Below, piece after piece: positions 1 through 64,000 of a DNA stretch of 64,000 nucleotides. A program made the position numbers and the translations under genes. Each line of letters begins with the position of its first letter. Position 1 is the first letter of the stretch. The notes beneath the pieces are model-generated. The model ran no database searches and was not told the DNA's origin. It saw only the letters and a list, made by a program, of their open reading frames with translations. Source of the DNA: Rhododendron vialii (Eukaryota; Streptophyta; Magnoliopsida; Ericales; Ericaceae); assembly GCF_030253575.1 (NCBI RefSeq), contig NC_080569.1:4775501-4839500 (forward strand). The letters are read 5' to 3'.

Positions 1-3442
<3,442 letters not shown>

Positions 3443-3458
3443 TGTTATTCGCAGTGGA

Positions 3459-3465
<7 letters not shown>

Positions 3466-3496
<31 letters not shown>
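3466..3496. repeat. (GA)n microsatellite in the RPT2 5' leader
   Basis: A pure GA run lies about 25 bp upstream of the RPT2 start codon, in the transcribed strand's 5' leader as CT/UC. Similar runs precede several other genes in this window. Confidence 0.9.
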
Positions 3497-3499
<3 letters not shown>

Positions 3500-3559
3500 G
3501 TGAACTGGGATTAGGATTTTTGTCTTTCTTTTCAAGTAAACCGAGGATATTTATTTGAT

Positions 3560-3700
3560 TTGTGGGTACTGGGCCTGAAATAGGGCTCTCGTATGTATGA
3601 TGAAGAAGTGTTTTGAAGCCCAAAGTTTATATGGGCCACTGTTTAGGCCTTCACGTCCGTCCCACTGAGCTCAGAATATTACGGCCTCTAGTTGGGTCTT
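3560..3700 (-). promoter_or_regulatory. Probable RPT2 promoter with site II motifs
   Basis: Three TGGGCY/RGCCCA (site II) words occur within about 70 bp: TGGGCC at 3570, AGCCCA near 3617 and TGGGCC at 3632. They lie 130-200 bp upstream of the RPT2 start. Site II elements are common in promoters of housekeeping and proliferation-linked plant genes. Function is inferred. Confidence 0.45.
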
Positions 3701-5202
3701 TAGGCTTTAGTTTCTCGTATTCTCAACGGACTGTCCAAATACATCTGGACGATCAGAATTACACGCATAAATATTTCAATATTATCACATACATAAATTA
3801 AAAATTCCAAATAGCAAAAATAACTTGTTTAAAGATCATAAGCTATAGACGGGTTTCTTATGGAAAACTCACCATTAACATTTCCCATCGTCTACAGCCT
3901 CCTTTCGGCCTAATTTTGGCGACTTCTTGGCACGGTTTTTTTTTTTGTTAATTTTTTTTATATTAGATTTGGATCAAATTTTGACATCATATTGTTCGGA
4001 AAAGATTGTTTTCGGTCTTTTTCGTCGTCTTATTTGAGTTTTTTTAATTTGGTCCTTAATTTTATACTTTTTTAATTTATCTTTTTGGATAATTCCTTTT
4101 CAATTTATCTTGTTGAACCAAACAATAATTTTTAATTGGCTCTCAAACACACATAATTAAAAAAAAATAACAATGCATAGTAAAAAAAAAAAATGAGGCT
4201 CCAAAACACCCACTGTAATCCACTTTCATTTTTATTTGTTACAATCCAATGCACTATTTTACCGTTATTAACTTTTTTTCACCAACAATTGTGCATTGCA
4301 ATGTCTGCAGAAGGTGAAAGGCCTTTACTATTGACGCTGAAGTTTCATGATTGTCCTTTTCAATTGCATTCAATTCAGCCACCTGCATCCATCTGGTACT
4401 GATAAATTAATAAGCATTTCCATCCACCGCTCTGTTTCATCGCTATCATCCACCGCTCTGTTTCATCGCTATTCCCACTCTGTTTCACCACCCAGAACCT
4501 TTTCTTACCTCTAGGCAACAACGAGGTTACCTAGTATTCATTCGTTCAACCCAGTACTGGTGATCAGAGATTTGGCCAAACGGGTATCAGAAAACAAATA
4601 TTCAATGAGGACACATGCATGTTGAAATTTCACGAAAGTCAAAATATTTCAAATTTTAGGATCATTGCAGGGTTTTGCACGGTTTTTAATGTCAGGGCTA
4701 TCAGGAAAAAAAAACAAAATTCAGATATCAGTCAAAGCCATTTGAATCTCTCACTTTCACTTAAGTACTTGTGTGTCATACCAATCTGTATCACTTCCCA
4801 TTGGGCATGAACTCTATCTGATCTACAAGTGCCTCTTAGTTCATACATGTACAAGTGTGCAATATCATCAAATTCATACTAAACGAGCATGTGGTAAACT
4901 CATTGAATTTTTTTTTTTAATTTTCTTTTTCTTTTTCCTTTAAATAAGTAGAAAGAGAGAAGAGGAGAATTTCTATTTTATTTAGTATTTTCATTCCACT
5001 TGACTTAGTTCCTGATCCAATTTATGGATTACCCTTTTATAACTTGTCTAAGGAATTAAGCATATACTCCAAATTAATGGGGCAGGTGGAACTAGAAAAT
5101 ATATATAACAAATTCGAGGGTACATGTTTGGTTAAGGTTCTAGATGGACCCATTATTATTCAATGTATGATTATAGATGTGTCGCATCACGCAATAAACA
5201 AA
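3701..5202. other. Intergenic AT-rich DNA, no gene seen
   Basis: Apart from the RPT2 promoter side, this stretch has only short non-conserved frames. A small tandem duplication of about 26 bp (CATCCACCGCTCTGTTTCAT and following bases, twice) lies at 4423-4474. I see nothing else to annotate. Confidence 0.6.
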
Positions 5203-5205
5203 GAA

Positions 5206-5782
5206 CACTACGCCAAATTTTGGCTTTACCGGTGATAGTATTACCGGCATTAATTTAATGCCGTTAAAAGACACTTTTAGCAGCATTAATAAGACCGCCG
5301 GTAATAATTACCCTAAAACGGCAGTAATCCAAAGACTGCCGTTTTTAGTGACTTTTACCGGCAGTTTTTTAATTACCGTCGGAAAAGTAGAATGTACGGT
5401 TATTTTTATTGCGGCGGTTTATTACCGCCGTTTATAATAAAACCGACCCGTATAATATAAATAATATTATTTATCCTAGTTGAACCATAATGCGGGTTAG
5501 CCGAGTTGGTCGCACGCGCGTTCAAAGATCCGGAGGTTCTGGGTTCGAGTCATAGGGAAAGCAAAAAAATTTAACCACCGATTTTATTGCCGATGGTATT
5601 ATTACCGGCGGTTCTTTACCGCCATTTTTAGTATTACCGGCGGTTTTCTAATGCTGCTTTTGTTTTTCCGACAATTGTTTTCCCGACAGTTTATTTCCGG
5701 CAGTTTTTGAACTATTACCGGCGGTTTTGGGACTATTAACGGCAGTTTTCTCATGCCGCTAATGCTAAAATTTGGCGTAGTG
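5206..5782. mobile_element. Non-autonomous CACTA (En/Spm) element
   Basis: The 577-bp element starts CACTACGCCAAATTTTGGC and ends with the near-perfect complement (GCTAAAATTTGGCGTAGTG). It is flanked by the 3-bp direct repeat GAA (5203-5205 and 5783-5785), the family's usual target size. Many subterminal copies of ACCGGCGGTTTT / AACCGCCGGT in both orientations are typical of CACTA transposase-binding arrays. No transposase is encoded. A tRNA-like sequence sits in the middle. Confidence 0.9.
5492..5558 (+). other. tRNA-like sequence inside the CACTA element
   Basis: GCGGGTTAGCCGAGTTGGTC resembles the tRNA 5' end and A box, and GGTTCTGGGTTCGAGTC about 45 bp later resembles the T arm and B box. 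I could not draw a complete cloverleaf, and the 3' acceptor strand does not pair convincingly. It is more likely a tRNA-derived (SINE-head or captured tRNA) fragment than a working tRNA gene. Confidence 0.5.
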
Positions 5783-5785
5783 GAA

Positions 5786-6478
5786 TAGTAGAAAGAAAAT
5801 GTGACGACCCTATATGTTGCACTCGAAAACGTAGCGGACCTTGGCGACAGAGAACGCTAGAAGATGTGGTGATGCGGGCGTGCGAAGACCGTGTCGTGGT
5901 CTAAACGGATAGGGGATTGTAGTACCCTAATTGGACTTCTGAAAGGACTGCGTCACAACCCTTTGGGAAAGACCGTGAAAGTTGGTTCGAGGTTGCCTTA
6001 ACTCGTGAAGGACGTAACAATTCAATGAATAACAAATATGAAACAAGAAACAAACTAAAGCCACTTGTATTGTCATGAATAAAGTAACAAAGTATACATG
6101 AAAAATGAAGAAAAAGAACGAGGACTTGCTAATATCGGAATTAGAAGTCTTTCGTGAAAAAGAAAATAAATTGAGGTTGCAAAAGCTGAAAAGATAAGTG
6201 CTGAAAGGCTAAAGATAATCACTGGAATTTGAAATGATGAGGCGAGAGCCCGGTTTTCCACTATTTGTAGCAGCTGGACTCCCTGAAAAAATAGCTCCAA
6301 TGACCCTGATGATGCTCCACATTCTTAGGAGAGAAAATCCTAGTTGTAAGTTATTTATAATTTCTCTCAAATTGAAGTTTGAGGTGTTAGGGTACACGAA
6401 TCAATTATTCAATTTTGCCTTGTGAGAAGCATCGCAGTTTCTAAACCCATTCCAATGTTTAGACCAATTTGATAACCC
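5786..6478. other. Intergenic, no gene seen
   Basis: Short frames only. The words TGTGACGACCC near 5800 recall some retroelement LTR starts, but no partner repeat is visible. Confidence 0.5.
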
Positions 6479-6481
6479 TTA

Positions 6482-6703
6482 GGCTCCGTTTCGGAACAAA
6501 AAAAAAATACTTATTTTGTAAGAAGGCAATTTTAAGCTCAAAAATTATAGGCTTATTGAAATATAAAAATATGCGGTATGGATCTTGTTTGAAAGATTTC
6601 GATGCAAAAAAAATTAAAAAATTATTTTTCATTTACTTTATTTTTGAGTTTGAAAATGTAAAATAAATTGCTTATTTTTTAAAAAGGTTTTTGGAACGGA
6701 GCC
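6482..6703. mobile_element. Tourist/PIF-Harbinger-like MITE, copy A
   Basis: The 222-bp element has ends GGCTCCGTTTCGGAAC and (complement) GGCTCCGTTCCAAAAACC, flanked on both sides by TTA (6479-6481 and 6704-6706). TTA target duplications are the hallmark of PIF/Harbinger elements. The interior is AT-rich without coding capacity. A related, larger copy is at 31223-31817. Confidence 0.85.
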
Positions 6704-6706
6704 TTA

Positions 6707-7163
6707 GGGCCCGTTTGGATGGCTCCTTGTGAAGGGGATAAGTTAACATCCCCTCCAAGGCTGTGGGGCCAGGCCTTATACCTGGTTTGGGACGCTAAAA
6801 TGGGGAGGGTTTTAGTTTATCCCCTTGTGTAAAACCCACAAATACCCTTGCGGGGTATTATTTATGAGTGGATTTTGGGGTGCATGTTATTAGTTAATAT
6901 CCCTGGATAAGGCCGAAATAATACACTCTCCTCTTCCATTTCAACTACAAAATAACCTTATTCCCCCATTTTATTCTTCATCCAAACCAAATACTATTTT
7001 ATCCCCCCAATTTTAATACCTCATCCAAATCAACTACTATTTAATCTCTTTTTCATAAACATCACATCAATGTGGATCATCCTTTATTAACCAATACCCC
7101 ATATTATCTTATCTCCCTTCATAAATAATACCCACAATCCTTATTCTGCATCCAAACGAGCCC
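6707..7163. mobile_element. Tourist/PIF-Harbinger-like MITE, second family
   Basis: The 457-bp element has ends GGGCCCGTTTGGATG and CATCCAAACGAGCCC, flanked by TTA (6704-6706 and 7164-7166). The left TTA is the same one that closes the preceding MITE, so the two elements abut. The interior has GGGGATAA-type words in both orientations and no frame. Confidence 0.85.
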
Positions 7164-7588
7164 TTACTTTATTGGAAACTCAATTCGTAAGCTATTTGAT
7201 TAATGCATGCTTCCAAACGTACCAAAATATTTTGAATGCGAAACATATTAGAAAGGAATTTTATTCATTAGGAGTACCGAGTACGTACCCCAACATCCGA
7301 AAAGAAAACAAACACGTTAACACAGCACAAAGCAACAGACTTTTACGATAGTTCTATCGTAATAGATTGAAACTTAAAGAGATGAGGAAATAATATTACA
7401 AACTAAGCAAATACCTAAAAGGATCGAAAACATAAGTCACAAAGACAGACAAATACCCTATATATATAGCTAGCTAAGCTACCTCACACAAAACAAACTT
7501 TATAGTGATCACCAAACACTACAACTTAGAATATCGTCGTTAATCACTAGATAGTAGTAAAACTAGCAGTACTACAAGTACGACAACT

Positions 7589-7951
7589 TCAAGGAAACGG
7601 AACAATGCCGGTGCCGACACCGGTTCCACTACCAACGCCGCCACCGATCCCGCCAAGACCACCCAAAGGTCCCAAGCCACCATCAGCGCCGCCACCTAGG
7701 CCACCTCCCAACCCAACACCTCCACCTACACCTGCAATACCGCCGACTCCACCAATGCCTGCACCAACACCTGCTCCGCCACCAATCCCACCTATCGGCA
7801 GCCCGTTGCTGCCGATCCCGCCGTAGCCGCCGAGTCCACCGAACGTGACCACATTCTTTTGGTCATCCAAACCCGCGTCACTTGGCACGGTTCTGGCAGT
7901 GACTTGAGCGACTGCCAGAGCGATTACAAGCAATGTAACAAACCACCTTGC

Positions 7952-7954
<3 letters not shown>
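7589..7954 (-). CDS. Secreted glycine-rich protein, 121 aa
   Basis: This is a complete single-exon gene. Residues 1-20 (MARWFVTLLVIALAVAQVTA) form a clear signal peptide, followed by a short RTVPSDAGLDDQKNVVTFGG segment. A glycine-rich body of GGxGG, GxGxG and GGLGG repeats then runs to the C-terminus GTGIVPFP. No RNA-binding or cysteine-rich domain is present, so it belongs to the cell-wall type of GRP, probably a structural or signalling wall protein. The (CT)n leader and a TATA box lie directly upstream. The opposite strand over the same bases encodes a proline-rich frame, which is a shadow. Family assignment is firm; the specific role is unknown. Confidence 0.85.
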
Positions 7955-8014
<60 letters not shown>

Positions 8015-8075
8015 GCCCTTTGTATTGTTTTCAGGTTTGCGATAGATGATGAGTTGTGTGATGTATAGTTATATA
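7955..8075 (-). promoter_or_regulatory. Leader and TATA box of the glycine-rich protein gene
   Basis: A pure (CT/GA)n run of about 55 bp (7955-8009) directly precedes the start codon. On the minus strand TATATAA lies at 8075-8069, about 115 bp upstream of the ATG, a plausible TATA box that places the GA run in the 5' leader. Confidence 0.6.
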
Positions 8076-8312
8076 GGCAGAAATGTGGGTTGGGAGCAGT
8101 TGAGGACATTAAATGGAGATAAATGCATGTCATGAGTACACATGAGTGTGTAAACCCTAAATTTTGTGAATCACAAAAGAGGGGCTTTCATTTGGTCGTA
8201 GGGTACGGTGGAAAAGCCTTGAACCAGTAGATTAAAATAGAGAAGTCGTCAAACATACCGAGGAATTTTCGTGTGCTTGGGAATACAATACGATACCCAC
8301 GTAGAGAAATTT

Positions 8313-8527
8313 TTCGGTGCCGGGTGGGTATATCCCACGTGATATCCGTTCGGTACATTCAGACCGTCTAATATACTTTTGAACAGCTCAGATTAAAACC
8401 CTCTCTCTCCTCTCATCCCAACACTTTCTCTCTCCGAATCCAAGTCGTCCAAAAACGCAATGGACGACTTAGATGCGCTGAGCGGGCACTATGTGGTAGC
8501 CACCTACACTGAAAAAATTTCCGTGCA
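8313..8527. mobile_element. Possible degraded foldback MITE
   Basis: GAAATTTTTCGGTGCCGGGTGG near 8313 is imperfectly complementary to the segment ending near 8527 (complement GGAAATTTTTTCAGTGTAGG). The middle has CT-rich words. No target duplication is clear, so this is tentative. Confidence 0.3.
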
Positions 8528-8529
8528 TA

Positions 8530-9447
8530 TACCAGAAATAGAGATCATGTGATCGATTAGAATATGGAATAGTTTGATGCAATTGTGAAATAGTAATATA
8601 CTCTCTCTATCTCCCATTTTGTTGGTTAATTATTTATTTAATCTCTTTTGTGTGTATTATGTATATCTTTTGATCTATAATATTTCTTATGATTTCAACA
8701 ACTTTGTATTATACAACAAATTGAAATTTATCAAATAAGAAGAGCTCGTCTGGGCTGAAACTTAAAATCAAGCTAGCTTGACTAGAAATTCAAGACCAAG
8801 GAATTATAAAAAAGAGTTTCTCTATATATGGCCTCCTCATTTTGAGATATTATGGTTTTGCGATTGACCCTTTCAAAATGCAAGTAGAATTGGCCCACAT
8901 CAGAATGTCTTAAGTTAGAACAAATTGAAATCTTTCAAATAAAATCTATATTTTATATTTTGAATGTCATATATAGGATTGAATGTCCCAAAAATAATTA
9001 TCCTTATCCCTACTTACGCCACCAATTTTAGTTTTTCTTTACTACGGAGTATGTGGAAAACCTTTTCCCTTTTCTTATAAGTAAGAGGCTAAGAGTCGAA
9101 GACATGATTCCATGCTTAAAATACGAGATTATTTCCATTTTGATTCACATGTACAATTATATGGGTCAACGAGTTGTTTGTTTCTTTTACTATACTAGCT
9201 AGTCACCCTAGAGGCCGGATGAGCTCCACAATATCCCTTCTTTAGCTTTTCACAAAACAAAAGCAACGCAAGGTCACTTCACCACCAGAAAATTCTGAAT
9301 TACTATTTTCAAACGACAATTTAAGCTGGATCAAGGGAGACCAAATATTGATGATCATACTTGAGTATATTGGTAGCGAGGTCATTACTCCATTTACTGC
9401 GCGGTGCAGCAGCCCTAAACTAGGGTGGTGAAGGGCTGAAGGCAATG

Positions 9448-9450
<3 letters not shown>
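8530..9450. other. Intergenic AT-rich DNA, no gene seen
   Basis: No conserved coding segment or repeat structure could be recognised between the possible foldback and the GA microsatellite. Confidence 0.5.

Positions 9451-9452
<2 letters not shown>

Positions 9453-9486
<34 letters not shown>
9453..9486. repeat. (GA)n microsatellite
   Basis: A pure GA run of about 34 bp. Short frames run through it but have no recognisable homology. Confidence 0.9.
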
Positions 9487-9489
<3 letters not shown>

Positions 9490-9914
9490 CGTTGAAAGGA
9501 GGGAGGCGGAGTCATTGATTCATGACAGCTTGCCCTGCCCTGGCTTTATCCAGCAGCTGGTCTGGGGGTCCTTCAGAATTGGTACGGTATATAGTTGGGG
9601 GGAGAGTAAATGCCATGTCAGTAGTAAGGTCTGAAAAAATTGATAGTTCTATATTCTATCCTTTAATTTGGGAAAATATTACTGTACAAGATACACACCG
9701 ATCAACCCCATTTCTCTCATATAAAAGTGATTCCAACGATGTGATCCACATATATGATATATGGGGCCTTTTTATAAGTGCGAGGGATGTGGTTGAATTT
9801 ATGGCCGCTAAATGTGTACGTGCGTAGCATTACTGTTTAATTACCAACCATGTAATAACACTATCATATTATTGTGGCCTTACTACTACTACTCCTCATT
9901 TTACGGAAATGCTA

Positions 9915-10110
9915 TAATATACAAATGTTATGATTTATAAAGAAAATATTATGAATGATATTGCTAAAAAGTTACGATTTTAGTATAAAAGTTACGAATG
10001 CACCAAAATGTTATGAATCACAATGAAAATGTTACGAATCGTATTGTCGAAAAGTTATGAGTTCTAGAACAAAAGTTACGAAATACACTAAAATGTTATG
10101 AATAAACCAT
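9915..10110. repeat. Degenerate short tandem repeat (AAAATGTTAYGAAT type)
   Basis: Words such as AAAATGTTATGAATCACAAT, AAAATGTTACGAATC, AAAAGTTACGA and AAAATGTTATGAATAAAC follow each other with a spacing of about 20-30 bp. This is a decayed minisatellite. The remaining sequence up to 10900 shows no gene. Confidence 0.55.
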
Positions 10111-10927
10111 ACAGTAGATGCATATGGTACACACTTTTAAGAGATATGTATTAATAGTAGATTTTCCCTTCATTTTATGAGCTGGGGATGTTCGAGTGCC
10201 AATATTTTAAGTTTTTTCTTGCTTGTTTCTAATTTGATTAATAGGTTAGATTTTAAAAGAAGGTAACGTTGGACCCAATCAAATCGTGAATCCAAAGTGA
10301 CACAACTTTTTTTTTTTTTCCTTAACTTGGAAAATGGCCAAAAAGGCTTCACAGAAACCAGAGAAACAGCATAAACATCTCAGATTTTTTTTAAAAAAAA
10401 GATAAAAGATAACAATCTCTGAAATAGATGAAAATTCCATGGGTTGGACTGGAACCCAATTAGGAGGTGGACTGAAACCCGAAGTGACACAAAAAAAAAT
10501 AAAAATTCATGTGATATTTTGCGCTATCAAGTCTCACATGGTGCCAGCTAAATGAGTGTAGTGGGGCTGGGCCGGATCATGTCAAATCCAGCTCATAACC
10601 GCATGACTGCAATACACGGTTGCAGCCGTGCAGCTAGACTTGCGTTCCTTCGGCCTGGTCTTGCTTGTGGTTTTTGTCAAGTCCCGTCGGTTCAGCAGGT
10701 TCGGCCCATTGACATCGCCTATAGCAACATGGGCCTGTAACAATATGGGCCTGGTCTTCCATTCGGCCCAGCTGGCGTCATTTGCAGGTCCACCGCAGTT
10801 TGCATGCCTACAATCACCTCATTTCATTAATCCTTATTTATGTTCTTTCCATATAGTACTAAAACTTTCTGTATTATCTTCACTGCTGGATTATGGCAAG
10901 ATTTATTGCCAAATCAAAAGAATCCAT

Positions 10928-10936
10928 CTATAAATA
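10928..10936 (+). promoter_or_regulatory. TATA box of defensin-like gene 1
   Basis: CTATAAATA lies 91 bp upstream of the start codon at 11019. The second defensin-like gene has the same element at about the same distance. Confidence 0.6.
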
Positions 10937-11018
10937 TGGATTTCTTGGGTTATAAACCCATTCTTTCTTGCTTTCGTACAAAGAAAAAACAACATAGTCC
11001 ACCGAAACTATTAGAAGA

Positions 11019-11793
11019 ATGGTTGCTGGGAAAGTCTCTTTCATCCCCATTGTCCTCTTCATTGGGTTCCTTTTCGTTGCCCTGCACGTCGATATCGGTT
11101 AGGAATTTATACATCCTTCTTCAACCCTAAACTTGTGTTTATATTCTGATTTGTGGAGATATTTACCGAGGCAAAAACAAGAAAAAAAGAAAGAGAAAAG
11201 ATAGGAAAACAAAACAAATGTAACTATTTTCCCTTCTTTTTAATTAAATAGGTACTTAACTTCTCCCCTTTCCTGAAATAGGCTTGGTTAAATAGCTTTA
11301 ATTTTTCTTTTACAGGGCCGGAAATATCCAGAAGTATTTAATTTCTATTTTTCCTTTTCTTCTTGACAAATTTAAGATCCAACCGTCACATAGTCCCACA
11401 CGTACCTTTCGTTTATAGATATGTATGAGCTTAAAGAAACCATTAAAGCATCATTAATTTTGTCTTTCCAAATCTCGCAGCCAATGGGGGTAATTTGTCC
11501 AGTATTAATTCAATCGTAAACTTCATAGCCCATAATTAGTCAAAGTGCAGAAAAGCATTATTAATTTTGTATAGCTTCTATTTTTTTTATTTTTTATTTT
11601 CTCAGTGGAAGGTGAAGCAGGAAGACTTATTCATCATGCGGCGGAAGGTGAAGCAGAAAGGCTTATTTATCAGGGACCATGTTCGCATTTCCCGGACTGC
11701 AACAAAACTTGCCTTGGCGAAAAATTCCCAGAGGGTGGGAAATGCATTGTACCGGCTCCCGGGAAACCCCTTGTTTGCTGCTGTATTGGCTGA
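11019..11793 (+). CDS. Defensin-like (LCR/DEFL) secreted cysteine-rich peptide 1, two exons, 88 aa
   Basis: Exon 1 (11019-11097) encodes a signal peptide (MVAGKVSFIPIVLFIGFLFV and following), and exon 2 (11606-11793) the peptide. The intron is phase 1 with GT at 11098 and CAG before 11606. A phase-1 intron just after the signal peptide is the usual DEFL layout. The mature part has the cysteine pattern C-x5-C-x3-C-x9-C-x10-CCC, ending CCCIG. Before it lies a tandem-duplicated segment, VEGEAGRLIHHA followed by AEGEAERLIYQ, which is unusual. Such peptides act outside the cell in defence or in reproductive signalling. The extra adjacent cysteine (seven in total) is odd and may leave one unpaired. 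It is a paralogue of the gene at 14343. Confidence 0.8.
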
Positions 11794-12248
11794 TTGGAAC
11801 TTTTCATCACCCCTTGTAATGAAAAATTTCTCTTCCCTATGCGAGCTTATTTGTAACCATGCATGCACCTTTCATTTAAACATGGCCGGACTCAATAAAA
11901 TTCCTCAAGGTTGAATGTTATAAAAGCCTTATCATAAATCATTTATTGTCTCTCTCACTCTCTCTCGATCCATTACCACGATCGCTCGTGTTTCTATACT
12001 TGCTCGATATGCATCCTATAAAGATCAAACAACTCCGAAGATCATCGGCGAACCGAGGACTGCGTAGGGGTGCAAACCCCTGTAAAATGTGACTCGCCCT
12101 TCGTAAAATAGCATTCTAAATTTATGTTTTTGAGTGAAACCATATCTGCTAGTTGTCCTCTAAATGTTAGTATTTGGTGTGGAGGTTTAACTCTAATCAA
12201 TGGTCCCCGCAACTTGCATGAGACACTTTTTGAGAGAATGGAGTATTT

Positions 12249-12253
<5 letters not shown>

Positions 12254-12320
<67 letters not shown>
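12254..12320. repeat. (GA)n microsatellite, 67 bp
   Basis: A pure GA run followed by a T run. No gene is obviously attached to it. Confidence 0.9.
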
Positions 12321-12326
<6 letters not shown>

Positions 12327-12469
12327 TTATCCTCTCTCCCTCTTCCATGCGGAATTCCACATACAATAATTTTCTGACTCTTTCATTCTCCCTGCATCCC
12401 ATTGTTGAAAAAAGTCTCTCTTTTTTTTCATTATTATTATTATTTTTTCAATTTTGGCCTATTTTTTTT

Positions 12470-13170
12470 GAAAGGTAAAGTTCATTGCCAATATCAAAAA
12501 GGATCCAGATGATCGATTTACAGAGAGAATCGCACAAGCGGGGAACAAACCCCGACTACAAGCAACAAATCTCCAAAAATCAAAACCCTAGAATACAATA
12601 AGCGAAAGAACATGATAGAGGCCCGAGCGGCTAACCCGCGAGACGGAGACTTCTGCCAATCCGAGAAAGGGACGTTGCCATTGCTGAGTCATTACGATCC
12701 CTATAGATCCAGACGAGGGGGAAATCACCGAGGAGCGGCCACTCATGAACACCTCTGGCGACACCCCACTGCCGGAGCAACCCAAACAGCCGATGGGGCC
12801 AAACCAGACTAGAACAAGAACAAAAACAAAGGAATTATTTACCCACCACCACAACCTCACCAGATCCGGGGAGACCCGAAACGGTACAAAATCGGACTGG
12901 GAGACCCAGCCGGTAGAAGAGATAGAGGACCGCCGGAAAAGAAAAAAGCAAACCCTAACTCCACAAACCTCACCTTATTGAACCCATCCACCGACCATTC
13001 ACTGCCAGATCTGAGCTTCCACCGCGAGGACGGAACAACAAGACCCACAAGCCCATGGCCGGAGTCCAAGCGCCGGACTCAACAACTGGAAAAACTTAGA
13101 CCGGAGTAGAGGAAACAGAGGAAAGGGGAGGAAGGAGGTGGGGAGATTAGGGGGGGAAAAGGGGGGAGGG
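12470..13170 (-). mobile_element. Possible retroposed sequence with A-tail (minus strand)
   Basis: Read on the minus strand, a GC-rich, CT-led segment from about 13170 runs through a region with a few open frames and many GG/CCGG words. It ends GATATTGGCAATGAACTTTA and then a short A run near 12463. This looks like a transcript-derived insertion or the 3' end of a non-LTR element, but no reverse transcriptase or target duplication could be identified. Confidence 0.25.
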
Positions 13171-14239
13171 AGGAGGGGGGCGGCATATTTATATGCTTTT
13201 TCGATTCTTTTCTTGAGACTAAAACTACCACGTAAAAATTTAACCTGAAATTTGCAAAAAATCAGAGATACAACAAAAGACACCGTGCAGAAAAGTCACA
13301 AGTCCAAACTCACCCTTACTTTTACCTTCTCCTTTACTTCTAGAAACATCTCCAGTATTCATAATCATATTTCAACCTGAAACAAAAGAAAGAAACTGGT
13401 CCCAGGATGTATTACGGTGATCTGCATCATGGACTTTCAATTTTTTCGATTCCTCTCGTCGAAGTGAACTAAGAACACATAAAAATTTAACGCAAAACTA
13501 ATAAATGTGAAAAAATTTAAATAAGTACAATACAAAAAAAATTGTAGTGTACAACTTGTAGTTTAGCGTAAACGCGGCTAATTCCACAACTATTTTCTTT
13601 TCGGGTACACCGGTGAATTGAAAAAGAGATCATCGGAAAACGTGGAAGCAGAACAAATAAAATTTGAGAGATGCTAAGAGCACATCAATTTGTCACACAT
13701 CAACCACACTTCTCTTAATTACATACATGTGGGTTGAGAAAATCTCCCCCATAAGTTTCCTTTTTGGCCGATTTTTTTAAAAAAGTTTCCTTTGTGTTTT
13801 GCCCTCTATTTTAGGCATTAACGTTAACTATGGTTAAATTGATGGAACCGAACAATTAGAGACAACCAATAAGTGTTAGGCTCGCTCTCATTAAAAGGTC
13901 CGGATGATATGCAGAGAGAGAACAGCGAGAGAAGATCCCCAATCCAAATACTCCAAATACACGTAAAGAGAAATAGGAAAATTATCCGTCCTACGTTAAA
14001 CTATGGAAATTTGTGCATTTCCGAACCCAAAAAATATATACTATTTATTTTCTATATATTATTTTTTAAATATCTTTTACACCAAATTATTAAAAAGTAA
14101 GTGGGACGGAGATAAGATTTCACTCAGTAATTAAGTTCATCACCTCAATTTTAAAATTTTCCTTTTTTTGTCAGATTCACCACATCTGTTTTCTTACTCG
14201 GGTCAATGGAGAATTTAATGCCAAATCCCAAAAATTCTA
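13171..14239. other. Intergenic between the two defensin-like genes, no gene seen
   Basis: AT-rich sequence with short frames only. No further DEFL exon (signal-peptide exon or cysteine exon) was found here. Confidence 0.5.
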
Positions 14240-14248
14240 CTATAAATT
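14240..14248 (+). promoter_or_regulatory. TATA box of defensin-like gene 2
   Basis: CTATAAATT lies 103 bp upstream of the start codon at 14343, matching the arrangement of the first defensin-like gene. Confidence 0.6.
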
Positions 14249-14342
14249 GGTTTAGGAAAACGAATAGGTCCCAAATCTCATACACAAAGAAAACAATTAC
14301 TCTAATATATAGAATCTCAAAAATTTAACCTTTGGCCACATA

Positions 14343-14896
14343 ATGTCTTGGGGGAAACTTTCTTCCATCCCCATTTGCCTTTTCATTGGAGTTCTTTGCC
14401 TTGCCTTGCCTTCGAACACTGGTATGAAATTTCTCCTCTTTCAACCCCAAAACTGTGTTTAAATTATGGTTAATTTTATTGATTAAAAAAGAAAGAAAGG
14501 AAAATTTAGACATAGAAAAAGAATTACATCCTATTTTTCCTCCCGTTTCTAAATACTTGCCCGAATTTCTATTTTTTGCGCAATTTCAATTTCTGTAATT
14601 TTTTTTTAGCTTCTGGTCTTTTTTTTTTTTTTTTGGGATTTCCTTTCATTGAGATGAATCAGAAAAGCAAAAATAAAAATAAAAATTCAACCTTGTCCAA
14701 ATCTAATACATATTTGGTTCCAAAATTTTCAGTGACAGGGGAAATATACTGGCAGCAGGTTTACATGAGCATGACCAAGCCACCGTGCTCAAACGTTGGA
14801 CACTGCACATATATAACATGCGAAACGGGTCCTCCTCAAGGGAAATGCGCTGCGCTTGGCCCTGGGACACCTCTTTCTTGCCGCTGCATAAATTAG
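14343..14896 (+). CDS. Defensin-like (LCR/DEFL) secreted cysteine-rich peptide 2, two exons, 80 aa
   Basis: Exon 1 (14343-14421) encodes a signal peptide (MSWGKLSSIPICLFIGVLCL and following). Exon 2 (14733-14896) encodes a peptide ending CRCIN. The intron is phase 1, as in gene 1, and both first exons are exactly 79 bp, with the shared block S-x-IPI-x-LFIGxL. The mature cysteine pattern is C-x5-C-x4-C-x8-C-x10-C-x-C, the common six-cysteine DEFL form. Gene 2 lacks the duplicated acidic segment of gene 1. The two clearly arose by tandem duplication and have diverged strongly in the mature peptide, as expected for fast-evolving secreted peptides. Target unknown. Confidence 0.8.
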
Positions 14897-15020
14897 TTAA
14901 TCGAAGTTTGCACTTGTTTTGGTCTAGCCCAACTTATGCTGTATTGGGGTGTATCATCTAATAATCACATTGGCTTTGAATTTCCGTAACTCCCTTTATT
15001 GACAAATTGAAAATAGCATT

Positions 15021-15418
15021 TATGTACTGCAATTCCCCACATCACAGCCTATGGGTGGTCATTGATCTTTCTCTCCCTCTAGGTAAGACACCATGCGATC
15101 TATGGCCGCTCATCTCGGCAATCGACAGCTCGATTCTTTTCTTAACCGAGCAATTGACGGTTCAAATTTGTATGTGATATGTATATGCTCAGATTCTGTC
15201 ATCTGAACCGAAATAAACGTCCTCTGAGCCGAAATAAACGACCTAATCGACTACTTGGCAGCACCCCGGGTTTGTGATGATTCTCTACCCTCTTTACCAT
15301 GTTGTGAATTGTGATTTCCTAGTTAGGCTTCAATCTCAACCCAAAAGAAAAAAGTACTGGCCGAAAAATATTATGTACTGCAATTCCCCACATTCACAGC
15401 CTATGGGTGGTCATTGAT
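15021..15418 (+). repeat. Pair of ~47-bp direct repeats 350 bp apart
   Basis: TATGTACTGCAATTCCCCAC and the following CACAGCCTATGGGTGGTCAT-TGATC occur at 15021-15067 and again at 15371-15418 with one extra T. The 300 bp between them have no clear transposon ends. A local duplication is likely. Shorter echoes (GTGCCCAATCTGTTTT) follow at about 15472 and 15530. Confidence 0.7.
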
Positions 15419-15916
15419 CCTCTTAGCTCCCGTTTGTTAATCTTCTTAGCCCTTAGGATTGGACTACCAAGTGCCCAATCTGTTTTAATACAACTGATCA
15501 TACTTGGACAGAAACACGTCTAAGCTAGTGCCCAATCTGTTTTTTTATTCAGAAAATATCATGAATGCCCGACAACTAATTAAATAGATGGATTAATTAT
15601 ATTGATATGAAATGCTATCAAATTGCTTTCACTGTAATGGATCAACAAGTATAAAACCAAAATCCAAATCACAACATGATAGGCTGATAATCATATTCAC
15701 AAGCTAAATGGTATTGATCCACGACAAAACAGCAGAGATAACAAGCAAAAAGGAAAAACCATGAGATGTGCTGATTGAAGAATTTTGTCCTTTGTGCATG
15801 TACAGTTTGTGACCGAGATCAAGATCACGATTAGGACCTGTCAATATAATCAGATCGAGCTCGGTAATATTACTTACGAATTATACAATCTGTATACTAA
15901 ACAACATGAACTAGAG

Positions 15917-16300
15917 ATCGGCTCTGATACCACATGTAATGAATAAATAATACACGTATCGGTATACGTAGCGAAAATAGGATCGAACTATCCTCTAGTC
16001 ATTGTTGTTCAAGTTTGAACACCGAACACACATGCACTAGATTTAGGTGTCTTCCAACCTATACATGACTTGAGATGCCTTGATTGATGGATACCATAGG
16101 CTACATATCCATGCTAGGTTAGGGACTCTATATCTCCCTACAAAGACCTTCTAGTTTTCTTCAATCAAAAAAACCAATTAAACTTGTATAATGATGTAGG
16201 TGGGAAAGCCAAACGCTTCTTAAAACCACCACTTCATCATCAATGGAAGGTGGACACTTTCATTAATCACAATGTGACTAAGTGGACCCTATTTCTTACA
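15917..16300 (-). mobile_element. Fossil LTR with primer-binding site (minus-strand LTR retrotransposon remnant)
   Basis: A 366-bp segment, 15935-16300, starts TGTAA and ends TTACA. Next to its left end lies, on the minus strand, TGGTATCAGAGCC, the initiator-Met tRNA primer-binding site used by many Copia and some Gypsy elements. The LTR is therefore the upstream one of a minus-strand element whose interior should lie to the left. No coding part or second LTR is recognisable, so it is broken and old. Confidence 0.6.
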
Positions 16301-17080
16301 GATCAAGGCCGGCCCTAATCCGAGCCTTTTCTCTCTTCCCCTCCAAGTCCTTGATCTCATTCTCCAGCCTCTCCATTTTCTTCCTCCCTCCCAACATACT
16401 TTGGGCCGTCATCAATGGCGGACTCCTCCGACTCATCCCAACTTCTTTCTCAAAATCATACCACAAGTTGTCGGATTTTTAGAAAAATGTGTTTTGTTGT
16501 TCTATTATTGATATCTGATCAGTACTTAATTTTTTTCCTGTGCAACAAACTGGAAGAGCCGAACAAAATAAACCAACTCAAATCATTGTTGGGCTTGTGC
16601 CTCCCGGTCACCTCATTTCACCCATTTAACGGTGTGTACTAGTTGGCTATTGTGATCGGAAATTGTTAGATCCTAACAACGTTATCCCAAAATACTCCGA
16701 ACCACAGATGGTATCACGAAAATCTTGATAGACAACTTCTAAGGCATGACCTAGCGGCAAGAAATGCACAGCTAGGTGGCAGGGGTTTCGGTGGTGGTGG
16801 CGGTAGGTGGCAGGGATGGTGTGGCTATAATTAGGATAGGGTTTTGGGCTGGGCCCTTTTTGTTTGGGCTGTGTTTGTGTGCGGATTGTTTTATCTGGGT
16901 TTTTTAAACCCTTAGAGTGTTCGGGTTTCGGCCTTTTAGGTGGGTTTCGGCCCAATTGGTGTCCTTATTTTGGCTTCTTGTCTAAACGTAAGGATTGAGT
17001 TTCGGATTGGACAGATGAATACTCTTGAGCATGATGTCTTTTTTCTTGTTCCTATTAGTCTTATAACAATTTTAAGATTG
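16301..17080. other. No intact gene; possible coding scraps
   Basis: The minus strand at about 16430-16319 has a short charged open stretch (KKMERLENEIKDLEGKREKA) that may be a coiled-coil exon scrap, but I cannot assign it. The rest up to 17080 shows only unsupported frames. Confidence 0.3.
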
Positions 17081-17172
17081 TGGCAGGGAAATTTGCATTT
17101 GCATGCTTAAACGTAGGGTGTGTTCCCATTTGCATGCTTAAGTGACCGAATTCATGTCATCACTGTGGCAGG

Positions 17173-17636
17173 GAAATTTGGGTTGGGCCTATATGCAAAA
17201 GATGAGTTACATTGCAGCCGAGGTAGTATACAAGAAAGCCCAGATGATTGATCCCGACACGACGATGGCCTGCAACTTGGCCGTCTGCCTGATCAAGCAG
17301 GCCCAAGATGACGAGGCCCGTTTGGTTATTGTGGAGGTGTTACGGGGAAGGCTTCCAGGTTCTTGTAATACCAAGTCCAGAGCTCGGGCTCAAGAATTGC
17401 TATTGGACTTGGAGCCACGGCCTCCGCCTCCGCCTCCGCCTCCGCCACCGTTGTCGTCTGAAGTGATGGGCCCTAACTTGGATCCGTCATCGTCGTCTGA
17501 AGCGATAGGCCTTAACTTGGATCAAGATTTCGTTGACAGGCTTGAGAGATTGATGCATGCATGGGCCCCTTCGAGATCAAAAAGACTTCCCATCTTTGAA
17601 GAGATATTGTCGTTTAGATATCAGCTGGCTTGTTAA
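17173..17636 (+). pseudogene. SDI1-like: SDI1/MS5-like TPR protein, last exon only
   Basis: After a good acceptor (GTGGCAG at 17166-17172) the frame reads GNLGWAYMQKMSYIAAEVVY, a TPR unit. It continues with CNLAVCLIKQAQDDEARLV, a Pro run, and the diagnostic C-terminus RLPIFEEILSFRYQLAC. These match the 3' exon of SULFUR DEFICIENCY-INDUCED 1/2 and related MS5-type proteins (cytosolic TPR regulators of sulfur and glucosinolate metabolism). The upstream exons expected for this family (about 150 residues, including the WKAIN-type motif) are not found in the preceding 2 kb, so the copy is probably truncated. The acceptor with the first exon bases (TGGCAGGGAAATTTG) is also present at 17081, a local duplication. 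It lies 1.9 kb before PANC, its neighbour in Arabidopsis as I recall. Confidence 0.7.
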
Positions 17637-17639
17637 TTT

Positions 17640-18120
17640 CAAATTTTTATCTATCCATATTTTTCTTTATTCGAATTTGTCGAGTTAGAAGTGTTAGGTG
17701 GTCAAAATAAATGGTATTTGTAGGCAAATGTAAATATATATGTACATGGAGTTGAGGACGTGGATTTTAGTTTCTCTTTGGCTGCATATTTGCTTTTGAT
17801 TAGTTTCTTGCCATAAGAGCAGCTAGATGAATGGACCTAAGCACACCTACATTTCTACTCTAATTGATTATTGATAAAACGAGAATTTATCAAAATAGTA
17901 ACTCTTTACATCATGTGTAATTCACTAAAACTCTCAGGGACGTTGGTTGGTGCCTTTAGCATTTTTGCACATAATTCAATGTACATTGATGTACATCATT
18001 TTGTGTACGGATGTTTTTTTTTTTTTTTTGGTGGTTGTTGGATAAACCTCATTTTTTTCAATAAAACTATGCGTACACCATTTGGTGTACACCATGTTTT
18101 GGAGGATCCATCTCAGAATC
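17640..18120. other. 3' flank of the SDI1-like exon, no gene seen
   Basis: AT-rich sequence with a T run at about 18008. GATGTACATCATTTTGTGTA-type words recur near 17990 and 18080 (GTGTACACCAT), probably a decayed MITE. Confidence 0.4.
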
Positions 18121-18127
18121 TTACATA

Positions 18128-18350
18128 AATGATCGGAGCCACTCAATATGTTTAAAATGTTGTTTTTAGGATCCCATTTGGGAAATTAGCTCAATTGGAT
18201 ATCGGTAAGAGCTTGATCTATTTTTTACTCAATTTGCTGATAGGAATTTGAGCGAAAAATCGATCAAGCTATTACCGATATCTGGCTAAGCTGATTTTTT
18301 ATTATAATCCATAAAAAAATATTTTAAACATATTGAGCTCATCTGATTAT
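18128..18350. mobile_element. Foldback MITE (ATGATCGGAGCCACTCA family)
   Basis: The ends ATGATCGGAGCCACTCAATA and (complement) ATAATCAGATGAGCTCAATA are followed by TGTTTAAAAT on both sides, giving a 223-bp palindrome-like element. The inner part also pairs (GATATCGGTAAGAGCTTGATC with its complement). A second member is at 41588-41830. Confidence 0.65.
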
Positions 18351-18660
18351 TTGTGTGGAATCCTGATCCCGATATGTGTGTCTCACAATACGGTGTGCAT
18401 ATAGTGTGCGAGAAAAACTTCTTTACGAAAGTGAATCGCTGCCGTTCAAAAATGTTTTGAACGGTCCAGATTTTAATGAAACTTTTCCGGGAGAAAATTA
18501 ACTGTGAACGGTTATAATTAAAAATAAATCTCAGCCATTAATTGCGGACGACTGAGATTGCGCCGCTCCATAAACAACCTGTTCACTGAGCGGCCGTGAA
18601 AAAGTTTATCTCGTAGTGTACACCAACTCACCAAGTGCTCTACGACCTGTATTTTTTTTC

Positions 18661-19260
18661 GACTTTTTGACTTTTTTGGTCCCCAAAGTATTTCTGTCAT
18701 GCCATTTTGGTTCCCAATATTCCAATTGCTAACGTTGCATCTCCAAAGTATCAATTTTGTGTTTAAATGGTCCCTGCGGCTCACGTCGTTCCTTCCCTTT
18801 GTCAAAACCAAGGGCAAGCTCGGTATTTCACCTCTCCCATCACGCCAAACCCCCTCTCTCCCTCAAAACGGTGTCGTTTGGTTGGAAATATAAATTTTTC
18901 TCTTTCATGGTTCTTTTAGGGTTCTCACTAAAAGTCTTAAAGTCAAAAAAATAATTATGACTCTTTAGGATAAAATGATCAAAAAATTAAAATCTTCGCA
19001 CAAATTGCAAATTTGAACACTTAAGATCTTCCAACCAAACGACACCATTTTGAGGGAGAGAGGGGGTTTGGCGTGATGGTAGAGGTGAAATGCCAAGCTT
19101 GCCCTTAGTTTTGGCCAAGGGAAGGAATGACATGAGCCACAGGAACCATTTAAATACAAAATTGATACTTTGAAAATACAATATTAGCAATTGAAATATT
19201 CGGGACCAAAATAGTTCGGAAATCGTTTGGGGACCAAAAAAAAAAAAAGAAGTCAAAAAG
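18661..19260. repeat. Long inverted repeat, arms about 230 bp, loop about 140 bp
   Basis: The segment 18661-18887 (from GACTTTTTGACTTTTTTGGT to GTCGTTTGGTTGGAA) is repeated in reverse complement at 19029-19260 with roughly 85% identity by eye. The loop (18888-19028) contains half of the AGGGCTCTCATT-type element that is found whole at 23588-23861. Frames on both strands over the arms mirror each other and are not genes. It lies about 300 bp upstream of the PANC coding region. Confidence 0.85.
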
Positions 19261-19577
19261 CCAATCTGTTTTCCCAAAACGAAGATGGGTTGGTGAGCAT
19301 CCAAGCCGCCACGGCCCCATGCCTCCGTCATTTCACAGAATCCACGAAACAAATCAGGAAAAACTCTTCCGCTCCCTTTGTCCCTTGACCAAACCTTCCC
19401 CTTTTCACAATTTCCCTTTCGGTTTCAATTTTCAAAACAAACTAGGATCCTGAAATAGCTGCACACGACACGACCCATTGCGATTTTACCAGTCCTCATC
19501 TCGACTACAAAACGCACAAAGAGTCGTCTGAGATTGAAGTTGAAAAAGAGCCGCTGATAATCACAGACAAGAACGAG

Positions 19578-20444
19578 ATGAGGCAGTGGTCAAGGACGAT
19601 GAGAGCCCAGGGCAAGACCATAGGCTTGGTCCCCACCATGGGTTACCTCCACGATGGCCACATCTCACTCATCAGAGAATCCCACACCCACACCCACCTC
19701 GCGGTTGTCTCAATCTACGCCAACCCAGGTCAGTTCTCTCCCTCCGAAGACCTCTCCACGTACCCATCTGATTTCAAGGGCGATATCGACAAGCTCAAGT
19801 CTGTTCCTGGTGGGGTTGATATTGTTTTCCACCCCTACAATTTGTATGACTATGGTGGGGGTGGTGTGGAGAGAGAAGTGAGGAGAGAGAAAGAGGTGGG
19901 AGAAGGAGGAGGAGGGGGAGGGGTGGTGGTGTCCTGTGTGGAGGAGAGGGGAGTGGGGCATGAGACATGGGTTAGGGTTGAGAGGTTGGAAAAGGGTATG
20001 TGTGGGAAGAGCAGGCCTGTGTTCTTTAGAGGGGTGGCTACTGTTGTGGCTAAGCTGTTTAATGTTGTTGAGCCTGATGTTGCTGTTTTTGGGAAGAAGG
20101 ATTACCAGCAGTGGCGGATTATAAGGCGAATGGTGAGTTTTTCTTTTTTCTTTTTTTTATTTATTGAAAAGGTGTAATTTTTTTTCAGTTTGTTAGATTA
20201 TTGATTTGCTTGATTCTCTACTAATTCCATCTGTTTACTTATTCTTGGATTGGTAACCGTAATGTCCATGAATTCTCGAATTGGCAATCCTAATGCCCAT
20301 CCATAAGCATTGAGATTTCACTCAACATACCAAATTACCGATTTCAATTGCTTTGAACCATGTTCTATTTGGGTTATCTGTTAGATACAAAGCATATCAG
20401 GAATTGATCATACCCGAGTTTCACAGTGATGACAGATGAGTCCT

Positions 20445-20478
<34 letters not shown>

Positions 20479-22355
20479 GGTGTTGTTGGGGAAAGGCTGA
20501 TGAAACCTGGAAAATGTTTTTCATTTGCTTTATTTTGGTGGGATTATGAATGTAGTTATTATCACTGTACTAAGATTGATTACATGTGAAGTAGACAGTG
20601 GAGGATGGTTCACCATTCTTCTTCTTTTTGCTTTTAAGATAAGATTGTTCTTCCTTTCTCCATTTTCTTGTGTGGTTTTTATTTGAGCCACCCTAACTTA
20701 AGCCTATAGATGCTGAACATAGCTTACTGGTTTGACTGGAAGCCTTACTACAATACAAACTCAGAACCTCATATCATGTCCTTCGAGAAACCAACCGAAA
20801 TCCCAAAAATTCAGGGTAAAAGAAAGAACATGGTGGTTCGGGGTTTACTCAAACGGTACTTAAAAAGATGGAAACTTAACCATCTGTAAAACAATTGGTG
20901 CCATCTTTTATTTTTCATTTTAGTTGAGTTTGATGTTGATTGGTACAGTTGAAATGCTTATGTTTGGTTACAAACAATAAGATGATGACCTTTTCTTCAA
21001 CGAAGAAGGCAATGTTCACCTTTTGATTCTCTTTCAGGTTCGGGATCTTGAATTTTCCATTGAAGTTATCGGTTCTGAGATAGTACGAGATGATGATGGC
21101 CTTGCACAACAATGAGCTCGCGCAATGTGCACCTCTCACCTGAAGAAAGGGAAAAGGTTCTTCCAATGCTACTCCACATCGATCATACTTTTTTTTCTAT
21201 CGGAACACATATAGTACTTAAATGTTGTGCCACCGAAGCCAATTGATGTTCTATAGTTTATCCTTTTTTTTATTGGTCGTCGATGAGGATCTCAAATTTT
21301 TTACTTTGATGCTCAAACCTTAATGCTTATTAGCTTTTTTCTCATATCTACTTCTCTGAAGTAGCTTGTTCAAATATTGATCACTTTTATCTACATTTGT
21401 TGTTGCCAAACTTTTTTTTTTGGCGGCAAACTCCTTTAGAAAAACTTGTTGAGGTGAACGTTTTTTGCAATATCCTGCAGGCCTTGTCAATAACTCGATC
21501 ACTGTCAAAAGCTAAATTGGCTGCAGAAAAGGGCCTAGTTAATTGCAGAGAGTTGAAGGATTCAGTCATCCAAGCAGTACGTGAAGCTGGTGGACGAATT
21601 GATTATGCAGAGGTGAGATGTAAGACTTGTTTTTTTCTTTTGTGAAGGTATTGACCTGATTTCCATATATGAACTTTGAAGTTGTATATTTTATTTCCAA
21701 ACACACACCTGCGCATATTTTCCAAACGCTTAACGCAACCTGATTTACAGTCTTAAGTCTGAACATAGTAAGAATCTGTCATCTTCTTGTTCCAATAGCG
21801 AAATCTTTGCCATCATGCTTGCATTCAAGTCATTCATCTTATACCTGAAAATAGGAACGTGATTTGGTCAATCTCCTCACTTTGAAGTTCTTTGGGACCA
21901 ATCCATTAATTTTCAAAAATTTCTTGCTATCATTGTTGTGCAACTATGAATTGACAAAATTGCGTGGAGATATCCTTGGAACCAACATAATAATCATTTC
22001 ATCCTGTGTTTGTCCCCGGGTTATCAAAGGTGTATATGCCTTTCTGATCCGATACATAATTGTTGGCTGTAGCCTCTATTATGGCCATAATAATAGATAT
22101 ATGAATACACCATCTAATCGGATTTGCATTTACCTAGAGTTTTCTCGTATATTTTGGTTCCAATAACTACGCTTTAGTTGATGAAGTTCGTTAAAAAGTT
22201 GATGTGTATTGTGGTTTTTAATGTGTTTCTCTTGCAAACAGATTGTCGACCAAGAAAGTTTGGAAGCAGTGGAAGTGATTAAAGGTCCTGTAGTGTTTTG
22301 CGTTGCTGCCTGGTTTGGAAAGGTCAGGCTAATTGACAAGGAAATCTACATCTGA
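19578..22355 (+). pseudogene. PANC: Pantothenate synthetase (PANC), four exons, frame broken in exon 2
   Basis: PANC joins pantoate and beta-alanine with ATP to form pantothenate (vitamin B5). Exons: 1 (19578-20132), 2 (21038-21156), 3 (21481-21612), 4 (22242-22355), all with GT/AG borders in phase 0. Visible motifs are VPTMGYLHDGH (HxGH nucleotide site), YANPGQFSPSEDLSTYPSD, SRPVFFRGVATVV and FGKKDYQQWR, ending CVAAWFGKVRLIDKEIYI. In exon 2, the expected GLA-MSSRN (KMSKS-like loop) is interrupted by five extra bases (CAACA) after GCCTTGCA, which shifts the frame to TGA. No ATG precedes the conserved MRQWSR; an ATT at 19533 sits where the family's start is expected. A Gly/Glu-rich insertion lies in exon 1. 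It is either a recent pseudogene or carries an assembly error. The upstream frame is open back to 19446. Confidence 0.85.
20445..20477 (+). repeat. Poly-G run of 33 in PANC intron 1
   Basis: Thirty-three consecutive G lie in the first PANC intron. It may form a G-quadruplex on the coding strand. Homopolymers of this length are often misassembled. Confidence 0.9.
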
Positions 22356-23209
22356 GGTGCTTCGTTTTGTACACCTACCTAACGTAATAGTTAATGCGGA
22401 GCCAAATGAATGTGTCGTGTCTCGTTCTTGGTTGTTTATGTTGGCGTTTTCACAGATCAAATGACATTTCACAGACATCTTCATTGATTCTTGAATGGCG
22501 GAGGATGTATTGAACTTCTGCACAAAGAAGGCAGTAAACACTGCTTTTTTGCTTCTGTTGTATAAGTGGAGTTAGTCAACAATTTGGGTTATAAAAGAGT
22601 TCCTTCCAACAAGAGCTGAATATTTTGCGGTAGATACAAGCAGCTATTGAAATTCGTCTCAAAAAATTTCCTTTTGTTCTTCTGGTTCCCACAGCCCAAA
22701 ATCTTCAGAACTTGTCCCGAACCGATGGCGGCGTCAAAATGGCCGTGAAACAGTTATTCAGGAAACCCAGTTCCTGTGGGATAAAAATGGGAGAAGTTGG
22801 GAGTGTTTCTTGAAAGCTAAATTGGCGTGAGATAGGAAACTCAACTTCAAACTAAATTAGACGAACAAGAATTAAAGAACGAAAATTATTGTGCTCTCTC
22901 TGATGGGTGAATTGGGTTAGATTCGTTAGAATGTAAAACAATAATGACGTTCTTTTGGACATCATGCTTGAATGTGCAAGAGAACAAAGCATGAGAGATA
23001 CGTTAATTTCAGGAGACATCCGATAAAATCGAAACAATAAAAAGATATTTAAATGAATATTACTCCTATTAATAGTTTGCCGGCCAATCTCTTATTACTA
23101 AAAATGCGCCGCTTACGAATTAGATTGGGAACTAAACCGCGATCAAAACTGATCGACAAGCAATCCTAGTAAATATAATGTGGTCTCCTCACAAAATAAA
23201 AATAAAAAA
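22356..23209. other. 3' flank of PANC, no further gene
   Basis: Probable PANC 3' UTR followed by AT-rich sequence with short unsupported frames only. Confidence 0.5.
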
Positions 23210-24193
23210 GGGTAAAATATAGTTAATCCCCTCTAACTATGCCTTGCGTATACTTTGCCCCTTCTAACTTTTTTTTGGCACTTAACCTCCTCTAACTAAC
23301 TGAAATGCTGATTCCGTTTGGAAATGGATGGAAAAGGTCACATGCCCTCTTTTCTGAAATTTTTAGACGTAATTGCCCTTATATGTGGTCTACATCTATA
23401 TATACATACATATATCATCAACAATGGTCATCTTCTCTCTCTCTCTCTCTCCCACTTCCTCATGCAATTCAACCCAGATATGTGGTGAGGAATCAAACGA
23501 TGTGCTGCCACTGTGGAGTAATAGCACCGTTGGACGGGAAACACAGCAAAAAAGCTTTTACCATTTATTTGGTTCCATGGTTCTTTTAGGGCTCTCATTG
23601 AAAGCCTTAGAGCCAAATATTAAATATAAACATTTAGAATACAGTGATTAGAAAAATAAGATCTTCGCATTGGTTTAAATGAATTGAAATTGGAGCACTT
23701 AATTTTTTTAAGACTATTTAAATATTAATAATATAGTTTAAAAATTAAGTACTCAAAATTTTAATCCGTTTTAACTGGTACAAAGATCTTATTTTTCTAA
23801 TTATTTTATTCTAAAGAGTCATATTTAATATTTGGCTTTATGGCTTTTAATGAGAGCCCTGAGAGAACAACAAAACCAAATAAATGATAAAAAAAATTGT
23901 TGCTATGTTTCTTTTGGATGTCATGAGGGGGTCGGATAGACGACTCGAACAGGCGAAGTGAGACAGAGGATCCGTTGCTGTTCCATTTGGCCCCACTCTC
24001 GATGGATCGTTTTTTGTCAAAGGGCTGGGTTTCCGTTTCATCAGTTTCCCTGTTTTTCAATAGAGGGAAAAAGTTTAATTCCATCCTCTCTGTTACGGTA
24101 GACAGACAAATCAACATTTCATTTAGCTAGAGAGGGTTAAGTGCAAAAAAGCACGCGATGCATAGTTAGAGAGGGTTAACTATATTTTACCCT
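23210..24193. mobile_element. Large foldback element, ~984 bp, with nested AGGGCTCTCATT repeat
   Basis: The outer ends GGGTAAAATATAGTTAA and (complement) GGGTAAAATATAGTTAAC start about 100 bp of inverted repeat containing CTCTAACTATGC and GCACTTAACC. The core (23588-23861) is itself palindromic, AGGGCTCTCATTGAAAGCC against AGGGCTCTCATTAAAAGCC, with pairing continuing outward through ACCAAATAAATG. The middle of the arms has diverged and includes a CT run. No transposase is present. The A-rich flanks prevent a clear target-duplication call. It could be a Mutator-type MITE or a foldback element. Confidence 0.7.
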
Positions 24194-24329
24194 AAAAAAA
24201 AGAAAAGGAAAATAAAAAAATGTGTTTTTTGTTTTCGTTTGTTGGCCGTCACGCTCTTGTGTACAGGGAAAGCGACGAGAGGCGATACAGTATTGGACGG
24301 GGACGGGGAAAACCAGGTTCGCACATACC

Positions 24330-24460
24330 CAATCCTCATCGTCGCCACACTCTCGCCTCATCTCAAAACCCTAACCCTAATCTTCTCTCCCACCGTCTCC
24401 TTCGCGCACGTCCAGGGGTTTCCATCTTCTTCGACCACATTGCCGCTCCAGATGGTAAGC
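24330..24460 (+). other. Possible 5' exon of a housekeeping-type gene, interrupted
   Basis: The segment has a telo-box (CAAAACCCTAACCCTAATC) and a CT-rich leader. It ends CCGCTCCAGATG followed directly by GTAAGC, an ATG-then-intron layout common in ribosomal-protein-type genes. The downstream intron contains a hAT transposon start at 24531, and no continuing exon was found up to 26700. Its identity is unknown. Confidence 0.3.
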
Positions 24461-24530
24461 GTAATCCGACTAGCTCTCAGTTGACTCTTTTTGTTTTTGT
24501 TCTTTCTCAATTTGAATCATGTTACTTAAG

Positions 24531-25980
24531 CAGGGCCGGCCGGGGGTAAGCCCCGCAAGCCCGCCGGCTCGGGCAACCCCCCGGCAAGGGGCAACCAAAA
24601 AAAAAAAAAATTGTATATATATATATATATAATTGAAATCCAACGGAAAAAAATTTAGGGGCATAATCCAAAAAAAATTTACAAATTCAAAAAAAATTTG
24701 TAAAGATGTATAGTTTCCACCCACTTCAAAAAAATTATGATACTTGGGAAAATTATGAGGGCAAACAAAAGGTTTTCTATGCCTGGGGTAAATAGGAGAT
24801 AAAAAAAAATTAGGAGGACAAAAATTAATAAGTCAAATTAGAAGGGCATATAACAGATAAAAGAAAAAAAAGAGAAGGAAACGGAATAGGAATAGAAGGG
24901 CATTTGCCCCCAAATTTTCCATACGCGTCTAAACCTAACTTTGAAGAAAAAAGAAAACCTAACTTTGAAGAAGAAAGAAATACCCTGAAAAGATCAAATA
25001 AGTCTTCCATTGAATCTATTGTCCTTCAATTCCTGATCTTCTCCAACAGTTCAACGCCGAGTTGCCGACGCTGATCGAAGTCTTCGTTTGCAAATTGCAA
25101 GAGGCAAGAACAGATGCAAGGGACTGGGATTTTTGTTTCTCTTTCTCGCATTGGTAGTAACGACAATAGACAATAGTAATTAGTAAGTGCACTTCTTTCT
25201 TCTGTTCTTCATTTGAATCTTTTCTTTATTCGATTGAATTGGTTAGTGGAGGAGGAGTAGAGCATAAATGCATAATAAATTAATATAAAAGTGGTAGTGG
25301 AGCATAAATGTATAATAAATTCATAGGGGATTGTGACTTTTTTTTTTGTCATACCTATTTATGCATAATAAATTTAGAGTATAAATATGAAATGTGACTG
25401 CTTTTTTTTTATTTTATCTCATAGTTGATTGATTTAGTAATTAGTAGGATTTGTAAATATAGATTACTTGTGTTGGGTTTTTATTGGTGACGTGTACTAA
25501 TATAGGTAGTAGGTACTATGACGAAGATTGAGAATGACAAGAATAGAGTAAGAGTGCGCAAACAAAAATCCGGGTCTCAAAATAGAAAAGTGAGGCAGCG
25601 AAAAGATGTAATGGAAAAATCACTAGTGGGTTGAATAACTAGCCTATTTAATGCAAAAAAACAAAAATCTCTTCTTTCAAGTCAAGTTGAAGAAGAAAGT
25701 GATGAAGAATTTGGGGAGGATGATGTGAATGATAATCTTAGAGATAAAGGTGTTAATGAAGAAGCTAGTGGCGCAAATACAGGTGACGTTCATGAGGAAC
25801 CTATGAGTGAAGATGTTGATGTACCACATGAAGAATCTAGAGAGGGGCATAATGAAGGCTCTACTTCTATGAATGAAAATGTAGAGAATGAAGAACATGA
25901 AAGTATGCTTGACCTTGAAAAAGATGTTGATGTGAACTATGATCCGGTATGTACACCCGTGCTTAATTCGTCTTTTTAGC
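24531..25980 (+). mobile_element. Truncated hAT transposon (ZMYM1-like transposase, N-terminal part)
   Basis: The left terminus CAGGGCCGGCC is the characteristic hAT end seen also at 54884. Downstream, frames read MTKIENDKNRVRVRKQKSGS and then SLLSSQVEEESDEEFGEDDV and NYDP, the basic and acidic N-terminus of plant hAT proteins annotated as zinc finger MYM-type 1-like. The first frame (25518-25634) meets TGA, and the second (25725-25979) ends before the TTF zinc finger. No right terminus (GGCCGGCCCTG) was found nearby, so the element is 3'-truncated and inactive. Confidence 0.6.
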
Positions 25981-26702
25981 CCAACGAATCATTTGTAATG
26001 TGTTCATTCACTTGAATAGATTTCGGAGTGATTGTAAATGTTGTTTGCTTGCACTTGGTTACGTGATGCAACCCAATCACAACTTAGACTATTGGGTGGG
26101 GGAGGAGGCGACCGGACATAGCAACCCTCTCAAATTTGGGAAAAGAAATAGGTAAAACCCAAAATGGGGAAGAGTTTGAGTCGAATATTGGAGAGGGTTT
26201 TTTGCTGGTTTTGCCCAAATTTTAAAAAATTTGGATCTTAAAATGGGTCAAGGTCGGAGATGCTCTAACTAGAACCAAAAAACCAAAACCAACAAATAAG
26301 CCTGCCAACAGGATTGCCAAAACAACTTAATGCACTTACTGACTTAAACATCGCCCATTCTAGCACCGCAAAAGATCCATTAGAGAATAAAAAGGCAACT
26401 AAGGGCTAGCGGAGCACATAACACTGTGGTGCTCGGAAACATGAGGATCATGAGAATCGTTGCCCTTGCATAATCTTTTTTTTTTATCAGCAAGAAGTTT
26501 TTTAAGGAACATTAGCTCCACAACATCCATGCAAGTATATACCAAACAAAGATGACACATACCCCTAAACAAAATGAGAAGAGCGAAAAACCGATAATGG
26601 AAAGTTCGCAAGATGCCAACGACAAAAACCAACAAGCAAAATATCCACCAAGCAAAGATAACCCAAAAGCCGCGCTCCTCCCTGAGAAGGATGAGATTAG
26701 AT
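25981..26702. other. Mixed repeat debris, no gene
   Basis: About 26090-26275 ends GGTCGGAGATGCTCTAACTA, a form typical of plant MITE ends (TTAGAGCATCTCC), but its left partner is unclear. The rest is AT-rich. Confidence 0.4.
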
Positions 26703-27909
26703 CTAATCTTTACGAAGGGCATCATATTCTGCTCTCTCCTTGACAATCATTTTTGCGAACCTCTTCACCCAGAAATCCTCCTGCCCAAGCATGTCCACCC
26801 CCAGAGTTTTGCCTACATTCACTGTTGCTTTTGCTTCATCTATCGGGTCAGGCCTGAGTAGTTGAGTCTTGGTTTTCGCCTTGGAGTACCTCTCCTTGGA
26901 ATTAAAATGAAGTTGCGAAGACCGGACATCTTGAAGTCCAGTATTGTTATCCATCACCATTCCCTCATCATGCTCCACAACAGGAATAAAACCAGCCCCC
27001 ATCATACCCAACTCACCTCGTAAAGAGTCCTTTCCCGATGACCCACTTGACTTCACTTTAGTATGCGAGTGTGCATCCACGGATTTAGTCTCCTCAGCGT
27101 CATACTTCGATTGTAGATAGCATAGCATTTCAAGTCTGCGCCCATCATCTTCATTACCATCTTCCACGACGTCTAAAAACTGCTGCTTGAAATCATCCGT
27201 ATCAATCCAATTTTTACCCAGCGTAGAGTTAAAAATCTCTACATCTAAAAGGTCCAAGCCATTCTTACTTTTCTCTGCAATTGCCTTCTCAATATCCCGC
27301 TTGAAATTCCTATCAAATTCCCTACCAATCGTATCCTTCGTATACGGACTCAACTCACCTCCCACAGAACCAAACTCGGACTCATCATAGGACGGTTCCA
27401 GGAACAATGCCCTATAAATATCATTAATCTCAGACTCATCTAATGATTCGAGGTACAATGCCCTCTCACTAGCATCCAAATGACAAAAATTCTCTAACGA
27501 TTCAAAGACCATTGCCCTCTCAAAAGGATCCATTCTGGCATTCAATTCCCGAAGCGACCAAGATCTAGGGTTTCCTTTCAATTTCCCCTTGCCCGCAGTA
27601 TGTGCCAAATCTTTTTCTTTTTTCTTCTTAGAAACAGGTTGATTTCCCTGTTTAGAACTAGAACCTTTACCCTTTTCTTTCTTAGAAAGAGGTTAATTTC
27701 CTAGACAATGCCCTCTCAATAAAATCCAAACTACAAAAGTCATCCCAGGGTGAATCATCATCGAACGATTCCAGCATCATTGCCCTCTTACTAGAAAAAT
27801 CATCCCAAGGTGGATCATCATCTAACGATTCCAGGATCATTGCCCTCTCAAAAGGATCCATTCTAGAAAGCTCATCCCAAGGTGACCGAGATGAAGGGTT
27901 TCCAAACAT
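26703..27909 (-). CDS. Unrecognised gene: 301-aa ORF plus upstream related 75-aa ORF
   Basis: I do not recognise this family. Frame 27608-26703 encodes 301 acidic residues without signal peptide or membrane segment. It starts MAHTAGKGKLKGNPRSWSLR and includes NWIDTDDFKQQFLDVVED. Upstream, 27909-27682 encodes 75 aa starting MFGNPSSRSPWDELSRMDPF. Both contain the same ~22-residue module, DPFERAMxxESL(D/E), in at least five copies across the two frames, so they belong together. The join carries a repeated GGAAATYAACCTSTTTCTAAGAA block, and in its first copy CAA is TAA, so a continuous protein is not possible as given. It is either a gene with a second downstream start or a decaying copy. The leader upstream of 27909 is duplicated at 42315-43640. 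Confidence 0.5.
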
Positions 27910-29283
27910 AGTCTAATGATTTTGTCTAAGAGAGAGAGAGAGGGAACCTGATGGGTGTCGTGAGGCGGCGAAATGGCGTTGGAGGGGGAACAGAGTGGCG
28001 GCGGCGAAGTTGAGCGGCGACGGCGGAACGGTGATGCGGTGCTGGACCACCGGTAATGCAGCCCTACGGCAGTACGAAAGAGCACCTTACCAGAATCTTC
28101 TGCCCTTCATCTCGCTCTCTCTCCGAAAGAGCACCTTACCAGAATCTTCCGCCCTTCATCTCTCTCTCTCTCTCTCTCTCTCTTGCTCTCTCTCAAGCTC
28201 TCAAGCGCTCTTTCTCTCTCTCTATTCTGTCACTCTTTCTCTCTCTCTCACTCTCTCTCTTCTGTTACTGTATTCAGGCTCTCGGCACCCTCTCCCCATT
28301 ATAAAAGCTGTTATTCCCACCCCACGACACCGCCTCTCACCAACAAGACCAAAATGCCCCTAACTTCCACTTTCTTTTAACTAAATTCTTTTTGTTTAAT
28401 TCCTTAATTCTATTATCTTGTTTATTTAATTCATTTTTTATTTATTTAATTACTTATTTAATTTTAATTTGGTTAACTCAAATAATATTTTTAACTAAAA
28501 TATGTTTTTTACATTTAAATTTGACTTTATATTTAAGGCTCCATTCCCTTGAACTTAATTTAAATTTGGAAATTTTGTCTTTATTTGAATTTTTTTCAAA
28601 TTTATTAGTTTTGCGTTATTGATTCGTCTCGATGAGAAGAATTGAAGAAATATTTTTTTTCACTTTTATCCAAACATTTTGAGAAATAATCACTTTTTAG
28701 CAAAATACTTGGATAAAAGTAAAAAAAATTACCATCGGATCTGGGCTCTCTTCAATGCGATTGACCATTTACAAGGTTGGTAATTAAGGTTGTGGGCCCA
28801 ATTTACTTTCTGGTCGTATAATAAGACGTGTAAGACAACCCAATTAAGCTCAAAGATGGTATATGACGTCTAATGCTATCGGATCCGGATCCTCTTCAAT
28901 GCGATCGACCATTTACAAGAAACTATAGCAGTTAAGCGGGCTCTTAAACCCATCTTGTTGTACTCCTTTTACTTTCAAAAGAGAGGTTTGGCGTTCGTGT
29001 GGAGAGACGTTGAACCCTTTTTAATTTGTTAACTCACTAATTTTTTGCTAATCCCGACCACATTACACTTTTTAATTACTTGGTGTTCCTTGCAATTTCT
29101 CAAATTTAGAAACACTACTTGATAGAACGTGTGAGGGCTAGACAAGTTTATGTCTCCCTTAATTAGCGTTAGATTACGCTACTTTCCGTTAATTAGAAAC
29201 AATATCATTTCAGTTGTCTTATGTTTTAAATAAATTTTCCTGTGATAAAGTAAGCCATTTCCAAAGACATTTTGCCTAGCCAT
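27902..29283 (+). repeat. Inverted segmental duplication, copy A
   Basis: From CCAAACATAGTCTAATGATT to ATTTTGCCTAGCCAT, this ~1.38-kb block is repeated in reverse complement at 42315-43640 with high identity by eye. It covers the start codon, the CT-rich leader and the upstream DNA of the gene ending at 27909. The block includes (CT)n runs at about 28155-28260, which differ in length between copies. Confidence 0.9.
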
Positions 29284-30010
29284 TTCCAAAGAGGTTGACA
29301 CGTCGTAATAGTAATATATGTAATAAAAACATGAGACATAAGTTGGTTAATAACGTGCGTAGTAAGCTGTAACAACTCTAGCAGAGTCCTTGTCAAGTAG
29401 CTTTATTCTCATATGAAAGAAGCCAGATCCATAGCTTTGTTTGGAGGCAAATCCAGCCCCTATATATACATGTCCAGGCCACATGCAAGTACGAAGGAAA
29501 CATTAGGAGACAGATCAATAAAACAAAACGGAGCTAGAATAGAATTAAATACAATCTCAAACATGTTCCAGCAAGCTTTCAAGGGTTCCCAAATTCTTGA
29601 ACATAAAGGTTTAAGAAACGAGCTAGATTGCATCCGCCCGTCTCTGAAAAGTATTCTTGATACAACAACCAAACACGATATCTAGAACTATATACAAATC
29701 GCAATTGATCAATATACAAACATGTTTTTTATATGATTGATCCGTTGTATCTTCTTTTTTTCCTTTTTTGCTAAGCTCATAAGATAACGAGGTGTTTGGG
29801 CCAGCTATTGATCCATTGTGTGTGTGTGTATATATATTAATCCATTGTATATATATATCTTGTGACTTACAAATATGATAGCAGTGTTGCTATATAACTA
29901 GAATGTTGACATATAGAAGATGGAAATTAACACTAAAATCTACAAAACTCAAATTTGTCTAGCATCGTTATCGCAATAAAAGAACGCAAAATGAAAACTA
30001 AAAAAACATG
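29284..30010. other. Intergenic, no supported gene
   Basis: A 90-codon frame at 29413-29685 has no recognisable motif or codon signature. TA/TG-rich low complexity lies at about 29815-29870. Confidence 0.4.
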
Positions 30011-30017
30011 CTAAGCC

Positions 30018-30240
30018 AAGAAGAAGAGAGAGAAAATCAACTGGACGATTTATCCATAGAAAGCTGAATTTATCCTCCTTCATTTAGAGACAAAACATTA
30101 CTACTTCCCCATGTGACATAGTAATTCACATTGAAGCTCGAATCGCTACTATCTCCACCAACCAATATTACTTCCCCAAGCATCCCAAATAAGAGAAATA
30201 ATACACCAAAGAAACTGAACTGAGATATAGTAGTACCCAT
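30018..30240 (-). pseudogene. XTH: Xyloglucan endotransglucosylase/hydrolase (XTH), N-terminal fragment
   Basis: The frame starts MGTTISQFSFFGVLFLLFGM (signal peptide). It then has FNVNYYVTWGSSNVLSLNEG, the conserved start of XTH cell-wall enzymes, which cut and rejoin xyloglucan. The following codons read GG then TAA where the family has RE, and then IQLSMDKSS before the similarity stops. The catalytic exon (DEIDFEFLG motif) is absent from the surrounding sequence. A TATA box (ATATAAATA, minus strand, 30322-30314) is still in place about 75 bp upstream. This is a truncated XTH copy that kept its promoter. Confidence 0.8.
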
Positions 30241-30329
30241 TTCAAACAAAAACCCTAGCTGGCTTCTCACTACCCTTCTTGGGTTATAGAAAATTAGATG
30301 CAGAGTTGGTGGGTATTTATATGCGCAGA

Positions 30330-31020
30330 TGGGTTTGGACGTCATGACCTAATACCCATTATGAAAAAGCAAAGAGTGCAACCCATGAGCTAGCCAGGCC
30401 AGTATGATCATATATAGATACCATGCCACCTTCTACTTCCCCACACGACATGCATTGACTCCCATAACTAACCACATCACCATAGGATTTGCTTGGGGAA
30501 TGATCTTGAGAAAATTAATGTTTTACACTTAATGCAAGTCATGTTTTGCAAGCTAATTAATACTCCGTAATAGGATTGGATTGCCCAAGTGAAGTAAAGG
30601 AATTAAAACCCCAATATTTTCTTGTGGATGCCGGTGGGTATTTTGCTTGGCTGGGCTAATCATGGATTTAATTCGTTTGTAGATTGGGTACGTGATCGTT
30701 TGTTATCGAATACCTACTTATTGATAGATTGGATTGCCCAGTTGGCATCTCCTGGTCCTCCCCGTGTGGGAGGCCAGGGTTTGCGCCCTGTCATAGGCAT
30801 TTGGGATTTAGGGCCATGGATAACCTTTGAAATACTTACCCATTATGGACTAACCTACTAACTCTCCACTAACCCTAGCTGATGTATACAATATTGACAA
30901 AAACAAAAAAAAAGGTGGTTGATTTTCACATTCTTTTTTTTGACAAAAGCACTCCCTTTTTGGTTATCCTCTTGTAATGTAAATTTACGATCCTGTCTTT
31001 CTGAATGTGAAAGGGTAGGT
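30330..31020. other. Upstream flank of the XTH fragment, no gene
   Basis: No coding segment could be supported. GGCCAGGGTTTGCGCCCTGT near 30770 resembles tRNA-derived retroposon text but lacks clear A and B boxes. Confidence 0.35.
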
Positions 31021-31021
31021 T

Positions 31022-31125
31022 AATCTCGTAAATGAACACATAAAATGAACCCACGTACCCCAATCTCGTAAATGAACACATAAAATGAACCCTCGTAAAC
31101 CCCCCCCCCCCCCCCCCCCCCCCCC
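31022..31125 (+). repeat. Tandem duplication followed by poly-C run
   Basis: AATCTCGTAAATGAACACAT followed by AAAATGAACCC occurs twice (about 31022 and 31063). It is followed by 26 C (31100-31125) and then an A-rich tract. The opposite strand reads as a poly-Gly frame, which is not a gene. Confidence 0.85.
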
Positions 31126-31222
31126 AACAACAACAAAAAAGAAAAAAAAAGAAAAAAAAAAAGGAGGTTGATTGTAAGAGAAAGAGAGTGTAAAAATCAC
31201 TACCTTTATTGAAACAGTCTGA

Positions 31223-31817
31223 GGCTCCGTTCCGGAAATCTTCTTAAAAAATAAGTACTTATTTTGTCACTTCTCATTCAAAAATAAGAAGGGTTATTCC
31301 ACAAAACCCAAATAAAAAGTTCCTTTCACATTTTCAAACTCAAAAATAATGTAAATGAAAAAAAAATTCAATTTTTTTTCACCGTATTAAAGATCTCAAT
31401 GAGATCTATCAAACAAGATCCATAGTGATAGGAAAATTATTTGCGTAACCACATAGTTTTTGAGCTTGAAGTTGCCTTATACAAAAAATAAGACTGTTGC
31501 TATGATAATGGGCGCTGGCAGAGGGAAATCGTACCGTCGGCCGTGCTGGGCCGTCTCCGGCCACCGGACAGCCGATCCGAGCCGTCCAAAAATTCTAAAA
31601 AAAAAACTGAGGGGGCCACAAGAGAATCAACGGCATCCGAGGTGTGTATGGTGCTTGATCCGAGCACCTCTTTTCCGTGGCGCGGCCGACGGTACGATTT
31701 CCCTCCGCAGCGCCTATTGGTACCTATATAAATTCTTCAAAAATAAGCACCTCCTTCTTATCTTTGTGGAACAATTGAACAAAAAATAAGTTCTTATTCC
31801 ATTTCTGGAACGGAGCC
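31223..31817. mobile_element. MITE copy B of the GGCTCCGTT family, hosting a nested element
   Basis: The ends GGCTCCGTTCCGGAAAT and (complement) GGCTCCGTTCCAGAAAT are flanked by the 3-bp repeat TGA (31220-31222, 31818-31820). It shares its termini and AAATAAGTACTTATTTTGT text with the TTA-flanked copy at 6482-6703. A second element occupies 31511-31714. Confidence 0.8.
31511..31714. mobile_element. Nested MITE with ~35-bp terminal inverted repeats
   Basis: The left end GGCGCTGGCAGAGGGAAATC continues GTACCGTCGGCCG, and the right end is its complement (CGGCCGACGGTACGATTTCC, then CTCCGCAGCGCC) with only a few mismatches. The element is 204 bp and GC-rich, unlike its AT-rich host. The flanks TAATG and TATTG do not give a certain target duplication. 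Confidence 0.75.
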
Positions 31818-32170
31818 TGATTTGAGAAATGAAGGAAGCGTGCTACGACATTGACTTTCAAATGGAATTAGAAAAATTTTTGTGCAACATTTTCTGGGGA
31901 AGTTTCGTGCTTGTAAACTTAAGAAAATACCAAACTATCTTTCTAATACCTCCTATACTAAGTGCACATTTACGTACGGAAAATGATGGAAGCATATTAA
32001 TTTTATTTGAGATTTTAAAAAGGCAGCAGTGTTTGTAAAAATTATTGGCAATTTTTTTTTAAAAGCAAGAGATTAATCTGTAAGCTGAAAATAAGAATAG
32101 AATCTGATTTAATAAAAAGCTGAATTTGATGCGCTTTTGGGATTAGATTATGACACAAATTATCAAGTAA

Positions 32171-32490
32171 GGGATCCCTCACTTTGTTAAATGCGGGACT
32201 TTCATTTCCCGATCAAATTTTGAAAATCCGAACCGTTCAATATGTGCAGAACGTGATTTTAAGGGTCCCGCGAGAAATCAGGGAAAAAAATGACCGGGAA
32301 GGGCTTCATCCGAGCAGTTTTTTTTGAACCGTTCAATGAAAACTGCTCGGATGAAGCCCTTCCCGGTCATTTTTTTTGCTGATTTCTCGCGGGGACCCTT
32401 AAAATCATGTTCTGATCACTTTGAGCGGCTCGGATCATCGAAATTCAATCGGGAAGGGGAGTCCCGCATTTTAATAAAATGAGGATCCCT
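32171..32490. mobile_element. Palindromic foldback MITE with a perfect 32-bp inner stem
   Basis: The outer ends GGATCCCTCA and TGAGGATCC pair. Pairing continues through GCGGGACT, TTTTAAGGGTCCCGCGAGAAATCAG and its complement. The core 32290-32321 is perfectly complementary to 32339-32370 around a 17-nt loop. Transcription from either side would give a long hairpin RNA. No frame is present. Confidence 0.8.
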
Positions 32491-32710
32491 CACCGGAACC
32501 TAACTCTAGATTATGAATCTAATTTAAGCAATATAAAAATTATGTTTTAGATTTTCCTGCAGCTTCGTCATAAAGTTATAAGAATCGCGTTCATATCCGC
32601 TTTTACTACAATTTATAAAGTCTCAATCTACAACATGCAAAATCAGTCTAAAAGTATAATGAAATAAGATACTCCAGCCGTGAATAGTTTTTTACGGAAG
32701 AAATAATTAA

Positions 32711-32760
32711 ATCGCGACCGTCCAAAACACTTTTGGACAACACTTTTGGACGGTCGTGAT
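32711..32760. repeat. Short hairpin beside the LTR element
   Basis: ATCGCGACCGTCCAAAA (32711) and TTTTGGACGGTCGTGAT (ending 32760) pair with one mismatch. It is probably the core of another small MITE, possibly the one into which the neighbouring LTR element inserted. Confidence 0.6.
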
Positions 32761-32807
32761 GCACCTCCTTAAACAGTTATTCACGAAAAGCGCTATGAGG
32801 AAGATAT

Positions 32808-35534
32808 TGTCACGCCCTCGATTTTCAACATAATTAAGTAATACATTTCAATAAAAGAGAAACCTCGCATATCATATACGTTACCCAAATGAGTTTCCCA
32901 CCTGTTTAATTTACAAACAAGTCCTTAAGTTTAGATAATTACAACTTTAGTCAAAAGAAAATTCAGTAATAATTAGTTACAAAACCACCTTTAACAAAAT
33001 GAGATCTTCACAAAGATGACGAAATAACCAGTGATGTCAGCTTCCAAAAGTCTTTTACTGTCAAGCACATAATGCATGCAATCTATTGCCCGGCATCAGA
33101 ACCTGAAAAGAAAGATTTGGTTGAGCTACACTAGCCCAGTAGAAAATTCTAAACTCAAGCTATATGCAATTTGAATGAACCATGCACCGAGAATGAATGA
33201 GTACTGACAGATACGCCTATACCACAAATGACTACCAACAAGCTGCGAATTATCGCCTAAGAGTCCTAGACTTCACATCAATGTCACTAGCCGTTTACTT
33301 CTTTAACTAGTTACATTATTAAACTCACGTCATCTCACACTTGTCTATAATCAAATCAAAACATCTTATTATTCTCCGTATGATAGTACAATCTTTCTCG
33401 TGTCCACATTGATCTTCATTAAATCCCTTAATTGCAAAACCTTTCTTTTTCTTTAATCCAGTATTTTTCATCAATAATCACTAGGGTCACCTCGGGTCTA
33501 GTTCCCTCGAGCGCAGGGTCACCCCGAGTCTTTTCCCTCAACAATAATAATCAGGTGGGGTCACCTTGGGTCTAGTTCCCTCGAGCGCAGGGTCACCCCA
33601 AGTCTTTTCCTCCAATAATATGAATCAGTTGGGTCACCTCGGGTCTAGTTCCCTCGAGCGCAGGGTCACCCCGAGTCTTTTCCCTCAATAACGACCGCTT
33701 TGGGTCACCTTTCACACTTTTCACAATCGACATCATTTCATAATCAATTTCATCATCCCTTTGATGGTTATACCACTGAATTTTAATTAATCATTACGTG
33801 ACTCCACAAATATACGTGTTCATGCCTTTTCATTAATTTAGCCACTCACGTTTGACATAGCATACTAAGCCCGTACATATAATCCTACCATACTTTATCC
33901 GTTAGTTTCTACACTTGAGCCTCATAGAGAGAGTGTCAAAGGATTAAAAGGCTTGACGAGTCGAGAGGACACTAGTTATTTCATCATTTCAAACAATTCT
34001 TTCTCACATCAATTTTCACTTCAAGCATTCCAAACAATCTACCAATCTACCACGTTGATTACATCTCAAACCGTTCCTAACTGTCATCCATATCAAGACT
34101 CGGACTAATTTATTATTACACGCCTATTCCTTTAAGTACACCATAATCTCACGCGTCCTCACCGTACCTCTAAGTACATTTCCCGTACCTTCACACGCCA
34201 CATATTAACCCACGACTAAACTTTACGACGCCTGATCATCTAGTTTCTATACTCGGAGTCCGTAAAAGCATGTACTAAACGAATCTAATAATTTTACGAG
34301 TCGAGAGAGAGAACGGATTGCAATACTACTCGTCGAATCCCTAGACATGTCCACTCTAGTCCATTGGATGCCACTCTCAGTGAGAAATGAGTAATACTCA
34401 CCAAAACACTTGGAAGAATACACAAACAAGCTCATTAGAGTCGATGAGAGGCTTCGACATGTAAGTTAAAAGATATAAGAAAGCAGCTGAAAGATACTGC
34501 AGCAGCTCAAGAAAGCAGCTGAAAGCAGCTCAAACTCCTAATCTCCTACCGGTAGGCAGGCAAGTCCTACCGGTAGAACTTGAAAACAAAAGGGCCAACA
34601 TCTGAACAAAGCCGCTTGACCTACCGGTAGGTAAAAAGTTCCTACCGGTAGAAGCACTTGACCTACCGGTAGGTGAGAAGTTCCTACCGGTAGAAATTGG
34701 GAACAGAAAGGTCAACAGTTGAACGAAATAATTTTTGTACTTGACCTACCGGTAGGTAATGAATTCCTACCGGTAGGAATCGAATTCGTTGAGCAGCTTT
34801 TGAGCTGCTGCTGTACGTTTGAGCTGGTTACGAAGGAATTTCTCAATCGTTCTACCGGTAGGTGAAGAGTTCCTACCGGTAGGGAATCGATTTTCTGGTA
34901 AATTAACAACGTTCTACCGGTAGAAAGGACGGGCCTACCGGTAGGAATCCAGGAAAAATAGACAATTCTGACAGCGACTACGAATTTTCAATCCAAACTT
35001 AAACACGACATTATAAGCACGATTCATGCACCAAATCACTCATAAAACATATAAAGAGAGGTAGAATTCCCTACCTCAAGTCGGGAAGCGAAACCCACGC
35101 AATTTGAGTAAGCCCTAGCTTCCGGAACCTCAAAATCAGTTGAATACTCCTCTCCGAGCTAGACCCAACTGAATACACGCTCAAGACCACGTACGGAGGG
35201 TGGAATGGAGGTCAATCTTCATGAGTTTTGAGAGTGGAGGTTGATTGGAGTTGATTTTGAGTGGGAGTGGAGGAGAGCCGAGAGAGAGATATGTGAGAGT
35301 TAGAGAGAGAGCCGAGAGATAGAAATGAGAAAGAGGAAAGCATTCCTCTGGGAATAATAGAGGTGGGGGAAATAATCCCATGCCCTCACACCACACACTC
35401 ACACATGCACCTCTCATCTATTTACCTTTATATCCTTCCACAAATGCGTCAATCCATATATCCATACCGTTTATCTCGACAAGCCGTACAGTTATATAAA
35501 AAAAAAATATAGGCCTAAAATACGGGTCTCTACA
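32808..35534 (-). repeat. Left LTR (3' LTR of the minus-strand element)
   Basis: 2727 bp, TGTCACGCCC...GGTCTCTACA on the plus strand. It includes a threefold ~75-bp repeat at about 33484-33709 (GGGTCACCTCGGGTCTAGTT type) and the CTACCGGTAG array at 34546-34944. Apparent small frames inside are identical in both LTRs and are not genes. Confidence 0.93.
34546..34944. repeat. Array of twelve CTACCGGTAG palindromes in the left LTR
   Basis: The perfect 10-bp palindrome CTACCGGTAG occurs 12 times in 399 bp, arranged as six pairs about 25-30 bp apart with longer gaps between pairs. Flanking bases often extend the symmetry (CCTACCGGTAGG). The same array is at 40452-40850 in the other LTR. Confidence 0.95.
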
Positions 35535-37913
35535 CCCTACCCTCCTTAAAAAAAAATTTCGTCCTCGAAATTAGATAAGGCAAGCCTAATCATGCCAAGC
35601 ATCACATCAACATACTCCAACTGTAACACTATCCATTATACAACAATTCAATTACCATCAAAGTCTATGTCTAGATTCACATCAAGCAAACCACAACAAA
35701 CACGCGTATATCTTTCGAACTTCGTACCCCCATTTCCACGTAACCATGCACTAACAACATCGGCTTACCTTTCAACAATGGACTACGCGAGTCTAAGGTA
35801 CGCATCGGTTTCTCATCATAGGACACTTGAGCTCCTAATTCAATTTCGGACCTTTCTAACACATGCAATGGATTTATTTCATACCTCCTCAATCTCCGTA
35901 TACATAATGCGTCATATATTTTGAAAAATTTAGGCAGCAACGTCAAACGGTTTACAGTTTCCAAACTTTTCTTTATTATACAAATCCCATACACAATTAT
36001 CTATCTCACCATTGAGATCTTACCTCCTAAGTATAACCAGATAATCCAATTGACTTCCCGAGACTTCCATCTAGAATGGGCGGTGATCAAGCGCCTCTTC
36101 CAAGTGGATTTCACCGGTTGTCGCCTGGGTATCCCAAAACACGCACATAGTGTCCGACACTTAAACTATCTTTTTGGTGAACGCTTCCTTTCTGCCCAAA
36201 ACGAGACAAACCCCAACGCAACTATGCTTTACGAAGTTCATGATTCTCCTTCTTCAAATAACATTAGGTGACGTCGACGGTCAACACAATCCTTTGGTCG
36301 GCCCTGCGCAGTTAGCAATCTTTGATGATCTTTACCTTTCTCTTTTCGGTCATTCTCCCTCGAGCTTCCAAATATCGTTGGCGAATCGAATTAATTGTTT
36401 TAGCGGGTCCATAACACAAGCCAGTTCTTCTAAAAGTCACACAAAATTTTCATTCTAGGTTGGGTCATTCTATATTACAAGAAGGATTCGATTTGTTATC
36501 TCAAACAAAACGAATAAGCTACAAAACTCAAGCAGCGTTAATCAAGAATTGGAAGAATGGAAACGAGGCATCTGAAATTTAGAGAGCACCTGGAATCTTT
36601 ATGGCGGTTCGGCAACAAACTCGAAGTACCTATTTATGCTAACCTAAGAGATTTGAAGTGACAGATCATAACTCTCTTATTGCTCTACAAGTCAGAGGAG
36701 TCAACGGATAACATTTTTCAAACGAAAGATTTCGATAGTAAGAATAAGTACCAGGTAATGAGACTGATCTCTCGCAAACCAATTGATCCAAAATAGGAAA
36801 TTTCCCATACTAGAAATGAGTAGAACTTTCAACAATTTGAGACTAAGCATTACAAGATGAATCATGTGCCTCCAGAATTGAGGAACCACGACAGAGTAAA
36901 ATACCATTGAAAGTAATTTCCACAATTGAATTTGTATCGAACGGTGTCAATGAATCAACATCAATAGATATGTCACCACAAGATTTGACTCCAACAATGG
37001 AAATTCGAACCAACCAAATAGGCAAGGGCAAACAAATAGATACAAAGCGGATGTGAGTTCAAATCATATGACTTCTTAGTCATGGGACCAAAATGGATGA
37101 TGGCCCAAGCAGGCAATAATGGGAACAAGGTCTAAATTTTGATAATGCTAACAAATTTGTATTTCATACGGTACATAGCCAAAGGTTGGGTTCAATAGAT
37201 TGATGTTGCAAATTAAATACTCATATGGAACAACGATTACAAGCAAACGACGAAAATGATAATCGCATCAAGGAAATCCAAACTGACCAATGAAAATTTA
37301 TCTCAAGCAGGGTAATGTCAAAATAAGACCTTGAATAGGGAACGAGAAACACTTGTCGAATTTGATAGCAACAGTGTCATAAGATTCTTCGCTACAAGAA
37401 TTTTAAATATGCCCAAGAAAAGCTAGGAAGGGATCGCATGACAATTGACTCAAATACTAAGAATTACAACAGGTCATCTACACACTGAATTTTACGGAAG
37501 AATAAATTACGATACAATTCTAACAATGTTCAGCTTGGCCAATGAAAGATGGTAATAAAAGAAACAACTCTTCTAAAATCACATTTGAGATATCACCAAT
37601 CATCATGGATACAACCAATCCCTGTCCAAATCAAATCAAATCTCGATATAAGCAATTTAAAGAGGTTGAAGGCAACACTTCAATATGGAATGATTAACCT
37701 CTAATCTGGGCAAATATGATCTATCGATATTTCTCAACACGCGTGGACTAAGATTTCTTATTTTCTATTCCAAACATGGACAAGAATAGGATTCTCAATG
37801 AGTGAAATGCTTCCAAATCAAAAGTATTGTAAAGAATGAGTAGAACAACTAGGAATAAATGATACCTCAAACAAATGACGCTTCTAAGAGTTAGAGAATA
37901 GGGGGGTGGTAGT

Positions 37914-38372
37914 TTAGTGGCGGAACTGCATCCGTTGTTGTTTCGACGTATGTGTTTCCTGCTGCATTGAGCTTGACTCACCATGCACTCCCAATCCCCG
38001 AGGACAATTCCTTGCCATGTGGCCACGTTCGCCGCAAGTATAACAAGATCCCCCACGCCATGGACATTGAGAACGAATATGACCAAACTGACGACATTGA
38101 TAACACACAGTCTGACACTTGAGAAGAGCTCTTGGAGTCCCGATATAAAGAGGTGGCTTAAAGCCCTGCTGGTCCTGAATAAAGTGATCTGATACTCTAG
38201 GTTTCTTCCTTCTTGAACTCTCAACACTCTCTGAAGATGATCTTGTGCTAATGACTCGATGCCTAGTTTCTCCCACATTCACACCACTTTGCGCACCTTC
38301 CAGTGTCTCGACACCTTTTCCGCACTCAACAATCTCAGGAAACATCGCTTCATCCTTGGTACATTGACCCAC
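37914..38372 (-). other. Gag-type zinc-knuckle region of the LTR element
   Basis: Two CCHC knuckles are visible, CYQCRQFGHIRSQC and CYTCGERGHMARNC, the nucleic-acid-binding motif of retroelement Gag proteins. This is the only protein signature found in the interior. It is a fossil part of the element at 32808-41440. Confidence 0.85.
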
Positions 38373-38713
38373 TTCATTCTCCCCGTTTGCACTACAACCT
38401 GGTGCTCACGATCCCTGGTCTCACCACACCTATCTCCACGTCTCGAAGACATCCTACTAAGGAAGCATAAGAAATGAAATCATCAACATTAGCCACCTAA
38501 TCCTGTGCTACAGGCCTCCAACCTTTCCAACCGAAGTCAACAACTTTATGCCACTATATTGTGATATATATATGCAATGTCACATCGACATACCGACTCT
38601 TCATGCAAGCACACATGTGATTTTGTAAAAAGATGCAGCAATGTTTGAACCCATGAGACTAAAAGTCTCCCCACGGTCTCGAGGTATTCTAAACTTATGC
38701 TCTGATACCAAGT

Positions 38714-41440
38714 TGTCACGCCCTCGATTTTCAACATAATTAAGTAATACATTTCAATAAAAGAGAAACCTCGCATATCATATACGTTACCCAAATGAGT
38801 TTCCCACCTGTTTAATTTACAAACAAGTCCTTAAGTTTAGATAATTACAACTTTAGTCAAAAGAAAATTCAGTAATAATTAGTTACAAAACCACCTTTAA
38901 CAAAATGAGATCTTCACAAAGATGACGAAATAACCAGTGATGTCAGCTTCCAAAAGTCTTTTACTGTCAAGCACATAATGCATGCAATCTATTGCCCGGC
39001 ATCAGAACCTGAAAAGAAAGATTTGGTTGAGCTACACTAGCCCAGTAGAAAATTCTAAACTCAAGCTATATGCAATTTGAATGAACCATGCACCGAGAAT
39101 GAATGAGTACTGACAGATACGCCTATACCACAAATGACTACCAACAAGCTGCGAATTATCGCCTAAGAGTCCTAGACTTCACATCAATGTCACTAGCCGT
39201 TTACTTCTTTAACTAGTTACATTATTAAACTCACGTCATCTCACACTTGTCTATAATCAAATCAAAACATCTTATTATTCTCCGTATGATAGTACAATCT
39301 TTCTCGTGTCCACATTGATCTTCATTAAATCCCTTAATTGCAAAACCTTTCTTTTTCTTTAATCCAGTATTTTTCATCAATAATCACTAGGGTCACCTCG
39401 GGTCTAGTTCCCTCGAGCGCAGGGTCACCCCGAGTCTTTTCCCTCAACAATAATAATCAGGTGGGGTCACCTTGGGTCTAGTTCCCTCGAGCGCAGGGTC
39501 ACCCCAAGTCTTTTCCTCCAATAATATGAATCAGTTGGGTCACCTCGGGTCTAGTTCCCTCGAGCGCAGGGTCACCCCGAGTCTTTTCCCTCAATAACGA
39601 CCGCTTTGGGTCACCTTTCACACTTTTCACAATCGACATCATTTCATAATCAATTTCATCATCCCTTTGATGGTTATACCACTGAATTTTAATTAATCAT
39701 TACGTGACTCCACAAATATACGTGTTCATGCCTTTTCATTAATTTAGCCACTCACGTTTGACATAGCATACTAAGCCCGTACATATAATCCTACCATACT
39801 TTATCCGTTAGTTTCTACACTTGAGCCTCATAGAGAGAGTGTCAAAGGATTAAAAGGCTTGACGAGTCGAGAGGACACTAGTTATTTCATCATTTCAAAC
39901 AATTCTTTCTCACATCAATTTTCACTTCAAGCATTCCAAACAATCTACCAATCTACCACGTTGATTACATCTCAAACCGTTCCTAACTGTCATCCATATC
40001 AAGACTCGGACTAATTTATTATTACACGCCTATTCCTTTAAGTACACCATAATCTCACGCGTCCTCACCGTACCTCTAAGTACATTTCCCGTACCTTCAC
40101 ACGCCACATATTAACCCACGACTAAACTTTACGACGCCTGATCATCTAGTTTCTATACTCGGAGTCCGTAAAAGCATGTACTAAACGAATCTAATAATTT
40201 TACGAGTCGAGAGAGAGAACGGATTGCAATACTACTCGTCGAATCCCTAGACATGTCCACTCTAGTCCATTGGATGCCACTCTCAGTGAGAAATGAGTAA
40301 TACTCACCAAAACACTTGGAAGAATACACAAACAAGCTCATTAGAGTCGATGAGAGGCTTCGACATGTAAGTTAAAAGATATAAGAAAGCAGCTGAAAGA
40401 TACTGCAGCAGCTCAAGAAAGCAGCTGAAAGCAGCTCAAACTCCTAATCTCCTACCGGTAGGCAGGCAAGTCCTACCGGTAGAACTTGAAAACAAAAGGG
40501 CCAACATCTGAACAAAGCCGCTTGACCTACCGGTAGGTAAAAAGTTCCTACCGGTAGAAGCACTTGACCTACCGGTAGGTGAGAAGTTCCTACCGGTAGA
40601 AATTGGGAACAGAAAGGTCAACAGTTGAACGAAATAATTTTTGTACTTGACCTACCGGTAGGTAATGAATTCCTACCGGTAGGAATCGAATTCGTTGAGC
40701 AGCTTTTGAGCTGCTGCTGTACGTTTGAGCTGGTTACGAAGGAATTTCTCAATCGTTCTACCGGTAGGTGAAGAGTTCCTACCGGTAGGGAATCGATTTT
40801 CTGGTAAATTAACAACGTTCTACCGGTAGAAAGGACGGGCCTACCGGTAGGAATCCAGGAAAAATAGACAATTCTGACAGCGACTACGAATTTTCAATCC
40901 AAACTTAAACACGACATTACAAGCACGATTCATGCACCAAATCACTCATAAAACATATAAAGAGAGGTAGAATTCCCTACCTCAAGTCGGGAAGCGAAAC
41001 CCACGCAATTTGAGTAAGCCCTAGCTTCCGGAACCTCAAAATCAGTTGAATACTCCTCTCCGAGCTAGACCCAACTGAATACACGCTCAAGACCACGTAC
41101 GGAGGGTGGAATGGAGGTCAATCTTCATGAGTTTTGAGAGTGGAGGTTGATTGGAGTTGATTTTGAGTGGGAGTGGAGGAGAGCCGAGAGAGAGATATGT
41201 GAGAGTTAGAGAGAGAGCCGAGAGATAGAAATGAGAAAGAGGAAAGCATTCCTCTGGGAATAATAGAGGTGGGGGAAATAATCCCATGCCCTCACACCAC
41301 ACACTCACACATGCACCTCTCATCTATTTACCTTTATATCCTTCCACAAATGCGTCAATCCATATATCCATACCGTTTATCTCGACAAGCCGTACAGTTA
41401 TATAAAAAAAAAATATAGGCCTAAAATACGGGTCTCTACA
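38714..41440 (-). repeat. Right LTR (5' LTR of the minus-strand element)
   Basis: 2727 bp, essentially identical to the left LTR at a constant offset of 5906 bp. It carries the second CTACCGGTAG array (40452-40850) and the second threefold repeat. The primer-binding site lies just to its left (38700-38713). Confidence 0.93.
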
Positions 41441-41587
41441 GATATTCTCTAGTATTCAAAAAAAAAAAAAGAAGAAGAAGCCCCAAATACACTCTACATG
41501 ACAACTAGATTATGGTGCAAATTTTGAGAACGGTATATCTGTATCACTGTGAACAATCCTTTTCTTGTCTTGTTTTGAGTCTAAAAA

Positions 41588-41830
41588 AATGATCGGAATC
41601 ACTCATTTTGTTTAAAATACATTGTTTACAACTCCTACTAAAAATAAGCTCAATCCGATATCAGTTAAGGCAGCTACAAAACGTTCAACTTTGTCTCAAA
41701 ATTTAAGCCTAAATTCTAAAGCAAAGTTTGGATGTTTTGTAAATGCTCTTACTGAAACCGGATTGAGCTTATTTGTTGCAAGGACCATAAACAAAGTGTT
41801 TTAAATAAAATAAACGGCTCCAATTATTTT
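41588..41830. mobile_element. Foldback MITE (AATGATCGGAATCACTCA family), second copy
   Basis: The left end AATGATCGGAATCACTCATT-TTGTTTAAAAT and right end (complement) AATAATTGGAGCCGTTTATT-TTATTTAAAAC pair. Inner words AAGCTCAATCCGATATC pair with the ATTGAGCTT side. It is related to 18128-18350. Confidence 0.65.
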
Positions 41831-41843
41831 TTTTACAGAAAGT

Positions 41844-42208
41844 CTACACACACATACAATTTGTGCACAGATTGTGCACAGATTTTGTTGTGGGGTCCAC
41901 CACGGGTCCCGCACAAATCATCCGAACCGTTCATTAAATGTAAAACATTTTTTCAAGGGTTCTTGTAAAAAATAATTTCAATCCGATACCTATAGCTGCT
42001 CGATCCAATCATTTAACTTTTCATTATCCGAAAATCTGAATGAAAAGTTAGATGGTTGGATGAAGTATCTATAGGTATTGGATTGAGCTTATTTTTTACG
42101 GAGACCCTTGAAAAAATGTTTTACATTTAATTAACGGCTTAGATGATTTGTGTGGGACCCGTGATGAGCCCTACAATAAAATCTGTGCACAATCTGCTGT
42201 GTGTGTAG
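41844..42208. mobile_element. Foldback MITE with CTACACACACA ends
   Basis: The ends CTACACACACATACA and TGTGTGTGTAG, then GTGCACAGATTTT against its complement, GGGTCCCGCACAAATCATCC against its complement, and further inner pairing make a 365-bp near-palindrome. No frame and no certain target duplication. Confidence 0.75.
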
Positions 42209-42314
42209 CACAGTTCTTTTTTTTAAGGCCTAAAAAGAGATTTGTACCCACTAGTACAGATTTTAAATATGTACCATTAGACTTTCTGAAATTTTGAAGC
42301 TCCAACCCATTGTA

Positions 42315-43640
42315 CATGGCTAGGCAAAATGTCTTTGGAAATGGCTTACTTTATCACAGGAAAATTTATTTAAAACCTAAGACAACTGAAATGATATTGT
42401 TTCTAATTAACGGAAAGTAGCGTAATCTAACGCTAATTAAGGGAGACATAAACTTGTCTACCGCTCACACGTTCTATCAAGTAGTGTTTCTAAATTTGAG
42501 AAATTGTAAAGAACAACAAGTAATTAAAAAGTGTAATGTGGTTGGGATTAGCAAAAAATTAGTGAGTTAACAAATTAAAAAGGGTTCAACGTCTCTCCAC
42601 ACGAACGCCAAACCCCTCTTTTGAAAGTAAAAGGAGTACAACAAGATGGGTTTAAGAGCCCACTTAACTGCTATAGTTTCTTGTAAATGGTCGATCGCAT
42701 TGAAGAGGATCCGGATCCGATAGCATTAGACGTCATATACCATCTTTGAGCTTAATTGGGCTGTCTTACATGTCTTATTATACGACCAGAAAGTAAATTG
42801 GGCCCACAACCTTAATTACCAACATTGTAAATGGTCAATTGCATTGAAGAGGGCCCGGATCTGATGGTAATTTTTTTTACTTTTATCCAAGTATTTTGCT
42901 AAAAAGTGATTATTTCTCAAAATGTTTTGATAAAAGTGAAAAAAAATATTTCTTCAATTCTTCTCATCGAGACGAATCAATAACGCAAAACTAATAAATT
43001 TGAAAAAAATTCAAATGAAGACAAAATTTCCAAATTTAAATTAAGTTCAAGGGAATGGAGCCTTAAATATAAAGTCAAATTTAAATGTAAAAAACATATT
43101 TTAGTTAAAAATATTATTTGAGTTAACCAAATTAAAATTAAATAAGTAATTAAATAAATTAAATAAACAAGATAATAGAATTAAGGAATTAAACAAAAAG
43201 AATTTAGTTAAAAGAGAGTGGAAGTTAGGGGCATTTTGGTCTTGTTGGTGAGAGGCGGTGTCGTGGGGTGGGAATAACAGCTTTTATAATGGGAAGAGGG
43301 TGCCGAGAGCCTGAATACAGTAACAGAAGAAGAGAGAGAGAGAGAGAGAGAAAGAGTGACAGAATAGAGAGAGAGAGAGAGAGAGAAAGAGCGCTTGAGA
43401 GAGAGAGAGAGAGAGAGATGAAGGACGGAAGATTCTGGTAAGGTGCTCTTTCGTACTGCCGTAAGGCTGCATTACCGGTGGTCCAGCACCGCACCACCGT
43501 TCCGCCGTCGCCGCTCAACTTCGCCGCCGCCACTCTGTTCCCCCTCCAACGCCATTTCGCCGCCTCACGACACCCATCGGGTTCCCTCTCTCTCTCTCTC
43601 ACAGTCTCTTTCTTAGACAAAATCATTAGACTATGTTTGG
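42315..43640 (-). repeat. Inverted segmental duplication, copy B
   Basis: This is the reverse complement of 27902-29283. Homology stops at ATGTTTGG, just after the start codon of the gene whose 5' region is contained in copy A, so copy B has leader and upstream DNA but no gene body. The microsatellite lengths differ. Confidence 0.9.
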
Positions 43641-44240
43641 TCGCGCACACTCTTTTTACAGAGAAATTGACGGCTGAGATTTCAAGAAACCCTATGCGGT
43701 GAAAAGTGTTGGGCTCCTACTAACTAACCTTGTGGCCGCCATTGATGATGAGTTGTTTTTTTTTTTTTGATAAGTGATGATGAGTTGTTTGGAGCTATGT
43801 AAATCCACTGTTTCTTCGTTCCTGTCAGCAACGGTAAAAATTTAGCAGCACAAAGTCACAAATCCTTTCTCTCTCTAATATCCCCTCCCTCCTTCTCTCT
43901 CTCTAGATTTCTGTTGAGAACCAGAGGTTGACCTGAATCAATAAATCGAGGGTGAAATGGAGAAGCTCAGAAATGAAAATGTGGACCAATTTAGCGAATA
44001 GTGCCTTCTAATTAGCGGGAAATAACAGAGGAAAACTGCAATTCGCCAGCAATTTTGGAGAATTTTGTCGAAAAACAGTTAATGCAGAACAAATTCAAAC
44101 TCAGTACCTAATAATTCAACAATTGACACGAACAGTGAAACTCGATTTTGGTTTGAAAAAAACAGTGAGTAAGCTATTTGGAAAAACGTAGAGTACCGAC
44201 TCTACACGCACACAGAGTCACAGAGAGAGAGAGAGAGGAA
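43641..44240. other. No supported gene
   Basis: AT-rich with CT runs at about 43868-43905. It may be an intron of the minus-strand transcript suggested at 44247-44498 but shows no clear exon. Confidence 0.35.
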
Positions 44241-44246
44241 TTACCT

Positions 44247-44354
44247 TCAAGCAGAGGTTTGGTCCCTTTGCACAATCGCGACGACTCCGACAAGCAACAG
44301 GATGAGGAGAAGAAACGAACAGAGAGAAACCCACTTCTTCGAGGCCGCCATTGC
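44247..44354 (-). CDS. Small ORF or first exon with signal anchor; unknown
   Basis: MAMAASKKWVSLCSFLLLIL followed by LLVGVVAIVQRDQTSA is a convincing signal or membrane-anchor segment preceded by GA-rich leader text. The 50-bp start-codon region is repeated at 44449-44498 (tandem duplication, about 136 bp apart). A downstream exon could not be found on the minus strand. It may be the first exon of a gene lost in this region. Identity unknown. Confidence 0.3.
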   Translation of the reverse strand, partial: AMAASKKWVSLCSFLLLILLLVGVVAIVQRDQTSA

Positions 44355-44644
44355 CATTACAAACCCCTTCTCTCTCTCTCTGGGTCTTTGAGTTTCTCTC
44401 TCCAATGTGTAGTGGAAACTGAGAAATGATAAAAAAGAAGGAGAAAAAGAAACGAACACAGAGAAACCCACGTCTTCGAGGCCGCCATTGCCATTACGAC
44501 CCATCTCTTTTGTTTGTAATCTGTAATCAGGTTTATAATGCTGTTAGTTTAGTGCTTATAGAATTATCTGTATCTAATTTTTTTCTTTTTTTCCACAGAG
44601 AGGCGTAAGAGAACTCTGACTGCCAAAGAAAAGCAGGGCAAAAA

Positions 44645-44884
44645 ATGGCCATGCAGCGTACATTGGATTTGTTCTACAAGCAACGCCAGAAGGCAGAGGG
44701 CACACGACAAGCAGCAATAAGAGAGAGTGAGCAGGGCATTCATTTCAAAAAAGGCTCCCCCACGAGGGCGAGAGAGAAAAGAGAACGAAAACAAAATGAG
44801 GTGATGGCAGAACGCAATTTGGCAGGACTCAATGCAAAAATTGCAGAACTTGAAAAACGTTTGGCGGATGAAGATTATACATGA
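44645..44884 (+). CDS. Small charged ORF, 79 aa, unknown
   Basis: MAMQRTLDLFYKQRQKAEGT begins a basic segment ending in a short coiled coil (LNAKIAELEKRLADED). A possible acceptor (TTCCACAG, ending 44599) precedes an open stretch upstream. I do not recognise the family; it could be a fragment of a transposon protein or an orphan. Confidence 0.25.
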   Translation: MAMQRTLDLFYKQRQKAEGTRQAAIRESEQGIHFKKGSPTRAREKRERKQNEVMAERNLAGLNAKIAELEKRLADEDYT

Positions 44885-46320
44885 ATGTGATCGGGTTTAG
44901 GGTATTTGCACAAAATTTGTTGTGGTGTTTGTCTGATACAACATGAAATAGTTTTCTTGCTGGATTTTTATCACTATACTTGTGACTGTGATGTTCGTAC
45001 TTCTGACTGAAATAAAGCCAAATTTCCGATGTTCTCAATAATTTTGTAGAATCGTTTTTTGCTCAAGTTTTTGCATAATACCACCAAGTCCTTAAGAAAA
45101 AGGTAATTTCTTATTTGTTTTCAATCCATTTAGTGGTGTAGGGAAAGGGTTATGAGAGCTTGAATCCTTGAGTTGATGAGCAGCAAATTCACTTGCCTCA
45201 TTTCACCTCCATCTTTTTTGTTTCATCTGGATTGTTGGTACAGTTCTCTGTATAGAATCCTTCGGTCCATATCGATGGCGGACCCCTTCTACTCCTCCTT
45301 AGCCAGGCCGGTCTTCCATCTGAGTTTCCCCGGCTTCCAAAAGCCTATAAGAATGAGTTACTGAGTGTGTTTCAGCTCGGCCATTCGATACAATGGTTGA
45401 GTGATTTGACGGTCTTCAAGACCTGTTCTCTTTCACGCTTTATCGTTCTTTTACTTAGATGGTTGCTCTTGCAGACAACTATCAAGGAGTGCCGGTCACC
45501 GGCAACGGAACTTGCAGTTGGCATACATGGCAAACAAACCGGGGCCTTCCCAACCCCCAACGGTAGAGAAAGTGACTTCCGAGTGATAGTTTGTGTTGTT
45601 TTGTACACAAGTTTAGTGAGTTGCGTCAGGAGAACATTTGAGCGATTGCTTAAGACTTGGACACCTCACTTTTCTCTTGTTGCTCGACTCACTCAAGGAA
45701 AACTCTCTTTGACACTAACTCACTCTAGGACTTGGACACCCCACTCTTTCTTGTATCAAGAGAGACTCTTTCTTGTATTAGAGTCTCTCTTGATTTCTCA
45801 TATACGTACCTAAAGGGACCCCTCCCTTATTTATAGAGGCCCTATGGATGATTTTCTAGATACAATTCTAGAGCAAAGGTTTCAAAAATTTCTAGTGAGA
45901 CCCGTAAGATTCCATTTTCTTTCGGAACAATTACATATTTTATGTCTGTATGTTAAATTTTTTTCTGAGTATTCATTTTAGGAGAATAATGAGGAATGAA
46001 AATGTGTAAATATATAAATACATCAAGCGAGCAATTCAAAGTTAAATAGTGTTCGTTGTCTCTTGTTTTTTAAATGGAGCATAAAACATGAATCACGCGA
46101 AACAAACGACAAATTGACCTCAAATTAAATACTAGGTCACCCTTGTATCTTCCAAATGGTTAACTTTCTAACCATACGGAAAGGAGAGAATTATGGCATC
46201 CTCAACATAACTCCTAAAATGTAGGCCACAGCAAACTACAAATACCTGGGCAAGCAAGAAAGCCCCTTCACAAACAAATCACAGAAAGCACCGAAAACAA
46301 GAAAGACAGAAGAAGAAGAA
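44885..46320. other. No supported gene; possible LTR debris near 45640-45900
   Basis: CTCTTTCTTGTATTAGAGTC-type text followed by CCCTTATTTATAGAGGCCC resembles the promoter part of Copia LTRs. No paired repeat or coding part is visible, so it stays tentative. Confidence 0.3.
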
Positions 46321-46325
46321 AAAAA

Positions 46326-47380
46326 ATGGCAACCACGACCCTCGCAACCATCCTTACCAAATGCCACCGTGCAGGAGCAACGGTGACCCCGAAACCCTGG
46401 AGCCCTGGGGTTCTTGTTTCCATTGCACCGCGCCCTTTTCAGGTGAACTGCACTTCTTACGATGATTTCGGTAATGTTACGTAAACAGAAGAAGTATATG
46501 AATTTTACCCAGAATGATGTGCTTTGAGTCATTTTTCATTAAAAAAACAGAGTTCGATCATCAACATAGCCATAAGTTACAGAAAAGAAATTATCGCATG
46601 ATTTGCATCCTTCGGATGAAAAAAATTTCAATTTACAAAAATCTTTCAGCAATGGCATTTTTGCCGCTGGCTACAATGATTTTGAAAGTGTTATTCTCGA
46701 ACAACTATACAATATTTGTCTGATGTAATACGTTAGAATTATTTAGCTTCTGTGTTTTATACGGCTTACCCGCAAAAAAACACATCATTATGGTTGATTT
46801 TATTATTTCTGTACCCTCCAATTTTCATCCAAAAAAGTCGTTGATTGAAACTTTGTGAGTCAGATCAGTACCGTTTGTCATTGTATATTTTCGTGACTAA
46901 CAAAACCTATACATATTTATAGGGAAATTTACGCCATGAGGTTACCGTTACACATGCACGTAGGTCTACTGAAGCAGGGAAAGAACATGCCGATGAGGCG
47001 GTGAAAGCCGCCAAAGATTTGAAAAATGATGCTTCCTCCACTGCTGAAGACGTGAGAGACATTGCACACTACCAGATTTTGTTTTCCTTAATTTACATTG
47101 TTTCATAAATTTTAGGATTTTTCTGACTAATTTTAAAATGTCAACTTCTCGTTTCAAGATGACCCAAAAAACAAAAGACGCGGCCGGGAAGGCAGCAAAC
47201 ACTGCGCAGGACATAACAGAGAAAGCCAAGCAAACCGCTGAAGACGCATGGGGCTCGGTTAAGGATACCACTCAGAAGATCAAAGACAAGGTTGTCGGAA
47301 AGGCCGAAGAATCGAAGGAGTCGGTGAAACAGAATTCCGAGAGCGTCAAGCGCAACATGAACATGAAAAACTACAACTAG
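46326..47380 (+). CDS. LEA (late embryogenesis abundant, LEA_4 type) protein, three exons, 155 aa, probably organelle-targeted
   Basis: Exons: 46326-46442, 46923-47051, 47159-47380, all phase 0 with GT/AG borders. The N-terminus (MATTTLATILTKCHRAGATV...PRPFQ) is hydroxylated, basic and free of acid residues, like a mitochondrial or plastid transit peptide. The rest is Ala/Lys/Glu-rich amphipathic helix with 11-mer-like repeats (EAGKEHADEAVKAAKDLKND, AAGKAANTAQDITEKAKQTA, EDAWGSVKDTTQKIKDKVVG), the LEA group 3 signature. Such proteins are disordered in solution and protect membranes and enzymes during drying or cold. No interruptions are visible. Organelle targeting is inferred. Confidence 0.85.
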
Positions 47381-47462
47381 CTCCTGAAATTTGCAAATCT
47401 GCACTGTCTATGTCTTTCACTGTACAAATTTTTTCCTTTTCTTTTTTTTTCTGTTGAAAATA

Positions 47463-47560
47463 AGACTTGGCCGAGTGGATGAGGCACTCCGTATCCAACA
47501 TGATGTCCGGATCCAAGTCTCACCATTGCGAGCTAGCTGCAATAACGTTGCTTAATTTTT
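47463..47560 (+). mobile_element. Possible tRNA-derived SINE fragment
   Basis: CTTGGCCGAGTGGATGAGGC resembles a tRNA A box, and GGATCCAAGTCTCACCATTG about 40 bp later is B-box-like. There is no clear tail or target duplication. It lies in the 3' flank of the LEA gene. Confidence 0.3.
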
Positions 47561-47699
47561 GTACTTCTTTCTGTACTACCATTTGGAGACAAAAGTCGCG
47601 CGGTTTTTTGAACCGAGAACTAGTGATTTTTGATCTGCAACCTAGGACTGATGGTTTTTTTTGGACCGAGGGCTGATGGTTGAAGATTGTAATTCATTC

Positions 47700-48062
47700 G
47701 CCTTGGCAAAAATTTGTATCGTCAATACTTTTTCCGAGTACGTAACATTTCTAGTCTTACAAACAAGGTCAAGTAGAAACTTTCTTGCATCCCAGTAACG
47801 CGTTCACTAACCAAACACTAAGATCAATAGCTTTTTAGCCGGTAAAACAAAAAGAATGAGAAGCTACTAAAAACTACCAGGAGAAATCACCAACTTAAAT
47901 TCGAGTCACGAAAAATCGTTCTTCCTGCTTCCTAAATGTGACATTGACCTCTTTTTACATCGAAAGCCCAACTTGCTTAAAAAAAAAAAAAAAAAAACTT
48001 ACAGGAGAGGGAAAACCCATTTTATTTCACTAAACTTGCAACTGTTGCACCAAAACAAATCA
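47700..48062. other. Short intergenic between convergent LEA and receptor-kinase genes
   Basis: No gene. It contains an A run (47977-47997) and the 3' UTR of the receptor kinase. Confidence 0.5.
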
Positions 48063-51000
48063 CTATTTGAAACCAACTTTGGCATTGGAGGAGGAAGAAT
48101 AAAGCAGGGAAGATGCAGAAAAGCTTGAATTATTACTACTTCCCAAGTGCAACCCCTCTATTTTTGTTGATGTCCCACCTCCGCTTGACCTCTGATCATC
48201 TCGTCCATCGCCACTTGCTTTGGATTCTCCTTGAAGAATAATTTGATCAACTTTCAGAAACTCCTCTCTCCCATGCCTGATTTCCTCCAGCACCGCAGCC
48301 ACATCCTTCATGGTTGGCCTGTCATCAGGGGATGAGTTGACACAAAGCAGAGCCACCCCCAGGGTCTGCATCATCTCCTCGATCTCGGATTCGGGCCTAG
48401 ATCGTAGGCCCGGGTCCAGAACCTCGATTCCACCCTTTTTCTGCCTCACCCAGTCCACAATGTGTAGCCCATCAGGTATTGTCGGGTCGATTGGTTGCTT
48501 CCCTGTTAACACTTCTAGTACTACCACACCGTAGCTGTAGACGTCGCTCTTCTCTGTGATCTTCATCATATAGCCATACTCTGCAGATAGCAATATGGAG
48601 AAAGAAATCAGATGAAGTGATTGTGAATTTCAAATTTAGCCTTAAAAGAGCAGCCGAATATCAGCTGTGAATTGGGCAGTGTGAATTAGCCACGAATTGA
48701 CAGGTACTGGAAAAACGGATGATACACAAGCCATTGCAGCACTACGGTCCACTAATATATGTGCAACGCTAGAAAATGATCATGTGAAACGATGTGTGAG
48801 GATCCGTTAAGTTGGTAGCTCAATATCGCAAATTTGGTTTCGTGGCAAACTTCTTGAAAAGGAAAACAACACAAACTCAGAAGTCAGAACTGTTCATCAC
48901 AAAAGGGTCTATGATAATAACATAATGTGCATTGTGAACATTATTTTGTGATTTTTTTTTTTCTGGTAATCGCATTGTTTTCTTTGAAGTAATGGGAAAC
49001 TTCCATTGTCGTAACACAAAATACAGTCCAAAGACTAGAAACACATGCAACTTTTAAGAAAGTTAGAACTGACCTGGAGCAATGTAGCCATAGGAACCAG
49101 CCACAGTACTAGAAGACCTAGCAAAATCACCAGCATCAACAAGCTTGGCAAGCCCAAAATCGGCAATATAAGGCTCAAATTCAAGACCAATGAGAATGTT
49201 ATTGGCCTTGATATCCCTATGAACGATTGGAGGAACGCAATCATGGTGCAAATAAGCTAACCCTTGTGCTGCTCCCAACACAATTTTATACCTCAACTCC
49301 CATTCCAAGCAACTCCCACTCCTTTCATGTAAAAGACTTCCTAAACTCCCATTAGGCATGTAATCATACATAAGCAGCCTTGTGTTTTGGTTCCAACAGC
49401 AACCCAAAAACTTCACAATGCGTTTGTGCCGGATGGAGCCGAGGGTCTTCACCTCAGTCGAGAAAGAATCGCGAACTCCTCCGTTGTTTTGGGAGCTGTA
49501 TTTGGAACCCATTGTTGTTGGCCATAGCTTTTTTACTGCTATGACTTCCCCGGTGTCCATTTCAGCACGGTAGACCATCCCCGAGCATCCCTTTCCGATC
49601 ACATTGGATTCGACTAGGCATTTCAAAACTTGTTCAACTGAGAAATTCAGCTTCTGGAAAGGACTAATCTGCCAAAGAAACGAATTCCCTCCTCCCATTT
49701 CAGAGTCAGTTTCCTCTCCATTAGTCACTCGAGTTCTGAAAAGTACAATTATCCCCACAACCGCCATTGCAACGGTCAAAACAGCGAGTAATGTGACGGC
49801 CAATTCTATTCTCCTTGACCGCCTAAGATGACTACTACCTTTCACCGCCCCTGTTCCTCCATTTGAATTGCTCAAGAAACATGAATTTTGGCCCGAAGTA
49901 CACAGCCCTTCATTCCCTTCTAACTCAGCTGCTGACATTTGTCGAAACAGCTTGTTATCAGGAAGATAACCAGTGAAGTCATTATAGGAGACGTTGAGAG
50001 AAACAAGGTTTTCAAGTCCCGAAAGAACCATCAAATCGCCTCCTAACTGGTTGTGAGACAGGTCAAGTGTGGAGAGCTTGTTGAGAGCAGAAATCTGGGT
50101 TGGAATCACTCCTGTTAGTTTATTCCAACTCAGATTCAAAGCAATATCAAGACCTTCAATTTGACATAGTTCAACAGGGATGTTGCCCAAGAGCGAATTG
50201 CTGCTGAGATCAAGTAACTGGAGACTCAAACACAGTCCAAGTGATGTGGGTATTGGTCCAGAGAAGGAGTTTGTGCTTAAAATGAGCGTATTGAGGGAAT
50301 TAAGATGACCAAAGATACCGGGTATTTGGCCCTCAAACTTGTTAACTGAGACATCCAATACTTCAAGCTGAGTAAGAGAGGATAGAGTAAGAGGCAAAAC
50401 GCCTCCAAATGAGTTATTGCTCAAATTCAGCATCTGCAAACCTGAGCAATTCCCGATTTCATTTGGCAAAGAACCAATGAAATTATTGTCAGAGATGTCA
50501 AGAAAACTGAGACTATATAGGAACCCAATTTCTTTTGGAACCCCACCACTGATGCTGTTTCCGACGAGCCTAAGCCGAACAAGAGAACTACAGTTACCTA
50601 TCTCGGGTGGAATCGAGCCGGTGATTTGGTTATAAATCAGAAGCAACTTTGTTAGATTCTGAAGATGAAATAGGCCTGGGGGAATACTACCAGTTATGAA
50701 ATTGTTAGACAAGTCCATTGATTGGAGACTTTTCAAACCAGAAAATTGTGAAGGAATGTTTCCCTCCAGTTTGTTCTGCCAAGCAAAGAAAACAGTTAAT
50801 TCTGTTAGCATCCCCAATTCAGGTGGAATGGTACCTGATATCTGATTGGTGTCAAGCTGCAACTGCACAAGTGCAGTGGCATTGGAAAGAACCGGAGGGA
50901 TTGAACCCGAGATATTGTTGTTACTCAGCATCAACTCCTCAAGCATTGACAAGTTTCCAAACGACTTCGGTATGCTTCCAGAGAGAGAATTCAAAGAAAG

Positions 51001-52071
51001 ATCCATGATCAATAAGCTTCTGCAGTTTCCTAATTCATCAGGAATGGAACCCACAAGATTGTTTTCCCATAACAGCAATTTCTCAAGATTTTCAAGATTA
51101 CCCAACTGTATAGGAATCGAACCTGAGAGGTTGTTTCCGTACAAATACAAGTCCACGAGCTCAGAACAGTTGCCTATTTCTGGTGGAATTTCGCCCGAAA
51201 GCAACGTAGTGTATACTGATAAAGTTTGAAGCTGTTTCAGATTTCCTAGTGAAGTAGGAAGGGACCCAGATACTTTAGTATCAGCTAGTCCAATCACCGT
51301 CAAATTCCGGCAGTTTCCGATCTCATCAGGAATGTTTCCAGTAATATCTCTGTTCCCCCCTGCTCGAAAAACTTCCAAATTTAGAAGTTTCCCTATCTCA
51401 GTAGGAATTCCCCCATTGATTTGGTTATCAAACAGTAGGAGACTCCTCAAATTTGTGCAGTTACCAATCTCCTGTGGGATTGGTCCAGAAAGCTGGTTGG
51501 AATTCACTACAAAATCCTGAAGGCTTTTCAAGAGGCCAATGCTTGTGGGAATGCTGCCAAAAAGATTGTTTGAACTGATATCAATTGAGATTAGTGAAGT
51601 GCAGCCACCAATGGAAAGAGGGATGGTGCCGGTGAGATTAGCGCCGGAAATGGTGAGGTTCTGGAGGAATTTGAGAGAGGAAAGATTGGAAGGGAAGGGG
51701 AGGCCTATGTCAATGGACTGAATGGTGATTTGGGTTACAAAGTTTTGAGAGGAACAAGTGATGTATGTCCAGTTACAAGGGTTTGGGTCAGATGGGTTCC
51801 AGTTTGAGAAGAAGGAATGGGGCAGTGATGAAGGAGAGGTCTGGAGCCATGAGATCAGTGAGGCAACTTCATTGTTCGCAGCACAAGAAGTGGAACATGA
51901 AAGGAAGATGAGGAGCAAAAAGATGAGATTTTGGTGGTGGGTATTGGAGGTGAAGAAGTGTTTCCTCGGCATTGGCATTGGTAATGGCATTGGCAACTGG
52001 ATTGGCCTCAAATCCCAGACCAGTTTTCTGGGTTTTGCATTGGGTCTCACTCTATGCATCTCTTTGTTCAT
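48063..52071 (-). CDS. RGI2-like: LRR receptor-like kinase of the RGI/RCH group (RGF-peptide receptor type)
   Basis: Exon 1 is 52071-49074 and exon 2 is 48580-48063, with a phase-1 intron (CCAG/GTCAGT; CTGCAG/AGTATGG). Domains in order: N-terminal tail and signal peptide (hydrophobic LIFLLLIFLS, residues 49-58), Cys-pair cap (NPCNWTYITC), about 23 LRRs, a transmembrane helix (ELAVTLLAVLTVAMAVVGII), and an active kinase with VIAVKKL, HRDIKANN, DFGLAKL and APE across the splice. The tail ends FSASSLLYSSSSNAKVGFK. Kinase text such as LNFSVEQVLKCLVESNVIGK is typical of Arabidopsis RGI1/RCH2 (At3g24240) and RGI2/RCH1 (At5g48940), which perceive RGF/GLV peptides controlling root meristems. The tail looks closer to RGI2. 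The true start may be an internal Met (residue 28, 32 or 34). The gene looks intact. Confidence 0.93.
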
Positions 52072-53922
52072 TCCTAAGCTTTCTCCTTCTATTAGTGCTA
52101 ATTAGTACTATATAGTATTATACAGCTAGTCCTAATCCTAAACTTACTTTTTAGTCAAGCAAGAAAAGAAGAGAGAAAAAAAGAAAAAGAAGAAGGAAAA
52201 AAAAGAAAAACATCATAAAAGGATAAAACCCACACCAACTCCACCATTTTCACCTCGGGGTTCTCCTCAGTTTTGAATTATTTTTTTGGTGCAACTCAGT
52301 TGTTTTTTTAATTTCCATTGTTTCTAGTACATAATTGAGCAAATAGAGGTAGCAAGTAGCCCAAAAGGGTGAGTCCGGTTAGTTGGTGAATTTGCTTCTT
52401 ATATATTGATCACGGAGAAAGAAATTTCTTGTAAATCCCTTTGTCCCGACACGTGCGGCCTGCCTCTGACTGGGCCAAAGAGAGAATTAGGCGAGGTCAC
52501 GTAAGCTAGCCTGAGCAACCTGACTCCATGGAACTAAAACATAAAAAGAGATAAGAGGTAGCATGTGTTCTTGCATTGTTTTCCTCAACGGAGCCTGGGA
52601 TTGGCTTGTAGTTTACTAGTTGTTATGGAGAATTGGGCTGAGACAATTGATCAACTCTTTCGCTGACGAAGTCAAAAGACACAGGGTTAAACAATGTTAG
52701 CAAAGGAGAAAACAAAAGGGTAAAAACTGAACAAAATAGTGGTGCCAAAGAGGGTTAGCCCAGAGTCCTAGGGCGTGACCTTGGGAAGCCCTCACTGGGG
52801 AATCAAACCACGTTGTGTGTGGTGTCAAAATTCAAAACCCTAATTATGTAGCCCTAGCCCCATCAAAATTCAAAACCCTAATTAAACAATGTAGCCATGT
52901 TGTTCCGAAAGGGTAACGATGATTGTGGTGGCTTCCCGATAACAAAAAGTAAAGAAAGCAATTCGTTTAATATGACGTTTACCTTGGGTTTGGGCTAATG
53001 CCAGAATTAAAGATTTTACTGACAACATAATAGTAATTTTTCAATATAAAATCAAATTTTAGTTATCTAACTGAGGTTACTTCGATCAAGTTCACGAATT
53101 TATCTTTGGGTTGGCGTTAATGCCACGACTAAGATGCTTTACACAATTTTCAAATTATGTTTATACTGTCAGACTTTGAATTCAGAGAAAATTAAAATGG
53201 TCAGATAGCCCAGCCCTAAGTAAAAGTTGGGCCAAAAAACATATCACTGCCCCTTCATTGTTGGACTCTCCTAATCCATCACAAGATTCACAAGAGAAGA
53301 TGATTTTTATCCATCAAGAAAAACCGCTGGGTTACAAGCCTATAGCCCAGCAGTTACCTCTTGGTACTCCTACAAGGGATGCCACATTTTTGAGTCTCGA
53401 GAGAGGCGTTTAGGGGTCAGGTCTATAGACAGCTTGTGAACCCCTTGTAGAATAACTAATTATCTCCTTTGCTTACCTCTAATGATGTATATTACACAAT
53501 ATTGGCCAAAAAAAAATGTTAATTCTAATACGTTCAAGTTATACTTTTCTCAACCCAAATACTGCAATTTTTCCCCAGTTTCAAAATTTATTTTCCAAAC
53601 CCATTATTCCAAAATATAAATAAATATTAAAATACTGGAGTACGTAATTTTCAGATTTATCTTTAAAACACTCGGATTTTGAATTTAGAAACAAAATTAA
53701 ATAGTCATTGGGCCCAAAACATAACAATAGACCCAGCAATCAGCATCCCATTTTAGTCATTGGACTCTTATTCCATCAGATGAATTTGAAATACCCAGAA
53801 ATAATTTGAGCTCAGTAGGCCCAAATCAATACCTTTCTTGACCCAAATACTGCAAATTTCCGCAGAACGAAGTGAACAGAGAGCCAACACCCTCCATCCA
53901 CCCATTATAGTACAATTCTGGA
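52072..53922. other. Intergenic between divergent genes, no gene seen
   Basis: This holds the promoters of the receptor kinase (leftward) and the plastid protein (rightward). A 20-bp word AAAATTCAAAACCCTAATTA occurs twice (about 52828 and 52865). GGGTTACAAGCCTATAGCCC near 53340 resembles common retroposon text but is not assignable. Confidence 0.5.
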
Positions 53923-53946
53923 GTGAAGAAGAAGAAATCAAGATAT

Positions 53947-56518
53947 ATGGCTTCTACAGCCACGCTTTGTTATTTTCCCTATAATCCTGCGAAATGTTAC
54001 AAGCAGCAGCAAACCCCATCCCTGAACCCTCAGTTTCTTTCCTCCAAATCCCTTTCATGTCTGAAGAAGCAATGTTCGCTCTCGACTATCCGACTGCAAA
54101 GTCTCAAAACCCACAAATTTCACGCCGTTCCCCGAATCTTCGCCTTACAATCCAATTTCTTGAAAGGTAATTAGCTTCCTTTTTCTCGAAACTTTCTCGG
54201 CTTCTTTTTTTGGGTTGAAAATTTCTTGACCTTTTTCTGTCAAGAGTGCTTCTGAATTAGCCCGAATTTGATGGTTGTTTCTTGTAATTTGATCACCAGT
54301 GGTGATCTTCACTTGATTTTGTTGATGAATAAAAGATGGAATTGTGGTTTAGTTGTTTTCGAGATTAATTTAGTGCAAAAATGTCTTTAATTTTGTTATG
54401 CTGTTGGAATTTTAATAACTGAGTGCGATAGTCTACAGACCATGTTGTTTTGGCAAAGTTGTGGAGAATTTGCCCCCTAATTAGATGGTTCTTTGTAGGT
54501 AGCTCGTACTTTGATCACCAATTAGGTAGCTCGTAATTCGATCACCAATTACTGTATTATCGTGTGGTTCATCACTTGTTTATGATCAATAAAAATGGAA
54601 ACTGGTTCCTTGGGTATTAGATTGGTGAGCCCATTGATAATGCCATTTGGTAATTTTCATCGTAACTGTCTTGGTAAGGAACTCCTTCTTGTTCTAATAG
54701 TCTTCCCCTTGGCTACAAACAATGAAGTAGACCGTCACGACACCTACTAGTGGTCTATGGTACTATGCAACGTGTAGCACTAGTCGAACACTGGCAATGT
54801 TTTGCAAAAAGTGAAGATTGAGCTTGTCAGAGCTTGCGTGTACAACTCAGGCCCCCATACGATTCCCACTACACATTCTTGACCAGGGCCGGCCCAAGGT
54901 ATTTGGATGCCCTAAGCCAAGTGATTGAATAGCACCCTACATAAATTTTCTAATATAAAAATAATAACCAGAAATACTTATCTATATATTATTTTCGTTC
55001 ATACTATTCAACATGGTAAATATTTCGGCCTTAATGGTTTGTGCGGTTGCAATAATATTCAGTGGACTCAGGTTTGAATCACAACAGCTCCAATTTGTGT
55101 GACTCGAGAATTTTTTTTTTGCAAAAAGACACTTCAAAAATGTACCCTACCAAAATTTGAACCCAGACATCTTATGTGGAAGGGTAAACACTTTACCACT
55201 GAACTACCAAATGAGTTTTTATTATAGTCTCGCACAGAAAATATATATACTTATATATATAGGAAGGGGTGCCCCATTTTTGGCCTAAAATATGGAGGCC
55301 CAAGGTGGCGGCCTCTTGGGCCTTGCCCTTTGGCCGGCCCTGTTCTTGACTTAACGCCGCCGTTCAATTTTGCAACCTGTCCTAATTGTTCTTGTGTCCT
55401 GTTTTATAGTTGTTCAAACAGTATGGAAGGTGGGGAAGGATGGAATTGAAGCTGGAACCAATCTAGTGCCTGTAAGTTCATCCCCCTTCTCTTTTGCTAT
55501 ATCCCTTGAAGGTTTGTCCGCTTTATAATATACTTCTTCTTGTTAGGATGCCGTTCCTAGACCAGTAGCAAGGATCTCTGTGGCTGTAGTTGCGGTGACC
55601 CTCACACTCTTTGTATTCAAGTCACTCCTCTCTACAGCTTTCTTCGTGCTAGTATGTTTATCAATACCTTTCAACTTCTAAGCTTTGAGGATTACCATTC
55701 TGCATTATAGCCGCAGTGAATTATTGTTGGGATAAATGCATTATGACTATTGCTTTTATTAGTTTATTTAAGTAGCCAAATTCGTGCAGGAAAAGGGGTA
55801 TATATGTTTGATGTAGCTTTGATACTCATGTAACATCATTTGGTCCTTAAGTGGAATGGAAACTAGCAAATAGATCAGTTTACCTCTTGAATAGCAAGCA
55901 TAGTGTCTTCTGTGCAACCGTATTTCATTGGTTTCCAAGGGATTTTCAGCCGATGAAGTCATAAATGCCACAAGTTACTACAGTGGAACGAGAATTTCAT
56001 TAGGGTTGTGGATAGCAGGCATGCATGCATGGCATGGATGTTGGTATATGGACGAACTGTTGTGTGTAAAGTGCACGAGTAACTGGTGTACCCCTTTATA
56101 TATCCATTGCATGCCTGCGCAAATAGGAGCTAATAGAAATTCTAAGTCCTTGAGATGCTCTTAATTTAATTCAATAATGTAGGAGGAACAGATTCATCTA
56201 TTGAAGACTTAAAAACATACTTTCAGATCATTGACAAGGGATTAGAAAATAACAAGTTCAAAATATGTTCGGAATGTAGACCTTGAAGTAAAAAGAAGAA
56301 AAGTAATGCCCTAAAAAAGAGACTGTTTGTTCAATAGAAACATGAAGGTGACAAAAACATTCTTTTTCTGGTGACAGTCAATGATGGGGCTCATATACTT
56401 GGCATTCATAGCTATGAACAAGGATGATGACTCGAGAGGGGGTGGAGGGCCTGGAGGCACCACTTCTACTGATGACAGTCTAGAAGAGGCAAGAAGAATA
56501 ATGGAAAAGTACAAGTGA
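53947..56518 (+). CDS. Plastid-targeted small membrane protein of unknown function, four exons, 175 aa
   Basis: Exons: 53947-54166, 55410-55471, 55547-55651, 56378-56518, all with GT/AG borders and a continuous frame. Residues 1 to about 60 are Ser/Lys-rich with few acids (MASTATLCYF...LSCLKKQCSLSTIRLQSLK), a chloroplast transit peptide. Then come VWKVGKDGIEAGTNLVP, a first membrane helix (ARISVAVVAVTLTLFVFKSL), a second hydrophobic stretch (MMGLIYLAFIAM), a Gly-rich linker and the end DDSLEEARRIMEKYK. The C-terminus looks conserved in type, but I do not know a named family. An upstream in-frame Met at 53923 (MKKKKSRYMAST) is less likely because it spoils the transit peptide. Intron 1 holds a hAT MITE. 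Confidence 0.8.
54884..55342. mobile_element. hAT MITE with CAGGGCCGGCCC ends, perfect 8-bp target repeat
   Basis: A 459-bp element in intron 1 of the plastid-protein gene. The ends CAGGGCCGGCCCAAGG and (complement) CAGGGCCGGCCAAAGG are flanked by TTCTTGAC on both sides (54876-54883, 55343-55350). It shares its terminus with the truncated hAT element at 24531. No transposase. Confidence 0.92.
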
Positions 56519-56899
56519 GTAAGGCAAGATTGAGGGGAATGCTTCTCTCTTTCTCTCTGCCTGATGTAATTATACCAATGTCTGGATATAGTCATGGACC
56601 ATGGTAACCAATTAAACGGGGTCAAACAATTGTCTTTCATCAATTTTCATCAAGATATGGCTTATTGATGAGTACTACTGCTGTTAATTTGAGAAGCTTC
56701 TTACTTGGACGTGCATCACATTGCTTTTTGATGCTTCACTGCCTATGCCCTACGAGAAATCTGGGGGACTCTATTTATTTTATTTTCCTTTTTTCAAGTA
56801 ATTGTTCCTTTGAATAGCTCATGTCATGGGTTCCAAAGTATGAATTCTATTGTAGTATTGCTAACAAATAAATAATTCGATGGGATTAAGTAAATACTT

Positions 56900-56999
56900 A
56901 CTCCTCATTAGCGCATTTCATAGCGGCAACCATGATATCAATGTGACCAGTGCACTTAATGCTTCTGTCGACTCCACCATTTGTCATCGCTGCAACAAC
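56900..56999 (-). pseudogene. Alcohol dehydrogenase (ADH) exon fragment
   Basis: On the minus strand after a possible acceptor (TTACTCAG) the frame reads VVAAMTNGGVDRSIKCTGHI then DIMVAAMKCANE. This resembles the plant ADH block EMTNGGVDRSVECTGN-x-x-AM-x-x-AFECVHDGWG in the NAD-binding domain. Similarity stops before the WG motif, and no other ADH exons are seen within several kb. It is an isolated relic in the 3' flank of the plastid-protein gene. Confidence 0.6.
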
Positions 57000-57003
57000 C
57001 TGA

Positions 57004-58100
57004 GTAAGTCAAGAAATTATTAGAATTGGCCCAAATACACAAAGGCAGAAAATGCATCAGATTAATATGTGACTTGTTGCTGCATGAAAGGGTTTAACAT
57101 ATTCAAAAAAAAAAAAAAAAAAGGGCAAATAAGAATGGAGCTGAGACTTTTATGTAAGTTGTTTGGCAACAAGATTTACCTACATTTGATTGAGACGGGA
57201 ACCTGTTGAGATGCCACAACTGAGGACGCATATCTTGTCCAATGAGGTAAGTGGATTGATCTTTGCAGGGCAGCCTGAATGAGCAACTGTGTATTTGCTA
57301 AATGCGGACGTGCTAACAAAGTGGTTTGTAGGCTTTCAGTTCATTGAAAAACTGGATTTTCCATCGTTAAGCATGGTTCCTCTTTCTGTGTTTATTCTCT
57401 GAAGGTAACGCGTATTGCTTTCCTTAGACTTGCAGAGCCCAGTTTAAGTCTGTACAAATTGGCTGCAGAATAATTGATCACACTCAGAAGATTTTGAGCT
57501 TGAGATCTAGAAGGGAGGTGTCCTTAATCTGGATCCTAACATCCATGGCCTGAGACGGCACAACCTCACCAGTCAACCATTCATCACCAATCACTTCCCT
57601 GCTTCCATGCAACCGCCGCTTCACACCTCCACAGCAAATCACAAAATGCAGCTTAAAAAGAAACCCTTCTGAAGAAAATCCTTCAGTTTATCATATACCG
57701 AATTCAAAAAATAACCAGGCCAATGCGAAAAATATACGCACAATACACACAGCGCCTCCATCTATATTCCCAATTCAGGAGTATTGTGCCCATAATAGGA
57801 GATGGATTGATCTAGTTCGTTAGCATTGCAGGGAATCACAAGCCCACCATACTTGACATTGACCTGTTTCTTTGCAAGGAGCTATGTGAGAGAACTGTCG
57901 CTGACAATGTGTTCAGTTTTAGGCCTATATACATACCTCTACGTACATAGTATATTTCAGATAATCGGACCTTATGATTGTTCAAATTACATGTTTATTA
58001 GGCAGTATAATAAGTCCCAAATTTTAGGGTTTGTTAGATATTCATTGTATCATTGCATAAACTGGGTGCCAAATTTTTAATAAGCCTTTTCAAGTGCATG
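57004..58100. other. No intact gene; an open minus-strand scrap at 57500-57640
   Basis: Minus-strand VKRRLHGSREVIGDEWLTGE continuing EVVPSQAMDVRIQIKDTSLL is open for about 45 codons and looks protein-like, but I cannot assign a family. Elsewhere there is an A run (57106-57122) and AT-rich DNA. Confidence 0.3.
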
Positions 58101-58111
58101 CCAAAGAAACC

Positions 58112-58330
58112 CGATGGTTTAGCCTAGCGGTCAAGGCTTGAAATTTAGAAGTTTGTTCTCTTTTAAGGTTTCATGACCGAAACATCTCGAGTGCTATCAA
58201 CTCTTTTAAGGCCGGTCCATATAATGTTTTGCTCTCTGCCTTCAATTGGACCTCCGCAAGTGAACAGTGAAATTAATCCTTCAGAATTAATTGAGAAGCG
58301 TGTAAGTTTGTCTGGATATGCATGCCGAAA
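58112..58330 (+). mobile_element. Degenerate tRNA-derived SINE (Au-like)
   Basis: GATGGTTTAGCCTAGCGGTC is an A-box-type tRNA head. Further on, GTGAAATTAATCCTTCAGAA followed by TTAATTGAGAAGCGTGTAAG and TTTGTCTGGA matches the style of plant Au-type SINE bodies (GGGATTAGTC...GTGCGCGCAAG...CCCGGACAC). It is heavily mutated, and no target repeat could be fixed. Confidence 0.5.
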
Positions 58331-60630
58331 ACCATTGCATGATCACATAGCTAGTGCATCATTACGTTGTTACTTTAATCGACAAAAATTAGAATAGGAA
58401 GATTCCCCCTTATGCTGGCGTGAGTTTCCGCCGCGAATTTCATCATGACTTTATCATGATTTGGCTGTCTTTTTTACATAATAATTTCAGAGTGAGATTT
58501 CAAAGATTTTGGCCTCGAGAGTCAAGTGTTTTTGTAAGATTCCAAACCTCATAGCGTGAGCGTGAGCCCGCTCTTATTATTCTGCCAGCTTTGCTTTTGG
58601 GTTGGTGATCCGTTCCTCTCCTTTCGAAGAACCTCTTGGGTAGGATCCAAATCAACCTGCCTTTTTTATTTTTTGTCTTAGATTTGTCTGCAAAATAAAG
58701 AACCGGTGGTTAGCGCTGTCCGACTCCATTCAATCAGATAGCACTCTGATACTTAAGTTAGAATTTGAGAGAGAAGAAATGCATAGTACAATGCTTAAAT
58801 TAGAAAAATGCGAACCTCAGATTTATCCTTTGGGCCTATAGTAAGTTACTTGCTTTCAAGTAAGTCGGTGCTAAGTATGAGTCCGTGACGTCCCTCGTAA
58901 CCATCTCGGATAGGTGGCGTCACCTTCTCCGATCGGGCTCCTACCCAGCCTAGACCTAGTCCTACTATTTCTATACAAGTCCATGGACTGGGCTTGTGAG
59001 TCCAAGGGCTCCGCTACACAGTTGGACTGTCCAACCCGTCCCAAGAGACGTTTGGCCCAAGAGAGCCCAAGGAATGGGCTACCCATTTTGTTAGGCTCAT
59101 TTAACTCTCTCGATTCGGCCCGCTACACCTCCTAACCTAAAATGAAAGAAGAAAGAAAACTCTGCCCTTGCTTTCTCCAACAATTCATTCGAGTCCTAGA
59201 TGTTTAGGACTAGTTCGTTGGATTTTTAGCTCTGGTATTTATGTGTATAAAATAAACTCGTGAATTTAGGGGAAATGATGGTTCACTAGATCAGTTGCTG
59301 GAATCCTCTTCATGTGAGTGACAAACATTAAGACCTGAGAAATAAAAGTCCCCTTCTTTTTGGGTATCCATCGATTCACGTAGACCCTATTCGTATGGGG
59401 ATGGTGTCGAGCAACTTCTATTAAGTGTGAAGTGCGTGCCGAACTGTTAGTTGTTTATTTGAACAATCGACAATTCGGATCTTCATTAAGCAATGAATGA
59501 AATAAATTTGTATATACTTTGATTCAATTTCAACTATTTATACTAAAATAAACAGTCGGATAACACTCAACACTTGCTTAGCAGGGATGGTTGGCAGCAT
59601 CGGGTTGCCGCCCATGGACAATAGATATAGATTGCACCCTTCTTTTCTTTTCTTTTGTTTTCTTTTCCTGACACTTTTGCTTTTGGGTTCTTGGCACGTG
59701 GCCCCACCTGAACATACCCGATACAAACCAAGAGCATAGGCCGACACACACTACTTTAAACCTCAGTCGTAGGATCAAACATCCAGGACACGTGGAGGGT
59801 TCAGAACCCACCACTTCTAGCTTTATAGCCTGATGAATAGACCACTCCTGCGGATCGGAAAAAAGAATAGACTACTCCTGGTGGCGTCCTGCAAAGCAGC
59901 TTCTCTACTAAAGGACGCCTTATGATCAAAAGAAAAAAAAAAGGACGCCTTGCTTTGCAAAAAGCAGAGCATATAAACCCTCTGGAATGCAAGGGGATGC
60001 ACAACTGACAAGAGAGAGAAATTTCTCCTGAATTTCTTATGATTTGTTTGGTTCTCTTTTGAAAAGTATTTTTAAAAGATTTTTCTTACTTCTAATTTTT
60101 TTTTTCATTTGTTACCCCTATTACTTTTTCAAAAAAAATTTTAAAATGTGTTCCAAACAAAGCACTAGTTTTGGATGTGATTACGTGGTTGGTTCGTCTT
60201 TGACCGAATTAAAAATACTCCATAATAATTAAAGTGCGTGAAAATTAGTCCAGACATTACTAGAAAAAAAAAAGCCAAGCGTGCAGAACAACCACATATA
60301 TGTAGTTAACGTACACTCAGTATATGTTATGTCTTCACACTTCCGATTGCCACCACATCACCTGTACTCATTTATCTCTGTATCTATATTTACGTACAAT
60401 TATATTCGCTGAATGCACAAATGAATTTTATTTTTTTGCAATCTAAAATACTACTGCATGTATAAAATTTCACAAGAAAAATAAACGCACAAAGACATCT
60501 TCGATCTGTTGAGGTCTCCCCAAGTGAGAGATTACCACTATCCTAGAGCACAGTTTTTATCGGTATTCATAACCCTTTTCTCGTTACAGGATTACGGCAA
60601 AGCCGCATACTTTGCGATTAAAATCCCCAC
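58331..60630. other. Intergenic, no gene seen
   Basis: Several frames of 60-80 codons lack any protein character. AAAGGACGCCTT occurs twice about 30 bp apart (59910-59952). Nothing else is supported. Confidence 0.5.

Positions 60631-60634
<4 letters not shown>

Positions 60635-60662
<28 letters not shown>
60635..60662. repeat. (GA)n microsatellite upstream of TMKL1
   Basis: A GA run of about 28 bp lies about 360 bp upstream of the TMKL1 start codon; a short CT run (60999-61014) directly precedes the ATG. Confidence 0.85.
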
Positions 60663-61023
60663 CTACTAAGAGTAGCACTTTTGAAGCACCACTCGAAGTC
60701 GACGGTGCTGCAGCACCAGCACCAATAAATGTAGTACTAGTAAATAATTGCTTCCTCCAAGCCCATTGGTTGTGCAAAGGGGTTTGTGCCGTTGGAAAGA
60801 TCTTCTCCTTCACAAGGATCCAACGGTGTACATTTAAAGAGTAAGACAAGATAGGAGTACTTACTACCAACGATCTGTTCTTCGCAAACGTACCATGAAA
60901 TACTAGACCCCATAGATCACTCCCCAGTCAACACTCTGTCAGCTTTCCCAAAAAGAAAGAAAGAAAGAAGAACAAGAAACCAACCTCAAACCTCCTCATC
61001 TCTCTCTCTCTCTCATCCATGCC

Positions 61024-64000
61024 ATGGCACTCCCAAACCTCCTCTCTCTCCTCCTCACCTCCCTCATCCTCTCCACCACCTTCCCCACCACTCTCACCCA
61101 GTCTTCACCCTCTTCCTCTTCTTCTTCTCCTTCTTCGGACATTGACATTATCTTGACCAAAATCAAACCCGCGCTCCAAGGCCAAGCACCCAACATCCTC
61201 CTATCCTCGTGGACGACCTCCACCCCTCTCTGCCAATGGCGCGGCCTCAAGTGGTCTTTCACCAACTCCCTCACCCCGCTCCCCTGCGACCCCTCTCTCT
61301 CCTCCTCACAGTTCACCAACCTTTCTCTCTCCAGAGACCCCTCCCTCCGCCTCCTCTCTCTCCAACTCCCTTCCGCCAACCTCTCCGGCTCCCTCCCCAG
61401 AGAGCTCGGCCAGCTCTCCTCCCTCCAAAGCCTCTACCTCTCCGTCAACTCCCTCTCCGGGCCCATCCCCCTTGAGCTCGGATACAGCTCTTCCCTCAAC
61501 GACGTCGATTTGGCCAACAATTTGCTCACCGGAACAATACCCACTTCGATATGGAACCTCTGTGATGGTCTTGTCTCGCTACGACTGCACGGTAACTCTC
61601 TATCTGGGTCTTTACCTCAACCTGCATTGCCCAATGCTAGTTGTAGTAATTTAGGGTTCCTTGATTTGGGGCAAAACAAGATTTCTGGGGATTTTCCTGT
61701 GTTTGTAACTGGGTTTTTAGGGCTTAAGCTGCTTGATCTTTCTAGTAATATGTTCTATGGTGAGATTCCTGCGAGTTTAAGTGGGTTGAAATTGGAAAGG
61801 CTGAATCTTTCTTATAATAATTTTAGTGGGGTTTTGCCTAATTTTGGGGAAATGAGGTTTGTAGCTGAGGCTTTCGAAGGGAATAGTGTTGGGCTTTGTG
61901 GGGCCCCTTTGAGGAGCTGTGGGGGAAGTTCCGGGTTGAGCTCGGGCGCGATTGCCGGTATTGTTATTGGGTTGATGACCGGTGTTGTGGTTTTGGCTTC
62001 GTTGTTTATCGGGTATGTGCAGGGGAAGAGGAGGAAGAATAGGGATGAAGAAGATGAGGAGGGGTTTGAAGAAGGAGAGGATGAGGAAAATGGCGGAGGT
62101 GGAGGAGGAGATGGGAAGCTGGTCTTGTTTCAGGGCGGCGAGCATTTGACGTTGGAGGATGTGTTGAACGCGACGGGTCAGGTGATGGAGAAGACGAGTT
62201 ACGGGACTATTTATAAGGCGAAACTTGGGGATGGAGGGACTATTGCTCTGAGGTTGTTGAGGGAAGGGAGTTGTAAAGATGGGAGTGTGTGTTTGCCTGT
62301 GATAAAGCAGTTGGGACGGGTTCGCCATGAGAATTTGATCCCGTTGAGAGCGTTTTATCAGGGGAAGAGAGGGGAGAAGCTGCTTATCTATGACTATCTT
62401 CCTAACAGAACACTCCATGATCTCTTACATGGTAAGCTCAGCTATGCTCCTTTCTTGCTTTGTTCGATTAGTGGATCAATTGCATGCATTGTGATTTTCT
62501 TCACCACAGTTTAATTTATTATTGCGAAACTATAACCTGTTGCAATTTCCATGGAAACACATTCAAAAGCATAACCTGCTGTTACTGGAACTTCGAATGT
62601 TGTCTTGATTACCTACTGTTACTGGAACTTCGAATGTTGCCTTGAACTTCGAATGTTGCCTTGATTATCTACTGTTACTCGAACTTCGAATTTTGCCTTG
62701 ATTAATGCATAGGGACACTAGAGCACGCGTATGATTCTGGGCAATCAAGTTACAAAGTAGACAGTGTAAGAAGTTCATTGTGTTCTTAGGAGTGCAATAA
62801 TGAACTGTTTAAGATCTGCATTGAAGTCATTCAAACTAGATTGAACTATGAAAATGTATGATCGCTTGCCTTGGTTACTTTACTAGCACTCTGATAGGAG
62901 TCCACGACTCCGACTCTCCAAGTGACCCATGCAATTGTGAATTTTCACTTGAGAAGTGGCAGGGTTACACTAGAAGGTACTTCTCGTAAAAGCATACTCT
63001 CTGTCACCTCTTGGTTGCAATGCTGTAGTTATCTCAGAACAAGTGCCCTCTAAGTCTAATCCAGTTAGATAGACAATTGCAGTAGGCTTTCACTAAAAAA
63101 TCTGTGTTCATCTTGGCCCAAGTTTTATGTGGATTAGGATATGCTGTAGGCACATTCATGTTTGTGTTAGCCCTTTACAGTCCCTTATGTTACTTAAGCC
63201 CTACCTCTGTATGTCTGGGCCTTGCAGCTTGACGAGGCTCACCCTGCTTGGTTAAGGATTATGCTATGCACACCCTAGTCCCTCCTTCACGAAACTTTTA
63301 AGCAGATGCTGCGCCTAATTTGACAACGTCACACATTGATCACGTCTCCCAATATTTGGTTCCTTTGACCTCTGATTTTGTCATACCAGCTGGCAGTTGT
63401 TGTAGCAGCTTTCTAATTTTGCTTGTTATTTTGCTACCGGGCCGCGTAATGCTGACAAGTTACACCCCACATTCTAACTTAGGTACAGCATCCACGTCAT
63501 CAATGCAAATACGAAAGTCTGTAAATTTAGGAAAAGCTTGAACAAAGTTGAACATGTATCAACCAGCTGTAAAGAGAATCTTTTTGCTAGAATAGACACC
63601 ACCCCTTGTTTATGTTTCCTTTTCTTTTTTAATTGACTTGTCTCAAAGGAGTCGAGACTTCATTAGAATGATTCTGCAACTTTGCTAACCATGATGGATT
63701 CAAGTTATTCATGTTATTGTTTGTATTTCATGTTGGTTCATCCAGAATCAAGGGTTGGAAAACCTGCTTTGACTTGGGCCAGGCGACACAAGATTGCATT
63801 GGGTATAGCCAGAGGACTTGCACATCTCCACACAAGTCTAGAAACGCCTATTACTCATGGGAACGTGAGATCCAAAAACACTCTAGTTGATGATTTTTTC
63901 GTGGCCAGGCTTACCGAATTTGGTCTGGACAAATTAATGATCCCAGCTGTTGCCGATGAACTGGTGGCAATTGCAAAAACAGATGGATACAAGGCGCCAG
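61024..64000 (+). CDS. TMKL1: Receptor-like pseudokinase TMKL1 (runs off the right edge)
   Basis: Exon 1 is 61024-62431, then a phase-1 intron (GT at 62432; CCAG before 63746), and exon 2 is 63746 to the edge. Order: signal peptide (LLSLLLTSLILSTTF), a Ser run, a short cap, about five LRRs, a transmembrane helix near residues 309-331 (AIAGIVIGLMTGVVVLASLF), an acidic-Gly juxtamembrane stretch and a kinase-like domain. Catalytic residues are replaced: the VAVK lysine reads IALRLL, HRD reads HGN (THGNVRSKN), and DFG reads EFG (LTEFGLDK). It should therefore not phosphorylate but act as a binding or scaffold pseudoreceptor. This pattern matches Arabidopsis TMKL1 (At3g24660). An out-of-frame ATG lies 5 bp upstream. 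No damage is seen in the part present. Confidence 0.92.
62578..62704 (+). repeat. Minisatellite in the TMKL1 intron
   Basis: Three to four copies of a ~38-bp unit, CTGTTACTGGAACTTCGAAT followed by GTTGCCTTGATTAC. One copy is shortened so that GAACTTCGAATGTTGCCTT repeats twice. The rest of the intron (62705-63745) shows nothing else. Confidence 0.85.

Follow-up and report, generated by a model that had tools for sequence, protein, structure and literature searches.

The long terminal repeats (LTRs) of a retrotransposon in the window (the whole 64-kb stretch of plant DNA that was analysed) each contain twelve identical copies of CTACCGGTAG, a ten-letter palindrome, set as six pairs of constant spacing. 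The DNA itself shows where the sites are, how they are spaced and that they are invariant next to spacers that have diverged. With moderate confidence, we interpret the array as a cluster of twelve candidate sites for a sequence-specific protein, which would bind CTACCGGTAG cooperatively, in dimeric form or as a pair of facing monomers.

The retrotransposon and its palindrome array

The element has the features by which LTR retrotransposons are recognised: near-identical direct LTRs with TG...CA ends, a target site duplication, a primer binding site and a polypurine tract. The LTRs, both of 2727 bp and both on the minus strand, occupy positions 32808-35534 (3' LTR) and 38714-41440 (5' LTR), and the duplicated target GATAT is found in identical form at 32803-32807 on the left and 41441-41445 on the right. 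The polypurine tract adjoining the 3' LTR (35535-35547) and the primer binding site TGGTATCAGAGC (38699-38710), which we take to be of the initiator Met tRNA type, were identified on the minus strand by direct reading of the sequence. Part of gag, including two zinc knuckles of the CCHC type, is found on the same strand at 37914-38405 (PF00098, two stretches, E 8.7e-12), and the orientation of the element, on the minus strand, follows from these three features together. Its primer binding site and 3' end resemble those of the Tekay/Del-like chromovirus group of Ty3/gypsy elements. A single base, at 35014, distinguishes the two LTRs over their 2727 bp, so the insertion must be very recent; this, together with the 5-bp duplication on both sides, agrees with the initial annotation, which had described the element as young.

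The interior spans 35535-38713 (minus strand, 3179 bp). The pol domains expected of an autonomous LTR retrotransposon (protease, reverse transcriptase, RNase H and integrase) were not found by Pfam in 10 of the 31 listed stop-to-stop frames, all 10 on the minus strand, which gave zinc knuckles only. Since no pol domain was detected, this copy probably moved in trans. Further copies of the LTR or of the interior were not found in the window at E 1e-3, all 49 BLAST rows falling inside the element. Two stretches on opposite strands, 27920-28363 and 43225-43716, flank the element from outside and have open frames with long peptide stretches in common. The genes of the window, which include a pantoate ligase, LRR receptor kinases and a proteasomal ATPase domain, point to a flowering plant.

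There are 24 exact matches to CTACCGGTAG in the window, twelve at 34546-34944 and twelve, with a shift of 5906, at 40452-40850 in the other LTR, neither array having an assigned strand. None occur elsewhere, and in 100 dinucleotide shuffles of the whole window the word appeared on average 0.03 times and at most once. The initial annotation had reported twelve palindromes forming six close pairs in both LTRs and had considered them beyond chance. Our counts and shuffles agree on both points, and the pairing turns out to be even more regular than it had described. Within the LTR the array covers positions 591-989 of 2727, and its pairs, each built as 10+11+10 bp, are found at 34546-34576, 34621-34651, 34663-34693, 34746-34776, 34852-34882 and 34914-34944. 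A single CG, as part of CCGG, is present in each site, for which sensitivity to methylation is possible. The observed/expected CpG ratio is 0.86 for the LTR, 1.03 for the array and 0.67 for the window outside the element; the LTR is not depleted of CpG overall, and retention of the CG in the palindromes is nothing special in itself.

Other repeated words are found in the same LTRs. A second array, in which a 73-bp unit is repeated about three times and shows GGGTGACC...GGTGACCC when read on the element strand, covers 33476-33691 and again 39382-39597 in the other LTR. Beside the palindromes, at 34480-34539, there is a cluster of AGCAGCTGAAAG / GCAGCTC words, of which more copies occur inside the array. 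Words that we take to be of the W-box type (GGTCAA, or TTGACC, on the element strand) are located at 34616-34621, 34658-34663, 34710-34715 and 34741-34746, three fused to palindromes and one between pairs, with the same set in the other LTR; about 0.4 would be expected in 399 bp, and three of the four derive from duplication.

Divergence around the palindromes

Near copies of the palindrome are absent from the LTR, where twelve words match CTACCGGTAG exactly, none have one or two mismatches and three have three mismatches. Outside the element (55,377 bases) no word has fewer than two mismatches, eight have two and 84 have three, so that words with three mismatches are common there and those of the LTR can be considered background. 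When the six pairs are aligned, all 20 palindrome columns are invariant versus one of the 11 spacer columns and none of the 28 flanking columns. The difference between palindrome and spacer columns is significant by Fisher's test (p 2.5e-7), a comparison biased by the choice of sites as exact matches, to which the lack of near misses answers only in part. The initial annotation had proposed asking, in other copies of the LTR, whether the palindromes are kept better than their spacers, and between repeats inside the present LTR they are.

The array contains its own duplications, and these provide a way to compare copies of common origin. The longest aligns LTR 755-875 with 880-992, with 10 gap positions including the end gaps and four palindromes on each side. 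None of the 40 palindrome bases differ in this alignment versus 25 of the 72 aligned bases outside (p 2.9e-6), the aligner having been anchored on the exact palindrome copies. In three shorter comparisons 8/29, 14/30 and 10/19 bases differ outside the palindromes and 0/20 inside each time (p 0.015, 0.0002 and 0.0001, respectively). If a 10-mer evolved neutrally at the divergence of its surroundings, its chance of remaining unchanged would be 1.4%, and twelve intact copies would require an initial number of about 850. These figures describe conservation between repeats that are related by duplication, within one LTR of one element in one window, and at this scale they argue that the palindromes behave as conserved sites and that the word itself has been kept. 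The conservation is symmetrical, and the symmetry often extends further out; the bases at -1 and +1 are complementary in eight of the twelve sites, with p 0.003 on the assumption, not valid here, that the copies are independent.

The same comparisons bear on a simple and functionless recent tandem expansion. The initial annotation had named a simple recent tandem expansion in one copy as one of two cases against its own reading, the other being an array scrambled or absent in other family members. Neighbouring pairs do lie in a 42-bp repeat with 94% matches, and the longer duplication, of about 115 bp, retains 74% identity. However, spacer identity averages only 53% among the six pairs, and the differences within the long duplication fall entirely outside the palindromes and not evenly along the unit. 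With the spacers diverged and the palindromes intact, a fresh and even tandem expansion does not describe the array; we have rejected it in that form and regard a functionless expansion in general as very unlikely. Neutral upkeep is another way in which the word could stay perfect in the absence of selection, if hairpin template switching during reverse transcription or repair corrected quasi-palindromes. Paired arms that are self-complementary would lend themselves well to this mechanism. Template switching would nevertheless equalise the two arms of one pair and not the arms of all six, nor would it fix a spacing of 21 bp in every pair, and we consider it quite unlikely as the explanation.

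Position, geometry and possible function of the array

Several signals in the LTR bear on where the array lies with respect to transcription. TATA-like words are found at LTR 37 and 103, followed by a pyrimidine-rich stretch (LTR 151-300, 71% C+T). One of the eight donor-like words in the LTR, GAG/GTAGGG, would start an intron at LTR 461, and the one acceptor-like site found ends at LTR 2432 (0.1 expected by shuffling). Taken together, these weak signals suggest that the array is located within a leader intron (LTR 461-2432) and not upstream of the start site. The initial annotation had placed the palindromes in a regulatory region, which is still likely, but the region concerned may be downstream of the start site instead of in U3.

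If transcription starts near LTR 103-150, as these signals may indicate, the array would be part of the transcript, which would allow a role at the level of RNA. The pairs could form hairpins in the transcript, or the self-complementary 10-mers could join two genomic RNAs for dimerisation or packaging. Every pair can indeed form a hairpin with a stem of 10-11 bp and a loop of 9-11 nt, and the first base of the spacer (G in six of six) can pair with the last (C in five, T in one). The region also folds far better than shuffled sequences (z -10.5 and -12.9 for the RNA of the two strands, -11.0 for DNA), although the palindromes alone suffice for strong folding. Searching 32700-41500 against Rfam at E values up to 1 yielded three matches, none of which came near its gathering score; two of them correspond to one stretch of the array, found in both LTRs (mir-490, E 0.099). 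Stems require complementarity only within a pair, yet one word is found in all six. Each arm of the hairpins is moreover a palindrome in itself, and there are 0 changes in 120 bases, including those that G-U pairing would tolerate. Hairpins in RNA alone thus do not explain the identity of the sites, and we consider this role unlikely. A cruciform at single sites, another suggestion of the initial annotation, is improbable on grounds of size and was rejected, because a 10-bp palindrome leaves no room for a loop; it is the pairs that can form hairpins in single strands.

The geometry of the array favors the reading of the palindromes as candidate protein-binding sites. The distance from start to start within pairs is exactly 21 bp in six of six cases, which corresponds to two turns of B-DNA, and the neighbouring pairs at 34621 and 34663 are also separated by 21 bp. 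Successive pairs are less evenly spaced: between the start of a pair's second palindrome and the start of the following pair, in element order, the distances are 41, 85, 62, 21 and 54 bp. All six pairs lie on one helix face; in a scan of periods between 6 and 60 bp, 10.5 bp gave the largest mean vector, with R 0.935. This common phasing has p 0.0046 and 0.0039 under two null placements, in both of which the pairs were kept together with the tandem unit of 42 bp, and it is suggestive, since only four gaps are free and these share a common history.

In such an array each of the six two-site modules, with centres two helical turns apart, could hold two adjacent dimers on a single face of the double helix, and the high density of sites on one face would favor cooperative binding of the protein to the LTR. 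Once bound, the protein might open or activate the LTR promoter or keep it free of silencing. Being part of the LTR, the array is present at either end of each copy. The binding protein could be a host factor or the product of an autonomous partner element, given that pol was not detected in this copy and gag is represented by a fragment. The idea of dimer sites had already been raised by the initial annotation and is supported in so far as the palindromes, which look like such sites, have been kept and the spacers have not. We infer the binding, the dimeric state and the effect on the element from these patterns in the DNA. More tentatively, the array could represent an "enhanceosome" or anti-silencing platform borne by the transposable element, in which a plant or element protein reading TACCGGTA palindromes through two-dimer, two-turn modules would shield the family from methylation; this stronger version is possible, and we hold it with low confidence.

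We have found no known factor that matches CTACCGGTAG, and one candidate class fits poorly. The sites could be paired AC elements of R2R3-MYB proteins (ACCTACC / GGTAGGT facing each other), such as occur in defence-induced LTR promoters, with WRKY-type sites as neighbours of some of the palindromes. CTACC/GGTAG is the inner part of AC-I, seven half-sites in the LTR read ACCTACC (four) or GGTAGGT (three), and three palindromes run into GGTCAA, presumably a W-box type motif, with one more such word between pairs. According to the available part of PMC3669277, however, AtMYB61 requires the outer ACC, its Kd being 9 nM on ACCTAC and >5 uM on GCCTAC. Only 7 of the 24 half-sites have the required outer bases, and the AC element is therefore not what is invariant; we have rejected AC-element MYB sites as the conserved word, and an array of paired AC elements is highly improbable.

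If other copies confirm the pattern, the array would give the exact DNA word and the geometry on which a recently active plant retrotransposon depends, and the search for the bound protein would become a direct experiment. It would also be a plant LTR that preserves the sequence of its sites, their spacing in pairs and perhaps their helical phasing while the intervening DNA changes.

Related patterns and comparison with known systems

The pair pattern was matched in public collections at 31 loci, of which seven belong to viral contigs and 24 to genomes of prokaryotes; these searches may leave out records of the window's own genome. The surroundings of all 31 loci were inspected, with a tandem-repeat scan of 10 of them; none resembled this LTR. 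The scanned loci (L008, L011, L016, L017, L018, L019, L021, L025, L027 and L028) lie in bacterial contigs with 21-bp tandem arrays of CTACCGGTAG or near variants, in which the other bases vary and which reach 28 units (L018). More than one such locus was found in the Prevotellaceae MAG Im510_bin102 and in Bacillus litorisediminis. As these loci were selected by the pair pattern, their period of 21 bp is no surprise. A search with the pattern of the gag fragment matched four viral stretches, none of which was a relative by tblastn. In open-licence literature we found no plant or retroelement title among the seven papers containing CTACCGGTAG, nor a described LTR family with this array among the titles, abstract starts and best matches listed. 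The word TACCGGTA corresponds to the promoter motif M94 of Phytophthora infestans in the available part of PMC3597505 and occurs also in a paper on Plasmopara (PMC10031896); we have considered these oomycete occurrences unrelated to the plant array.

By analogy, the array would work most like the VANC motif arrays of VANDALs, the Su(Hw) repeats of the gypsy insulator and the BII boxes of Tnt1, and we assign it to none of them. VANDALs are DNA transposons, the gypsy insulator is located outside the LTR, and Tnt1 is a Ty1/copia element whose BII boxes have another sequence and fewer copies than the array described here. We know of no pairing at 21 bp in the gypsy insulator and of no fixed two-turn pairs among the BII boxes.

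The VANC target arrays of Arabidopsis VANDALs resemble the present one in being dense repeats of a short motif, with tandem duplication, in non-coding sequence of a plant transposon, and their silencing is relieved by a sequence-specific protein that binds the motif (available parts of PMC5735166 and PMC10398659). The VANC motifs described in those parts, YAGTATTAY or AGTTGTMC, are in single orientation, whereas here a palindrome forms strict 21-bp pairs; the string "palindrom" is absent from the text of PMC5735166. VANDALs also encode VANC, and no such gene was found in this element, the ten interior frames tested with Pfam, without a VANC model, showing no second gene. A VANDAL body was rejected as well, the LTRs, primer binding site, polypurine tract and 5-bp target duplication being those of an LTR element.

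In the gypsy insulator of Drosophila there are likewise twelve repeated binding sites in non-coding sequence of a retroelement (available part of PMC2493044). The Su(Hw) sites, however, are located in the 5' untranslated region, have a different motif and bind an animal protein, whereas the palindromes are in the LTR; the words "helical" and "spacing" are absent from the text of PMC2493044. The BII boxes of Tnt1 in tobacco are, like the candidate sites here, located in a plant LTR, where they bind defence-induced factors (PMC3316501, available part). Along these lines, the LTR of the tomato element Rider carries U3 binding sites that are linked to stress and differ in occurrence from species to species (PMC6762207, available part), but these are several distinct sites, whereas the LTR described here has an array of one palindrome.
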